A stretch of DNA of 64,000 bases, taken from positions 361,001 to 425,000 of the forward strand of contig JAQGDQ010000097.1 in the NCBI GenBank assembly GCA_030141605.1, given 5' to 3'. The DNA comes from Tubiluchus corallicola (Eukaryota; Priapulida; Priapulimorpha; Priapulimorphida; Tubiluchidae). How positions within the stretch are numbered: position 1 is the first letter of the stretch; every line of letters begins with the position of its first letter. This document shows, piece after piece, positions 1 to 64,000 of this stretch. The translations under genes were made by a program, and so were the position numbers. The notes below the pieces were generated by a model. The model was not told the DNA's origin, did no database searches, and saw only the letters and a list, made by a program, of their open reading frames with translations.

Positions 1-147
1 CTATTGCATGTTATGACTTAAAACACAGCTGTCTCAGTTAGATGCAAAAAGCTATAGGTACCAACACATGCATCAAAAAATGCAGAAACGCACATAAATG
101 GTTATAAAATGAAGAATATGCAAAACCGATGCTACATTTACTGCTAC

Positions 148-3100
148 CTGCTGTTCTAGTTGTAGGAATGCTGTAAAGTTGTACATTGAGACGTCCTGGG
201 GTGGATTTGTGAACTGCTGCTGCACCGGAACAACGGTGTAGTATGGAAAGTAGTTGCTCAAATCAGAAATTATCTAAAACATCCAAATTTCCACTTTTTT
301 TACAATTCACTTTACAAAAAAACACCCTGTAAGAGAGCTAGAAAGTTAGAATGCTAAACTGACAGTACTATAAATGTGCGGTGTGACACATATTTTACTC
401 ATTTGTGACAAATTAATTTTGTTAGTTAAATTTCACTGTTTCTCAAGCACTTGAAAGAAAAGGAATATTTTTCTTTATTTTAATTATAATACTAGACATA
501 CACATTAAAAAGGCTTATCACGATTTTCCTGAACGTAAATTTTTTCTTATAAAGCTTCAGCAGCCGCTAAGTAGGAACCAACCTCCTGGAATTGCTGAAT
601 TCCAAACACTCAAAAAAGTCAAGAAAGTTGTAAAAAAAGTTTGACATAATCAGGCCATTCACACGGTACAATAAGTTTACACTGTTGATAATGCACAAAA
701 TGAACGAGAACAAAATAGTACTGCTGTGCAAAAAAGTGTCTGAGCATTAAATAGAAATAATTTATATGTCAACAATTACATTCTATAAGAGGCAGAAAAC
801 CAATAAATATACATGTTATATGGCGAGAAAATAACCTAGAGATAATAATATGTTAGATAACTTAATTTAATTTTGAATGCACGAATAAATCTTTTGAACA
901 GTAATTAACACAAATAAAAATTGTCCTTATTAACACATTAATTTTCTTTGAAGATACACATGTGTGCTCCCAGGCAAATATGTACACAAGCATGGCGGTT
1001 AGTTTTATTGTAAAATCAAAATAAGTGCCGATTACCAAGAATTCCTCCTAATTTCATTTTCATCTCCTAGCTACATCTGCCCATTATGTTTGTAAACACG
1101 TACAATTTTGCACTGTTCTAAGTGCAAATTAAATCACGTCCTGCTTAACTAAGCAAAAAGCTTGACTTTCAAATGTCAGCTAACAAAAAGTTGATTAATC
1201 TGCGATCATTGCAAACAATTAATTAGTTTTTGCCGTGACAGTCAATGAAACGTAATCAAATGTTGATTAAAAAGCAGTAAAACATGCTTACGTCGTGATT
1301 ATGAATAAGCAGATGATAAAGCTTTGCAAATCCGTCAAAACTTAACTCTCCCGTTGTATCAACTTTCTGGAAAAAAGTCATGTTCACATGAAAGATAATT
1401 CATATTAAACTAACTCAGTTTATGGGTGATAACTATAGGTAATAAAGATTGTTGATACTCATATTTTTCTCCATATTTCATATGCAAATTCAACTGAAGA
1501 CTAAAAGTTATTTATCGACACTTAGTAAACTGACAAGACTATATAGTTAAGCTTCAAAAGTATTGTGATGACATTTTGCAAATGCCGAATGCTTTTTGCA
1601 CAATTTGAATGAACTAGAAGAGCCCATAGATGAAATTCAAATGAGCATGAAACTTCCTTGTCCATATTTAACAATATTAAGTTTTGTAATATTGATCATG
1701 CTCACAATATAGCTAATGGCTCAAATTTTGATGCTATTTTTTCCAATGCAAACTACAATCACAAGCAGCTAAGTGCAAGCCAGTAGAATATTATTACAAT
1801 TATGACTCAGATTTAACAGTAAAAATAACTACTGCCTGATATAAGAGTATTAAAATCACTCCAATTAGTAAGTGCTCTTATATGCACACTAAAATAGTTT
1901 CAAAAGCAAGAGAACGATAATTTAAAACTAGGTCGATATTTCTTTGTTAAAAATACATTTTATTTTTTGAATTTTACTGTACCTAAGTAGTACTTAGAGA
2001 CAGTTTGGTAGTTTGCACCATTTTCGCTAATATATAGAACACACAGAACATCATTTGATCTAACCGATAACTTTCGATTGGTCTATCCGGTTATGTGTGC
2101 TAAGTGCATACTGGAATAGTAAACAAATAAAGATAGCAATAGCTGAAGAGAAAAGCTCGTACCATGAACTTTACCAGGCAAATGAGCAAAATTTACCAAA
2201 CCCTGAATTCATCTAAGTTCTTTACACACAAGGCAAATAGTAGAATTTACCATGATGATTTTAATTTGAATTTTCGTAAATTTTACAATACGGCTGAAAA
2301 CTGATGATTGATAACTCATACAGCCAATCCAATGTAGGTAAAAAATGCACTGGTAAAAATGGAACAAGAAAAATGGCTTATGTTATTTTGATGCAAATAA
2401 TTTCTATAATATTAAAAGAATCACATGAACATGTTTAGGATTTTTAATGCTGTAGCCAGTAGGAAGCAGACCTCCTTCAAGGTAAAAAAATCCTAAACAT
2501 GTGCATCTGACTCTTTTAACAGAAAAAAAACACATAGAACAAAGATAATACAGCAAACGTGCAAAAATATACCTGTACAAGTATCACATAAATTAGCAAA
2601 AGACTCACAAAATATTTTTTTATTAAACAGAGTTATAATCAATAATGCACAAACATTTCACACAGTGTTTGTCTACATTTCTTTAACTAATTGGCGTTGG
2701 TATAATAAACTGGCAAATATACATGTATAAAAAGTCAACTTACAAAGCTATATACATGTATAACCAAAGGTTATAGACAGTGTTGTACAATATTTCAAAC
2801 AGTTACATAGTATTTCAAAAGAGTAATGACACTCTCTCTGAGATGGCTAATAAAGTTCTTCATGAACATTTTTGTATGTGGTGTTTGGTCAAGACTTGGT
2901 GAAAAAACGAATGGAGGAAAAAACGCCCATATTGACAGCATTGACAGTTTTCACTCTCCCGTCCAGGAATCTGCTTCAAAATAAATCTTTTTGTCCCCCA
3001 TCCCCTTTCTCAAAAAATTTCATAGAAATCTATTAAGTAGTTTTCGCGTAATATGTTTACTGTTGTATAATAGACAAAAACAACAAACCAAACAAGAAAG

Positions 3101-6100
3101 AAACTTCCTTGACAAAGACAAAAATAATTAAAATCATTGTAACCACAGCAACACTAAACTTAAACTCATATTTTGTAAGGGTGCTGTTTTTTCCTATTTT
3201 TTTACTTGTGGCATTTTTCCCCTGTGTCATTTTTACCTGTGCTATTTTTTACGCGCACCATACCAATCAATGGTTAATTCGTTAATAACTGCACAAAATA
3301 AGAAAATTATTACTTTACATGGTGCATTATTTAGTTTGTTCAATGAGGCACCCAGTCAGCAAATTTTGTTTTTACATCTCAAATTGGCGCTGTCAGCACT
3401 CAGCCTTTAAATGAGTTTATTATTCTGAGAGCGAGTTCCAACGTGCTATTTTAAGATTTCAATTTAAACAGTCATAGTTTCATTACACTGCTGACTTTAT
3501 AATGGGTGGTCTGCACACAGCTCACGTAAAACCGTCTGTAGTGGATCAGTTAACGTAAATCCCCGGAACATGTTCTCTGTATATACCATCAGTGAAATGT
3601 TTGACGAATGTATATCTGCATAAATATTTACAATAGTAAGGCTGTGCTCCTGCAGTGTAGCAAAATAAACTGCCTAATTCCTAGAGATCAGAAAATCTAG
3701 AATCGTCTGACAGATACAGTATTATGCCCTGATGCTCTCACTTGTAAATAAAACTTACGGTACAGTAATGCTTGCCTTACGAAAAGTTCGAACACATTAT
3801 TCTATATAACATAAATATATAACGCATTAAAATGATTGTGCACTGTTAAAACAAAAAGCAGGAGCTGCCAGTGAATATTATTTAGTTTCTTTGTTTTTGT
3901 GTAACAATAAATGCAGATGCAGCAACTAGTTATGAAGCAGAGGAATACAATCATTATAATTAACTCTTTAATTACCATACCTGGATTTTTTCTTTCAGTT
4001 CTTTGCCTGAGGATATTTTTAAATTGGCTCTTGGTGCCCATTGCTTTAATTCCTTTAATGAAATTCTAAAAAAGTAATTGGAATAACGATGATGCAGTAA
4101 TTATTACAGTTTTATTACGAACTGTGTTATTACACACACAGTTTTATCTGTACATATAATTAACAAAATGGAAAATGCAAAACAAAAACAAAATTGCAAA
4201 TTTGCAGAACTATAATTTAAATAAATTCTTGTGTTGCATTTTTACCAAAACACATTAATAATTTTCACATTTATTGCAACACTTAAAAACATTATTGCGA
4301 TTCTAGCAATGAAAACGGCCCTTGTAAGCAGAACTTGAAATTTGTTCTAGATCAGTAACAGTCTAAATTGGGAGAAATTCGGCAAGACCAGTTCCTTAAC
4401 CAAGACTAACGTGATTTATTAAACATGTTCACAGGTCCTTTATAATTATCGCCTGCTTGCAGTACTGTAGCATTCAAAGAAACCCTATCCTCAATCAAAC
4501 TAACCCAGGTCAGCCTCTACAAGCTTAAGTATGACGTATCACAAAACACAACAGAGCAATTGCCAAGGTCAACAGCCATTCACTTTTCCTAATCGTTTGG
4601 ATTTTTAATCTCCATTCGTTAGACTTTAGTAAACAGATCCAAAGTGAGTTTAGATCAAATATTGTGGATGTGCACCATCACAGGTCCTAATACGTGCAAG
4701 CAAACATAGGGAATAGTCAACATTCCTTTTCCATGCTGTAATCTGTACAACAATACTAGTAAATCTGGTTCAGCTACTTTTGACATGTAATATGAATTAT
4801 TCCAACAAATGAAATTCCTTCCAAAACTTACATTCGTTTACAATTGTTAACTGCCTTGCAGGCATATATCATACCCCTCTCACTTACAATGAAAGTGGGT
4901 AAACCAATGTGTGATTGCAAAACAGTTAGCAAACAAGGTTTACAATACATACAACATACACAGGACAATTTATTAAATCCCTTTCTGCACATTGCATACC
5001 CACAGAGAGTAAATTCCCAAAAACTGACGATGTTTATTCTGGCAAGTTTATCATGCAGTCTAATACTTTTTATCTACATTGTAAGCAAAAAAGCATGTAA
5101 AACTATGATTAGGTTTCTGTTAAATATTTCTGGGGAAACACCAGTCTTTAAGGGCACAGCAAACATTACTAAGCAATTTTATTGAGCTTATAAAGCCATA
5201 AAACAACAAATTATATAGCTTTGGTGAACTTAATACCTTCAGCGTTGCTGGTAAACTCCACAGAGGTTACTATGTATGCAAAGAGTATTCTGTTCTATTA
5301 AAAAAAGTGAGTCTCTAGCACAAGAGCTCAATAAGAATTTTTGATAGTATTTTAAGAAAAAGTGCCACTCAGCTACAAGAAAACATGTACCGAAGATATA
5401 ACGATGAAGGTATATACCATCTTTTCAACTGATTAAATAAAATATATCAACATTCAATCATTTATAGTTAAAATAATTATGTGAAAATTATTTACCCTTG
5501 CCCGCACTTAAAATAAACTAAATGACCAATGTAAAATTGACAAATCTGCAAACACTTAAGGTGGAATTCAAAAAAGTCTACGGCCTCTTTTTCAGTCAGA
5601 TCATTACTAGAATTCGGAAGGATCCATCGGGACAAAAATTTGTACCCTTTATGTCATGTACTACTATGTTAGGACTGGCTGTTATACAATACATTAGTTA
5701 GAAAGGTATAATATAAAAGCAGTCAGCTAGTTGTGTAGATCGTAATGACAGCTCCTATATATTCTGCAAAAAGCAGCAACACGCAGTAATCGCAGTTTTC
5801 CAGACGAAAATGATGTCAATAACAGTTGTGTGAAGCAATAAAATGTGGCAATTCCAAGCACATCAACAGTATAAGAGAGATTAAAAGCAATTTTCATCAG
5901 TTTTATTTGGTATGATGTGTTTTATTGTCTCACTTTCATCTCAGGCCACTACTGCTGAACATATAACGGAAAATTATGTGCTCTGTTTTTGTGTGGTACT
6001 AACTACATCAGCTATTAAGGTGTTAGTACAGATGTAGAAAATCTCATCAAATGTTAACTCATTAACAAAATGAATTTGTATATTAACTACATGTAAAACT

Positions 6101-9100
6101 TAGAACAAATGACAAAGAAGCTAGTTTTGAATACTCAGGAACCGTTCTATATAATGAATTGGATGAAATATTAGTATTCAAAGCAACCCTCACTCAGTCA
6201 CTCAGTCAACTGAAACTTCACTACGTGGAAGTGTGTTTGATTAAAAGTGAATTTCATGAACAAATTTTTATCATTATATTAGTTTTTTGTCTGTTTTGTA
6301 ACTATTAGTACTTTTACAATACGAATATTCATATAGCCTATCATTATAACTACCGTATATATGTGTCTACAAGTCGACCTTATGTACAAGTTGATGTGCA
6401 TTTTAAGACCAAAAATTGCATCATTTTATATATTGCCTGTGTACAAGTCCACCATAAAATATTAATATCTTTCCAGAGTAAATGATGTCAACAATGACCG
6501 AGTAATAAATCAATAGCTTACTGCGTTAGTGTGTAAGATACGTGCAAGTGCCTGGGTCGAGTATATTATACCTACCCGATGTATTCATGTCGAGGGCCCT
6601 CAAAGCAATCTACGATAATGCAGCATGAAGTAATGTCAAGATGTGAACATTCTCTGATGTGAAGTATTATCTGATGAGTGATTATTTCTTTACATATTTG
6701 TACTGTAGACGACTCTTTAGCGACATCTCCCAAAAACATATCGTAAATATAAGTCGACCCCAAAAATTTCACCGTAAAATCGCCTCCCAAAAATTTGACT
6801 TGTACATAAGTATATACGGTATATTCATATTTTTCTGTTTACTAGAATGTCTAATCTTAACTATCATTGCTTCACTATATGAAATCAAACAAATAACTAT
6901 TTTATTATTTTAAGTTCTATTTAAAGTGATTACCAAATTTTTATTTTATATAAATGAAATTGTACAAAGTTATGTCAATATATTTTACATGAAACTCAAG
7001 TCGCATTGAGCTGCTCTATTTAATGCACTGTAGACCACTGTAACTGTTATTTTGCAATTGTTATTTAATTTGTCTTACTCTCTGTATTTTTACTGTAGTT
7101 TACTTTGGACCTTGAGTCATAGGTAAAACTATTCTTACAAATGGTTGGCACTTACTTGCAAAATTTATAACAAAAAACGACGAGTTAAAACTAACAGACA
7201 TCAAAACTTTCAAGTACTAATTTGCAGAAATAGTAAAACTAATTTCTTTTGTCTAAAATCAAATTCTTATTTTAAAAAGAAAAAACATGACGAACTACGC
7301 GAATTATAAGGCATCATAAGTTAGCAACTATTCAACCTCATATGCAGGTTTCATATATAAGCAAAGTAGCTATGGCTGAACTTTTGGTAAAATAAAAAAA
7401 TAACAAGGTAACTAAAACATTGTTTGACTTTCTCGAAAAACAGCACAACATTACTTGCTCAAGTATTCCCTATATGCAGTCAGTAGAATGAACACTGAGG
7501 AAAAACTAACGGAGTTATATCAACAAAATGTTTTCCTGTTCAATAAAAAGAACATGAGTTCCAATCAACTGAAAATTTCGACATTTGCTTTCGGATCCTC
7601 TCAACTAAACAGCAACAAAAATGCTACATTGTTTCAAACTATCCAAGACTACACAAAAAAACTACGTGCACCTTTTCATCAATTGAATGTACGTAGTATT
7701 TCTAATTTAATATCAATATATAACTCACTGCTAACACTCAATGGCCATGTATCATATTTTGTAACATGTATTTCTTTGCATTACTGCTTAAGATAAGATT
7801 ATTGATCAGTTACGTATAATTGTATACCAAACATATACAATTATACTATTAAATAAAAATATGTTTAGGCAAAAAAATATTGTTAAAAAGCTTATAGTGC
7901 ATACCGTTCGCGTCCACCATCGCCTGCCATCAGATAAAACTCCTTTCTTAGCCACCTGTTAGAGTATGAACATATTCAACTATCTTTAGGCTCCATTTCA
8001 TATGCGTATTAAATATTACATGTACAGAATTGTGAATATATACAACAAAAGTTGATAAAATTATTGAATAATAAGTTAAATCATTTGAATGCAGAACTTA
8101 CTGTCCTTAGCACTTTCATAAATGGTTAGGAACTCAGCTATAAAATGCTTACCTTTCTCAAAAAATATCTCTTTTAGAGATTCAACACACAATGCTTATA
8201 GCAACGAGTACAAAACGTAAATGTACAAAAGTACTCTACTAAATGTAATCTTCACCCTTAACTTAATATGAGAGCACATTAGATGAGCATGGCTTTATAA
8301 GCACAGCTACGGAGAAAGAGTTTACCCGAGTGGTCCCACTGTGTGTTTAGCGAGCAAATTTATGCAAGATGGGCCTCATTAGTAATGGACAAGTGACCAG
8401 GACGAGGATTATAAATAACCACTTAGCACCATACTGTTTTTGACAGTTTGTTTTGTTGAGGGAAGGCACACCAACATCTATATATAATCAAGATAGTTAA
8501 ATATGTCTGCCAGTTCATTACCTTGGCTAGTATATTACCCCATGGATGAAGAGATAGGTTCTGGTCCAGTGGTGGGTAAAAGTTCAATAAAAACAGTTTT
8601 TTAGGTACATATGTGTTTATTCTTGTAACTCCAAAGTGTATAAACTTGTACAACTTCACAATGACAGGACTGTACATATAAAAAGTTAAGAAATAACATT
8701 ATTTTTGGAGAAATCTGCTCTTATGTCAGCTTATTTTGGAACAACAATTTTTTAGTAAACTTATATAACCACTAATGTAAAAGCCCCTGACTGGTAATGT
8801 GTAGTAGAAGCGTTTGATTTTCTTGACAAAATGTAATAAAATTTATTATATAGTGGGTTGTTTAAGACACGGATACCGTTCTTATTATAAAGTTTTTAAA
8901 TACTTATTCCTAAAGTAATTTTAAAGCTTTTACCGTTCCACTTGTATGGGATAGGGTGAATTTTGTGTGTTTAATGTGTCCTGCACAAGATGCCGTAAGC
9001 AAATAATCCACTGAGAACATTCATCGGCATTCGGCGCTAAAAACAAAAAAATTGATGACTTTTAACATTTAAATCATCAAATAATGTCTTCAAATTTGAA

Positions 9101-11362
9101 AATGACTAAATAATATGAATAATAAGTTGGAACACAACAAAATGGAACACACCTATGCAAGATAAACTCCGACAGTTGAACTCGCTTCCGTAGATAACAA
9201 CGAAGCAACAGCAGTCGTAGACTTCTTCTGGAAATTTCTCAAAGTCTCTCGACTTCTTACCTTCCCGAATTTCTTTAACTTCCCGCAAGTCAACTGCACC
9301 AAATGAAAAGTGAAATGTAGTTAAAAGTAGTAAACAATTGTGGCTGTCCAGATTTAGCTTTGTTGCTTGCAATGGGTGATTTACAGTGTACTAACTTTAT
9401 ATATATATATATTGACCTCAACATAAGTCAGTGACTGATATGACTAATATTAGACTACTGGGTCTAAAATTGCTGGATCAAGGTAATTTACGGACAAACC
9501 TAAAAACCTAGAAACACAATTTTTCCCACGACTGGTACATGTCAAACCCTTTTTTTGTCAAGTATTTTAACAAAAAATTTTTCATTTTTGCACCAAAGTC
9601 CGAGCAATCGCTGGTCGTCACTGGTTGAGTTAAACATAAATGACCACATAACATCACACTAATACACATAATAGTACTACAATACCACATATGTTACACA
9701 TTTATATAAAAAGTAAATTCCCCAAGACAGATGGCAGAGCTAGCGGGAATTGCTCAATCTGATGTAGTTCTGCAAAGTGATGAAATATGTGGAAAATTTT
9801 GCTGAGTCGAAATTGATGGCTCGTTATACACTGGAACGCTAACCAGTTGCTATTACTTGTCTGTCTTTCAGGAAAAGTAATCTAGCTAAACTAAGCAATG
9901 GAATATTAAATAAAATATCCATGCACCAGAGCTACTGCAAATGGAACAACACTTTGCCCAGTCGTTACTCTCCGGGTAGTAAATTTAGCCTTAAACACTG
10001 TTAGTAGCCTACTTTACTGGCGAATAACGCACAGTTTTTTAAGCTAAAAAACGAGCTTCAAGGCAACATGCTATTGAATAACAGCAAAGCTGCACGTCCA
10101 GTTAATGAACATGCTATTGCAGTGAAGCTAAGCTGCAGCATCAACCAGATAGCAAGCTATTGTGGTGACGTTAAGTTGCAGCATTGGCCAGATAGCAAGC
10201 AGCTGCAGCAACATCAAGCTATTGTGGTGAAGTTAAGATGCAGCATCAGGCAGATAGCAAGCAGTTGCAGTAAAGTTAAGCTGCAAGTCCGGGATTTGAG
10301 TAAATAGTTGCATGAAGTTAAGCTATAGCTACAAGTGTTGAGCAGACCCTTTGGAAAAAAGGAGAAAAAAACAGCAAGGTTTACAGGCTACAAAAGCAGT
10401 AAAATCAGTTAAGAATTCAAACACTATTTTATTAAATCATATAATTAAAACTGTTGTATTTCATTGAGTAAACAATATTGCACAGTTGCTACATCTTATT
10501 GCCATTTCAAATGAAATTAGTTCTTTACTCTTATGAATTATTGGTTAAAGGGAAAATAATAATTTTAAAATATGTTTAAAAAATTAAGAAAACAATGCTA
10601 TACCAGTCAGCAATACTCTTACATGTTTAAAATGCTCTGGTTTGTAAAAACTTTTAAGTAACAGTTCTGACAAACAGATGTCAAGCTACTCTTGTAAAAA
10701 ATGTCTTACGATGTTGGTGTGCTCAAACATAATTATTACTTATGAAATGTAATTTATTTTTACTGAGCTCTAGGGTGATTTTTAAGTATTTTATTTAATA
10801 GTCCTGTCCTTTCTTTTAATAAATATAAATGTATCAATAGAGCTTTAATATACTTTCCTAGAAGACGGTAGAGAGAAAATGGCTGCACATAGTTAATATT
10901 GTGATCATTTTGAAATTTCAAGTTTAGTGTTACTCAACTGCTGTTGCATACTGTAAGAGTAATAGTAAGATGGCCAAATATGATTTTAGTCGTTTAAGTT
11001 AAGTACTTTTGATCACTTTAGGTTGTTTGGTTGCTTGACACATAAAAAATTAAAATATTAAAAATTCCCATAATAGTTCATGTATCTGAAATTTATTTTT
11101 ACACACATATGTTAGCAATAAGCTTACATAATTCGCCACTATTATACTCACCATTATCTTCTAGACGTCCTAGTGTGCGATACCAAATCAGCTGCCGCGT
11201 TTCCATTCTTATCGCAAAACTGCGCCTCTCTTTCTCTTTCTTTTTTGGATTCAACTTTTGCAAGTACATACCCCGTTCGAGTTTTTGCAACAAATGTTCC
11301 AAGTTCTGAGGTCGTGGCGGCATTCCATTGAGAACACCCGCTCCGGGTTGGGAGAAACTCAT
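148..11362 (-). CDS. PLCG: Phospholipase C gamma, N-terminal part (7 exons; continues past the left edge)
   Basis: Hydrolyses PIP2 to IP3 and diacylglycerol downstream of tyrosine kinases. Coding exons on the minus strand: 11362-11152, 9293-9153, 9036-8934, 7955-7905, 4065-3981, 1366-1292 and 273-148. All have AG/GT borders and matching phases, giving 264 codons. The first four exons match the PLC-gamma N-terminal PH domain, with METRQLIWYR, VDLREVKEIREGKKSRDF and WLRKEFY lining up with the vertebrate proteins. Exons 5 and 6 give the EF-hand region (ISLKELKQ, GELSFDGFAKLYHLL), and exon 7 enters the segment before the X domain. The catalytic X/Y halves, split PH, SH2 and SH3 domains must lie to the left. 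Start: the ATG at 11362; a TTG further upstream in frame is not used. Introns 4 (3.8 kb) and 5 (2.6 kb) are unusually long for this window and carry repeats. Family assignment is firm; gamma 1 versus gamma 2 is not meaningful for an invertebrate. Confidence 0.93.
2412..2519. repeat. Hairpin element with TTAA at both ends
   Basis: A 108-bp imperfect palindrome in PLCG intron 5. The inner arms, ACATGTTTAGGATTTTT and its reverse complement, pair perfectly over 17 bp around a loop of about 39 nt. The outer arms TTAAAAGA and TCTTTTAA also pair. TTAA at both tips resembles the target site of piggyBac-type MITEs. A microRNA-like hairpin is the alternative. Confidence 0.6.
6352..6820. mobile_element. 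MITE with ACCGTATATA termini
   Basis: About 469 bp in PLCG intron 4. The left end ACCGTATATATGTGT is mirrored at the right end by TATATACGGT, and TA flanks both sides. Both halves carry the subterminal string AAGTCGACC. There is no transposase. Its end design resembles the element at 13259-13702. Confidence 0.7.
7807..7877. repeat. Dispersed repeat, copy 1
   Basis: The segment starting CAGTTACGTATAA and running through AAATAAAAATATGTTTAGGC is nearly repeated at 55819-55878. It lies beside PLCG exon 4. The family is not recognised. Confidence 0.5.
10068..10310. repeat. Degenerate minisatellite (units about 60 bp)
   Basis: At least three imperfect copies of a unit built from GCTATTGYRGTGAAGYTAAG and a GCAGCATC-CAGATAGCAAGC half, in PLCG intron 1. 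The plus-strand reading frame through it repeats the peptide AI-VKL-CSI-QIAS, but this reflects the DNA repeat rather than a gene. Confidence 0.65.
10487..10587. repeat. Direct repeat, copy A
   Basis: About 100 bp starting TGCTACATCTTATTGCC, nearly identical to 11925-12024. The two copies lie about 1.44 kb apart in the same orientation, on either side of PLCG exon 1. Confidence 0.75.
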
Positions 11363-11924
11363 GACTGCAACCAAACTTATACGGTGTAATCGGCAAACTT
11401 CAAACAGTCATTCACTTCAGAAGCTTAAACGAGTTATTCCGCTTCAACATGTATCACTATGTTTGGCGTAGAGCTGTTATTTATATTTCCTCATGTAATT
11501 ATGACCTCCACACTGATACACGTGATGTCTTTGTCCTGAGTCATGTATGTTTTTATGCTGTGTGTTTTCCTGTATAATAATTTATAACTTATTATTTGAA
11601 AAACTTTGTGCTAAGACTACAATAAATTGATTAATAATAAAATGAATTTCTGATAGCTCTTAAGTTTTAATGCCCTGCATAAAAGATAACAAACACACAC
11701 TTTTAAGATGAAATATTTTAACCAATCTGGCCCAATTATTTTTTGGGCACACATGTAAACCTACATAAATCCCATAGGTATGGCAGCTGATGGTAATGCT
11801 TAAATATTAAAAAGTATGCAAAATAATAGTCAATATTTTAATACATTCAAGGAATGCAATAAAAGAGTGCATCAGGGTTTTTACACAACATGGCCAGAAA
11901 ATGCTAAATTAAGGCTTAATCAGG

Positions 11925-12024
11925 TGCTACACCTTATTGCCATTTCAAATGAAATTAGTTCATTACTTTTATGAATTATTGATTAAAGGAAAATAATAAT
12001 TTTAAAATATGTTTAAAAAATTAA
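11925..12024. repeat. Direct repeat, copy B
   Basis: Partner of 10487-10587, with a few substitutions. It shares the core GCCATTTCAAATGAAATTAG and the tail TTTTAAAATATGTTTAAAAA. Confidence 0.75.
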
Positions 12025-13258
12025 ACGTATATCACTGAATACCCAGTAAGAATCTAGTTTAGCAGACCATTGACAATTAAAATTTGTGCCAATTTATCGA
12101 CTTCTAACTCAGTACTTTAATGCAAATAAATTTACCATTAAGTCAAACATTTCAATAGTGCTTTTACAACAATAGACTGAAAAAAGGCAATTACGACAAT
12201 TACTGAATGATAGCTCAAGACTAAAGTGAATGAATAAAAATTAATCACAAATTAAGAGCCTTAGTACGCAAAAATTAAACAATATTTAATGTTTACATAA
12301 CTAAACATTTAAAATTTGGTCAGACTAAATCCTTCCTAGACTAACTGCTAAAATCATGATTCGCAGAATGCTTTAAAAAAAGTTTCGGTAATATATAAAG
12401 AATAATGTCACCAACCAAGCAATGATGAAGGCTTATTGTGAAGTGCCAAGTGACGTATGCCTAGGGTTTGAAAATCAAACCAAATAACCAACTGCGGCGA
12501 ACGTTGCTTACTAAAAAAGGAAGCGCGACAGTAATGCTGGAAAACCAAACTAATATTATGTCAGTAAAACACTTTAAGCTTTACACCTGTTCAATTCCAA
12601 TGTTCATGATCTCCTGTTGTTTTGATAAAATTATGATGAACGTCAGTATCCGGGGCGCTTCGCTCGGTTTGTACGTGCGATCGTTATTCGTCGTGCGCAA
12701 TAACTAGCAATAGTGTTGAAATCTATTGCCTGACAGTACTATTACAGAAAAGCAAGTTTTAAATAGCAGACAACAGCTACTAGTTTATGCAGTTCCGTAC
12801 ACTGGAGGACGATTTTAACACGTTACCATTTATTATTTTGCAATGGCAACACCACCACTAAGTGCGGCAGCGTCCAACTTCATTACAAACTTACCATTAT
12901 TATTTTGCAACGACAACATCAGCAGTTGGTAATGTTATCGCTGCCACCGCCGCTGCAACGACAATCAACAATTTTTTAACAAATAAGAGCAGATCAAGCG
13001 CAACATGCTACTTCTTCAAGTCGTGTTCTGTAATACTGCTTGCATTTTGCTATTTAGCCATAAATAATTGTAAGATGTAGATAAAAAGTTAATGAAGTAA
13101 GAACACTAATAATAATAAACGACTATACCCTATGCCAGTACCTTTCTTAAAATATATGTTAACATTGTTTGTTAAAAGATCAGTGGTTCTAAAGGGTGTC
13201 ACCCATTAATGGGTGTGCACAAAAATTATGCTACCAGGAGAAATTTTTCATATAATTA

Positions 13259-13702
13259 CCGTATTTTCCCGTGTATAAGAGACCCTTTTTTGCTCAGAAT
13301 TTTCACTTTAAAAATAGGGGGTCTCTTATACATGGGAGTAAGCCTTTTCAATAAGATGCATAAATTGTGACACTAATGATTTTAAAGAAATAAGTGCTCT
13401 ACAACTGTTTTGCGTGTCGCGTTCGACTATGAAGCGGTTGTAAGCAATACAAGCATCGTGACACAGACATTATCTCCTTTCCTGTTACAGGTTTGCAGGT
13501 ACGCACTTTAATATATACCAGTACTCTTTTTCTACAACACATTAACTGGTTTTATTTTGTTTTCAGTACCGCACTGAGTTGAAAAAAGTTGTACTTTACC
13601 CTCTAAAAATGTCCGTCTGAAAAAACTTTTTTCCAGAATTTTTGCCTAAAAATTGAAGGGGTCTCTTATACACAAGGGTCTCTTATACACGGGAAAATAC
13701 GG
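13259..13702. mobile_element. Non-autonomous TA-flanked DNA element (MITE)
   Basis: 444 bp. The left terminus CCGTATTTTCCCGTGTATAA and right terminus TTATACACGGGAAAATACGG are perfect inverted repeats, with TA on each side. The TCTCTTATACAC motif occurs twice at the right end and again inside the left end. No transposase is encoded, so it must have been moved by another element's enzyme. Confidence 0.85.
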
Positions 13703-15095
13703 TACTATCCTTGCTGTTCACTAAAAAGAATATTAAACTAAAAGAAGCTACAGACACATCAAGTTAGTTAAAAAATGCAACAAAAACACAAATGCATTTT
13801 TCAAAGTTTCAAATTTTAACACTTGCAATACTTTATTAATAAATTACCAAAATAAGTTTTAATATATCATCAAAATTTTTGGCCTACTTTGTCATAAAAT
13901 GGATAAACAATATAAAAAATAATCTGCCACCAGTTCTAACAGCAAGCTAAATCTATAATAGCAACTTTAAATTTTAAGCACTTCTAAGTAATACTACTAT
14001 TCATAATGTTAATACTGAAGAATTCACTAATTTCTATACATTACTGATAGTCATTTCCCACAGTATATTAACGCAAATGCACCCGATTAACCTGATGGGA
14101 AATTAATATGTCACTATGCAAAATATATATTTAGTAAATAGTAAATCAGTTGTTTAAAACGCCAAAAAACAGCTGCAAAAAATCTTGCCAGAAACACTAA
14201 TTCATTTAGTTTAAATGGTTTAAACTAATAATTCAAATGTTTAATATTTGTATGTAAATGAGTGAAGCATTAGCAATTATAATTGATCCTACAAGCTCGA
14301 AATTCAAAACGTCTGTGGTAAGGCAGCGCTAGTAAACCACATATTTTTAATGTGAACACCACGGTAAACAGCTTATGTCAATTATCATGTTCAATTAATT
14401 GTCGTAGAGGCTTACTATAACATCACCACGTGCCTGTCACAGTTTCATTTTCTATGTTTATATCCATTTTTGATGTCCATCATAGTAAGCTACAGAGTAG
14501 CTATAGAGTAGGACAATAAAAGCTCTAAGATACACATGGAAAGACCCACCTTAAAAAGGTCTTACAAAATTTCCTATGCAGATCACTAAATAATCCTAAA
14601 AAGTATGTACAACACAGAATAATGACAGTAAATAAAAATCTACTTTAAATATAGTTAAACTACTAAACATAACTTAAAGAAATGGCTACCTTCCCAGGGA
14701 ATCTCGAAAAACGAAAAATGCTTCAAATTGTGAACGTGCAAAGCCCAAGTTCAAAAACTACCTAAATAGTACAATAACAATAGCAACTTCCTGTCAACCT
14801 CATTGTTTATGCAACTTAACTAATAAACTCAATTTGCAATCTTTCATCTTAATATGCATTATTAATGACTAGACAGTAATTGATTGATGATCAAACTTTG
14901 GTTTGTCACATGATTTTCTACATTTGACTTCAAAATTATTTACATGAAAAATTCAGACACATGGTCTCTTGCTTTTTGTTATCTATGTCTGATGTGAAAG
15001 ATGCACCTCCTCTAACAAATGGACTAAAAGGCAATTAATGCAATTTTATATTGAAAGCACTGAAAACTTGGGTCAGCACTGACTATTTGCAGAAA

Positions 15096-15180
15096 TACAG
15101 TCAAACCTCTTTATAACACCTACTTTGGGACTGCAAAAAAGTCGGAATTATAGTAAGTTAGTCATTATAACGAGGTGAAC
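15096..15180 (+). mobile_element. pogo/Tigger-like terminal fragment
   Basis: Begins TACAGTCAAACCTCTTTATA and matches the reverse complement of 55180-55260 over about 80 bp. The CAGT-AACCTC-TATAAC design is typical of pogo/Tigger termini. Only one end is evident. Confidence 0.6.
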
Positions 15181-15675
15181 TAATAGGTACATCTCTATGC
15201 AAATATGGACATTTTGTTTTGGTACAAATTTGGGCATTAAACGAGGATGCCATCATAAAGGGGTGTGTTATGATGGGGTATGTTTGTAAGTTGAATAGTA
15301 CACATAACTATCATAGAACTAATTTAACAAAACATAATGCAAAAAAATTTTTCAATATTATCCCAAATGCAATTGCACTAGTATTATCACAGGAAATTAA
15401 AGAAAAGCGCGTTAACATTAATTCAAGTAGTCAAGCTATTTCAGAAGTGCTACTTATTGGCCTGTTTGCATTCCAAATGGAATGTAAATGCAATTTATAG
15501 CTGGCAAGTTTCCATTCCAAACAAATTTGTTTTTAACATATTTTTCCATGACCTAGTGATTAATAAATTTCATGGCAGCTGCTAAACTAAATTACTTTTA
15601 AGCTGTCACCAACAAGCTATGATTTTTCCCATTCTTTGGCAAAAGATAAGAAATTTCTCTATTTTAAAACATGTC

Positions 15676-18600
15676 TCATCGGTTATCTTCTCTGAGCAAA
15701 GTGCTGGCATCAGATGCCCCCTGTCTACTACCACGTCGACGGTAATACAACTGCAAAAACCATGTTATTATAGGCACTAATATAAATAGGCACACTATGC
15801 CACCAAGAATGCAGACTCCAACCATCATTATGGTCGTGATTTGGTCAACAGATGAGTAAGAGCAATCATTCGTATCACCTGAAAACAGAAAGTAACATCA
15901 TTCATGAACAATTTATCTCAGGAACAAGCAAACTACAGGCAGTGCATCACAATTCATGATTTTGACACAGCTGTAACACACGTCAAAATATTTAAAAACT
16001 ATTATTTTCATATTACTATATATATATAAAACTATATTTCATAAAACTATATATTACTTGCATTACAATGTCCAGAACACTAGAAAGCCAAAAAGAGGCC
16101 AATTCTCCATAAACATCCACAAAGTCACATCAGTAATCATCAATGGAAATATGATAAGCTCATTTTGTCAATCATAACTGGAACCCAGAATACTAAGCTT
16201 CTAAGCTATTTTAATGGTATTAAAATGAACTAATAAAGACTTACCTTCATATATAAATGGCCCTTCTATGTAAGGTTCTTGCACAAATGAATCCATAGAA
16301 TCACATGTAGATTGCGCAAAACCAATCCTTTGATTTTCACGGTCAAATATGATGTAAAACCCTTCCAAGATCACTGCACCTATCACAGTACCTGTATAAA
16401 AAAATAAACGATTTTCGCCTTCGTTAGCACTGACTTTTTTATCAATACATAAGCTAGAAATTACCAATGTACCATCCACCTAGAAACAAGGAAATTAAGT
16501 GAATGCACAATGTATCACGAAATTAGATTTTATTGAAAACAAAAGACACATGACTCAAATCAAAAGGCACGTGGCATTAAAGTCCAAAAGAATTACAGTC
16601 ATTGAAATGAGAACCTACTGATTGTAACCAGACGTGTTAACCATTTATGCCACACAGTGGCCAGCAGCCACATACTAGCATCCGTAATGCTCAGGATGCG
16701 TGATCAACACCGGAGCTAAGAAAGATTACTTCTTTGTCACGATAATTATAACTATTCTGAACAAAAATAAAATCAGTTAATTGGTAACTATTATTGTTTT
16801 CCTTGGACTGATTAACAAAACTAAATCAAGAAAATCATCAAGTTCAATTACCGCCTAATTAACCTTTCCAGCTGCAGAAATCAATAGTTACACTATTTTA
16901 AAGCATTTTTTTAATTTTGTACATTATTCCCTAGCAAACAAACACAGAGTGTTAAAAAGTTTGTTGCACTTCCACTAATAACAAACATATATCATTCTTA
17001 CATCTTCCTAAGAAATTTGCAAAATCTAACAAAATCTTAGAAATATGGTGCATGTCTTTACCTGAATCAGAAAAAGCTATAGAAAACTTGAAGCAGTCTT
17101 CAGCTGAGTCGCTGCTCACAACCCTCAAATATTGCTGTAAATACATAAATGCAAAACAATACTTCAATATGCCCTTCAGTCAATTAAAAAGAATTTAAAC
17201 AAAGGTTCTACATCCAAAACTTATGAACGTTACTAAGGCAATCAACAATATCAAAATGGTTCTGCAGGAAGCACTTACAATTGCCATTGTGAGACTATCC
17301 AAAATTCCTGCCTTAAGCATTCTCGTAATTCTATTGCATATTCGTGACAATAGCAAATAATGCATGATGTATCCAGCTAGGAGATTTGACTTCAAGAGTG
17401 AATGAAACTACTGAGCATTATCCATATTTTGTAAAAATGACTACTTGCCATCAAACCCAGAACTTCTTGCTTACATTAATAAGGTCTTTATTTGAGTGAG
17501 TAACCTAACCACCATGTACTTTCAGTTTGCTGGTACATAACTTTACACATACAATTATTATGTAGTTATGCATGATTTACTGGCTTGTCTTCAGTTCTGT
17601 TATAAAAAAAGCAACCATAAAGTGGTGTCTCGATGTGCAATCTACTCTGGTTAAAAACCCCAATTTTTGAAAATTTTTGTAAAACTTACATCGGTTATAC
17701 TTGTTAGTTCTTCGCTAATGTTTAAATCTATCTCTTCACAACATTTTTTCTGCTAATTTATCTTACTAATCATATTATATTTAGCTAAGTCCGAAATGTC
17801 TATGTAAAAAATAAATTTATTTCAATTATAATTTTGGTTGTTGTTAGAGTAATAGTTCTAGTTTAGCTATAATCCTTTCAGGAAGGGTGGTGGAACACAC
17901 CTGCGTTGAGCCAGATGATGTAAGGCAGGTGGCGTACCGCAATTGCTCTCTTCCGAACCTACCCAATTGACACTTTTTAAAAACCACTTTTAACTGTAAA
18001 CTACTTTTTAAAAACACCTCCACCTGGCTAAGCTTTACGACAAAAGCTCAAATTTCATTATGAGAAACTTTTCACTAGAAAGACCTCAGAACATACAGAT
18101 CATTGCTATTACACCATCAATTGTTCCCTGCTACGTAGGTGATAATTATAAGAACATTAATCTGTTACTATTTTTAGAACGGTAAAGAACTGTACACAAC
18201 ACAGTATATAGAATATTGCTCATTATTAATTCTAACAGTGATTTCATTTTCAAGTTAGATACAGCTAGTAACTTTCAAAATAGACAAGTAGTGCTTTGTA
18301 TGTATTATCCACAAATAAAATTAACTGGATAAATAATCACAAAAACGTTTACTAATAAAAACGACGAAGGGAGTAGTGGTTTCCCAGAATATTGTTATTA
18401 TTAATAAATCTTCTTGCTATTAACTGTTTCTTTATTTTTGTAGTTTGTTACATTATTTTTTTTCAGGACCATTACTAATTAGTTATTAATCTAGCAAATT
18501 AACCAATAAACAAAACAATTGTCTTACCTGTGGAACAATGTGTAATTTAAATGTTGAATTTGCATCCTGTGCAACTGAGAGTGACAAGTTTGGAAAATCT

Positions 18601-21600
18601 GACCACGGAACCATGTACACTGGCCAACAAATTAATTTATTTCCACTCCAGAAATCCTCGAGCGGTTTCTCTTCAAGCTAAAACATTATATATATATGTC
18701 AGACTCCCAGGTGGATTTACACATGGCTGCCAAAATAAGTAAGGTGTTAAAATATGCAATGTAACTTAGGTTAGGGTCATAAAATGATCAACAGAAACAT
18801 TTAAGTAAGCGTAAAAAGGTAATTTTGTACATGTTAAATTTACCTTAAAACATTTCGAATTAGGGGTTTCGTTTTGATTGCTCGTTAGTTTGTATGTATG
18901 GCGGGAAAATAAAATAATCATAAAATTATCTAGGAAGTTAGTTAGATTTAGTTTACCAATTTAAACTAATAGTACAAATTTATGGAGTTCTCTGCTAGCT
19001 CAAATTATTGACTTATTTGTTTTTTACAGCAACAACTAAAGCATCAAGACTACCAACCGCTCCACATAATAGTCGTTAAAAATGACTGACATTACACAAA
19101 TGATCAGTATTCACAAATTGCTCTGCTTTAAATTTGCGTTGACAACACCCACAAACCAGAAAAATTCTCTAATTACTGAACCACATTTAAAATAATAACC
19201 TCATAATAATTAAATCAATTTTATTACATTTGTTTGTGCATTTGTAAATTATAGCTGCTTTACAACATCAGACACTATGAAGCATACCGTAAGATGAGAT
19301 TTGATTGACTCTATCACTTTGGTAAAAACCGGCAGCGGCAAACGCAAATTTGTCGTTCCACTGTCAACAATTGTCTTATCACTGTTGAGTTCTTCACATT
19401 TCACAGGAACTTCATCACCATTGACTTCAATACTAGTGAGAAGTATTTCGTAATACCACTCCTTTACTATAGGACTATACAAAAGAGGTTCTTTATAAAG
19501 TTTTTCATCCACTCCACCTAATACCTAGCAAAAACATAACAAAATGCTACTTCAAAATCTCAAAGCTGTGTCTAGGAACAGGACAAAAGTAAAAAAAAAA
19601 CAGCTGAAATGATATATATTACTCTGAACTTGTTTTCTGTCAAGTGTTAAAAAAATTCATTTCATACAATAGGTCATATTAAAAAACGAGAACTGGTACT
19701 GTAAAAGCAGGAATATACTATAGCCCTAAACTTTGCCTTTGTTGACTAATAAAATGCTATGCTGTCACCAAATCTGGTTTCAAAATTTAGCTTATGATTG
19801 CACACTCGATAACAATGGCAGCTCTTTAGAAAAATGGCTGTTAATGTACAACTATTGGTTAGCTCATTTAACCACCCTTACCAATTTAAAAAGCATTAAA
19901 GTCACCACCATCACTACTATTACCATCGGTAATTGTCAATCGTCACTACTCACAGCTGAATGAGACCGATTCTTTCATTTGCATTAGCAAAAGTGTAAAA
20001 AACAGCGGACTTGCGAAATCATATGTAAGAATATTCAGTTTTCAGTATGGTAATTCAAACTAATTATACTGAAACTACTGCAAGTAACGTATCTTTGTTT
20101 TTTAAGTGAAAAACAGCTACATTAATGGAAGAATTATTGCTCACAAGTGTTCCACTTAACCAAGATTCATTCGGAATGCCACTTGTCTCTATTCCACACA
20201 ACTGTAGAGAAAAAATGTCGTCTAAGTCATGCTGTTTGACTAATGAATCAAAAAATGGCGTGACATCCTCATCCGGCTGAAAATTGAAACAAATAATCAC
20301 TGCAAATACAATTGAAATTCGCACGCTATTCCGACAACATACCATTTTTATTATATTGGTTCATCTAATTAGGCATCCCATTTGTACATTTAACAGTTCA
20401 TTAGAGACATAAGAAGATGAGCCACATGTTATAAACAATCCTAGAGATACAGGTCAAAATTCCCCTAAAAATGCCAATTCCCAGTTTCCTACATTTTAGT
20501 TGGCGTTTCGAACTTTAAATTATGGCAATTCATTTTTAAAAACGTAATGCATGTATACTGCACAATTGTACAGCAGCATGTATACTGAGCTACAATTCCA
20601 CAGCAGCAAACCACAACCAACACACTAACTTATGGACTGGCCTAAATGCACTTCTACCCTTATTACAATGGAGAAGCTTGTTGACAGATTTCGATACTAC
20701 ATAGTCTGTACACTAGATTTATTCATATTAATTATATAACACAACTGTTTATATACTAATATAATAAATGTCTGACAAATATAATAACAGCTTACAAATT
20801 TACCCTGGCAATAGCACTATAACCCATCCCTAATATCCCTTCCCAGTTTGATCCATTGATAAAGAAGTCTATGGAGTGGGTTATACAAGCTACATTAGCA
20901 ATGACAGAAAGATTTCCATGGTCTACTGGATGGATGATGTCCGTTGCCATTAAACCTTGCCACATACCCTGTGTGTACGGTACTGTTATCTTCTCTCCAC
21001 TTGTTATGAAAGACGATGAACTGTGCAGAATATTAAAAGAGAAAATTAGCCTTAAACCAAATTTGGCAAGAGAGGCTGTAAAAAAGCAGCAACTGTGTCA
21101 GAAAATAGGTAAAATATTTAAAAATGAGTATTTAAAATTGGAAGTGTACGAAACCATACATGTATGCTGTCTTTTCTTTAAGTATAGCTAATATTTATAT
21201 TAATAAGTTGTATATTATATTTATATTATTAGTTTGAAATTTAGTAGCTATTACAGCCATGCATATTTTCAGTCTAGCATTATAAAATAAAAGCTGCTAA
21301 AAGAAACACATAGAACTTACATTTGTGAATTTAAAGCACTTAAATGCTAGTGAAGAATATAGTGCAAAAAGGATGTTAATTATGTGAGTGACCACAGGTT
21401 ACACAATAGGTGAACATTTCCAAATGTTTTAGTGTCATTTGCAGCAATTACATAAAATCACATGTAATACATGTGTAGCATGTACACTGTGTGGCACAGT
21501 GCAGAATAGCAGAATATGAGGCTTCCAGCTACAGATCTTTATGCTTATATGGTATTTGATAAAAGCTGGTAATACTGTTAAACAAACAGCTGGCTAAGAT

Positions 21601-23568
21601 CACAGTTGTGATATACATATATATATATATGTGTGTGTGTTTGCAGAAATCTTAATTACCTTATATATATATATTAAGATTTCAGCAACCATTGTTTCTT
21701 AACACATTGACTCGTTCACTCATTCTAAGAAAAGAGGATGATTCTTCCGACCGATAATACTGATAACATATTTCTGATAATTAAACATTACCTTAGAAAC
21801 TTAGTTAGCAATGATATCACAACTGAACACGATTTTCAAACTGCAAAAACATTCTGCGAACATGTTATATGTTTACAAAAGCGAAATAGTGATATTGTGC
21901 AGCACTGAGAACTTAGGCTTACACCAATTCAGCACTTTAATTTTAAGTTAAAAATTAAAAACCCAGGCCTACTGCTGTTCAAACATGCAATTTCACCACA
22001 AGTGTGTTCTATATCAAAACTAAACTGAGAGATACAGTGCCTTATGTTTGGGTAATGCATTTCTGAGATGTAGGTGCTGCATCTATCTAACTAGTGAATG
22101 GGAAATGTATATGACAGTGAAAAACTAGCAGTACAAAAAAAAATAAACTTCTGTGGTAATCGTCCTTTCACGTAAATTATTCTTGAAGAAACAATATTTT
22201 CCCTTTCAATATTTTTTACATGTGCAATCATTCTAAGCTATGATTTAACATTGGATCCAGTGCTCCCTGAAAAATGGAAGACATCACTGCAAGCTAGCTG
22301 TGGATTCTAGTGTTTAAACACAGAACACATTGTTCAAATAATAAACTGTTGATAAAAAAGGCTCATTTAAAAAGCTATACCTGTTCACATTAAAATAAGT
22401 TGAGATATAAGGATGTCTGGATGCAGCCACAGCTAAATTGCTGCTCCCCGTGTCCAATAATACGCTTAGCTGAAATAAATAAAGATGATCAAAAACTTAC
22501 CTAGAATTTACAATACACTCAAGTGTAAAAATCACTTTATTATTAATATGTTATGCAGATTTATTCAAAATAAATCATGTCATACATTCAAAACAAAGAA
22601 AATAATTTTGTTTAAGTTGTTAATGTGGTCACTTATGTTAAAAAAATACTAGAAATTTCAAACATTTTCACACTAACTACTGACAGGGGAGCTATTGCCA
22701 CCTTGATTACCATCTCATTAATCAGTGTTTCGCAAACATTTTCATAAAAGAAAGCAATATGATTTTTCATAGTACTTACAATTTAGCTTACAATTTACTT
22801 TTAACTATACCTTTTGGAAAAATATAAGAATTTTAAAACTAGATTATAAAATGCTAAATCTACAGGTTTAAATAACATTAAGATGTAGATGTACATGTGA
22901 GATCTTCTGTTTTCATAAATTCACACAAGAGAGTTGGTCACAACAAATTACACAAAATTGCTGTCATCTTATATTTATATATTTACTTTATCAATTTTTG
23001 CACAATATACTTACTACAGTTTACACAAGTTATTGCTTAAGCAAGTAAGCATCCTTCTAGTGTTGTACAAAAAGGAAACCAATCCATATTACATAGTTTA
23101 AAGACCCCTTTTTTTATTTGAAAGATAGTAATAACCGTATATACTAGTATTGCAAAAATGAATTTTAATTTATATAAATCTCTATAGAAATAGATGGGTA
23201 ACTAGTCATATTAGGTAAAGTGCAATTGAATTGATACACAAGTCTAAAATCTGACATTAACTATTTCTCAAAGACAGAAAAAAGCTTACCTTTTGAGGAG
23301 GAGTTCCTATGTTAATGTCCACAAAATATCCTTGTCCTGGTTTACCACGCAAGGTATTTTGAGAAGGTTCACCATTTCTTTTATGATTTTTTTCTATTTC
23401 ACCTTGTTTTCTTAGTGATCCAACTATACTATCACTGGTTTCATATGTCACAGGAGGTTCTACAATAGCAGCCCTTAAAGGAATTTGAAAGACTTCGGCC
23501 ATTGCATGAACACAAAGCACCACCAATAAAATTATGCCAACATGTTTCTCTGCAAACCAACTCATCAT
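15676..23568 (-). CDS. BACE: Beta-secretase-type transmembrane aspartic protease (BACE), complete, 9 exons
   Basis: A type I membrane aspartyl protease of the secretory and endosomal system that cleaves membrane protein ectodomains. Exons: 23568-23290, 22469-22381, 21020-20804, 20276-20145, 19524-19288, 18677-18528, 17134-17062, 16391-16245 and 15878-15676. They join in phase to 508 aa, against about 501 for human BACE1. An N-terminal hydrophobic signal (IILLVVLCVHAMA) precedes a propeptide and LRGKPGQGYF. The catalytic aspartates are Asp99 (DTGSSN) and Asp293 (DSGTTN). BACE landmarks VPYTQG, FFINGSNWEGILG, PFFDSLVKQ, EGFYIIFDR and RIGFA are all present. A single membrane span lies near residues 455-484, followed by a tail with the acidic dileucine sorting motif DASTLLRED close to the C-terminus, as in vertebrate BACE. 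Two adjacent ATGs start the frame. BACE1 versus BACE2 cannot be assigned. Confidence 0.97.
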
Positions 23569-25344
23569 GGCTTTAGTGTTTGAACGTGATGTGCATAACG
23601 ACTATTAAGAAGATTCACTCATTCAGTCTGTTCACCAAGAAGATCTTTCAACTCTTTATCACTGAAACTCGTTTCTGATTATATTACTTATGTAATTTCA
23701 ATGACTTGACTATTTTAATGCATGTATTGATTTACGAACTCTTCAAAGGTAATGGCCAGCATTCACCTAATGTCTCTTCAAAGATGTACTTCAAAAGAAA
23801 GGGAGGCATTATTTAGTTCACATATAATTAATATACCACTGCAAGTGCGTAACATTAAATGTTCAAATTATTTTCACTAAGTCTAGTGATATGCTGCATA
23901 TCAATTGCCTAAGACAATTACGTATATTGGTGTCGAACTTGTCGACATGTCGAACAGCAATGCATTTTAATATTATTTTCATGAATTTCTTGCAGTAAGA
24001 ACAAATTTCACTATATCCTGTAGGCAAAGTGGAAACCACCAACTAGCGTCGCGCCAGTGATTTCACATCGATTTTATTTTGCATTGTGTGCGACCAATTT
24101 GTCAAAGCATCAGCCACTTTTAATTAATTTTTTCTTTAAATATACTAAAAGTAGTTTAAGAACAGAAGATAGACACTATAGCTATCTTTTAGATCAGTTG
24201 TTGTTGACTTAAGTAGACTTTCACTTTTTGATAGGCACTTATAAGTAGGTGATGCACTTACTTCTGGTTGTTTCACCAAATCATCTATTTTACGAGTATT
24301 TGCATGTAACTTGTTTTTCTGCTCGTTGTTTGTGCAAAGGATTAAATAAATAATTAAATAAAATTGAACATATTTGTTGTTTTTAGCAACAAAAATGTGT
24401 AAGACTAGATTAATTAACACTAGTGAAGAAGTACAGGAGCAACGATTAGTCTCTATGGTCTAGACCATTAAACAGTTTGGGTAGAAGTCAAGTCAGGCTG
24501 TTTTTGCTGTGCATGTAAAAAATGTTTTCACAAGACTGATAAGTTGTTCTGCCAACGAAAACTTTTGTCAGCTGCGTGTCTGCTACAAAGCAGTTGCAGA
24601 TCGAAACTTAATGCTCAACAGCAGTGTCTACTTTTATGTTAATTGCAATGTAAGCAGAAATATCTCCATTAAGTCATTATCTAGAATAATCTTTAATGAG
24701 GAGATGCTTAACTGGTAAAGGTATGTAAACCACATTCATTAAATTTTGTGTGATAACTCTCACAATACACTATATGGTTCACTGAAGAGGGATCAGGGCA
24801 TATAACTCAGTACCAAAAATAATGTCTGGCAATATATATCAAACACTGTTATGATAAGTGTCGTACTCTTCTTCATACTAATTACTGCAATAAGTATAGT
24901 ATTTAGTGTAATAGTAATAGGAGCAGTATGGCAGCAGAACTCCACAGAAGTCGGTTTCTAGCAGTCACACATAAACCATGGGTCTGTGACAACTTATCCC
25001 GTCATATCTAAACAAACCGCCCTAAAATATTAGGCACTTTAGAGAAAAAAATACAAGCAGTTGCGTTCTCTCCCTCGCACCATCTAGGTTACCATGGTTT
25101 CCCTTCTGCAACGAAGTGGGTTATCCCCTGTTTTTTTTAATCTATTAGTGCAGAATGGAATTTTTTACAATTAACAACAGTGTCAATAATAATACTGTAG
25201 TACAAAATGGTAATAATGCAATATAACACTAATGTATACTGAACACTCAAAAATTCATAAATTAAAATCGTATAATACAAAGCACCAAACTTCAATGTCT
25301 AAAGTTGAAAAGTTTGCTGAAAAAAGCTATTAAATGTGGATCAG
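23569..25344. other. Intergenic stretch upstream of BACE
   Basis: Should contain the BACE promoter and 5' UTR at the left and the 3' UTR of the kelch gene at the right. A 91-codon minus-strand frame at 24145-24420 has no recognisable domain and is AT-driven. I see no repeat or gene that can be supported. Confidence 0.5.
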
Positions 25345-28300
25345 TCAAGTTTTTGGCATCTTATACACAAGGGGTTGCATTCCTAGTGCTGGTTTTGGAT
25401 GAGCAGACAGATCTTCTATCCAGTTGTCTGTTGTGGTGTCATAGCAAAGGACGTCTCCTAAACTTGTCTGAACGCTTTTCTCATCTGTTCCCCCAAATAT
25501 TAGTAAGCGTGAATCTGCAAAAAAATTTAAGCAGTCAACTTGCAGCATGGTTATGGAGATCCATAATTCCTGGAATCTGAACGGTCTGAACTACACTCAA
25601 ATAGCTTCCATCAGGTCTTAAGCCAAAAAGTAGCCTAAAACTACATAAATGTGATACTATTAGCTCAGAACAAAATCATACAAGTAAGAGAATTCGCCTT
25701 CTACTTTACTGCCGTCGTCAGTCACTACCATCATGATCATATGCATCATAATCATCATTTTCATCATCAACATCGTCATCATTATGACAGAACATAGCCT
25801 TATCAGGGACATAAGACATGCAAACAGCAACAAAAGCAGGCAAAACAAAAAAAAAGAAACTAAGCAAGCAAAACAAACAAACAAAGAAACGATTGACGGG
25901 CTGACTAGTTAGTCAGTCAATCCGCCGATTGATCAGTCATCAGTGATTAATTGATTAATAAGTTAGTCAAGAAAACAACAAACAAGAAAGGCAAGTACAA
26001 ACAAGCAAACAAGCAAAAACTAATCTTTTAATGAAACTGCAATAGTATACCAGCAGTACCTGCACATGCAATGACACAACGCCGCCTCTCGGATTTCATG
26101 CGAGTAACTTCAGTCCAAGTTTCTGACTTAATGTCATACACTTCAATTGTGGAAAGATGTTCTACGTGCTTTTCAGGCTCAAGAGATCGTGAGAAGCCAC
26201 CAGTCATGAACAACCTGCCATCAACAGCATTCAAACACAAGCCCGCCCTGCCATCCACCAATGGCTTCTTTTTGATCCACCTGAAAAATCATGAAAAGTT
26301 GTACTTATCCCAAATCATGAATGCCATTAAAGAATAGGTAGAAGACAGACAGATTTACAGCTCCTACTTGTTTATAACAGGATCATATGCCTCCACATCA
26401 GCGGACAGTGGGAGACTTCCAGATGGTCCTTCTTCTATACCTCCAACTACAAAAATCTGGTTATTATAAACGGCAGCCCCAAAAAGTCTGCGAGCTTGGT
26501 TCAATGGAGCCACTATTGTCCACTTGTTAGTAGCTGGGTTGAAAACTTCCACACTCTTAAGGACCCTGAAAGCAGAGGTAGAATTTGTTTCATTTAAAGA
26601 TGACTAATGCACAAGTTTACCTGTCGCGGTGACTTGCATATTATATTAAATGCATAGGCCTAATTTTTTGTTACTGATATAAATCTCAGGTTAAGTCAGG
26701 ACTGGATTACCCTTCTTAGTATAGGCTAGTATAGGCAAGGGCCCTCAAGCTTGAGGGACCCTTCTATAAGTTTTTCAAATATTTTTTGGAAAATAAATAT
26801 TATAGATATTATAATATTTCGCATTGCTGAATAATTCATTTACTTAAAATAAAATTTTAACTTTAAAAAAGTAGGCAAGAGAGCCTGAAAACCCAATTTT
26901 AAAAAGTGGCACTTGTTTGTGGCTCCTTATTAAAAAGAACCACTTTTGATGGGCACCTATAATTAAATTTTCATTAGCCTAGAAACTTCAAAACGTCAGA
27001 ATCCGACCCTGGGTCAAGTGCAAAAATAATGCGTACTAAAATCAAAATCATTTCATAATAAAATAGGCTACAGCTACTACTGCCAACCCAACTACGACCA
27101 TCATTTTAGCTTTAGAGAAACTTACTTCTTTTTCCCGTCCTGTCCTCCAATAGCATATATTACACCATTAAGTGCGACGCATGCGTGGTACATCCTTGGC
27201 GTCATCATCTTCGGAAGTTTGACCCAGATTTTCTTGTTTAAGTCGTATCTGTATGAGTTTTTGATTAGATTTGCTTCTGCTTTTTGGATGCCTTTTGCTC
27301 CTCCTGAAACACAGTGAAATTTCAGAAAATAGCGAGTTTTACAGTAAAATGCTACTATAAGAACTTGTAGGAACACCATTACCTTAGTATTTCAGCTAAA
27401 TTAAAAATTATATTTCAATTACGTAGTAAAAAGAAACATAAAAAGTCCGTTCACTACTTTACTCGGACGCAAAGGTCTCATGCAGTTCTTAAGCTCGCGC
27501 TACTGTTAACTGTTGATTCTGCTCTACAAGCAGTATCAGTGAGTCACTACACTTGGTTGTATAGAACTCACCAACCCAACTCTAAACTTTTTGGTTGCTC
27601 CCTTTCCCTTTTTTCACAAAAATTCTTTCTACCACTTATAGAAAGTTACGTCTTCTATAGGTTTCTTCAAGTGTTCAAGGAATTTTGACTGCCTATAAGA
27701 TTTGGTCTCCTTTTCGGGAAAAACCCTGGGCATTGCTAAATGTACGGTAAATGTCTTAGCTACTACAATAACTTTAGAAACATCACAATTAATTTGCCAT
27801 ACACATCACGATGCTAGCCAAACTTGTTGTATTATGTCCTGTTTACAGTCACGAATGTCTTGGTACTATAACAATTATTAGTACAACAAAACTTGTAAAC
27901 TTGGGTACTAATTATGATAAAAACGTAATCAAAGCTGCTACCCCGACACTTGAACTACGTGGTTAAATACGTACACCTGATAACCAACAGCAATAAACAA
28001 CGTTTCGAAGCTTCTACAATGCTACAAGAGCGGCACGCTGCTCACCTATGACGTAGATGGAAGAGCTGAGCAAGACAGCGGCATGATGAAGCACTCCTTC
28101 TGGTATATCCTTTTCACGATTCCACTCATTTGCTTCCGTGTCGTAGGACCAAAACTGTCTACCTGCATCTCTACAAAATAAAAATTTTCTGATTTAGAAA
28201 AGTTGCAACAGGGTAATGCAAATAGGCAGAACACTGATGCCAATAACTCGTGCCATTCACGGGTTATTTAATAACAGCACTCGTACTTTTGCCACTTCTG

Positions 28301-31300
28301 ACAGTTTTTCTGGCAGTTTGATCGGTTAAATTAGAGAGACCCCTGTAAGAGTACATGGTTGCCCCAGTGAGATAGACAGACGCGGAGACCTACATTAACA
28401 CAGATTGTTAATCTCTTAAAATTATATTAAGCCTGTGAGAAACGCGACTACTATCATAAAAAGTACATCATAAATGTGTATTTGATATAAGATCCAATGT
28501 TAACACAATCGTCATATCATACTTACATTAAAGCATGTGTTATTGATTATTTTTGTTATCAGAATCTGGTACTCTACTAAATAAGTCACGATTAGTTCGT
28601 CTTACTTGTGTCTATCAATCGCCTGGATATCTTAAATCTGATAAAAACCAGGCTCCGAGCTTGAAGTGCCCTACCTACATGCCAAATATCAGCTTCTTAG
28701 ACTGCTCCAAAGCTGAGAAAAAGTGGGCGACACACAGACTGACAGACAGACAGACAGACAGATAGACAGACAGACAGACAGACAGAATCGATACTTCTAT
28801 CTTGCCCACTTCGTTGGGGCAACTATAAAAACAGCTTTAAGAATATTGGTGTGTGATTTTTACACGTCATTTGTGAAAAGACGTGTCGTTTTCTCACAAT
28901 TGGATTGGATGTAACAAGAAACCCTTTAATTCCACCTTCATTTTCTCGACTCCCCTTTTGAAAAATCACGCGTGTTTTCAATGACAATGACGCATACCTT
29001 TGTTGCTAATACGCACGTAGTTTTCGCAATTTGATTAGACAAAATGAACGCATATTTTTTTACTAATAATACGCATTAGTTATTATTACATTACTCCAAA
29101 TAGTTTTATGGATTTCAACCCATTAGTGGGCATTTAATTTGAGATCAATTTAATTGAATTCAATTCAACTTTATTTCAGCATTATAAATTGCCATATAAT
29201 TCACGAAAAAGATAAGTTACTACACATACATAAACACACAAAATAATAACTCTACTAATCACATGCAACAATAATGGGAAATAATATTTTAAGTAGCATA
29301 TGGAAATTGATGATCTTAATCAAACTGATTTTCATGTTAAAAATTTCAGTAAGTAGAGAAAGGCACGAAGCTCATTTAACTGAGTATTAATTTTTTTTCA
29401 AAAATCATTAGTAAGGACTGCGAGTATTGTGAAAGAACAGTTACTTGCTGACCACACAATTTCACGTTTGCATGACAGTGCCTAGAACAGGGTGTGACTC
29501 CTGTTTGTTCAGGAAAGACGCAGATAGTTAAACAACTATTGTCTAATCATATAAAGGATTACCAGAGCTCGATCACGTGAAGTATAAAACTTGATTTTTA
29601 GATAACAAAAGAACTTGATAACAGTCGAACCACTTACTTTAGAATGTGGGCACCCAATAGATCTTTCCCTGAGTGGAAAGAAAAAAATGAATAAGTCACA
29701 GAAAATAGCTACTTACTTTGTTTGGGAGTCTTCTGGATCGGCACCTCCAAGTAAAGCTACTGCGATACTCGTGTGACCATTTACAAGGTGAATGCCCTTT
29801 TTTACAAGCGATTTACGGGAATTGCTGCTGTTGTTACGGATTTTGTCACTTTTTCTCTTTTCCATTATGCTCTCTTTGCTTTGTTGACGTTCCCCTTCAC
29901 TGTTGGTAACGTCAACAAGCATCTGAGCTATGTCTTCGTTACTAATTTCATTTTTGCGTTGTTCGATTTCAGAAACTTCATTTCTCACTTTTTCAAACTG
30001 ATCAAAGTCGCTTTTTGGTTTTTCCAAAATATCACCCGCACTTTTTGGTTTTTGTAAAATATCACCCACACTTTTTGGTTTTTCAGTTTTAATGTCACCA
30101 CATTCAGTTTGTGAAGCTGCGTCTACCAGTACTGATGTCCGGGAAGATGTCGTCGTGTCAGACTTCTTTCTTCCTACCAGTGAAAGCTTTCTTAATAAAT
30201 TGCTGCTCCGTTTTCTTTCAAAGTTTGTTTCGGATTTTGGCGTTCCATTTTTCTTTTTACTAGAACTAGATGAGTCTTGTTGGTGATTAGCTTTATTTGC
30301 ACTGCCACTACTTCCGGACCTAAATTCCAGTTCAGCATTTTCTTCTGGTTGTCCTTTCATTCCATGTACTTGGTCTTTCGTTTCTCGGTAATTGACGTCT
30401 TTACTACCAGCGATTTGTACAGGTATCATTTCATATTTTGTTGGTCTTTGGTCGCCATGCGTTTCAAGACTTCTTCGATGATCACCTTGGTTAAATTCTA
30501 TATTATGTTCACCACTTAGGTCTCCTTCTTTAGGCTTCTGCATCTTTTCCTTGCTACTTCTTTTTCGTTCAATATTAGATGTGTCCTGATAGCCCGAACT
30601 GCTGACTTCACTTTCTGTTGGACTAAGTGTCTTGTAATGTTTTCTGGAGCTTCTGCTTTTCTGTCTATCCAATTCCTCTTCCATTTCTATTTCAGAACTT
30701 TTTCGAGATTTTTTTCCATTTTTATAATGATAATGATGATGAGATTTTTTTCGGCCATTTTTTTCTGTCGCAGTGCTCCGTTTGTTGCGTTTCCTTGTCC
30801 TCATATTTTCTTCATTCTCATCATCGCTTCTTACTCTTGCAACACGAAGTTTAGAAACTTTTTCAGATCCAACATCCTTTTCGTCTTCTATGGATTCTAC
30901 CGGCGAAGTGTCCTCGTACTGAGCCACATGGCGGCTCTTGCTTTGGATACTTTGCGCAGATGTTAAAGACCTTCGACTAGATGGTTTGCGAACAATTACT
31001 TTACTGGAATGTTTTTGTTTATTAAAATCAAATGAAACGTCACTGCTTGCTTCTGAAGGGCCGTCCGAAACAGATGATAATGACTGCTCCGTTCGGATCA
31101 CTTTTTTGGCCTTGGTTGGCTTGGCTGGAATCGTCGCTTGTTGTACACCCTCAACCGCTATTTTCGATATGTGACGCTAAAGTTATAAATTGCACTTGTA
31201 GAATTTTGTAACAAAATGTTATAGCAAAAAAACAATTTAAAGTTTTATTGCTAAGTTATATAAAAAGTTTTCTTTTGCAGTATATACATAAAATAAAATG

Positions 31301-33480
31301 TGTGTAAAATGAATCATTTTCATATTGCTGCTAAGTTATATAACGCGATTTTTCTTTATACTATATAAATAAAATGTATTTACCCCATTTTGTCTTAGTT
31401 GTTAGTTACAATTACTGCATTTTAACACTAAAGAATAAAGCAGCAATAAACAATGGGTAGCTATTATATGTAATAATGATTATAATACATAATATTGCTT
31501 GCAACGTAAAGATTCATTAATGAAAAAGAAGAAGCAATTCATGTGACGGCTCTGGCTTCTAACTGAATGAAATGCATTGTCAAAAAGGTAACAAATAGCT
31601 GTTCAAATACTAAAGCCACACGCGATATCTACTATTGCCACATAATATTTACCTCTTGCCGCGGTTTTAGTCTTTCTCCAGGAAGAGCAGGCAAAAATGC
31701 AGCTTTGGTTGGTTCATTTGCCAACTGACAAGTTTTGTACCTGATAAATCAACATTTACTACATCAAAAATTTGCAACAAAATCGGGTAGCTTTGAATTC
31801 AGATGAATAAATGCAAATTCAAAATGTAGTTTAAAAAGTAATTTAAAAGTAATATTCCGTACCAGTTAGCTCCAAAAATTATATTACGCAAGCGGGGATT
31901 CTCCATCAAAATTGGTGCCCTAGCTAAACTTTCCATCAAATCTTCAGTTTTCATTAAGTGGAACCTGACATTTTGCAGTACAGTCGCGGCAAAGTGCCTG
32001 CGCGATTCTGAATCATAGTCTAACCATCTCAGAGCAGCATCAAAAACTTCGAGTTCTGTGCTGACTTGAATGCCATCGTCAGAAAGGATCTCGCACAGAA
32101 TGGGTTGAGACAGACAAAGAAAATCAATGCCGTTTGATAACGTTTTAAATTCCTTGCCGATAAATCTGCGGATTTTGGCTGTAAGTTCTTCAAGTCCCAC
32201 TGATCGTGCTTTTTCATAGGACCTGAGAACGGAGTTCTCTGTCAGTACTGACTTGATGTACTGGTCGCAATATTTGACTATTTCTCTGTTGTGCAGGAAG
32301 TTGGCAGCTAGCCTCAGGTCACAAACGTTGTCTTTTGTGATTTTTACACGAACGCCATAATAACATCTGAGAAGAATACGGAAGGATTCTGGCGTGACGT
32401 CATCCAGCCTTAATTCCGGCATCTCCTGTTTCACGTCATACACCAGTAAGTCCCTGAAATATTTGCTATGTCGACAGAGAACAAAACTGTGAGTCTTGAA
32501 AATAACATCCTGCACAACTACAATTACATCTGGCATGTATCCTTCTTTGAAAACAATTGGTGGGTTTTCAGCTGCATCGGTGGTGCCAACACATTCGCAT
32601 GATTCTTGCATTTGTACGTCGTCAGGAACTAGAATTTTAAATGCAAAAACGAAAGTTAACGTTAATATCTTGTGTTTTAACTATCGTATTTTGTGTTTTT
32701 GCAATTAGGTATAACTGTATATGGGGAGGTCCGAGGTGAGTACGAGAGTGATTATTGTACTCATCTAATGAACCAAATTAAGTAACGACGGGCTGGTTAG
32801 TAAAGAGATGAATGGTTCAATTCGCTCTAATTGGTTCTCAGTTACTGTTATTCTGCACTTTTTTGTGACTGTGTTCAGTGCGTTTTCTGATGTGTTAATA
32901 ATATAAAGACAAAAAATTGTATTTAGTCATTAAATTTTTGTGTTTGTTTTTTGTAACCTAAAGATAAAGAAGAATGGTGATCTGGAATGTTGCGTTTTTT
33001 CTTTTTCTTTTTCTGTAACTGATATTCAGTCACATCATCATCATCATCATCGTCGTCGTCGTCACCATCGTCATCATCATCGTCACCGTCGTTATCGTCG
33101 TTCTCGCCATCATCATCATCATCATCACTATCATTGTCATTATTATAAATTATTTTGTCGGTCGCCGTCGCTATGCAGTTATAATCAATTCATGGCTTTA
33201 ACTAGGACTAACTTTGTTTCACTTTGTCCTGAAATGCATCTTCTTCATTGTAAAGACACTTGGCAGGGGCGTTAGGCCGTGGTTCTTGAACTTGTACTTG
33301 AACTGGTGCCATTTTATGCATCTGATTCATCTGGCGGGTAGTTTTGGGTGGACTACGACAGCAACCGAGTGGTCCAGCTGGTAGCCTCCCGTACTGAAGG
33401 GTGGCATCTACGTGTGACCCCTGACCCTGCACTTTCCTCCCACGAATGCAACAGTTTACCTGCCCGAAAAAGCGAAACAT
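25345..33480 (-). CDS. BTB-BACK-kelch protein with a large charged insertion (KLHL family)
   Basis: Probable Cullin-3 substrate adaptor. Firm exons: 32628-31863, 31740-31653, 31176-29717, 28170-28046, 27303-27126, 26565-26368, 26280-26060 and 25514-25345, all in phase. BTB (starting YMPDVIVVV) and BACK fill the first. The third adds about 486 residues rich in Ser, Lys, Arg and Glu, with a threefold EKPKS-GDIL-type repeat. The last five encode six kelch repeats (WSYDTEANEW, YAIGG, VVGG, TGG, IFGG). The N-terminus is less certain. An ATG at 32611 gives 1062 aa. An extra exon 33480-33213 (starting MFRFFGQ, phase 1, donor GTTAGT) joins in frame to the acceptor at 32628 and gives 1157 aa. Known KLHL proteins run about 550-650 aa, so the excess is the insertion plus any N-terminal extension. 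The specific KLHL ortholog is not recognised. Confidence 0.92.
25727..25790. repeat. CAT-rich trinucleotide tract
   Basis: Imperfect CAT/ATC repeats in the last intron of the kelch gene. They create a Met-rich minus-strand shadow frame. Confidence 0.7.
26697..27011. mobile_element. hAT-type MITE with near-perfect 8-bp target duplication
   Basis: 315 bp in a kelch-gene intron. The termini CAGGACTGGATTACC and, inverted, CAGGGTCGGATTCTG are imperfect TIRs of the common hAT form. Flanks GGTTAAGT (26689-26696) and GGTCAAGT (27012-27019) match at 7 of 8 positions, as expected for an aged hAT duplication. No transposase is present. Confidence 0.82.
28739..28785. repeat. GACA microsatellite
   Basis: About eleven tandem GACA units with one GATA interruption, in an intron of the kelch gene. 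Confidence 0.95.
29130..29290 (-). mobile_element. Probable LINE 3' end remnant
   Basis: Read on the minus strand, the segment ends with AATAAAGTTGAATTGAATTC, a simple-repeat tail often seen at LINE 3' ends. It lacks coding sequence. A similar TTTATTTCGAA stretch occurs at 53935-54060. Called on composition only. Confidence 0.35.
33030..33133. repeat. CAT/CGT trinucleotide microsatellite
   Basis: Interrupted CAT, CGT and CAC trinucleotides. The forward frame reads as a His/Arg tract and is not a gene. It lies between the two candidate first exons of the kelch gene. Confidence 0.9.
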
Positions 33481-34799
33481 ACAGCATGCTTTCTAATAAT
33501 GTTACAAATGTCAACTAAAGTGGCGCATACGTGGCATCCGGAATTATAAAAATTGGCTTATATTGTTTTCAATCCTGCGTTATGTATTATTTTTTCTGCA
33601 CTTATTTCCAATTGATTTTTTATTTCGCACAGCTATTCCGCAGGTAGATACGTATTCAGGATGCTACATAAACGCCACTTAAGACCATTATATTGTTTTG
33701 CTAATAAACTAGACATTTATAATAAATTTATCATAAAAAACAACTGAAATGCTATATTTTAGGTTTTAAGTACAATATGAGGTAAAATCTTCTCTTTTCT
33801 CTCTATGCAGTTATTAAATTTATGAACCCTGAGACATGTATTGCATCTGCTTTTTCTGGTGGGTAAATGTCTGAATCCGTACAGTGCAGCTCAAAATAAT
33901 AAAATGGATAAAATGAACCAAACTTACGAGCAATGCTTGGCAATAAGTTATATTGATAGGCAGCCATTATTGGATAAAGGCTCGACCAAAATCGCAGCCG
34001 ATTGGATGTTGTTCTTTTTAAAGGATGACCTTTTTGAAAAAAGCAAAGGATTATCATAAAACTTTGCATTATTATACTAGTGTGAATGCTAAATCGATTA
34101 ACAGTCGAGTTTCCGGTCAGCCATTTAGAATTCAAGACGGCTCACTAACATACGAAAAAGCCCAAGGCTTCGTGAATTTGCAACACATCATCATGAAACT
34201 TTACAGGACAGTACCAGAATTAATTCCACATCGAATTGATAGAATGCGATTTTTTTATTCGCCATTTCGAATTCCAGACAGCAGCGGCTCACACTATTTT
34301 TGAAAAAAAAAACGACAGGCTCCAACAGTTAGCATCGACCCGTCCTTAAAACCTTATTAGGGATACATTAGAACGAATTCTGCATCAAATAACAGAAACG
34401 GGTTTTTTAATTGACCACATTGGATGCAAGATGGCAGCACTCATATCATTTTTTAATAAAGTCTAGCGCTACATGGATCCACATTATAAAAACCTGTCTA
34501 GGAGTAGGCGTATATTATCGTCGTGAAACTTAGTCATGGGCCCAAGGACAAACAGAAGCTGTTCGAATAGACCGGTTTGTAGATAAACATTTGATCGTCC
34601 GATATAATTGTACAGTAAATTATTAGCATCTCACCTTAGAACTATAGCATGTTCAGAACTTTTGAGCTCAAAGTGCAAAGGATACGATTAATAACTGCAA
34701 TACGAACAGTAATTGAGTGTTAAAGACCAGGGAATAACAGCTTAAGAATATTGAAAGTATAAAATAGTGTAAAGTCGCCCAACAAGGGCAACGTCCGAC
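33481..34799. other. Divergent intergenic region between the kelch gene and SelL
   Basis: Shared upstream space of two head-to-head genes, so promoters for both should lie here. It holds MITE family copy 1 at 33516-33682. Two related strings, GCCATTTAGAATTCAAGACG near 34122 and a diverged copy near 34262, also occur. Overlapping frames at 33803-34303 on both strands show no domain. Confidence 0.55.
33516..33682. mobile_element. Short MITE family, copy 1
   Basis: About 167 bp. It starts TAAAGTGGCG and ends CGCCACTTAA, with the subterminal string GTGGCATCCGGAAT. Related to 36477-36683 and 44276-44400. Confidence 0.7.
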
Positions 34800-35753
34800 A
34801 TGTCGTCGTCAAGTGATGGTGCAGGTGTGACGGCAGCGACACTGACGACAGCACTGACAACTTTAACAAACACGTTGAATGAGCATTTGGACAAGAATGT
34901 AGACAACATTCGTCAACTGGGCAAGATCTTCCGGGAACAGCCTGAAGTTAACCCTCCATTCTTTTATGAATTGTTGTCAAGCCTAAGGTACCCTGTAATT
35001 TACATGTTTGTCGACTTATTTAAAAGCCTGGGCGTTCTTGCATTCACAGAGCTGGAGGATCTATGGAAACCATTCTACAGTATGTCTGTTGTTAGGGAAG
35101 CAGTTGACGAATTCGTCGACGTTCAGGATCGCTTTCATGAAATTTTCCGAGATTTTTCCATTCCCTTACCAAAAGATCAGTCAAAACTTGGTGAAGATGG
35201 ACCAATTGATATACCGCTAGTGAACGCAAGAACGGGTGAAGTGTCGATGATAAGAGATTACGTTGGAGAGTGCAATTTGCTTGTAATATTGCTAAGACAT
35301 TATATGTGAAATCCATGACGGAAGCATGTTGCAGCCGTCACCGACAACATGGACAAATTTGAGACTAAAAACACGAAAGTTATCCTTGTACGGCACGAAA
35401 ACGTCGAACTTTCCCGCAAGTTTTTGGAGCAGGAGAAATGCACACTTGATTTACTGGTAGACACCAAGAAAGAAGTTTATCACTTTTTCGGAATGGGCCG
35501 CTCCATGAACCATGCTTTAGGAAATTTGAAATCCTTGGAATTTTACATAAAAGGCATTGTTAAAACAGGCAAGTATCCAGGACTGACTGACTTGGAATCG
35601 GAGGTACCTGAAGACGTCGATCTTTTCCAGATGGCTGGCGATTTTTTGCTAAACAATAAAGGAAAATTGGTGTGGTTGTACAGAGCAGCTGGCGCTACAT
35701 TGCGGCCTACTGTAGAAGAAATTTTACAAGCTCTTCCTGTTAATGCAAAATAA
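34800..35753 (+). CDS. SelL: Selenoprotein L with two in-frame selenocysteine codons (UxxU)
   Basis: Thioredoxin-fold redox protein whose two selenocysteines can form a diselenide. One uninterrupted exon reads 318 codons if TGA at 35307-35309 and 35316-35318 is decoded as Sec, giving U-N-P-U in place of the thioredoxin CxxC. The motif sits just after the hydrophobic strand CNLLVILL, where a thioredoxin active site belongs. The sequence upstream (FKSLGVLAFTELEDLW, IPLVNARTGE) and downstream (DKFETKNTKVILV, LDLLVDTKKEVYHFFGMGRS) looks equally conserved and peroxiredoxin-like, so the TGAs are not decay. A SECIS-like hairpin follows at 35801-35862. SelL is an established family with exactly this motif and one SECIS, found in fish, marine invertebrates and some bacteria. 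Without Sec decoding the locus appears as two proteins of 169 and 134 aa. No coding introns, unlike most neighbours. Confidence 0.93.
35307..35318 (+). other. Two Sec TGA codons of the UxxU motif
   Basis: The bases TGA-AAT-CCA-TGA are in frame with both flanking conserved segments, giving Sec-Asn-Pro-Sec. In-frame sequence continues without another stop to the TAA ending at 35753. Confidence 0.92.
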
Positions 35754-35800
35754 AGACGGCACCAAAGTCTTAGCTTTCAGCTCATTTTAGCGTTGTGATT

Positions 35801-35862
35801 TGAATAATTTATGAATGCGATTGGTAAAACGGCTTCGAAGCCTCTCGCAGGAAATATATTTG
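35801..35862 (+). promoter_or_regulatory. SECIS element in the SelL 3' UTR
   Basis: About 57 nt after the stop. The 5' core ATGA (35811-35814) is followed by TGCGATTGGT, which pairs with GCCTCTCGCA (five pairs, two mismatches, then three pairs). The apical AAAA (35826-35829) and the 3' core GGA (35850-35852) complete the non-Watson-Crick quartet arrangement. CTTCGAAG in the apex can form a mini-stem, suggesting a form 2 SECIS. It would recruit SBP2 and the Sec elongation factor for both TGAs. Confidence 0.85.
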
Positions 35863-36476
35863 TTCGTGTCACATAGCTTTTTGTTTACAAAATTTTGGAA
35901 ATTTATTATTTTGGAATCTAGGAAAGTATTTCACATTTTGCTACAGAATAGTATATTAAAATAGATAAGTCTTATAGTTCAATAATAATTTAACAGATGA
36001 CGATAACAGTACTTGTAATATATAGTAAATATACGATATAATTATTACGCTGTAATATCTGTTGACAGCAACAGAAAGCATTATGAAGAAAAAATAATAG
36101 GGGTAACCTTCAATTGTCATTTTTGTTAATTAATGTATATACCGATAAATGTGGTAGCTCATTTAATTCCTGTTTAAGAAGATCACGTGATTAAAAAGTT
36201 TTTGAATAATGTTTTTGGTCAAGCGAATTCTTTTTGCTATAACATCTTTACCTAATACATTTTGAGCGCTGGCTGTAGAAACCTGTTTCAATTATGAACA
36301 CAGAACTATCTTTACTATTATTTGTCTCAAGCAAGTTGTCAAGTGTTGTTAAGATCGAAAGTAAAGAGGACTTTTGTGTTTCAATAGTCCTCAGCTTCCT
36401 CGTGAGCTCTAACAAAGGAACTTTGTAGTGTTTCTTACAATAAGTGCGCTAGCTCATTGTAAGATCACAACAGATT

Positions 36477-36683
36477 CAAGCAGCGTTTACCTGGCATCCG
36501 TTATGCGTTATCCACCTGCGGAATAGCTGCGTATAAAAAAAATCTACAAAAATAGCTGCAGAAAAGAATAACACATACGCAAGTCTTTTAAAATGGTGCG
36601 TTGAAAACAATGAAAACCAATTTTATCTATTCTGCATCCGCATAACGCATACGTATTCCGAATGCCAGATAAACGCCACTTTA
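36477..36683. mobile_element. Short MITE family, copy 2
   Basis: About 207 bp. Left end CGTTTACCTGGCATCCGTTA, right end TCCGAATGCCAGATAAACG followed by CCACTTTAA. The subterminal inverted strings TTATGCGTTATCCACCTGCG and GCATCCGCATAACGCATACG match imperfectly. It has longer internal sequence than copy 1. Confidence 0.75.
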
Positions 36684-36839
36684 ATCCTCAATTGAAAGCG
36701 AAATGCTTGAGACTTATTTTAAAAAATGTTGCAAAGCATCACGTTACGGTAGGCGTGACAGAACCAGGCCATGGTTCACTTTACTGATTGAATCAGGCTT
36801 ACCATATCCTTTGAAGTAGTTTCGCCTTTCGGCACATCG

Positions 36840-37157
36840 ATGAACCGAACAAAAGGGGCCCGCTCCACAGTCTCTACTGCACCAGGATTTGTCATAGCAG
36901 AACTACCCATGATATTTGGCAGCCTGAGCCAGAAATATAGTGATCGCAAACAAAACTGGCAAAGAGCATTTCGTTGTTTACCTGGTTACACGACGTACAT
37001 GCAGGTATTTATGACGTCGCAACATGACGACATTACTAAATACAATAGTTTCGCCTACAGGATGATACAAGATGGTGTAAAAATGAAATTCCATCCAACA
37101 GCTACGTTTCTTTTTAGTGTTTCAAGTTCGAGCAATCTCAGAAAAAATGGGATATAA
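36840..37157 (+). CDS. Unrecognised 105-codon open frame
   Basis: An intact ATG-to-TAA frame with mixed composition (PGFVIAELPMIFGSLSQKY, then a Ser-rich end). I recognise no domain, signal peptide or membrane segment. It directly follows MITE copy 2 and has no visible partner exons. Chance, or a fragment of an older element, is at least as likely as a gene. Confidence 0.18.
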   Translation: MNRTKGARSTVSTAPGFVIAELPMIFGSLSQKYSDRKQNWQRAFRCLPGYTTYMQVFMTSQHDDITKYNSFAYRMIQDGVKMKFHPTATFLFSVSSSSNLRKNGI

Positions 37158-38060
37158 TATATTTAAATATAATTAGAATACAAACCTTGATACTATTTTG
37201 TTCAGTGATTAATGTATTAACGACACATGCTTATTCGTGACAATACCGTAATGTGACGTTTTGAATTTTTTTGGCTACAGGGTGCCGGCTTGTAACCTCA
37301 TATAAGCTTTCCTAGACACATGTCACGCTTGAGGTCGAATGAGAACACTGCCCTAATTCATTATTTGATTTAGATAGGATAAGACAAAAAAGATATTTAT
37401 TCAGAATAAAACTGATTGAGCAAAACTCGTTTACAACAAGGTCCCGATTGCTGGTTGCAGTAATTTAAAATTAAGAAAAATAAATACATTGTAAGTACAC
37501 AAACCTTAAATTTATAAAACATATACGAAAATCGTACAGACATTGTGTGACTTAATACAGAAAGAAAACAAGCACACACACAAAAACAAAGGTAAGATTA
37601 CAATGTGAAAAAAAGCTTAAAACAAGCAAAAAACTTGTGTGTTAAAATGGAGAAATAAAACTACAAGCAACTGAAAAATAAATGTCATCAAATTAACAAG
37701 ATAGTAAAAGGGAGCATATCAAAGCAAATTAAAGCAATGATAAAAAACATTCACATTGAAAACCCAAGATCTAAAAAGCTAAACGGAAGCTAAGATCACA
37801 ATTGTAAAAAAGAACTAATTGAGGAGAAGCAAAAAGCCTTTCCAACGGCAGGAAATGGATGCAAGGAAAACTGCTACCAGTTGGCACAAAATCAAACCTA
37901 GATAACGCCCAGATGATGACACTGTACGTTGTATCGAATTATATTATTTGAACTTTTGTCACTTACTTGTTGCTGCTGGCATATTTACTTCGGCGGAGGT
38001 AAAGAATGAGATAAAGAGAAGGCGAAGGAAAAGACGGAGATAGAGAAACAAAAAGACAGA

Positions 38061-38062
<2 letters not shown>

Positions 38063-38155
<93 letters not shown>
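38063..38155. repeat. GA dinucleotide microsatellite
   Basis: About 46 near-perfect GA units. The minus-strand frames through it read as Ser-Leu repeats and are not genes. Confidence 0.97.
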
Positions 38156-38156
<1 letters not shown>

Positions 38157-39769
38157 AAGAGAGAACATTTATTATGTACTTGACAATCGTTGGGTTAAGT
38201 GCTTGATGCATCATGAATTGGGAAAAAATAAATAAAAACAACAACAAAACAACATGACATAAAAAAGAGAGATTAGTTAAACAACTGAGCTGTTATTGAC
38301 TCATTGGGCTGACGATAATGCGTTGAAGAGGTTTGCGAGTCGAGTATAGGTCTATTAAATTTTGAGCTTTGGGGTGTTTAGTTTCTTTATTACATTATCA
38401 GTTAGTTTTATTACATTATCGGTTATTGTTTACATTATGCGTTGATTTTTATGTGTTTATTTGTGAGTTTATTACGTTATCCGTATCAATACGTTATACC
38501 AATATAGGGCGTATGTTATAATATGATCAGGTGTAAGCAAAACGTACTTACAAAGACTTACTTCTATTCCGAAATTATTCCTAGGTGTAATCTTGTTTGC
38601 TGAATTTGGGGGATTTTTAAATGTACGAGCAAACAACGGTTTATTAATATCACATTTCGTCACTCGTTAATGCTCAGACGTAGCGGATTTTGCTTATTGA
38701 ATCCGTTTTTATTGGTAGCTTTCCAAATAAGTCCGAAACTCAGCAATGCGAAGCCAGTTTTCAACCCAGCCCACAAACAAAAAAAATTTTGAGGCATATC
38801 GCACCCACATGCCATTGCAGTCATTTACAATATTTGCCATCAAAGCATTTCCAGATTGCACACTTCTTGTAAGCAGACTATAATAACATTTGCATCGTAT
38901 GTAAATAAAATGTGGAAAAGATAAATCTACACATATCTGAGATGCGCTGCAATCATATTTAAAGTATAGATGCTGTTCAGCTGAGCTATAAGGCATATCT
39001 GTCAGTCTAGGGGCTTATCTTTGCAGTTATGCCTTGATAAATGAACGACAGAATGAAGATTATTTGCTATTCACCTGAACAAGACTATAGGAACATGACT
39101 CACCCTGTGCTTTAACCTTTAACAACATAAACTTTTGACATAATGGTTTTACTTTATTTTTATGGTGTGATTGAAGGTCCAACTCTTAGTCTTCTTTTCT
39201 TATTTTTTATTTATAATAAAGACATGTGCATACAACTAGCCAAGCAAACAATTTCCACGCTGCTAAAGTGCAAAACAAATGTTTTGAAGCATTTTGTTAA
39301 ATATAACGGCACCTTTGAATGGAACAATATTCCATACGGCACAAAAATGTTAGACAAGTGCAACATCAGAAAGCCAAAACGTTTTTTACTTAGTTTCTAT
39401 TAAATTGCGATTTTAGATTAAGCATAATGTTGTATTGTGTCATATTTTTTTAATTATCATTTTAGTTTTATATTAGTACTTATATATGACGCTTTTTAAT
39501 CAGTTACATTTACATTTACTACTTTTATTGGCACAACTAGCAAAAGGTAAAAATGCCAAATTCATTGTAACAGAAACAGGCGAATAAGTTGTTAGACTTT
39601 AACACCTCCTTGTCGTGAAAAAGTCACAAACTCGAATTTTTTTAACATACTTCACGTACTGTACTTCATTTTATTGTACTTATTTGTAAATAATAATAAT
39701 TTTCCTTTTACTTTTGTATATTTATACGGATTTGCGGCAAGCTCATAATAACACAGTTAATTCATTCAT

Positions 39770-40200
39770 ATTGTGTGTTCTTACGTGCCAAGGTGTGCTT
39801 AATAATATACTTAGGGAAGCTTGTACCTAGTGTGTACTTAAAGACTGTGTTTAACCTAGGTATGTGCAATGTGTGCATAATAATGCACTTAATTCGTGCT
39901 AAGTAAAGTGCTTAATTGGTGCTCAGTGTGCTTGATTACGCACAAAAAAGCGCTAAGTGTATAACATTTGCTGAATTAATGCTTATTGTGTGCTTAATGT
40001 GTACATAAAAACACAGCTTAATTCATGCAGAGTTGGTGCTTAGTTGGTGTGCTTTCTTAAACTGTGCTTAAACAGTACAATCAACCAATACCTAGTAGTG
40101 TCCTAGATGGTGACCTATTTAATGAGTTAACGAGTGCATAATAAGTGAATAACACACTTAATTCGAGTTTGTTTAATGTGTGTAAATAATATTCTTTATT
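39770..40200. repeat. Degenerate GTGCTTAAT-type repeat field
   Basis: About 430 bp in which GTGCTTAAT, GTGCTAAGT, TGTGTGCTTAAT and GCACTTAATTCGTGC variants recur many times at irregular spacing of roughly 15-35 bp. No fixed period is visible by eye. It looks like a strongly decayed satellite or an array of short binding-site-like words. Confidence 0.55.
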
Positions 40201-41466
40201 GGGGCCAATGTGTGAGTACTGTCAGTTGAGCATAGCCGGTCAAGTTGGACAGATAGATGTCTCTCCCTCATATAGCATCTAGCATAAACTATTTATCTGG
40301 TACATCGATATCTTTTACTTATTATTTATTAAGACGAATGTAAGATACTTGTACAAATAACATACTCAAGTAGAATTACAATGACGGTGACAACATAGGG
40401 ATCATAATTTGCATGTCAAAAACACAATGTGAAGAATGCAAACAGTGACAAAGTTGTAAGTCATTTCTCAAGTATACCTGTTAGTGTGCTTACTACTCAA
40501 GTAATCAAGCAGTCAAGCACACTTACAAGGCATATAAATGTACAAAAAAGAATTACATCCATTCCATATATTACTGGCTTAAAAGAATCAATACCACTCC
40601 GCTTACTCACCCATTGAATGTACTATTTTAAAAAAACAAAAATACGAAAGAAAACAGATTCATGAACACCTTTCTCAAATTACCTAGCAACTAATGATAT
40701 CATTAATTAGTTAGATAATGACTGTGATTGCCAGGGTGTTTATAAACCTTGCAGTTTGTTTTTAACAATTATTACCCATTGCGGGTAATGAGCTGGAAAA
40801 AGGATATGCTGAAAATTTTTAAACAACCAGGAAATATACACATATTTGACGAAAACATGTGCGGTTAATATTTTGACATTTTTACGCAACATTCAACAAG
40901 GCGGTTGACTTTTCCTTATTAAAAGCTCTGTTATGATACTGTTAAGTGTTGACACAATTAGTTATCAGCCACGCGGCATGTAAGGACTGCACAACAGTCA
41001 AAAAATAAAAACAGTGTGTTGTGAGTTTTTCGAAAATGATCTGTATAAGGAATTTGCTGTTAGTACAGATTATGCAAGTGTAAGCAGGTGTATAAACAAA
41101 AATATGTTGTCAAATTGCTGTACAAAATTAATGTTGTACAGGATTCTCAATGTAATGAAGAAATAAGGCCAGGTCGAAAAAATTTATAAATTTGCAACTT
41201 GCAAATGTTAAACAAATTGCTACGAAACAAAATGGTACAAAGTTAATTATTATACCAAAGAAGAAAATTTAAAAACAAATTCAAACTCTCTAAAAGATTT
41301 CAACAATGCACGTGAATAAAAAATAAGCCATCTAAGCAATTAAAGTGAAGATTTGGTTACATCACACTTTGAAACCGTATTATCACATCTGTCAATTTTA
41401 CAGGTACTTTTTACATCAGAGCTGATCTCACTCATAGATTTTGCACTAGAGTCAATTTTAATCGTA

Positions 41467-42240
41467 CTATCTACAACCTTTGTCTTTATCTGAGTTTGAA
41501 GACGTGCCCGAGCAAAATGCTGACGAACTGTCCACTTCAACAACACTATATGCATGATCATCACCATCATCATCAGATTCACTTAACTCTAGGTCATCCA
41601 TATCTGCCCCAAGCCACAGCTTTTGTGACTTTTGTTTTGTTTTACATTCAGGATTAATATCTGCTTTACGCTTTCTTGTTCCAACAGAACTAGAGGAAGC
41701 CTGAAGACCTTCAGTAACTGCACTTTGCACACTGTCTTGTATAGCAGATCGTTCGTCGTGGTAATTTGGATCATCAAAATTATGTCTGGGTGCAGATAAC
41801 AATTTCTCTAGTTTCTCTTTCTGACGTGCAGCTTCGGCTCTTTCACGTTCCGCTTTCTTTTCCATCCAGTCTTTTAGGCGCTGCTCATTATTAATGTCTC
41901 TCAAACGTCTGCCGCTCAAATCACGACAAGCTTCCCTGTTAGTAGTTTTTTCAATTTGTGCTCCAATAGCACGCAGCATAGAACCAAAACCGCCCTTTCC
42001 TCCATTTAGTCTTGTTCGAATTTCGTATATCTTGTCAAATTCGACTAGGTCGTAATCATTCGCTAGTTTTCCATTACAAATTAAATAGATATCAGTTAAA
42101 GAAACACGTTCTCTCTTTGCTAACGCCTGTTTAATAATTCTCATATAATTTGAGGATTCAGGAAAATGCTCGCCTGGCAACAGTATATTACAACATTTCA
42201 AACGTCCATCGCAACATCTGTACAACAAAGATGTATTCAT
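41467..42240 (-). CDS. SDE2: SDE2: ubiquitin-like-processed replication and splicing factor
   Basis: SDE2 is made with an N-terminal ubiquitin-like domain that is cleaved after GG; the mature Lys-starting protein acts in splicing and at replication forks with PCNA. The 257-aa frame has the Ubl region (residues 1-80), the cleavage motif GGKGGFGSML (80-89) and the near-invariant GAQIEKTTNREACRDLSGRR. These are followed by a charged coiled-coil (ERERAEAARQKEKLEKLL) and an acidic Ser-rich tail (ELSESDDDGDDH). Start: ATG at 42240 (MNTSLLYRCC); the frame extends upstream only with non-ATG codons. No coding introns, although animal SDE2 genes are usually split. The C-terminal SAP-like domain of vertebrate SDE2 (about 450 aa) is absent, leaving a length close to the fission-yeast protein. 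A second frame at 41340-41582 continues with similar Ser/Asp/Lys composition, so a late frameshift is possible. Confidence 0.93.
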   Translation of the reverse strand: MNTSLLYRCCDGRLKCCNILLPGEHFPESSNYMRIIKQALAKRERVSLTDIYLICNGKLANDYDLVEFDKIYEIRTRLNGGKGGFGSMLRAIGAQIEKTTNREACRDLSGRRLRDINNEQRLKDWMEKKAERERAEAARQKEKLEKLLSAPRHNFDDPNYHDERSAIQDSVQSAVTEGLQASSSSVGTRKRKADINPECKTKQKSQKLWLGADMDDLELSESDDDGDDHAYSVVEVDSSSAFCSGTSSNSDKDKGCR

Positions 42241-42979
42241 ATTTAATTTGGTCTTCTTCCACGCAACTTTAGTGATTGAATGAATTTTCAAAAAACAAAT
42301 TAAAAACTACAATTTAACACCAACAACTTCGACAACACAAAGTATTACAGCTTGCCAACATCAATGTAGGGCGCAGAATACGCCACTATTATTAGTACAC
42401 TTCCGCTAATGCGCATGTGCTAAATTTGCGGAAAAGCAGTGTCGTACATAGGCAGCACAAGTAGGGCATTGGCGATTTCTGTCGAGAATTATGACATAGT
42501 AAAACATAACATAAATTTGTTTTAGAAAAAATTAACTTTGTAATAATGATGAATAGTCTTTGACAATTTACAAATGTAGTTTTTATAATTAGCTCTATGT
42601 ACGACGTGTCCTACTTGGGCTAGCCCATGTACACGACGCCTACTTGGGGTAGCCCATGTACGCCAATTGTCCTACTTCGGCTAGTGCCCTACTCGTCTCC
42701 CAACAGTCAAAATGACGTATTCACGTCGCTGTTTAACTTTGAATCCGAGTGAATCCTACTCAGTGCCAATTTATTTACAATTACGGTACTGCTCGCTACC
42801 CCTTCCGCTTGGGGAGTCCCGAAACCAATTTACTTTAAAAAAAACGATCACCTTCTACCAGCTTAGTAGATTTTCACTGGAGTGAACTGGTCTACTAGAT
42901 CTGGGCAGAGTCACAGACTTTAGAATTAGAGGAACCTTACATTCTTGTATAATTTCGTTCTTGATTTGAATGATGCAGC

Positions 42980-43560
42980 GTGCTGTTCTGGAATGAAGCT
43001 TGTTCCGAACCTGTTGATGTAATTTCTGGAGTTCCGCAAGGGACAGTATTGGACTATTATTATGTTCAGATATTCACAAATTATTTTCATGCAAAAGTCT
43101 CACCTTCAGCGAGGCATTTTGCTGACAAATATCATGTTATGCATTACCCTGTCAAGTCTTATAATAACTGCCTTACTCCACAGAAAGAATTAGATACATT
43201 ACATAATTTTATCCTTGAAAAGTGTGACATTATTCTCACATTCGTTTCAATGTTTCAAACCAGCAGTATATGTTCCAGATAATTATTGTGAACCATAAAA
43301 TTTGACTTCATGGGTACAATATTTAGGTTTCACCATGTCGAGAGGCTTAAAAATTATATTCACTTATTCACAAGGTAACAAGCACAGACAAGCACATGTT
43401 ATGAATTTTTGTTAAAAATCACATTAAGTGTCTGTCGAAGCCTGAAATTCTGCCTGCATTCTAAATACGTGCTAAAAACTGTTAGTTCATCTACAAAATC
43501 GTCAAGAAATTAGCACATATCAAGCTATCTGTGCATGTGGACTTTTGATGGTGTGCGGCC
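42980..43560 (+). pseudogene. Decayed LINE reverse-transcriptase fragment
   Basis: The frame contains SGVPQGTVL, the hallmark of non-LTR reverse transcriptases, followed by a decayed active site in which the expected FADD reads FADK. A downstream segment, LGFTMSRGLKNYIHLFTR, corresponds to the usual YLGV-I-DL-W-HI motif but is in a shifted frame with stops. The fragment is dead and lacks the endonuclease. The clade is uncertain, most likely CR1/L2/Jockey-like. Confidence 0.8.
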
Positions 43561-44275
43561 AAGATTATCTAAAATTGTGACTATATAGTTACATGCCTAA
43601 GTTAATTTTATTATTTTAATGAAAAGCACGCTTTACTATTGTAATATTGTTTTGATAATAATTACCTTTATGTCAAGATTGTTGACATAATATTGATGAT
43701 GGCACAAACCTATAATTAATTAAAATGAAAATGTTGAAAGATAGGAAATGTGGTTAAAAGTTGGGATAGAGTTAATTAAAAAGGAGAAGTACTAATTTAC
43801 AAAGCAGGCGCCTCAGAACACTGTTTAAAAGAAGTGTTGAGTTTTGTTCAAATCCCTACTTTTTCACATTTTCTGTCTTTCAAGTTTATTAATTGTGGGT
43901 TCGCAATTTTTATGGCCAATCTAATCACGCTCATGTAACACAATGAGGAGAGAGCTGAATGGTCAATGAGTTCTTTCTGTGTTAGTATATGTTAACACAG
44001 TTTCCCAGCTATTTTAAAAGTGCCGATCGACAGATACAAAGTTCAACATTAGCTAAGTTTCACCAGGCAAGCGCGATTTTGCTGAATATTTTAATTGCAT
44101 TTTGTTCACTTATTTTGCAATCTGTAGGACTGTTACAAATTTTACAATTATGACAATGTAATTACGACTTAACAAGTTATTCAAGCACACATAATACCAG
44201 CAACAACAAAGCAGAATTTTTTTCTGTAAAACTAATTTATTTATCGGCAAATCCTACACTATGTTTCATCTGAAT

Positions 44276-44400
44276 TAAGCGTCGTCTGCCGGACATCCGG
44301 AATGCGTTATGTGTTATCAGCTGCGTCAAACAATTTATTAAGAATAGCCACAAAATACATAACGCGGTCTGAAAACAAGAAGATATCCGCGATCATTGTG
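44276..44400. mobile_element. Short MITE family, copy 3 (right end degraded)
   Basis: TTAAGCGTCGTCTGCCGGAC followed by ATCCGGAATGCGTTATGTG matches the left ends of copies 1 and 2. The right terminus is not clear. Confidence 0.5.
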
Positions 44401-47278
44401 AGCAAGCTGTAGTTCTGCTTGCAATACCGTGTAAAAAATCATGGTCATAGATGTGTATCACAGCTTATACAGTGTACTACGTCAGGACTGCGGGAGTTGG
44501 TTATAATGTACAACATGTACTTATGCGAATGTGTACATCTCACCGCTACACCAGAAATTCAAGATAGCGTAGGAAATGGCTCCAATAATGGAGAATCAAC
44601 ACCCCGTCCAACTATGCAAAGTGTGACAGCTAGATCTTGGCAGATACAAATAAAGACTAATTGCGTCCTTTGGATAAATACTTGGACAGCTGTAATGGTA
44701 GCGTTTATACACAAAGTACAAAAATTGTTAGCTTGAACAAACTGAAATTATTATCTCAAATGTAATGTTTATCTAGGCTCGAGCAAGGATATCAAGTTTA
44801 TCAGTAAAGTATCAAAACTTAATCGATCAAGATTAACAAGGTGAATTAAGAAGTTTGACCTTACTCACCTAACTCGATAACTTGCGTTTATTCACCATTC
44901 TTCACCTATGCATAGTAATGAAAAGTAATATTTATATTATTATATTAGTTTTACAGCTAATTACATTTTGCTTCAATTGTTTTGACAGTGTACTAATATT
45001 TTTAACAAGTGAAAAATAGACGAATTTTAATTATAATTCTGGTGATCGTGAATTGATTCTAATTTTCGCATTTCGACTCCTATCTCGGTTTTGGCGTCCT
45101 CCTCGGGCCGTTAAACAATGCATAAATCGGAAGAGGCGCTCAGCCCCACCCACCTTGATGATGTAACACGCGTTCTCACAAACACTCGTTCGCTGGAAGT
45201 CGCTACAGCATAATAGCCTAAACAAATGTGGAAAACATGGATAGCTACTGTGCTGTCATCTGCCCAGGTTTTTAGTTTAAAAATCAGTAGATTTTTAAAA
45301 AGTCTTATAAATGGCAGAAAGACAACAGGTTGTAAATAATGCACCTTATATTATTATTCATTATTTCTTTACTTCGGTAATTTATTTTTAGAAATATTAG
45401 TAGCATTATTTATTGCTATAATTATTATTACTATATTGATATTACTGTTATTAATAATTAACATATTACAAGTTAGACAGCCTAAACTTTGTGACTTTTA
45501 ATAATTGCAAAATGTACAGTCTTGTTATCATTCATACAGTCATGCCCAACCAACGAAATCTTATGTAATGCCGTACAGTATAGTATCTGCAATATCTTAT
45601 TCCGGTGCGTTGTGTCTTGATATAGCCATTTGTAGATGTAGCAAGCAATAATAATAAAACATTAGGAAACTTCGAGCAATTCGCGGGATTTTTATTAATT
45701 TTGAATGAGGTGAGCTGTTCGTGTTGCTCCCGCATGCTTCAATGTACTTATGCTAACCTTTCTGGGTAGCAAACATCCACATTACATGTGCCTAAAGCAC
45801 AACGCTTCAGCATTCTATACTCTCTTTCACTGCTATTTAATGAATTTAGTAAGTAAAAACAATCATGCTCACGCACTTTCCCTGTATATTAATAGCGCTG
45901 AGCACGGGAGTAAGTCCCGACACGAGCAATCGAAAAGTCGAGGGCCGAAATACAGAGGCCTGAATGGCCGTTGCGAAGTTTATATACTGTGATTTATGTA
46001 TTCCAATTCGAGCTTGGCAATCATTATCGAGTGCTTAGGTCAGTGTTTATCACTTCACTATGTTTACCCCAATGCGACTTTGCTTATGTGCAATAAATGC
46101 AATTCTAACACTAAATAAACCTAACTTACAATAGATCCACATCACATGTCAACACAGGTTCTATCCTGTAAGTTTTAAAGTTATTCGGTGTTACACATTA
46201 TTTTGGCTTCTACATCTCGAGCCTTTAAAGAAGCCCAGCTTTTAAAAAACCAAGTGCTCATACATCTTCCCCAACTTACATAAATACTTATGTATTCAAA
46301 TTAATTCAAAGTACTAGGAAGAGTTGAGTGGAAATCGAAAACTAACTGATACCCAGAGTCCTTGACCCTTTGACAGAGGTCATTATTTGCCATCTCTACA
46401 TCACTTTCAAGGCCCTTCCCACAGGTGTCTATTTGTAAGTTTCTTACCACCAGCCCTCTATCTTTGCGAATAAAATTGGAAACTGGATTCCTAACATATA
46501 ATGGTGAAATATAACAGCCCATGGATTCTGATAGGTCTGTGATGCTTAGTGTTCGCTGATAGAAATAATTTTATCAAATTTGAAAGATGCAATCCACATT
46601 ATGGTAAGGAACTGTAAGCTGGGAACAGTATGTAGGATTACATATTCTTTTATAAACATCACATGCAACATTTAAATCAATTTAATAGATTAAAATAGCT
46701 TTAAATTAGAGACGTAAACCCATTAGATTGAACACTTCACTTTTAAAGCTAAACACTAAACTGAAGTGCCTCGTATCCATGCAAAGTCCTTGGAACACAG
46801 GTCCTTGGAATTGTGTGAGGCTGCGAGCTGGTGTAAAAACGTGGCGTTTAAATTTACTTTTCGTCGGTGCGTTTTCTTTTTTGACGACGTCAGTAACATG
46901 GCAATTGCTAGTGCAAGTGTAGTGTTGTCAGTATGGTTATCAGCTTTAGTCACTGAATAATAGACCAGACATGTGTGCTCATTTCTGCTTACTGTTCTGG
47001 CTCGCTACTAGGCATTTACTTTTTACCGTAATATTTCGTAATTTATAATTCATTTTATTGTGTGAATAAAAATGTAAAATTACTGTGCTTAGAAAAGCAC
47101 GCGTACTTTCACTTTCAGCCTATGTATGGAAAGGCTGGCTGCTGTGTTAAACACTTTGTGTCCAAAATGTAAGCTTGCTGTGCTCAATCACTGTTTTGTC
47201 AATAAGAACGCCCAGTTTTTTAATAATAATTTATGAGATTGACAGATTTAGAAAATTGTCTCTAGATTAAAGTGTGAA

Positions 47279-48330
47279 TAATAATAATAATAATAATAAT
47301 CTTTTATTTATCTTTTAACACACACAGTTACAATACAATTAATTTAGCAACAAAAATGTGAAGAAAGGGCAGCGAAAGACCAATTGGTCATCTAGTCAGC
47401 TGCCCTTTGGTTAGTGATGAACATTTTTTAAAGGCGCTATGCTACAGTGTATTAGTGTTAGTACTGCTTATAATAAAAATTAAATTGTTAGGAATGACAT
47501 AAAATTGATAATGATATGCTTATAATGTGTTAGTACAATTCATACACAGTAATAATAAGTGCATAATAATAATAATAAAAAAATCAAACTGAAGATAACT
47601 GAAATAAGGACTGAAACAAGAACTGAAATAAAAATCTGACATCAGGAACATAATAACAATGGCAACTGAAATTTACTTTATAACGCAAGCATAATGTAAA
47701 AAAAAAAATACAGAGCGATTTTTGATGATCTGATGTAAAATAAATTGGCAGATAGTTAGAGCACAAAAAATTACCTGTATGACTGCATGAGGAGATTGAC
47801 AATTGGAGTACAGACTTTGAAATTGATCTACAGAAGTTAGACAATAAACAATTAAATATGGAAGTTAATTGATCCTGCTATAACAGTAACTGCTCTTGCA
47901 AAAGGAATAAAAGTTGTTCAGTAATAAGTTTGCAAGAGTTGACATTTATATAATTTACTTAAGTGACAGATACTAGTTGATTGCTTAAGATCATCTGAAA
48001 GAGTATTCCATAGAACTGTACCATTATGTTTTAAAGTTTGTAAACCTTTTGTTGTGTTAAATCTTTCTTGAAAATAGTTTTGTTTGGTAGCTGCTCTCGT
48101 AGAATACTGGTGAACGTCACTAATCTTTTAATTAATGAAGTAAATGCATCAACTGGGTATCGGTGCGTTAACAGTTTTGGTTTTTCTGGTTTTTCTCTGG
48201 TTATTGTTGTGCACATGTTAAACCTATCGAACACTCTGATGAGTTGGTTAAACTCACTGCTAGTATTTTCCTTAAAATAGGCAAAAAGAAGACAACAGGT
48301 AATTTTTCTAGAGTCCACAGGGCTTGCCAG
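47279..48330 (-). pseudogene. 3' end of a LINE with ATT-repeat tail
   Basis: On the minus strand, a broken frame reads LKHNGTVLWNTLSDDLKQS, the C-terminal signature of CR1/L2-type LINE ORF2 proteins. It is preceded by related sequence in other frames and followed by a 3' UTR ending at the simple repeat at 47279-47300, which reads AAT on the plus strand and ATT on the minus strand. Frameshifts and stops show it is inactive. The tail microsatellite marks the insertion end. Confidence 0.78.
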
Positions 48331-50372
48331 TTTTTCACATTTAAATGTTGTTGCAATTCTTCTAGAAATATCTCACTTTGGCTTAATGGACTCAGAATGT
48401 TTGCTGCTTGCTAATGGAGCTTGTACGAGCCTTATCTTTCGAAATTTAATAACTCAACTGGCCATACAGCTTCATTGAACCTGTTTTATGTTGATGTACC
48501 TGGATTTCTATCTAGTAGAAATAACGAAATACAGTACACAATTATGCGTGTTGCTGAACTACTTTATTTGCAATGCGTTCTGACGCACTAATACATAACA
48601 GAACCCTCAGTGTACTTTTGAATATACTGACATTTAGGGCACTAACCATATTGTTTGATCAAGGCATTTCAGCAAGGACAAACCCATGTAAATCGTAGTG
48701 GCAATGAGTTGGGATGAAGAAATCATCTTTACTCGAGTTCGTCAAATCCGTTCAAAAGTTTATGATAACAACTTATGAGTTCGCTAGTTTCACATCTCTG
48801 ATGCATCGGGCAGATATCCTGAGCTTGCTGACTTGTCAGTCGCATTTGCAGATCTTTCCATTTTCCATATTCCATTTCAAATTGCTCGAAATCCATCTAC
48901 TGAAATCTTTCACTTCATTTGGCTGATCCGCAAATTTTCTGCCTAAAATCATTGTTGGGTCTTATGCATACATGGCACAGAACATGCTACGTGCCACAAG
49001 ATTATTTACAGAACAATATTTAAGTACACTTACAGCAGTTACAGGCTACTAAAATTGGGCAACAAAATGCACCTATGTAATTGTTATAATTTCACATTCG
49101 TAAATAATTTATGATGATTAATAGTAATAAATGCTAAGTTATGTCATTAGTAAAACACTACTAAATTCTCAGGAGACTTCAGAAGCAGACTTATGTAAGG
49201 CCACCTAAGTATTAAGCTATTAGTAACACACATAATTAGTAGAAGAGGCGACTAGTAATAAAATGAAGATTATAGAGAAGCCCAAGTGACAAATATGTAC
49301 AGGGCAGTGTACCAATAAAAAAACTGATTTAGACTGAGTGAAACTACATATATGCTAAAGGGCAGTTGGCAACAATATCAGGTGCAGATAATTTTACAAA
49401 TAGAAAAATTGTTATGTTGACTTTTACTACAAATTGAAGGCACAAAGACACAATTTTAATCCTTAATATGCAGTCATTTTATAAGAATGCAGAACAACCA
49501 ACTAAACATGCGCTTCATCAATGATCTACATGTCATTTTGCATAGGAACATAAGCTTACAGTACAGTATTGTGGAATGCACCTGGCTTCAGACGCTGATT
49601 GGCTGGTTGGTGTTACTTGTTGCACAGCAACCCTATTTCCATGGCTGTTAAACTTTTCTACAATGCTTTCGCATGGCCGTAGCAGTGAAATAAACAGACC
49701 TGGGTGACTGCGCTTAGTGCTGAATTTGGGCAGCAGTCTACCACCATCTGTCCCTTGCATGTAAAACATAGGCAGCAGAGTGCCGCCTTCCATAGTGAAA
49801 GGATTAAGACAACATAGATTAGGAAGCAGTACGTTACTGATAATGTTCCTTGTTACTGTTGTTCGAAGTTGGTTTTTTCGTATCAGCTACAATACTCATA
49901 TTTAACTCTGGGCACCAATTCAATATGATATGATAGTGCAACAAAAGTTCCAGATGTACTACTTTTTTGTTTGTGCTTGTAACACTGTAATTCTCATTTT
50001 AACAACTGAGATTAAAACTACATTAAGCTGAAATGATGAACATAATTAACCTTTTTCTGATTTCTAACTATTAGATGTAAAATTTTATCAGTGATGATCA
50101 AATGCTTTTGTCCTATCGTTTGAATACTAACAGATCTACCAGGCAAAAACCCATGTTGCTTTGCAAAGATGCACTTATTTGACAAGTTCTATGTTAAACT
50201 TAAATTTTTGTTTATTGGTTGGCAGTTTTGGACAATTAGTTTAAAGTCATAATGAGTCTTAACTATTAGTTAGCACACTTTTTTGGTCTTTAATGTGATA
50301 TTGTTGTTTTTTTAGGCCACTAGGTAACATGTGCATACGGTAAACAGAACACTAACTTGAACAGGTGTCATC

Positions 50373-53300
50373 ATGGATATTGATGATATTTTCCAAAAAA
50401 TTGGTGAATGTGGCAAAGGACAAATGAAAATATATGCTGTGCTGTCGGCATATACTGCAATATTTACTGGCTTTCATTTGCTCCAGCTAGTTTATACAGG
50501 TGCTGTTCCTAAGCACATTGTCTGCAATTCTAGTTTTATAATTAATGGAGAGCACAAACCTCTTGGCGATACCATGAAAGTTGCTCAATCATCACTAAAT
50601 AAAGTCACCAACAATAATACTCAGTTAAATTCTTATTGTATGGACTACAGTAATCCTTCACATCCGCAGAGCTGTACAGCATTTATCTACAATGACAGTT
50701 TTACATCAATTGTTACACAAGTATGAATTTTTTTAATTTTTGATTTTTTATGTATGTTTTGTTTTAGTGTTGATTTGTTTCATGTAAAATGTTGTGTCTT
50801 AGTCTCATGTCACACAGAGCTGGAGATAATCTGTAAGGCGTAAAGTTGCCTTATGAAAAATGAACATATACTAACCTATGTCTATGTCAAACAGGTACAT
50901 GTAATCCATTTGCCATCTTTTAGCTACCACAGTTTGCCTGCCATAAGCCATCAGCCGTAGGCTCCTCGCAGGCTGTTTTAAGCGGTTCATAAGGCGCCTT
51001 GTGAAATGAATTCGGGCATTAATTTCATTGATCGTCGCTAACGTGGTAATTAGCATGTTTGTGGTTTTTACAGTTCACAGTTTATCTATATCATAACAGG
51101 ATTGTCTCATAAACGTTGAAAAGTACATTTTAAGCATGATGTTTCACTAATACTACAATTAGACACATGCATTGCCGAAATGGATTATGGCAAAACACCT
51201 TAATAGTTACATAGAGTGAGGAGAATACATGCTTTAAGGAAGATGGAAGACACCTTATGGATTATGGATTATCGCTTGCTCCTTTTGGCTTTCTATGTGT
51301 GACATGGGCCTTATAATGGTTTTAAGTTGTAACTTGCTGTGTAGTAGAAATTTAAGAAAACTTGCCACATCGACGCTTAGTTAACATTTGAGTCGAAAAT
51401 AAGTTGTATTTATATAATATATGAAAAATATAAGTTTACAATGATGGTATTATTATAATTTTCTTTCAGTGGGACCTTGTCTGTGATTCAGCATGGGAAG
51501 CAACAACAGTGCAGTCGCTGTTCATGCTGGGCGTAATGATCGGTTCGCCCATCTTTGGAAGCTTGTCCGACAAGATAGGACGTTTGAAATGTATTTATAT
51601 ATCTACTACTATGTTGATGCTCTTTGGCTTTGCAAGTTCGTTTGCATGGAATGTCATGTCTTATGGAGTCCTTCGACTCTTAGTTGGTGCAAGTTGTGCT
51701 GGACTAATATTAGCTGCATACTGCTTATGTATTGAGATTGTTGGACCTTCAAAACGACATATAACTGGAATACTAGGTTCTTTCGTGTTTGGTATGTGTA
51801 ATTTCCTCAAATTATGTGTTAAATAATACAATTTACTACGTTGATGTATGTTTGTGCACTGGACCACTTCTCTCTATGTCTCTCACTCTACCTCTCCCTC
51901 CCTTTCCACACCAATTTGTGTTTTTGTGGGACACATAGAGACAAATGCCTAATTTTCCATTGCCCCTTAGTAAGAACAGGCCTGCAAGCAACAAATGAGC
52001 GTAGCTATGACAAGTTTTTGATTAAAAGATATATACTGCTATCAAGACAAAAATGCTTGCTGTGCATTTGTAAATGTTGTTAAAGATTTGATTATTAAAG
52101 ATGTTATAAGTTAGATTGTTATAAATTAGATTAGAAATGCAGTTTTCATTACTTAATTATAGCTATATGCATGAAATTTGACTTATGAGTCACTATCTGT
52201 ATGTAATTTGTTCAGTATTATTTCTTATTAATTATCCATTCACATTTTTTAAATTATGCTTTATTTTCTTATTTAAATTATTTTGTTTAGTTCTTTGTAT
52301 TAACTTTGTAGTGGCAATATTAAAAGCATAAATGTGTATATTAGTAGAAATTTTTCCTGCAAATAGAGGGGCTGTATTATTATTGCTTATATTAGTATGC
52401 AATAAAGGAATTATTATTATTATTTTATTATTCCCTCCTTCTCCCTTGCTTTCATTTTGTTTCTCTTCATCCACTTTATTTTTGGTTTTCTACCTTCTGT
52501 GTGTGCTACGCTTTAGATATTTCAATTATCTAACAAGGCCGTGTATGAAGAACAATGAACATTGTAGGATTGTAAATATATGCTTCTATTTTCAGCTGTT
52601 GGTATACTAATTTTTACTCTGCTGGCATACTTTATAGCAAACTGGAGAATTTTATCCGTTGTTACAGCTTTAGCAGGTGGAGTTTATTTTATTTTTTGCC
52701 CGTAAGTAAATACAGTGTACCTTATTTTTCAAACTCTTAAAATAGATTCATCGTACTTTTTGACATACCACTTGTAAATGATATTTATCTCTTCACCCAC
52801 AGTTTATAACTTTAGAGTAATTAACTTATAAAAATGTAACTTACTAGTTAGTAAACGCCTATTGCAAAATACTCAAAATGCATACTTGTTGCAACTTTGC
52901 AGGTTGCAATGGGTGTAATATAAATATGCGTGGTTAATAGTAGACATGTACGTTGGAGAGGCTTTTCAGCATTCACTTAAGGTATAATGTGAAAAATTTC
53001 TTTATATGAGTGAATCTTAAAATGTAATTCATTAAAATGTTGGTTGCAAAGTAAATGCCTTTCATTTACTGTTTCAGTTTGCTTTTTGAAAGTCCACGGT
53101 GGTTGTTGATGCACGGCCGTGCGGCAGAAAGTGGGCATATCTTAGCAAAAATCGCACGCATGAACGGAGTGAAGTACCCAGAAAATGCGTCACTGAAACG
53201 GCCTACAGTCATACAAAAAGCATCTATGATGGATATATTCAGAAGTTCTATATTGCGCTATCGAAGTATGATCATGCTTTACTCATGGTATGAGTTATTG

Positions 53301-56300
53301 ATGTAATAATTATGTAATAGGCCAAGTTGAAAGCTCTTAAAATACTGTTAATTGTTAGTTATTTTGTTAGACTACAGTGCAGAAATGAAAATTGCTAGAT
53401 ATTGTTTTTCTACTTTTATCTAATCATTAGTTATCAATTGCTAACAGGAAAGTTACTGATAGGAAAGTTGGCCATTTTTCCAGTTTTGATATTAAACATA
53501 CCATGTTAAGACAGAATCACATTAAAGTCAGCTATTACTAATTTGTTTTCTTTCAAATTAGCAAAGTATAGACAGAAATTATCCAAAGACTCTGTCACGT
53601 TATAAGCCGGAAGTCTTGTTAGGTCCCACAAAAGGATATCAATCAGAAATTCGCTAGCAAAATTTGCTTTTAGACTTAGTTTATAAAGTACTGCAGAATT
53701 GAAAATTATTTGCACATAGATGTTGTGGTAATGTTTTGCTGACAGCACTTCCTTGAATTTTTGGATGCTGTGTTTTTTTTTCAAATTTTCGCACATAAAA
53801 TAGTTGTTTTCATGAGCGCGCTAGCTATCGTGAAATGAATGTTTAGTGCAAATTTAAACAAGATCAAGTCGTTTTAGTAAATGCATTATACTAAATGGAT
53901 GGTAATCCTCCAAGATTTGTCACATTAGGCATTTGATTTGATTTAGTTTTGATTTAACTCTTTATTTCGAACCAAGTTCATAGAATACATAACATACAAT
54001 AATTACAAGACATACAATAATTATAACTATAAAGCATTGAGAGGACATACGCCTAACTTTGGCTAACACAGATATCTTCACTGATATTGAGTCTCATTGT
54101 AGAGGTTTGGCCTTCATAAAAAGCTAGTTTCCAGTTCCAGGCACAATCATTTGCCTTTAGTAATAGGCCTTACTACTGAGTGTAAAACTACAATTATGAA
54201 TCTGATATAATCTCACTGTTATAGTCGCCATGATTAAACCTAACAGCGAAGCCCCAACTTTTGTAGGTTTGAAGTACTGTTATAGTCACAATGATTAAAT
54301 CTAACAGTGAAACACCTTTTGTAGGTTTGTAAATGGTGCTGTTTATTACGGCCTCACGTTTGCAGCAGGAGACCTAGGAAGCAATATTTATGCCAGTGAG
54401 TCACTGTCTGCAGTTGTCGAGATACCAGCTTATATTGTGGTTCTGGCAGTTGTAAACAGGTAAATGTCAGACTGTTGGTTTTACTGTTAGCAATTTGTTA
54501 TTTAACAGTAAGCATGTTTGCTGTTTTGTATGCTTTTTATTTCTCGAATTTCTACACACGACATTTTCAACGTGAGTGGTAGTAGAGTAGATACTCGCTT
54601 CGAGATTTCTCATTTAGCAATTCATTTTAACAATAACACTTTTGACATGCTTTTATTTAACGCGACAATAGCTAATTTTTTGTTTTAAACGGATGCCTAT
54701 TGTCTTGGTTTTGTTTGTTATTTGGGAGTATTTATACAGAATCTTTTACCTATACTAACTGAAATAATGTGTCTGTGTTGCTGTAAATGACTCCAAATGG
54801 GCTGTCCATACATTAACATAAAAAATCTGTTTGAAAACATTAAAAACAAAGTTGGACAGCCCTGACACCACTTACACATGCTTTTATATGTGTTTCAGAA
54901 TCGGAAGGAAAAAGCCGCTGTGTGCCTTCATGATTGTTGGCGGTTTAGGTTGTTTAACAATACTAGCTTTACCTCATGAAGGTCAGTTCATTTCTATTTC
55001 AAATAGTATTTCTTGTAGCTTTAACTCAGCAGTAAGTTTGTAATGCATTTTTATTTTTATGAGCCGCATGCATGCGACTGAGAGCACCCCCCTCCCCAAT
55101 TATAAAGCCAACTTCGCTCACGCCAAAATTTTTAGCAACACAAAATGTTCATATTTGCCTAGACATGTATATATTAATGGATCTTGTTATAATGCTAAAT
55201 TCACCTAATGCCAACTTTTTTGTAGGGCTAAAGTAGGTGGTATAAAGAAGTTTTACTGTACTTGGTAAAGTTGTTTTTTCTCACAAATGTAGCTATTGGA
55301 TGTTTTTCAACGATATTTTGTAGGATTATAGCATAAAACTTTTTGTATACAGATGAAATCTTATTACGCCATGCAAAACTTAGTAATTATATTTTTCTGT
55401 TAGATTGTTTATAGATTTGGAGTTGTAACAATATCACTGGACATTTTCTTGATTAATCAATATTAATTAAGCTTTGAGAAGCCATAGTATGAGGAATGTG
55501 GTATAGCAAATGATTTTGTAATATACAGTGTGTATGCTGCAAGATGTCTATGATAAGATAGCTGAATTAATGTAAGTTTTCGAAAATTCTGTCATTTCAG
55601 TTCACTTGTTTGGTCGTGTAGATATAGAGATGATACGAACAGTATGTGCTCTGATAGGAAAACTTGGAATTTCAGCATCTTTTAACATAATTTACATCCA
55701 TTCTGCCGAGCTATATCCAACTACAGTAAGGTAAGTCGTATTTGTAATTAAAGAGGAAGAAAAACGAGAAATTTTAAAGCATGTCCGAAAAAACATGAAA
55801 GCCTAAGGCATTACTAATCAGTTAGGTATAACTGTATACCAAGGGTTATGATTAAATAAAAATATGTTTAGACAAAAAGACTGTCAATACAAACTTGTAT
55901 TACTTACACTGGCCTGCTTAAAAGATACATTTTAGGCTGCCAGGCCATAGAAACTCATGCTTCATGCCTCACGCTTCATACTTCATACTTCATGCTTCAT
56001 GCTTCACGGCCCACTGGGCCATAGGGGCTCATGCTCTCACGCTTCACACACGAGTCTGCGTTGCGCATTCAAAATGGAATCATCTGACGAGGAAGATTTC
56101 TTGATTTTGTTGTGTCTCAGAAGAAGGAAGCGAAAGAGACGGAGAATATGGTGCCGGGAGCATTTTTTGCTCAGAGAATCCAGAGGAGAATTTCAGCGGA
56201 CATTTCAACACCTCGTGGACAATCCTGATGAAGAACTATTTCATAATTATACAAGGATGTCGTACAAGACTTACAGTACATTAAAGTCCCTCGTGCTAGG

Positions 56301-59300
56301 ACATCTGAAGCCACGCCATTCAAATTGGAGGAGGCCAATCGAAGCAGAACAAAAGCTCATCATAACTCTCAGGTGGTAATTACTAGTCAAAGTATGTTTG
56401 TCAGATAAGCATGCACTGACATGACCACATAAAAAAGTAGATCTAAACACCCCCCCCCCCCGATAAAAAAGAAAGGCCACACAAAAATTCCAAAATGTTT
56501 TTGAAGGGTAAAATTTAATTATTTTATGTTTTTCAGATATACTGACATGACCATATAATAAAAACAAAAACCGAAAAACGAAAGTGAAAAATTTGAAAAG
56601 GTTTAGGTCACAATGTCCCGTTCTAACTCTGATCGTGAAATGAATAGTCCTCAGGACCATGAGCAGTCAAAAAACGCTCTGATATCCAGTCTGCCCCCGG
56701 ACTCACGTCTCGAAAAAGTGAACATGTTCACTTCTAGCTTCACGCGTGAGTCGTGAAGCTTGAAGTGTGAGGCGTGAGCGGAGGTCTATGGCGCACCGCA
56801 AATAAGATTACGTTTGTTCATTTTTCCACTCACGCGTTTAGACGTGAAGTATGAACGTGAGGCATGAAGCGTGAGTTTCTATGGCCTGGCAGCCTAACTG
56901 AAAAATTAAGATTTTAGAATGTTCGCATCAACTGGTAAAACAGTACTGCCTCACTATTCTAGAGTGCATCAAAAATGCCACTGGCTTACCAAGAGACATT
57001 ATTAATCTTATTGACAAGTTAAATTAATTTTTACTTTCGCTTAGATGGTGAAGTGCGTGCAACAGTTGCTCTGATTATTTTTATAACTTTCTGTAGTACT
57101 ATTTAAACTTGCTTCAATTTCTTAATTAACGATTGACCGTTAAAATAGCTGCACCCAACTGTCAGTGCAGGAGTTTAAATCTGCAAGTTTTATACAGCAA
57201 TAATACTAAAACTCTCTGTGCAGTTCAACAGCATGTGAGACAAGCTTTGGCTTTTAGCTTTATGTAAAAATTCTGTTTTCTGTTTTTTAATCGCTTTTGC
57301 CTAGCTATGGTAGTTTTCTGTCTGAATGGATCAGTGTTGATAAGGGTAATATGCAATAACATGAGTTTTTTTTTGTGTGCCTGTTTTATGATAAAAGTTA
57401 CTATATTAAACTGTATGATATTTTCAGGAATGCTGGTATGGGTTTGTGTGCTGTAGGCTCAAGACTTGGTGGTGTACTTTGTCCATACGTAGGCCTCTTA
57501 GTAAGTCATATTTTACCTGCTTGTTATAAAGGTAGAATAGTGAACTTTACAGGAAAGACAAATCTCATATACAGTAGTCACCGCTTAATAGACTCAATCA
57601 CTTAATTGACTCAAAAAAGCCTGGAATGGGCTGCTTCTATTCAAATATACATAGAAACTATCTGTAATTGACTCAAATAACTTCGCTTAATTGACTCAAT
57701 ATTTTTCCTTCACGTGCTTAAAATAAGACATTTGTATGTGCCCAAACAGCCTTTCCTACTTTTGTGTCATCTTCACTCCCCTTTTGAGCATTATATACGT
57801 ATCATGTTAAGTACCGTTTTGTTTGTAAACAGGTACGTTTATCATGCGCTAATACGCTAGCGTGTAGTCTTGCTTTGAATCTGTTACCCGCTCGCCCACT
57901 GCAATTAACCTCGTTACTCAAAGAATTTCTGGAAGCTAAACGTTTAATAACTTGTCTAGCGGTTTCCTTTTGATGCTCTAGTTGCAAATCACACTTTCCA
58001 GGTTAATGAGTTAACAGTCAAAGATGCAGGTATAGTAATCAGCTAGTATTCCTTGTGACTTACAAGAGTAAACATCGTACAGCAAATAAGAGCAATGTAA
58101 GTGAGCAGATGATTCAGAACTGTTCATTACTTATTCACTTATATAAATTAATATTTTAAATTTTTTTCTAATTTTTAACTGCACAAAAGAATTTTGGCAT
58201 TACATCGTTTCTAAAATTCATTAAAAACCTTTGCAGTACATAGTAAGCTGATGACTCACACTTCTCTATACCTGTAATACTACACCCATCAGTTAACAGG
58301 TTCAATCGGTTAATTACACGTCGATCCCAAAGTGAGTCTATTAAGCGGCGACTACTGTACTTAATTCATTTAAAACAATATCGTACTGAAAGTTGTGTGT
58401 TATATACCATTGCAAGTTCATTGCATGAAGGTACATTTTCATTGCCAAACGTTAGTTTGTGCAGTATCATCAGTGTTTCTTCCTCTTATGTGAAGTTTTT
58501 TCAAAATGAAATGACTAAATGTTTGAAGTCATGCTAAAGCTATGGCTTCTACTACTGAAGTAATAGCAGCTGTAATCACGCAAATTTGAGTTACACAGCA
58601 TTATTGCAATTTAGGTTACAACAGTATGATGATAGCTACTATTGCTTCAAAGTTTCACTGTGGTGTAACAGATTTCACAAAAGTAACATTCAAGCTAAGT
58701 AAACAAGCAAGTTCTTCAAGTCTTGACACCTATGGTTACAGCTTATAGCTTTAACTCCTTAGCTGATTTAAGGCTTGGTTAAGTAGCACACTATGATTTT
58801 ATTTGTACTGCTATTATTTTTTAATTAATCTTTTCAGGGTAAATACATACCAAACAGCCAATTTATAGTGTTTGGTTTTCTATCGTTTACATCTGGGTTG
58901 TTGAACATGCTACTACCTGAAACTGTAAACACTACTCTGCCAGGTATGGTAATGTAATAAATTTATGGTAAATTTCTGTTAACAAAAGTATCTTTTAAGA
59001 AAGATATCCAAAAGTAATTACCATCTTTGTCACAAAATAGAAATTTGCTATCTCTAGCCTTACGTAATTTTTCAGGGTTGTTTTGTCCAATAATCTTACT
59101 GTTAGTGATAGTAGTAATACCAAAGTGTGATACATGCACTATGCTACTTGTAGCCTTGATAAAGGGAAAGTATCAAACACATTTGTACACTAGCAGTAGT
59201 CGAGATAGCAAATCTGCTATGACGTGACATTGGTTTGGGGATAGACTCGTTTCCCAGAAAAATTTTTTCCCAAACAGAAAACTTCGCAGCACACTTTCTT

Positions 59301-60473
59301 ACCAGAAAAATTTACTTCCCAGAACCACCAGAAAATAAAATTCACAGAAAATCTAATAATTCCTTTTTAAAGCACAGTTGGATGATGCGAAATGAAAAGT
59401 AGTTTATTTTAACTATGTGTAAGAAAGTAGATTTGTAACGTTAGAACGATTATATAGTGAATCATAGTGATCTTTGCATATATGCAATAGTGAGTAAACA
59501 CAGCGTGTGATTGGCTAAAAAGTGAAGCAATGTCGACCCTGGCAACTGATTAGTTGGGTGATTGCTTAGGAATCTCACTGTAGAAGCTCCTTTCTTTGTT
59601 ATGCCGAATTATTTCCTTGATTCAGGGACGACGTACATGCATATGACTGTGACTGTGAAAACATAAAAAACAATGTGTTGCAATGTGCAGGAAAAATATC
59701 AACAATGAGTTAAGTGCGCTAAAAATATGGCACATTGTGACAGTCTGGTATACGCGATACATTGTGCCATTTTCAATGATTCTGATAGTGCTCTTAGTTA
59801 AAGTGCTGTAAATTAGAAGTAGAGAGAGAAAGGTGGACAGATCTGGGGAGTACAGGGATAGAAAAAGGAGAGAAAAAGACTGGAGACAGGGTAGGGAGGG
59901 AGAGATTGGAAGAGAGGATAAGGAGGGAGAAAAGGAGAGGCAAGCAGAAAAAAAGGAAGGCTTTATCCTACTAAAATAGCCCATATTGCAACTAAAAACA
60001 CAACCACAATTTTTCTGGGAAATATTTTTTCCGTGAAAAGTTTTCTGGTAAGCACTTTTCTCGGAAACGTACCTAAACCATTGGTTTGATAACTGCAGCC
60101 TATACTGAAATATGCCGCTGTAAATAGGAAAGATGTTGAGTTGATTACAAAAATGGTTGCTTTGTCAACTTTTTTGTTTTTAAAGTCTAGCTGCACCAGC
60201 TAATATTCACAGTACTATTTGAAAATTATTTTTTAATCAGTTACATGACATCATTGAAAAATGACATTCATTATCTTTGCAGAAAGTATTCAAGATTTGG
60301 GAACGATTCAGAAAGGGACATATGAGCAAGTAAATCAGGAACTTGACAATCCTGCCAGAGTTCATATGATAGAAGAAGTCATAGCGATGGGTGAAAAGGA
60401 GTTAAGTAGTGAAAACGATGAAGACGATATTATCTATGACTCTAAATTGTCAGAAAGACAGCCCATTATTTGA
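50373..60473 (+). CDS. SLC22: SLC22-family organic ion transporter (MFS), complete, 10 exons
   Basis: Twelve-span plasma-membrane carrier of organic cations, anions or zwitterions such as carnitine; the substrate cannot be read here. Exons: 50373-50720, 51470-51791, 52596-52701, 53078-53287, 54325-54459, 54899-54981, 55601-55730, 57428-57500, 58838-58943 and 60283-60473. Phases agree and give 567 aa. TM1 (about residues 20-42) is followed by the large extracellular loop with Cys residues and N-glycosylation sites (NSS, NNT, NDS). Then come the family motif WDLVCDSAW (117-125), the MFS signature [21 protein letters not shown] (263-269) and [14 protein letters not shown] (from 437). The cytosolic tail is acidic and ends in ERQPII, a possible sorting signal. 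A TTTTTTTAG acceptor-like site just upstream (near 50314) suggests a spliced 5' leader. Introns 4, 6, 7, 8 and 9 each carry a transposon remnant. Confidence 0.94.
53935..54065 (-). mobile_element. Probable LINE 3' end remnant
   Basis: TTTGATTTGATTTAGTTTTG followed by TTTATTTCGAACC, in SLC22 intron 4, resembles a minus-strand LINE tail with a GATTT-type repeat. No coding sequence is recognisable. Confidence 0.35.
55180..55260 (-). mobile_element. pogo/Tigger-like terminal fragment, second copy
   Basis: On the minus strand it begins TACAGTAAAACTTCTTTATA and follows 15096-15180 closely. It lies in SLC22 intron 6. The opposite end may be the weakly similar AATTATAAAGCCAACTTCGC near 55098. Confidence 0.6.
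55819..55878. repeat. Dispersed repeat, copy 2
   Basis: CAGTTAGGTATAACTGTATA followed by AAATAAAAATATGTTTAGAC matches 7807-7877. It lies in SLC22 intron 7, just left of the Harbinger element. Confidence 0.5.
55935..56894 (+). mobile_element. PIF/Harbinger element, internally deleted
   Basis: 960 bp in SLC22 intron 7. Termini GGCTGCCAGGCCATAGAAAC and GTTTCTATGGCCTGGCAGCC are perfect inverted repeats, extended by imperfect subterminal TTCATGC/CTCACGC iterations. TTA and TAA flank it, close to the TWA target of the superfamily. It encodes only the N-terminal part of a transposase. Confidence 0.88.
56074..56379 (+). pseudogene. N-terminal exon of a Harbinger transposase
   Basis: 101 codons starting MESSDEEDF, with a basic cluster KRKRRR, then [24 protein letters not shown] and [16 protein letters not shown]. 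This is the layout of the region just before the DDE domain in PIF/Harbinger (HARBI1-like) transposases. The DDE catalytic domain is missing. The frame stops right after LRW, where a possible donor (AG-GTGGTA) occurs, so this may be the first exon left after deletion of the rest. Confidence 0.8.
57572..58357. mobile_element. pogo-like MITE with TA flanks
   Basis: 786 bp in SLC22 intron 8. CAGTAGTCACCGCTTAATAG at the left and its inverted counterpart CTATTAAGCGGCGACTACTG at the right differ at one position. TA lies on each side. The subterminal TTAATTGACTCA word is repeated. A 61-codon minus-strand frame inside is not recognisable as transposase. Confidence 0.83.
59231..60090. mobile_element. 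Foldback-like element around a purine tract
   Basis: In SLC22 intron 9. The left arm has GTTTCCCAGAAAAATTTTTT and repeated CCAGAAAA words. The right arm (60009-60090) is its imperfect inverted counterpart. Outer ends GGTTTGGGGATAGACTCG and, inverted, GGTTTAGGTACG align with a small gap. The centre includes the GA-rich tract at 59815-59965. Confidence 0.6.
59815..59965. repeat. Purine-rich (GA) tract
   Basis: About 150 bp almost free of pyrimidines on the plus strand. It could adopt triplex-type structure. Minus-strand Ser/Leu/Pro frames here are composition artefacts. Confidence 0.8.
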
Positions 60474-62483
60474 TGCCTGTTGTTGACATAACTCTTTAGT
60501 GATGCAACGTAGAAAACATGTTTTAATCACAACTGTTTTGACTTACAGGTTGGCGCAGGTCTATGAAATTCTATATGACTTTACTACAGTATTTTGCATT
60601 TTATTGGCATAGCTATAATTGAAAAGAAAGTGCTATGCAATTATTTTCAGTTTTACAAAAAAAAATGTAAACTCAGATTGTTAAGTCTTTTCTCTGTAAA
60701 ATAATTTTCTAAGAGTGCTAGATTAGAACCACCTATGCACATGTGCCTAAACAATTCATTAACAGACTTTTATGTTGCAACTAATAATTATCTTTTATGC
60801 AAGCTTGCCAGCTCAAGTGCTGCTACCTCAGTCAAAGGTACAACCCATACGGGATTTTGTTAGTGTGCTTATGGCATTTCTTACTGGTACAGGTTGTCGT
60901 TTTATTTTGCATCAGTTTATATTAACTGCCATATTACTACCACGTGATTAATCTAAACAAAGGATAAATGGTACTCCAGCTCTTGTTAATTTATTTGTAA
61001 TTTAGTCACAATTGCTGCACAAAGCTATTTATTGCATATTATGTGGAAGTTTAAAATGTTGTGTTGCATCATCTATTGCTAAGAAAAATGAAACATAAGA
61101 AGGTGGTCTTTTGCATGGCATGTCACTGGGTACTCAAAAAGTATGGAATGTCTGGTTTCTTGGTGTGAGATAATCTTGTATATTTAAACTTGTAAAGAGC
61201 ACACTGTAGCATGAATGTGATAAGTGCAGTATAATAAATAATTCAGCCAGCATCATAACATGCACACTGCACATGCTGTGATGTGCGCACACACACAACT
61301 ATACTAAGCTGTGATGTAATATAGTAACTGGGGAAACCCTGCAACTTTAAAAAATAAGCAAACATCAGATGTTTGAAAGTAATTTATTGTTTTATTTTCT
61401 AACAAAAATATTATGTTGTTATAGAAATAATATTTTTTGTGTACAATGTGTAATATATGAAAAGTTTCAACTTTCGGTAATATTACCACTCTCTGTATTA
61501 TTTGAATGTACGCTACATGACAGGGGACCAGATACTATTGCTATTTTTTGATGAAAAATATAAAAAACTTTTATGTAGAATTTAGATTCACTGATCATTG
61601 CTTTATTTACATACAAATCCTTTTTCACTTTGATGGAAGTCCGGTGAACACAAGCTCTATTATCGAAAGAAAATTTTACTCATGTATGGCATCTGGTAAT
61701 GAAACAAAACTCTGTTTCATGATCAACTATCAAATAAAATGATCACTTTCAACAGTCAGTCCCGCACTACATTGAGCACGTCTGATGCTTAAAATGATAC
61801 AGTTCATTTTTGAACTGTAATAATAATTGTTGTGGAGTTTTGTTAGAGTCTACAGGCAGTCAGTAATGAGAATATGTGATAGTAAAATGCTGGAAAATAT
61901 CCAAACTAATTGTACGATACCAGGTTTAGTGTACTTCAAATAATTTATGCAGACTTTCGCACACCTAAATTATACACAATATTAAATTTTCATACTGTAT
62001 TGCAGTGAGAGAGAGGGGGGGGCTGAGACAGGCTTATCGAAGCTTGTGATCTGGCATGAGATTTAAATATGTACAAGATGTTAAAAAGTGATATCTTACT
62101 GCCATCTTGCAAAAATAGCAGAACTAATAAATACTTTTGGCACTCTGTAAGTTGGAATCAGGCATTTTATCACAGGACCTACCATTACGTTGATGATTGT
62201 AGGAGAACACAGAAATCCTCCAAGATGCAGAGGCCCCCTATAATAGCTATATAGAGATAATAGCTAGAGGCAGTAAAGTAGAATGAATCTCTTCCTGGCA
62301 AGCCACCCATTCATCTACAGCACTGTTTGCTGCTTCAAGTCACCCATTCATCTACAGCACTGTTTGCTGCTTAACTGTCATACACATTATGACCACTCAG
62401 TCGTCTCTACACCCTCCATGGTGGAGGCTTTACTTTTCAATATATACATATGACTATTAACAAATACTAAAGCACATTGTAAA
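60474..62483. other. Convergent 3' region of SLC22 and NUP54
   Basis: Contains the SLC22 3' UTR, with a possible polyadenylation signal AATAAA at 61233, and the NUP54 3' UTR at the right. A 32-bp segment starting CACCCATTCATCTACAGCAC is tandemly duplicated (62304-62335 and 62341-62372). No further gene is seen. Confidence 0.55.
62304..62372. repeat. Tandem duplication, 37-bp period
   Basis: Two identical 32-bp copies separated by 5 bp, downstream of the NUP54 stop codon and probably in its 3' UTR. Confidence 0.9.
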
Positions 62484-64000
62484 TTATCTTTTGTAGCTTT
62501 GCAGAGCAGTGGCTTGCAAATCTTGCTGCATGATGGCCAAATCTTTTACGTCATCTTTGAGTATAGATATCAGGTGAGCTATTCCATCTTGTTCTTTCTT
62601 TAAATGCTGAAAAAGATGTGTGTGGAATACTTCTATTGCAGTCTTTCTACACAAAACCCATAGACTAGGACCCCTGTGATACATCAGTACTAAAAAATGT
62701 TGATGTGACTGAAGTACGTTACAATGACATTCGGAACTACCAATATGACTGCAGTATCAAAATCTAAGTATGCAAGTTTTTCACTGTAATATAACTTGAC
62801 ATTAATGCGCAAGAATCTGAGTAAAATATGGAAAATGCAATTTTAGATTTCCCAAGCAAGAGTAAATAAAAGTGCAATTAACAGGCTTGCATGGCAGTTC
62901 AATTTCAGTCATTATTATAAAAGCATAATCAAACACAGCCTAGCTGAAAAACGACACAAATTTGGTATTAAATCTCAAAGCTGTTTCCTACTATCATAAT
63001 CGTTCATTTTTCAAGTGATCGATAAACCCAAAATCAAAATGGAAATGTTTGCAACATAACCATTAATAGTTTTAGATTTTCATACTTGTCCTTAATCAAT
63101 AAGCACAATTTCTTAACCACCGTTTATTTTAAACAGCCTGGTTCAATGTTTGGGGTTACTTTACACCCCATATTGTGAATTTGAAAGTTTAACGTGACTG
63201 GTTCCTCAGTGTCACAATATCATAAAACCACACGAGAATTTAAGAAGAATGTGACCAAGTTTTTGAATGAGTTTTAGGACCTTCCAGTTGTTTCTATCTC
63301 AGAAAGTGTGACATCAAGCTAGTTATTGTGCAGAATGAAGTGTTTGCTCACTTACTATTATCCTAGACAATAAAGCACACAGTGTCTTGTCTGCTGCATT
63401 GTTTTGCAATTGGTAGTTATTTTCATCACAAAACCTGATGGACATTGCAACAAAAAAGTGCAATTTATAATGCATACCTGCAGTTATTGTAAACTGGGAT
63501 GCGACATTTCTTACTTTAACCCTAAATGCATGTGCCAAGAGTTTTTTACAATAATTTTTAAATGTTTGCCAATTTTTACCTGTTTAATTTCCTGTTGTAA
63601 TGTTTCGTCAATATTGTATCTGTCTTCCCAACGAGTGTCACCAGTTTGATTTTGCATCCTCATTTGTGACATCAATTCATTCAAACGCCCCTGTCAGTAC
63701 GGAAAATCTCGGTAAGGATGGGCTAATAAAAAAGCTACACTGATCTATGTAAATTAGAATAACATAGCTGAAGAAGGCACAAAAACTAGTGAACTAGTTA
63801 TGCGCAACTTTTCCTTAGGGAGTTAAATCTAAAATGAAATATAAAACCACAGTTTAACAGAAATGGATTTTAGCTAACAATCTACAGTTAATTATATTAG
63901 TACAATACCTTAAATTGTGTTGGTGCATTCAGTTCACTTTGAATGGCTTCCAGATGAACTCGTAACTGTTCCTCGTCAATCTGTATAGCATAACCTTGTT
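62484..64000 (-). CDS. NUP54: Nucleoporin 54, C-terminal part (last 3 exons; continues past the right edge)
   Basis: Component of the central-channel NUP62-NUP58-NUP54 complex of the nuclear pore. Exons: 64000-63909 (cut by the edge), 63690-63580 and 62606-62484, in phase. The encoded C-terminus is the conserved coiled-coil region. GYAIQIDEEQLRVHLEAIQ and LNAPTQFKGRLNELMSQ match vertebrate NUP54 almost word for word, followed by RYNIDETLQQEIKQHLKKEQ and HLISILKDDVKDL. The protein ends 18 residues after that segment at a TAA, near the usual C-terminus. The FG-repeat half lies to the right of the window. Transcribed toward SLC22, tail to tail. Confidence 0.95.

Follow-up and report, generated by a model that had tools for sequence, protein, structure and literature searches.

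A putative intronless selenoprotein L gene with a UNPU motif and one SECIS element, probably derived from a retrocopy, in Tubiluchus corallicola

Introduction

Selenoprotein L (SelL, SELENOL) contains two selenocysteines (Sec) that are reported to form a diselenide bond, and one SECIS element serves both of them (PMC2397514, PMC3316567). Table 1 of PMC3473315 lists one SelL each for sponge, placozoan, sea anemone, annelid and amphioxus and none for limpet; another gene, with two SECIS elements, is called rare in that paper. According to PMC12822975, less than 1% of SELENOE, SELENOL and SELENOJ are well annotated in Ensembl, which places SelL among the worst-annotated selenoproteins.

Here we describe a gene in a 64-kb window (the whole stretch of DNA that was analysed, 64,000 nt) of the Tubiluchus corallicola genome. 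Judged from its sequence, it is very likely a functional intronless selenoprotein L, a new member of this established family. We read it in this way because of its UxxU motif, its family matches, its SECIS element, the existence of paralogues which keep the TGA codons under purifying selection, and the presence of Sec-insertion genes in the genome. Ordinary annotation would truncate such a two-Sec gene.

Results

The coding sequence (34800..35753, plus strand) is a single exon of 317 codons with a TAA stop. Its start codon, the ATG at 34800, is the first ATG downstream of an in-frame stop, and the sole interruptions of the frame are the TGA codons at 35307..35309 and 35316..35318 (plus strand), which are nine bases apart from start to start, with six bases in between. 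With both TGAs taken as Sec, residues 170 and 173 are the first and the second U of the motif U-N-P-U (residues 170-173). The two TGAs are the same in all four intronless copies in the genome, and a change of the third base alone would convert them to Cys codons. In the alignment with a Cys homologue on contig C886, UNPU stands opposite CSVC, each U against a Cys, the alignment itself being weak (16% identity, E 1e-6). The sequence-only reading had described two TGAs nine bases apart in one open, intronless frame, at the position of a thioredoxin CxxC and with conserved-looking sequence on both sides. The frame and the four intronless copies agree with this description, as do the domain matches and the dN/dS ratios before and after the TGAs and, within the limits of the weak CSVC pair, the position of the motif.

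A short 5' flank (34767..34799, plus strand) can be aligned with the copy on contig C1696 (blastn block 34767-35874, 77% identity) and is possibly a remnant of the 5' UTR. Downstream, ATTAAA at 35955..35960 (plus strand) is a possible poly(A) signal; as a motif only, it is weak evidence. The neighbouring genes, both on the minus strand, encode a BTB-BACK protein and the splicing regulator SDE2 (31860-32611 and 41470-42291).

At the protein level, we found matches to the Pfam families AhpC-TSA_2 (residues 184-296, E 3e-12) and AhpC-TSA (residues 142-235, E 2.6e-11) and to the NCBIfam family SelL_rel_redox (NF040769; residues 143-312, E 3.6e-31), the last with 108 bits and thus below the curated cut-off of 120. 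The genome contains ten NF040769 matches, two of which are the Cys proteins of contigs C886 and C846; by resemblance, we take both for bacterial contamination. An AlphaFold model built from four sequences had a mean pLDDT of 44 and is too poor to support or contradict the fold or the chemistry. Searches for relatives gave 51 pattern matches in one scan of bacterial and archaeal genomes and 80 in another, and three in viral contigs, none of them confirmed. Tblastn against plasmids returned nine weak records with 23-31% identity; redoxin or peroxiredoxin is the annotation of five. No relative with both TGAs was obtained from another genome in these bacterial, archaeal, viral and plasmid searches.

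The SECIS element (35786..35877, plus strand) comprises ATGA at 35811-35814, an unpaired AAA at 35826-35828, GGAA at 35850-35853 and a small apical hairpin. Its ATGA core starts 57 nt past the stop codon, and its fold has a z of -3.4, with none of 200 shuffles being as stable. We also used a scanner which asks for ATGA or GTGA, helix II, an unpaired AA or CC, a GA partner and helix I; it was written once the hairpin had been seen, and its rules may favour that hairpin. Among the candidates in the window (seven on the plus and 13 on the minus strand), the one at 35811 ranks at the top on either strand with -22.4 kcal/mol, followed by -19.2 on the minus and -14.2 on the plus strand. For the background, 120 strands of 64 kb were generated at random with the dinucleotide frequencies of the window; they yielded 1251 candidates, the best of which had -22.2 and fell short of -22.4.

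A covariance model was trained on the SECIS elements of three paralogues, with the copy of the window (contig C1771) left out. In the whole window it gave a single match, at 35786-35877, with 79.2 bits and E 8.6e-16. What this match demonstrates is homology to the paralogues rather than an independent origin. On the other loci the model recovered its own three members and gave weak signals at the C1936A array described below (17.5 bits) and on contig C2128 (17 bits).

In the four SECIS sequences, the 21 pairs of the two helices are paired in 98.8% of 84 cells, while slid structures pair in 33-52%; four pairs are altered on both sides. When the letters of the 3' side were shuffled, 4 of 500 shuffles matched the observed pairing, doubly changed cells and covariation score; the number of doubly changed pairs was matched by 27 of 500 and that of further pair types by 206 of 500. 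With four sequences, such covariation of the predicted helices is support, not proof. Folded alone, eight paralogue elements have z values from -1.6 to -5.6, that of C1696 having a modest fold (z -1.58, 11 of 200 shuffles as good).

In Rfam, no SECIS match was found at this locus up to E 5. This negative result says little because five loci holding paralogue SECIS elements gave no match either, up to E 10. A SECIS-like hairpin in the 3' UTR had been proposed from the sequence, and the fold z, the random background, the covariation and the covariance model all speak for it. The range first given for the gene, 34800-35862, ends 15 nt short of the end of the matched element. SECIS scoring was positive with our own scanner and the covariance model, but not with Rfam.

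A protein search of the 343.5-Mb assembly (2344 contigs) revealed 16 matches. Full intronless copies with both TGAs are found on C1771, C1460 (69% identical) and C1696 (71%). A fourth intronless copy with both TGAs, on C1151, is 66% identical over residues 1-271, where its coding sequence is split by an insertion of approximately 0.7 kb; the last residues match again beyond it. Decay is evident in the copy on C2128, whose matches break off at residue 109 and resume at 205; it holds stops and lacks the UxxU stretch. For its SECIS there was no scanner candidate, and the covariance model detected a weak trace (E 0.43). Exons of multi-exon relatives account for the other ten matches: C1936 has nine of them, from two copies and part of a third, and C36 has one.

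Nei-Gojobori counting gave a dN/dS of 0.117 for C1771 versus C1460 (0.130 before and 0.105 after the TGAs), 0.169 versus C1696 (0.199 and 0.141) and 0.152 versus C1151 (0.128 and 0.200, thus higher after the TGAs than before). The dS from C1771 to these three copies is 0.93-1.61, which marks them as old, and with dS above 1 the ratios are approximate. By this sequence comparison, purifying selection was shown on both sides of the TGAs. The other pairs gave 0.146 (C1460/C1696), 0.177 (C1696/C1151) and 0.504 (C1460/C1151), and the last value fits relaxed selection on one of the two copies. Since C1460 and C1151 have common flanks and a dS of 0.077, they appear to be recent duplicates or two haplotypes.

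Between stop codon and SECIS, the C1460 copy carries an insertion of approximately 947 bp with inverted-repeat ends (L023, 6214-7160). Its SECIS is intact at 1006 nt from the stop; without the insertion the spacing would be 59 nt, versus 57 in C1771.

In the multi-exon relative C1936A, five exons encode the protein from residue 110 to its C terminus; the four introns are of the GT-AG type, there is one additional acceptor, and UGPU is in frame. The alignment of C1936A with C1771 shows 105 identities in 203 columns. The second, divergent multi-exon SelL relative lies on C36 (L021, 4725-4868, minus strand), contains UVPU and has 33% identity over the exon with this motif. A scan of the 1.6 kb past its last matched exon found no SECIS. 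Its intron boundaries at 184/185 and 277/278 are exactly those of C1936A, and it has no intron at 146. A third boundary, near 109/110, is less sure: an exon of C36 starts there too, but has five extra residues before the next aligned block begins. Because these two divergent relatives have boundaries in common, the introns predate the split between them.

On C1936A (L020, minus strand, 2418-1849), four SECIS elements were detected at +39, +196, +354 and +512 nt from the stop codon. They form a 158-bp tandem repeat of 3.6 copies with 92% matches, in which ATGA, AAA and TGAT are kept in all four elements. In the 1.2 kb read, AATAAA/ATTAAA occurs only at +625. The array may have a function, be a neutral minisatellite or result from an error in assembly.

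The sequence-only reading also implied that the host has full Sec machinery. Our searches took in tRNA-Sec, SPS2, SepSecS and eEFSec, and these four were found. A tRNA-Sec with the anticodon UCA (77.6 bits) is located on a 3-Mb contig. On C2218, the frame DLKGUGCKVPQ contains an in-frame TGA and adjoins exons which match the selD family; we take UGCKVPQ to be the SPS2 motif. The match to the fourth domain of eEFSec (E 3.5e-23) is absent from all 14 control genomes, while SepSecS (E 1.7e-10) is matched in three of the 14 too.

A second tRNA-Sec gene is present together with bacterial-looking ORFs on the 33-kb contig C151 (L002). Part of the assembly is thus probably derived from a bacterium that uses selenocysteine, either a symbiont or a contaminant.

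Discussion

A gene with two stop codons close together could be a pseudogene or a truncated gene, the TGAs being ordinary stops and the downstream frame a relic, and damaged copies do exist in this genome (C2128, and C1151 with its insertion in the coding sequence). Yet the frame after the TGAs has dN/dS ratios of 0.105, 0.141 and 0.200 when C1771 is compared to the three other copies, the same two TGA codons are kept in four of four intronless copies, and the SECIS helices covary, all of which makes such decay very improbable at this locus. That the frame is open when TGA is taken as sense would also be expected if TGA had been reassigned to another amino acid in the nuclear genome, with no involvement of selenium. 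In this case, however, TGA should not be confined to the two redox positions, as it is in the three uninterrupted intronless copies, and neither the SECIS downstream of the frame nor the presence of tRNA-Sec(UCA), eEFSec and an SPS2 with its own in-frame TGA would be accounted for; we regard reassignment as having practically no chance of being correct. Based on dN/dS, covariation and machinery, both explanations were rejected. The proposed reading as an intronless SelL with UNPU and one SECIS is in agreement with the frame, the sub-threshold family match, the dN/dS ratios, the helix covariation and the covariance model.

As the comparison of the gene structures suggests, the absence of introns is probably a derived state: a SelL mRNA would have been retrocopied with its SECIS, and the copy would then have multiplied. 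We infer a retrocopy because the introns came first and because all introns of the multi-exon relatives C1936A and C36 are absent from the four copies. It would also be conceivable that the family was intronless at first and its relatives gained introns, or that introns were lost one by one. Such scenarios are helped by the fact that the end of the C1771/C1696 homology at the likely mRNA bounds is not diagnostic at a dS near 0.9. For the same reason, unrelated flanks were not counted as evidence for a retrocopy, since neutral flanks at this dS are not expected to align, and a poly(A) tract and a target-site duplication are not expected to survive at a dS near 1. Against these scenarios stand the boundaries common to C1936A and C36 (two exact and probably a third), by which the introns precede their split, and the lack of all those introns in four copies. 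Furthermore, vertebrate selenoprotein genes have several exons, with SPS2b and Dio3 as the exceptions named in PMC3316567. Altogether, an origin other than retrocopying appears unlikely.

From established biology, SBP2 and eEFSec with Sec-tRNA would decode both UGAs via the single SECIS. The product would be a thioredoxin-fold protein with U-N-P-U at the CxxC place of its peroxiredoxin-like relative; its two Sec may form a diselenide, as reported for SelL, and cycle in thiol or peroxide redox chemistry. The proposed retrocopy would have arisen when a spliced multi-exon SelL mRNA, SECIS included, was reverse-transcribed into an intronless copy, and this lineage would then have multiplied to give C1771, C1460, C1696, C1151 and the decayed C2128. 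It is tempting to speculate, with considerable doubt, that a two-Sec protein became a multigene family by copying through mRNA in which the SECIS was taken along, while the SECIS of the multi-exon branch rose to four per 3' UTR, as if an increase in the amount or efficiency of double-Sec decoding had been selected for.

These observations are of interest for several reasons. With several two-Sec copies in one genome, a count of one SelL per animal may be too low. Further, the number of SECIS elements (one or four) and the distance from stop to SECIS (57 nt to approximately 1 kb) vary, which provides a natural test of how a SECIS serves two neighbouring UGAs. In the literature searched (titles and starts of abstracts, with few subscription journals), we found no report of a retrocopied SelL or of four SECIS elements per gene, which is a weak negative.

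Among the described systems, the prokaryotic Prx-like thiol:disulfide oxidoreductases with UxxC or UxxU (NF040769; PMC13188914) have a related domain and, in part, the UxxU form. Unlike the members of that family, the protein described here scores below the family cut-off. In prokaryotes, moreover, Sec decoding uses a different SECIS layout. As a selenoprotein gene probably copied through mRNA with its Sec codons kept, the locus resembles mammalian SPS2b, an intronless retrogene (PMC3316567); SPS2b, however, encodes another protein and has a single Sec, in place of several copies with two Sec each. The closest likeness is to SelL itself, with two Sec close together in a redox motif and one SECIS for both (PMC3316567). 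Here, however, the gene is intronless and present in multiple copies, and this state is a new detail on an established family.
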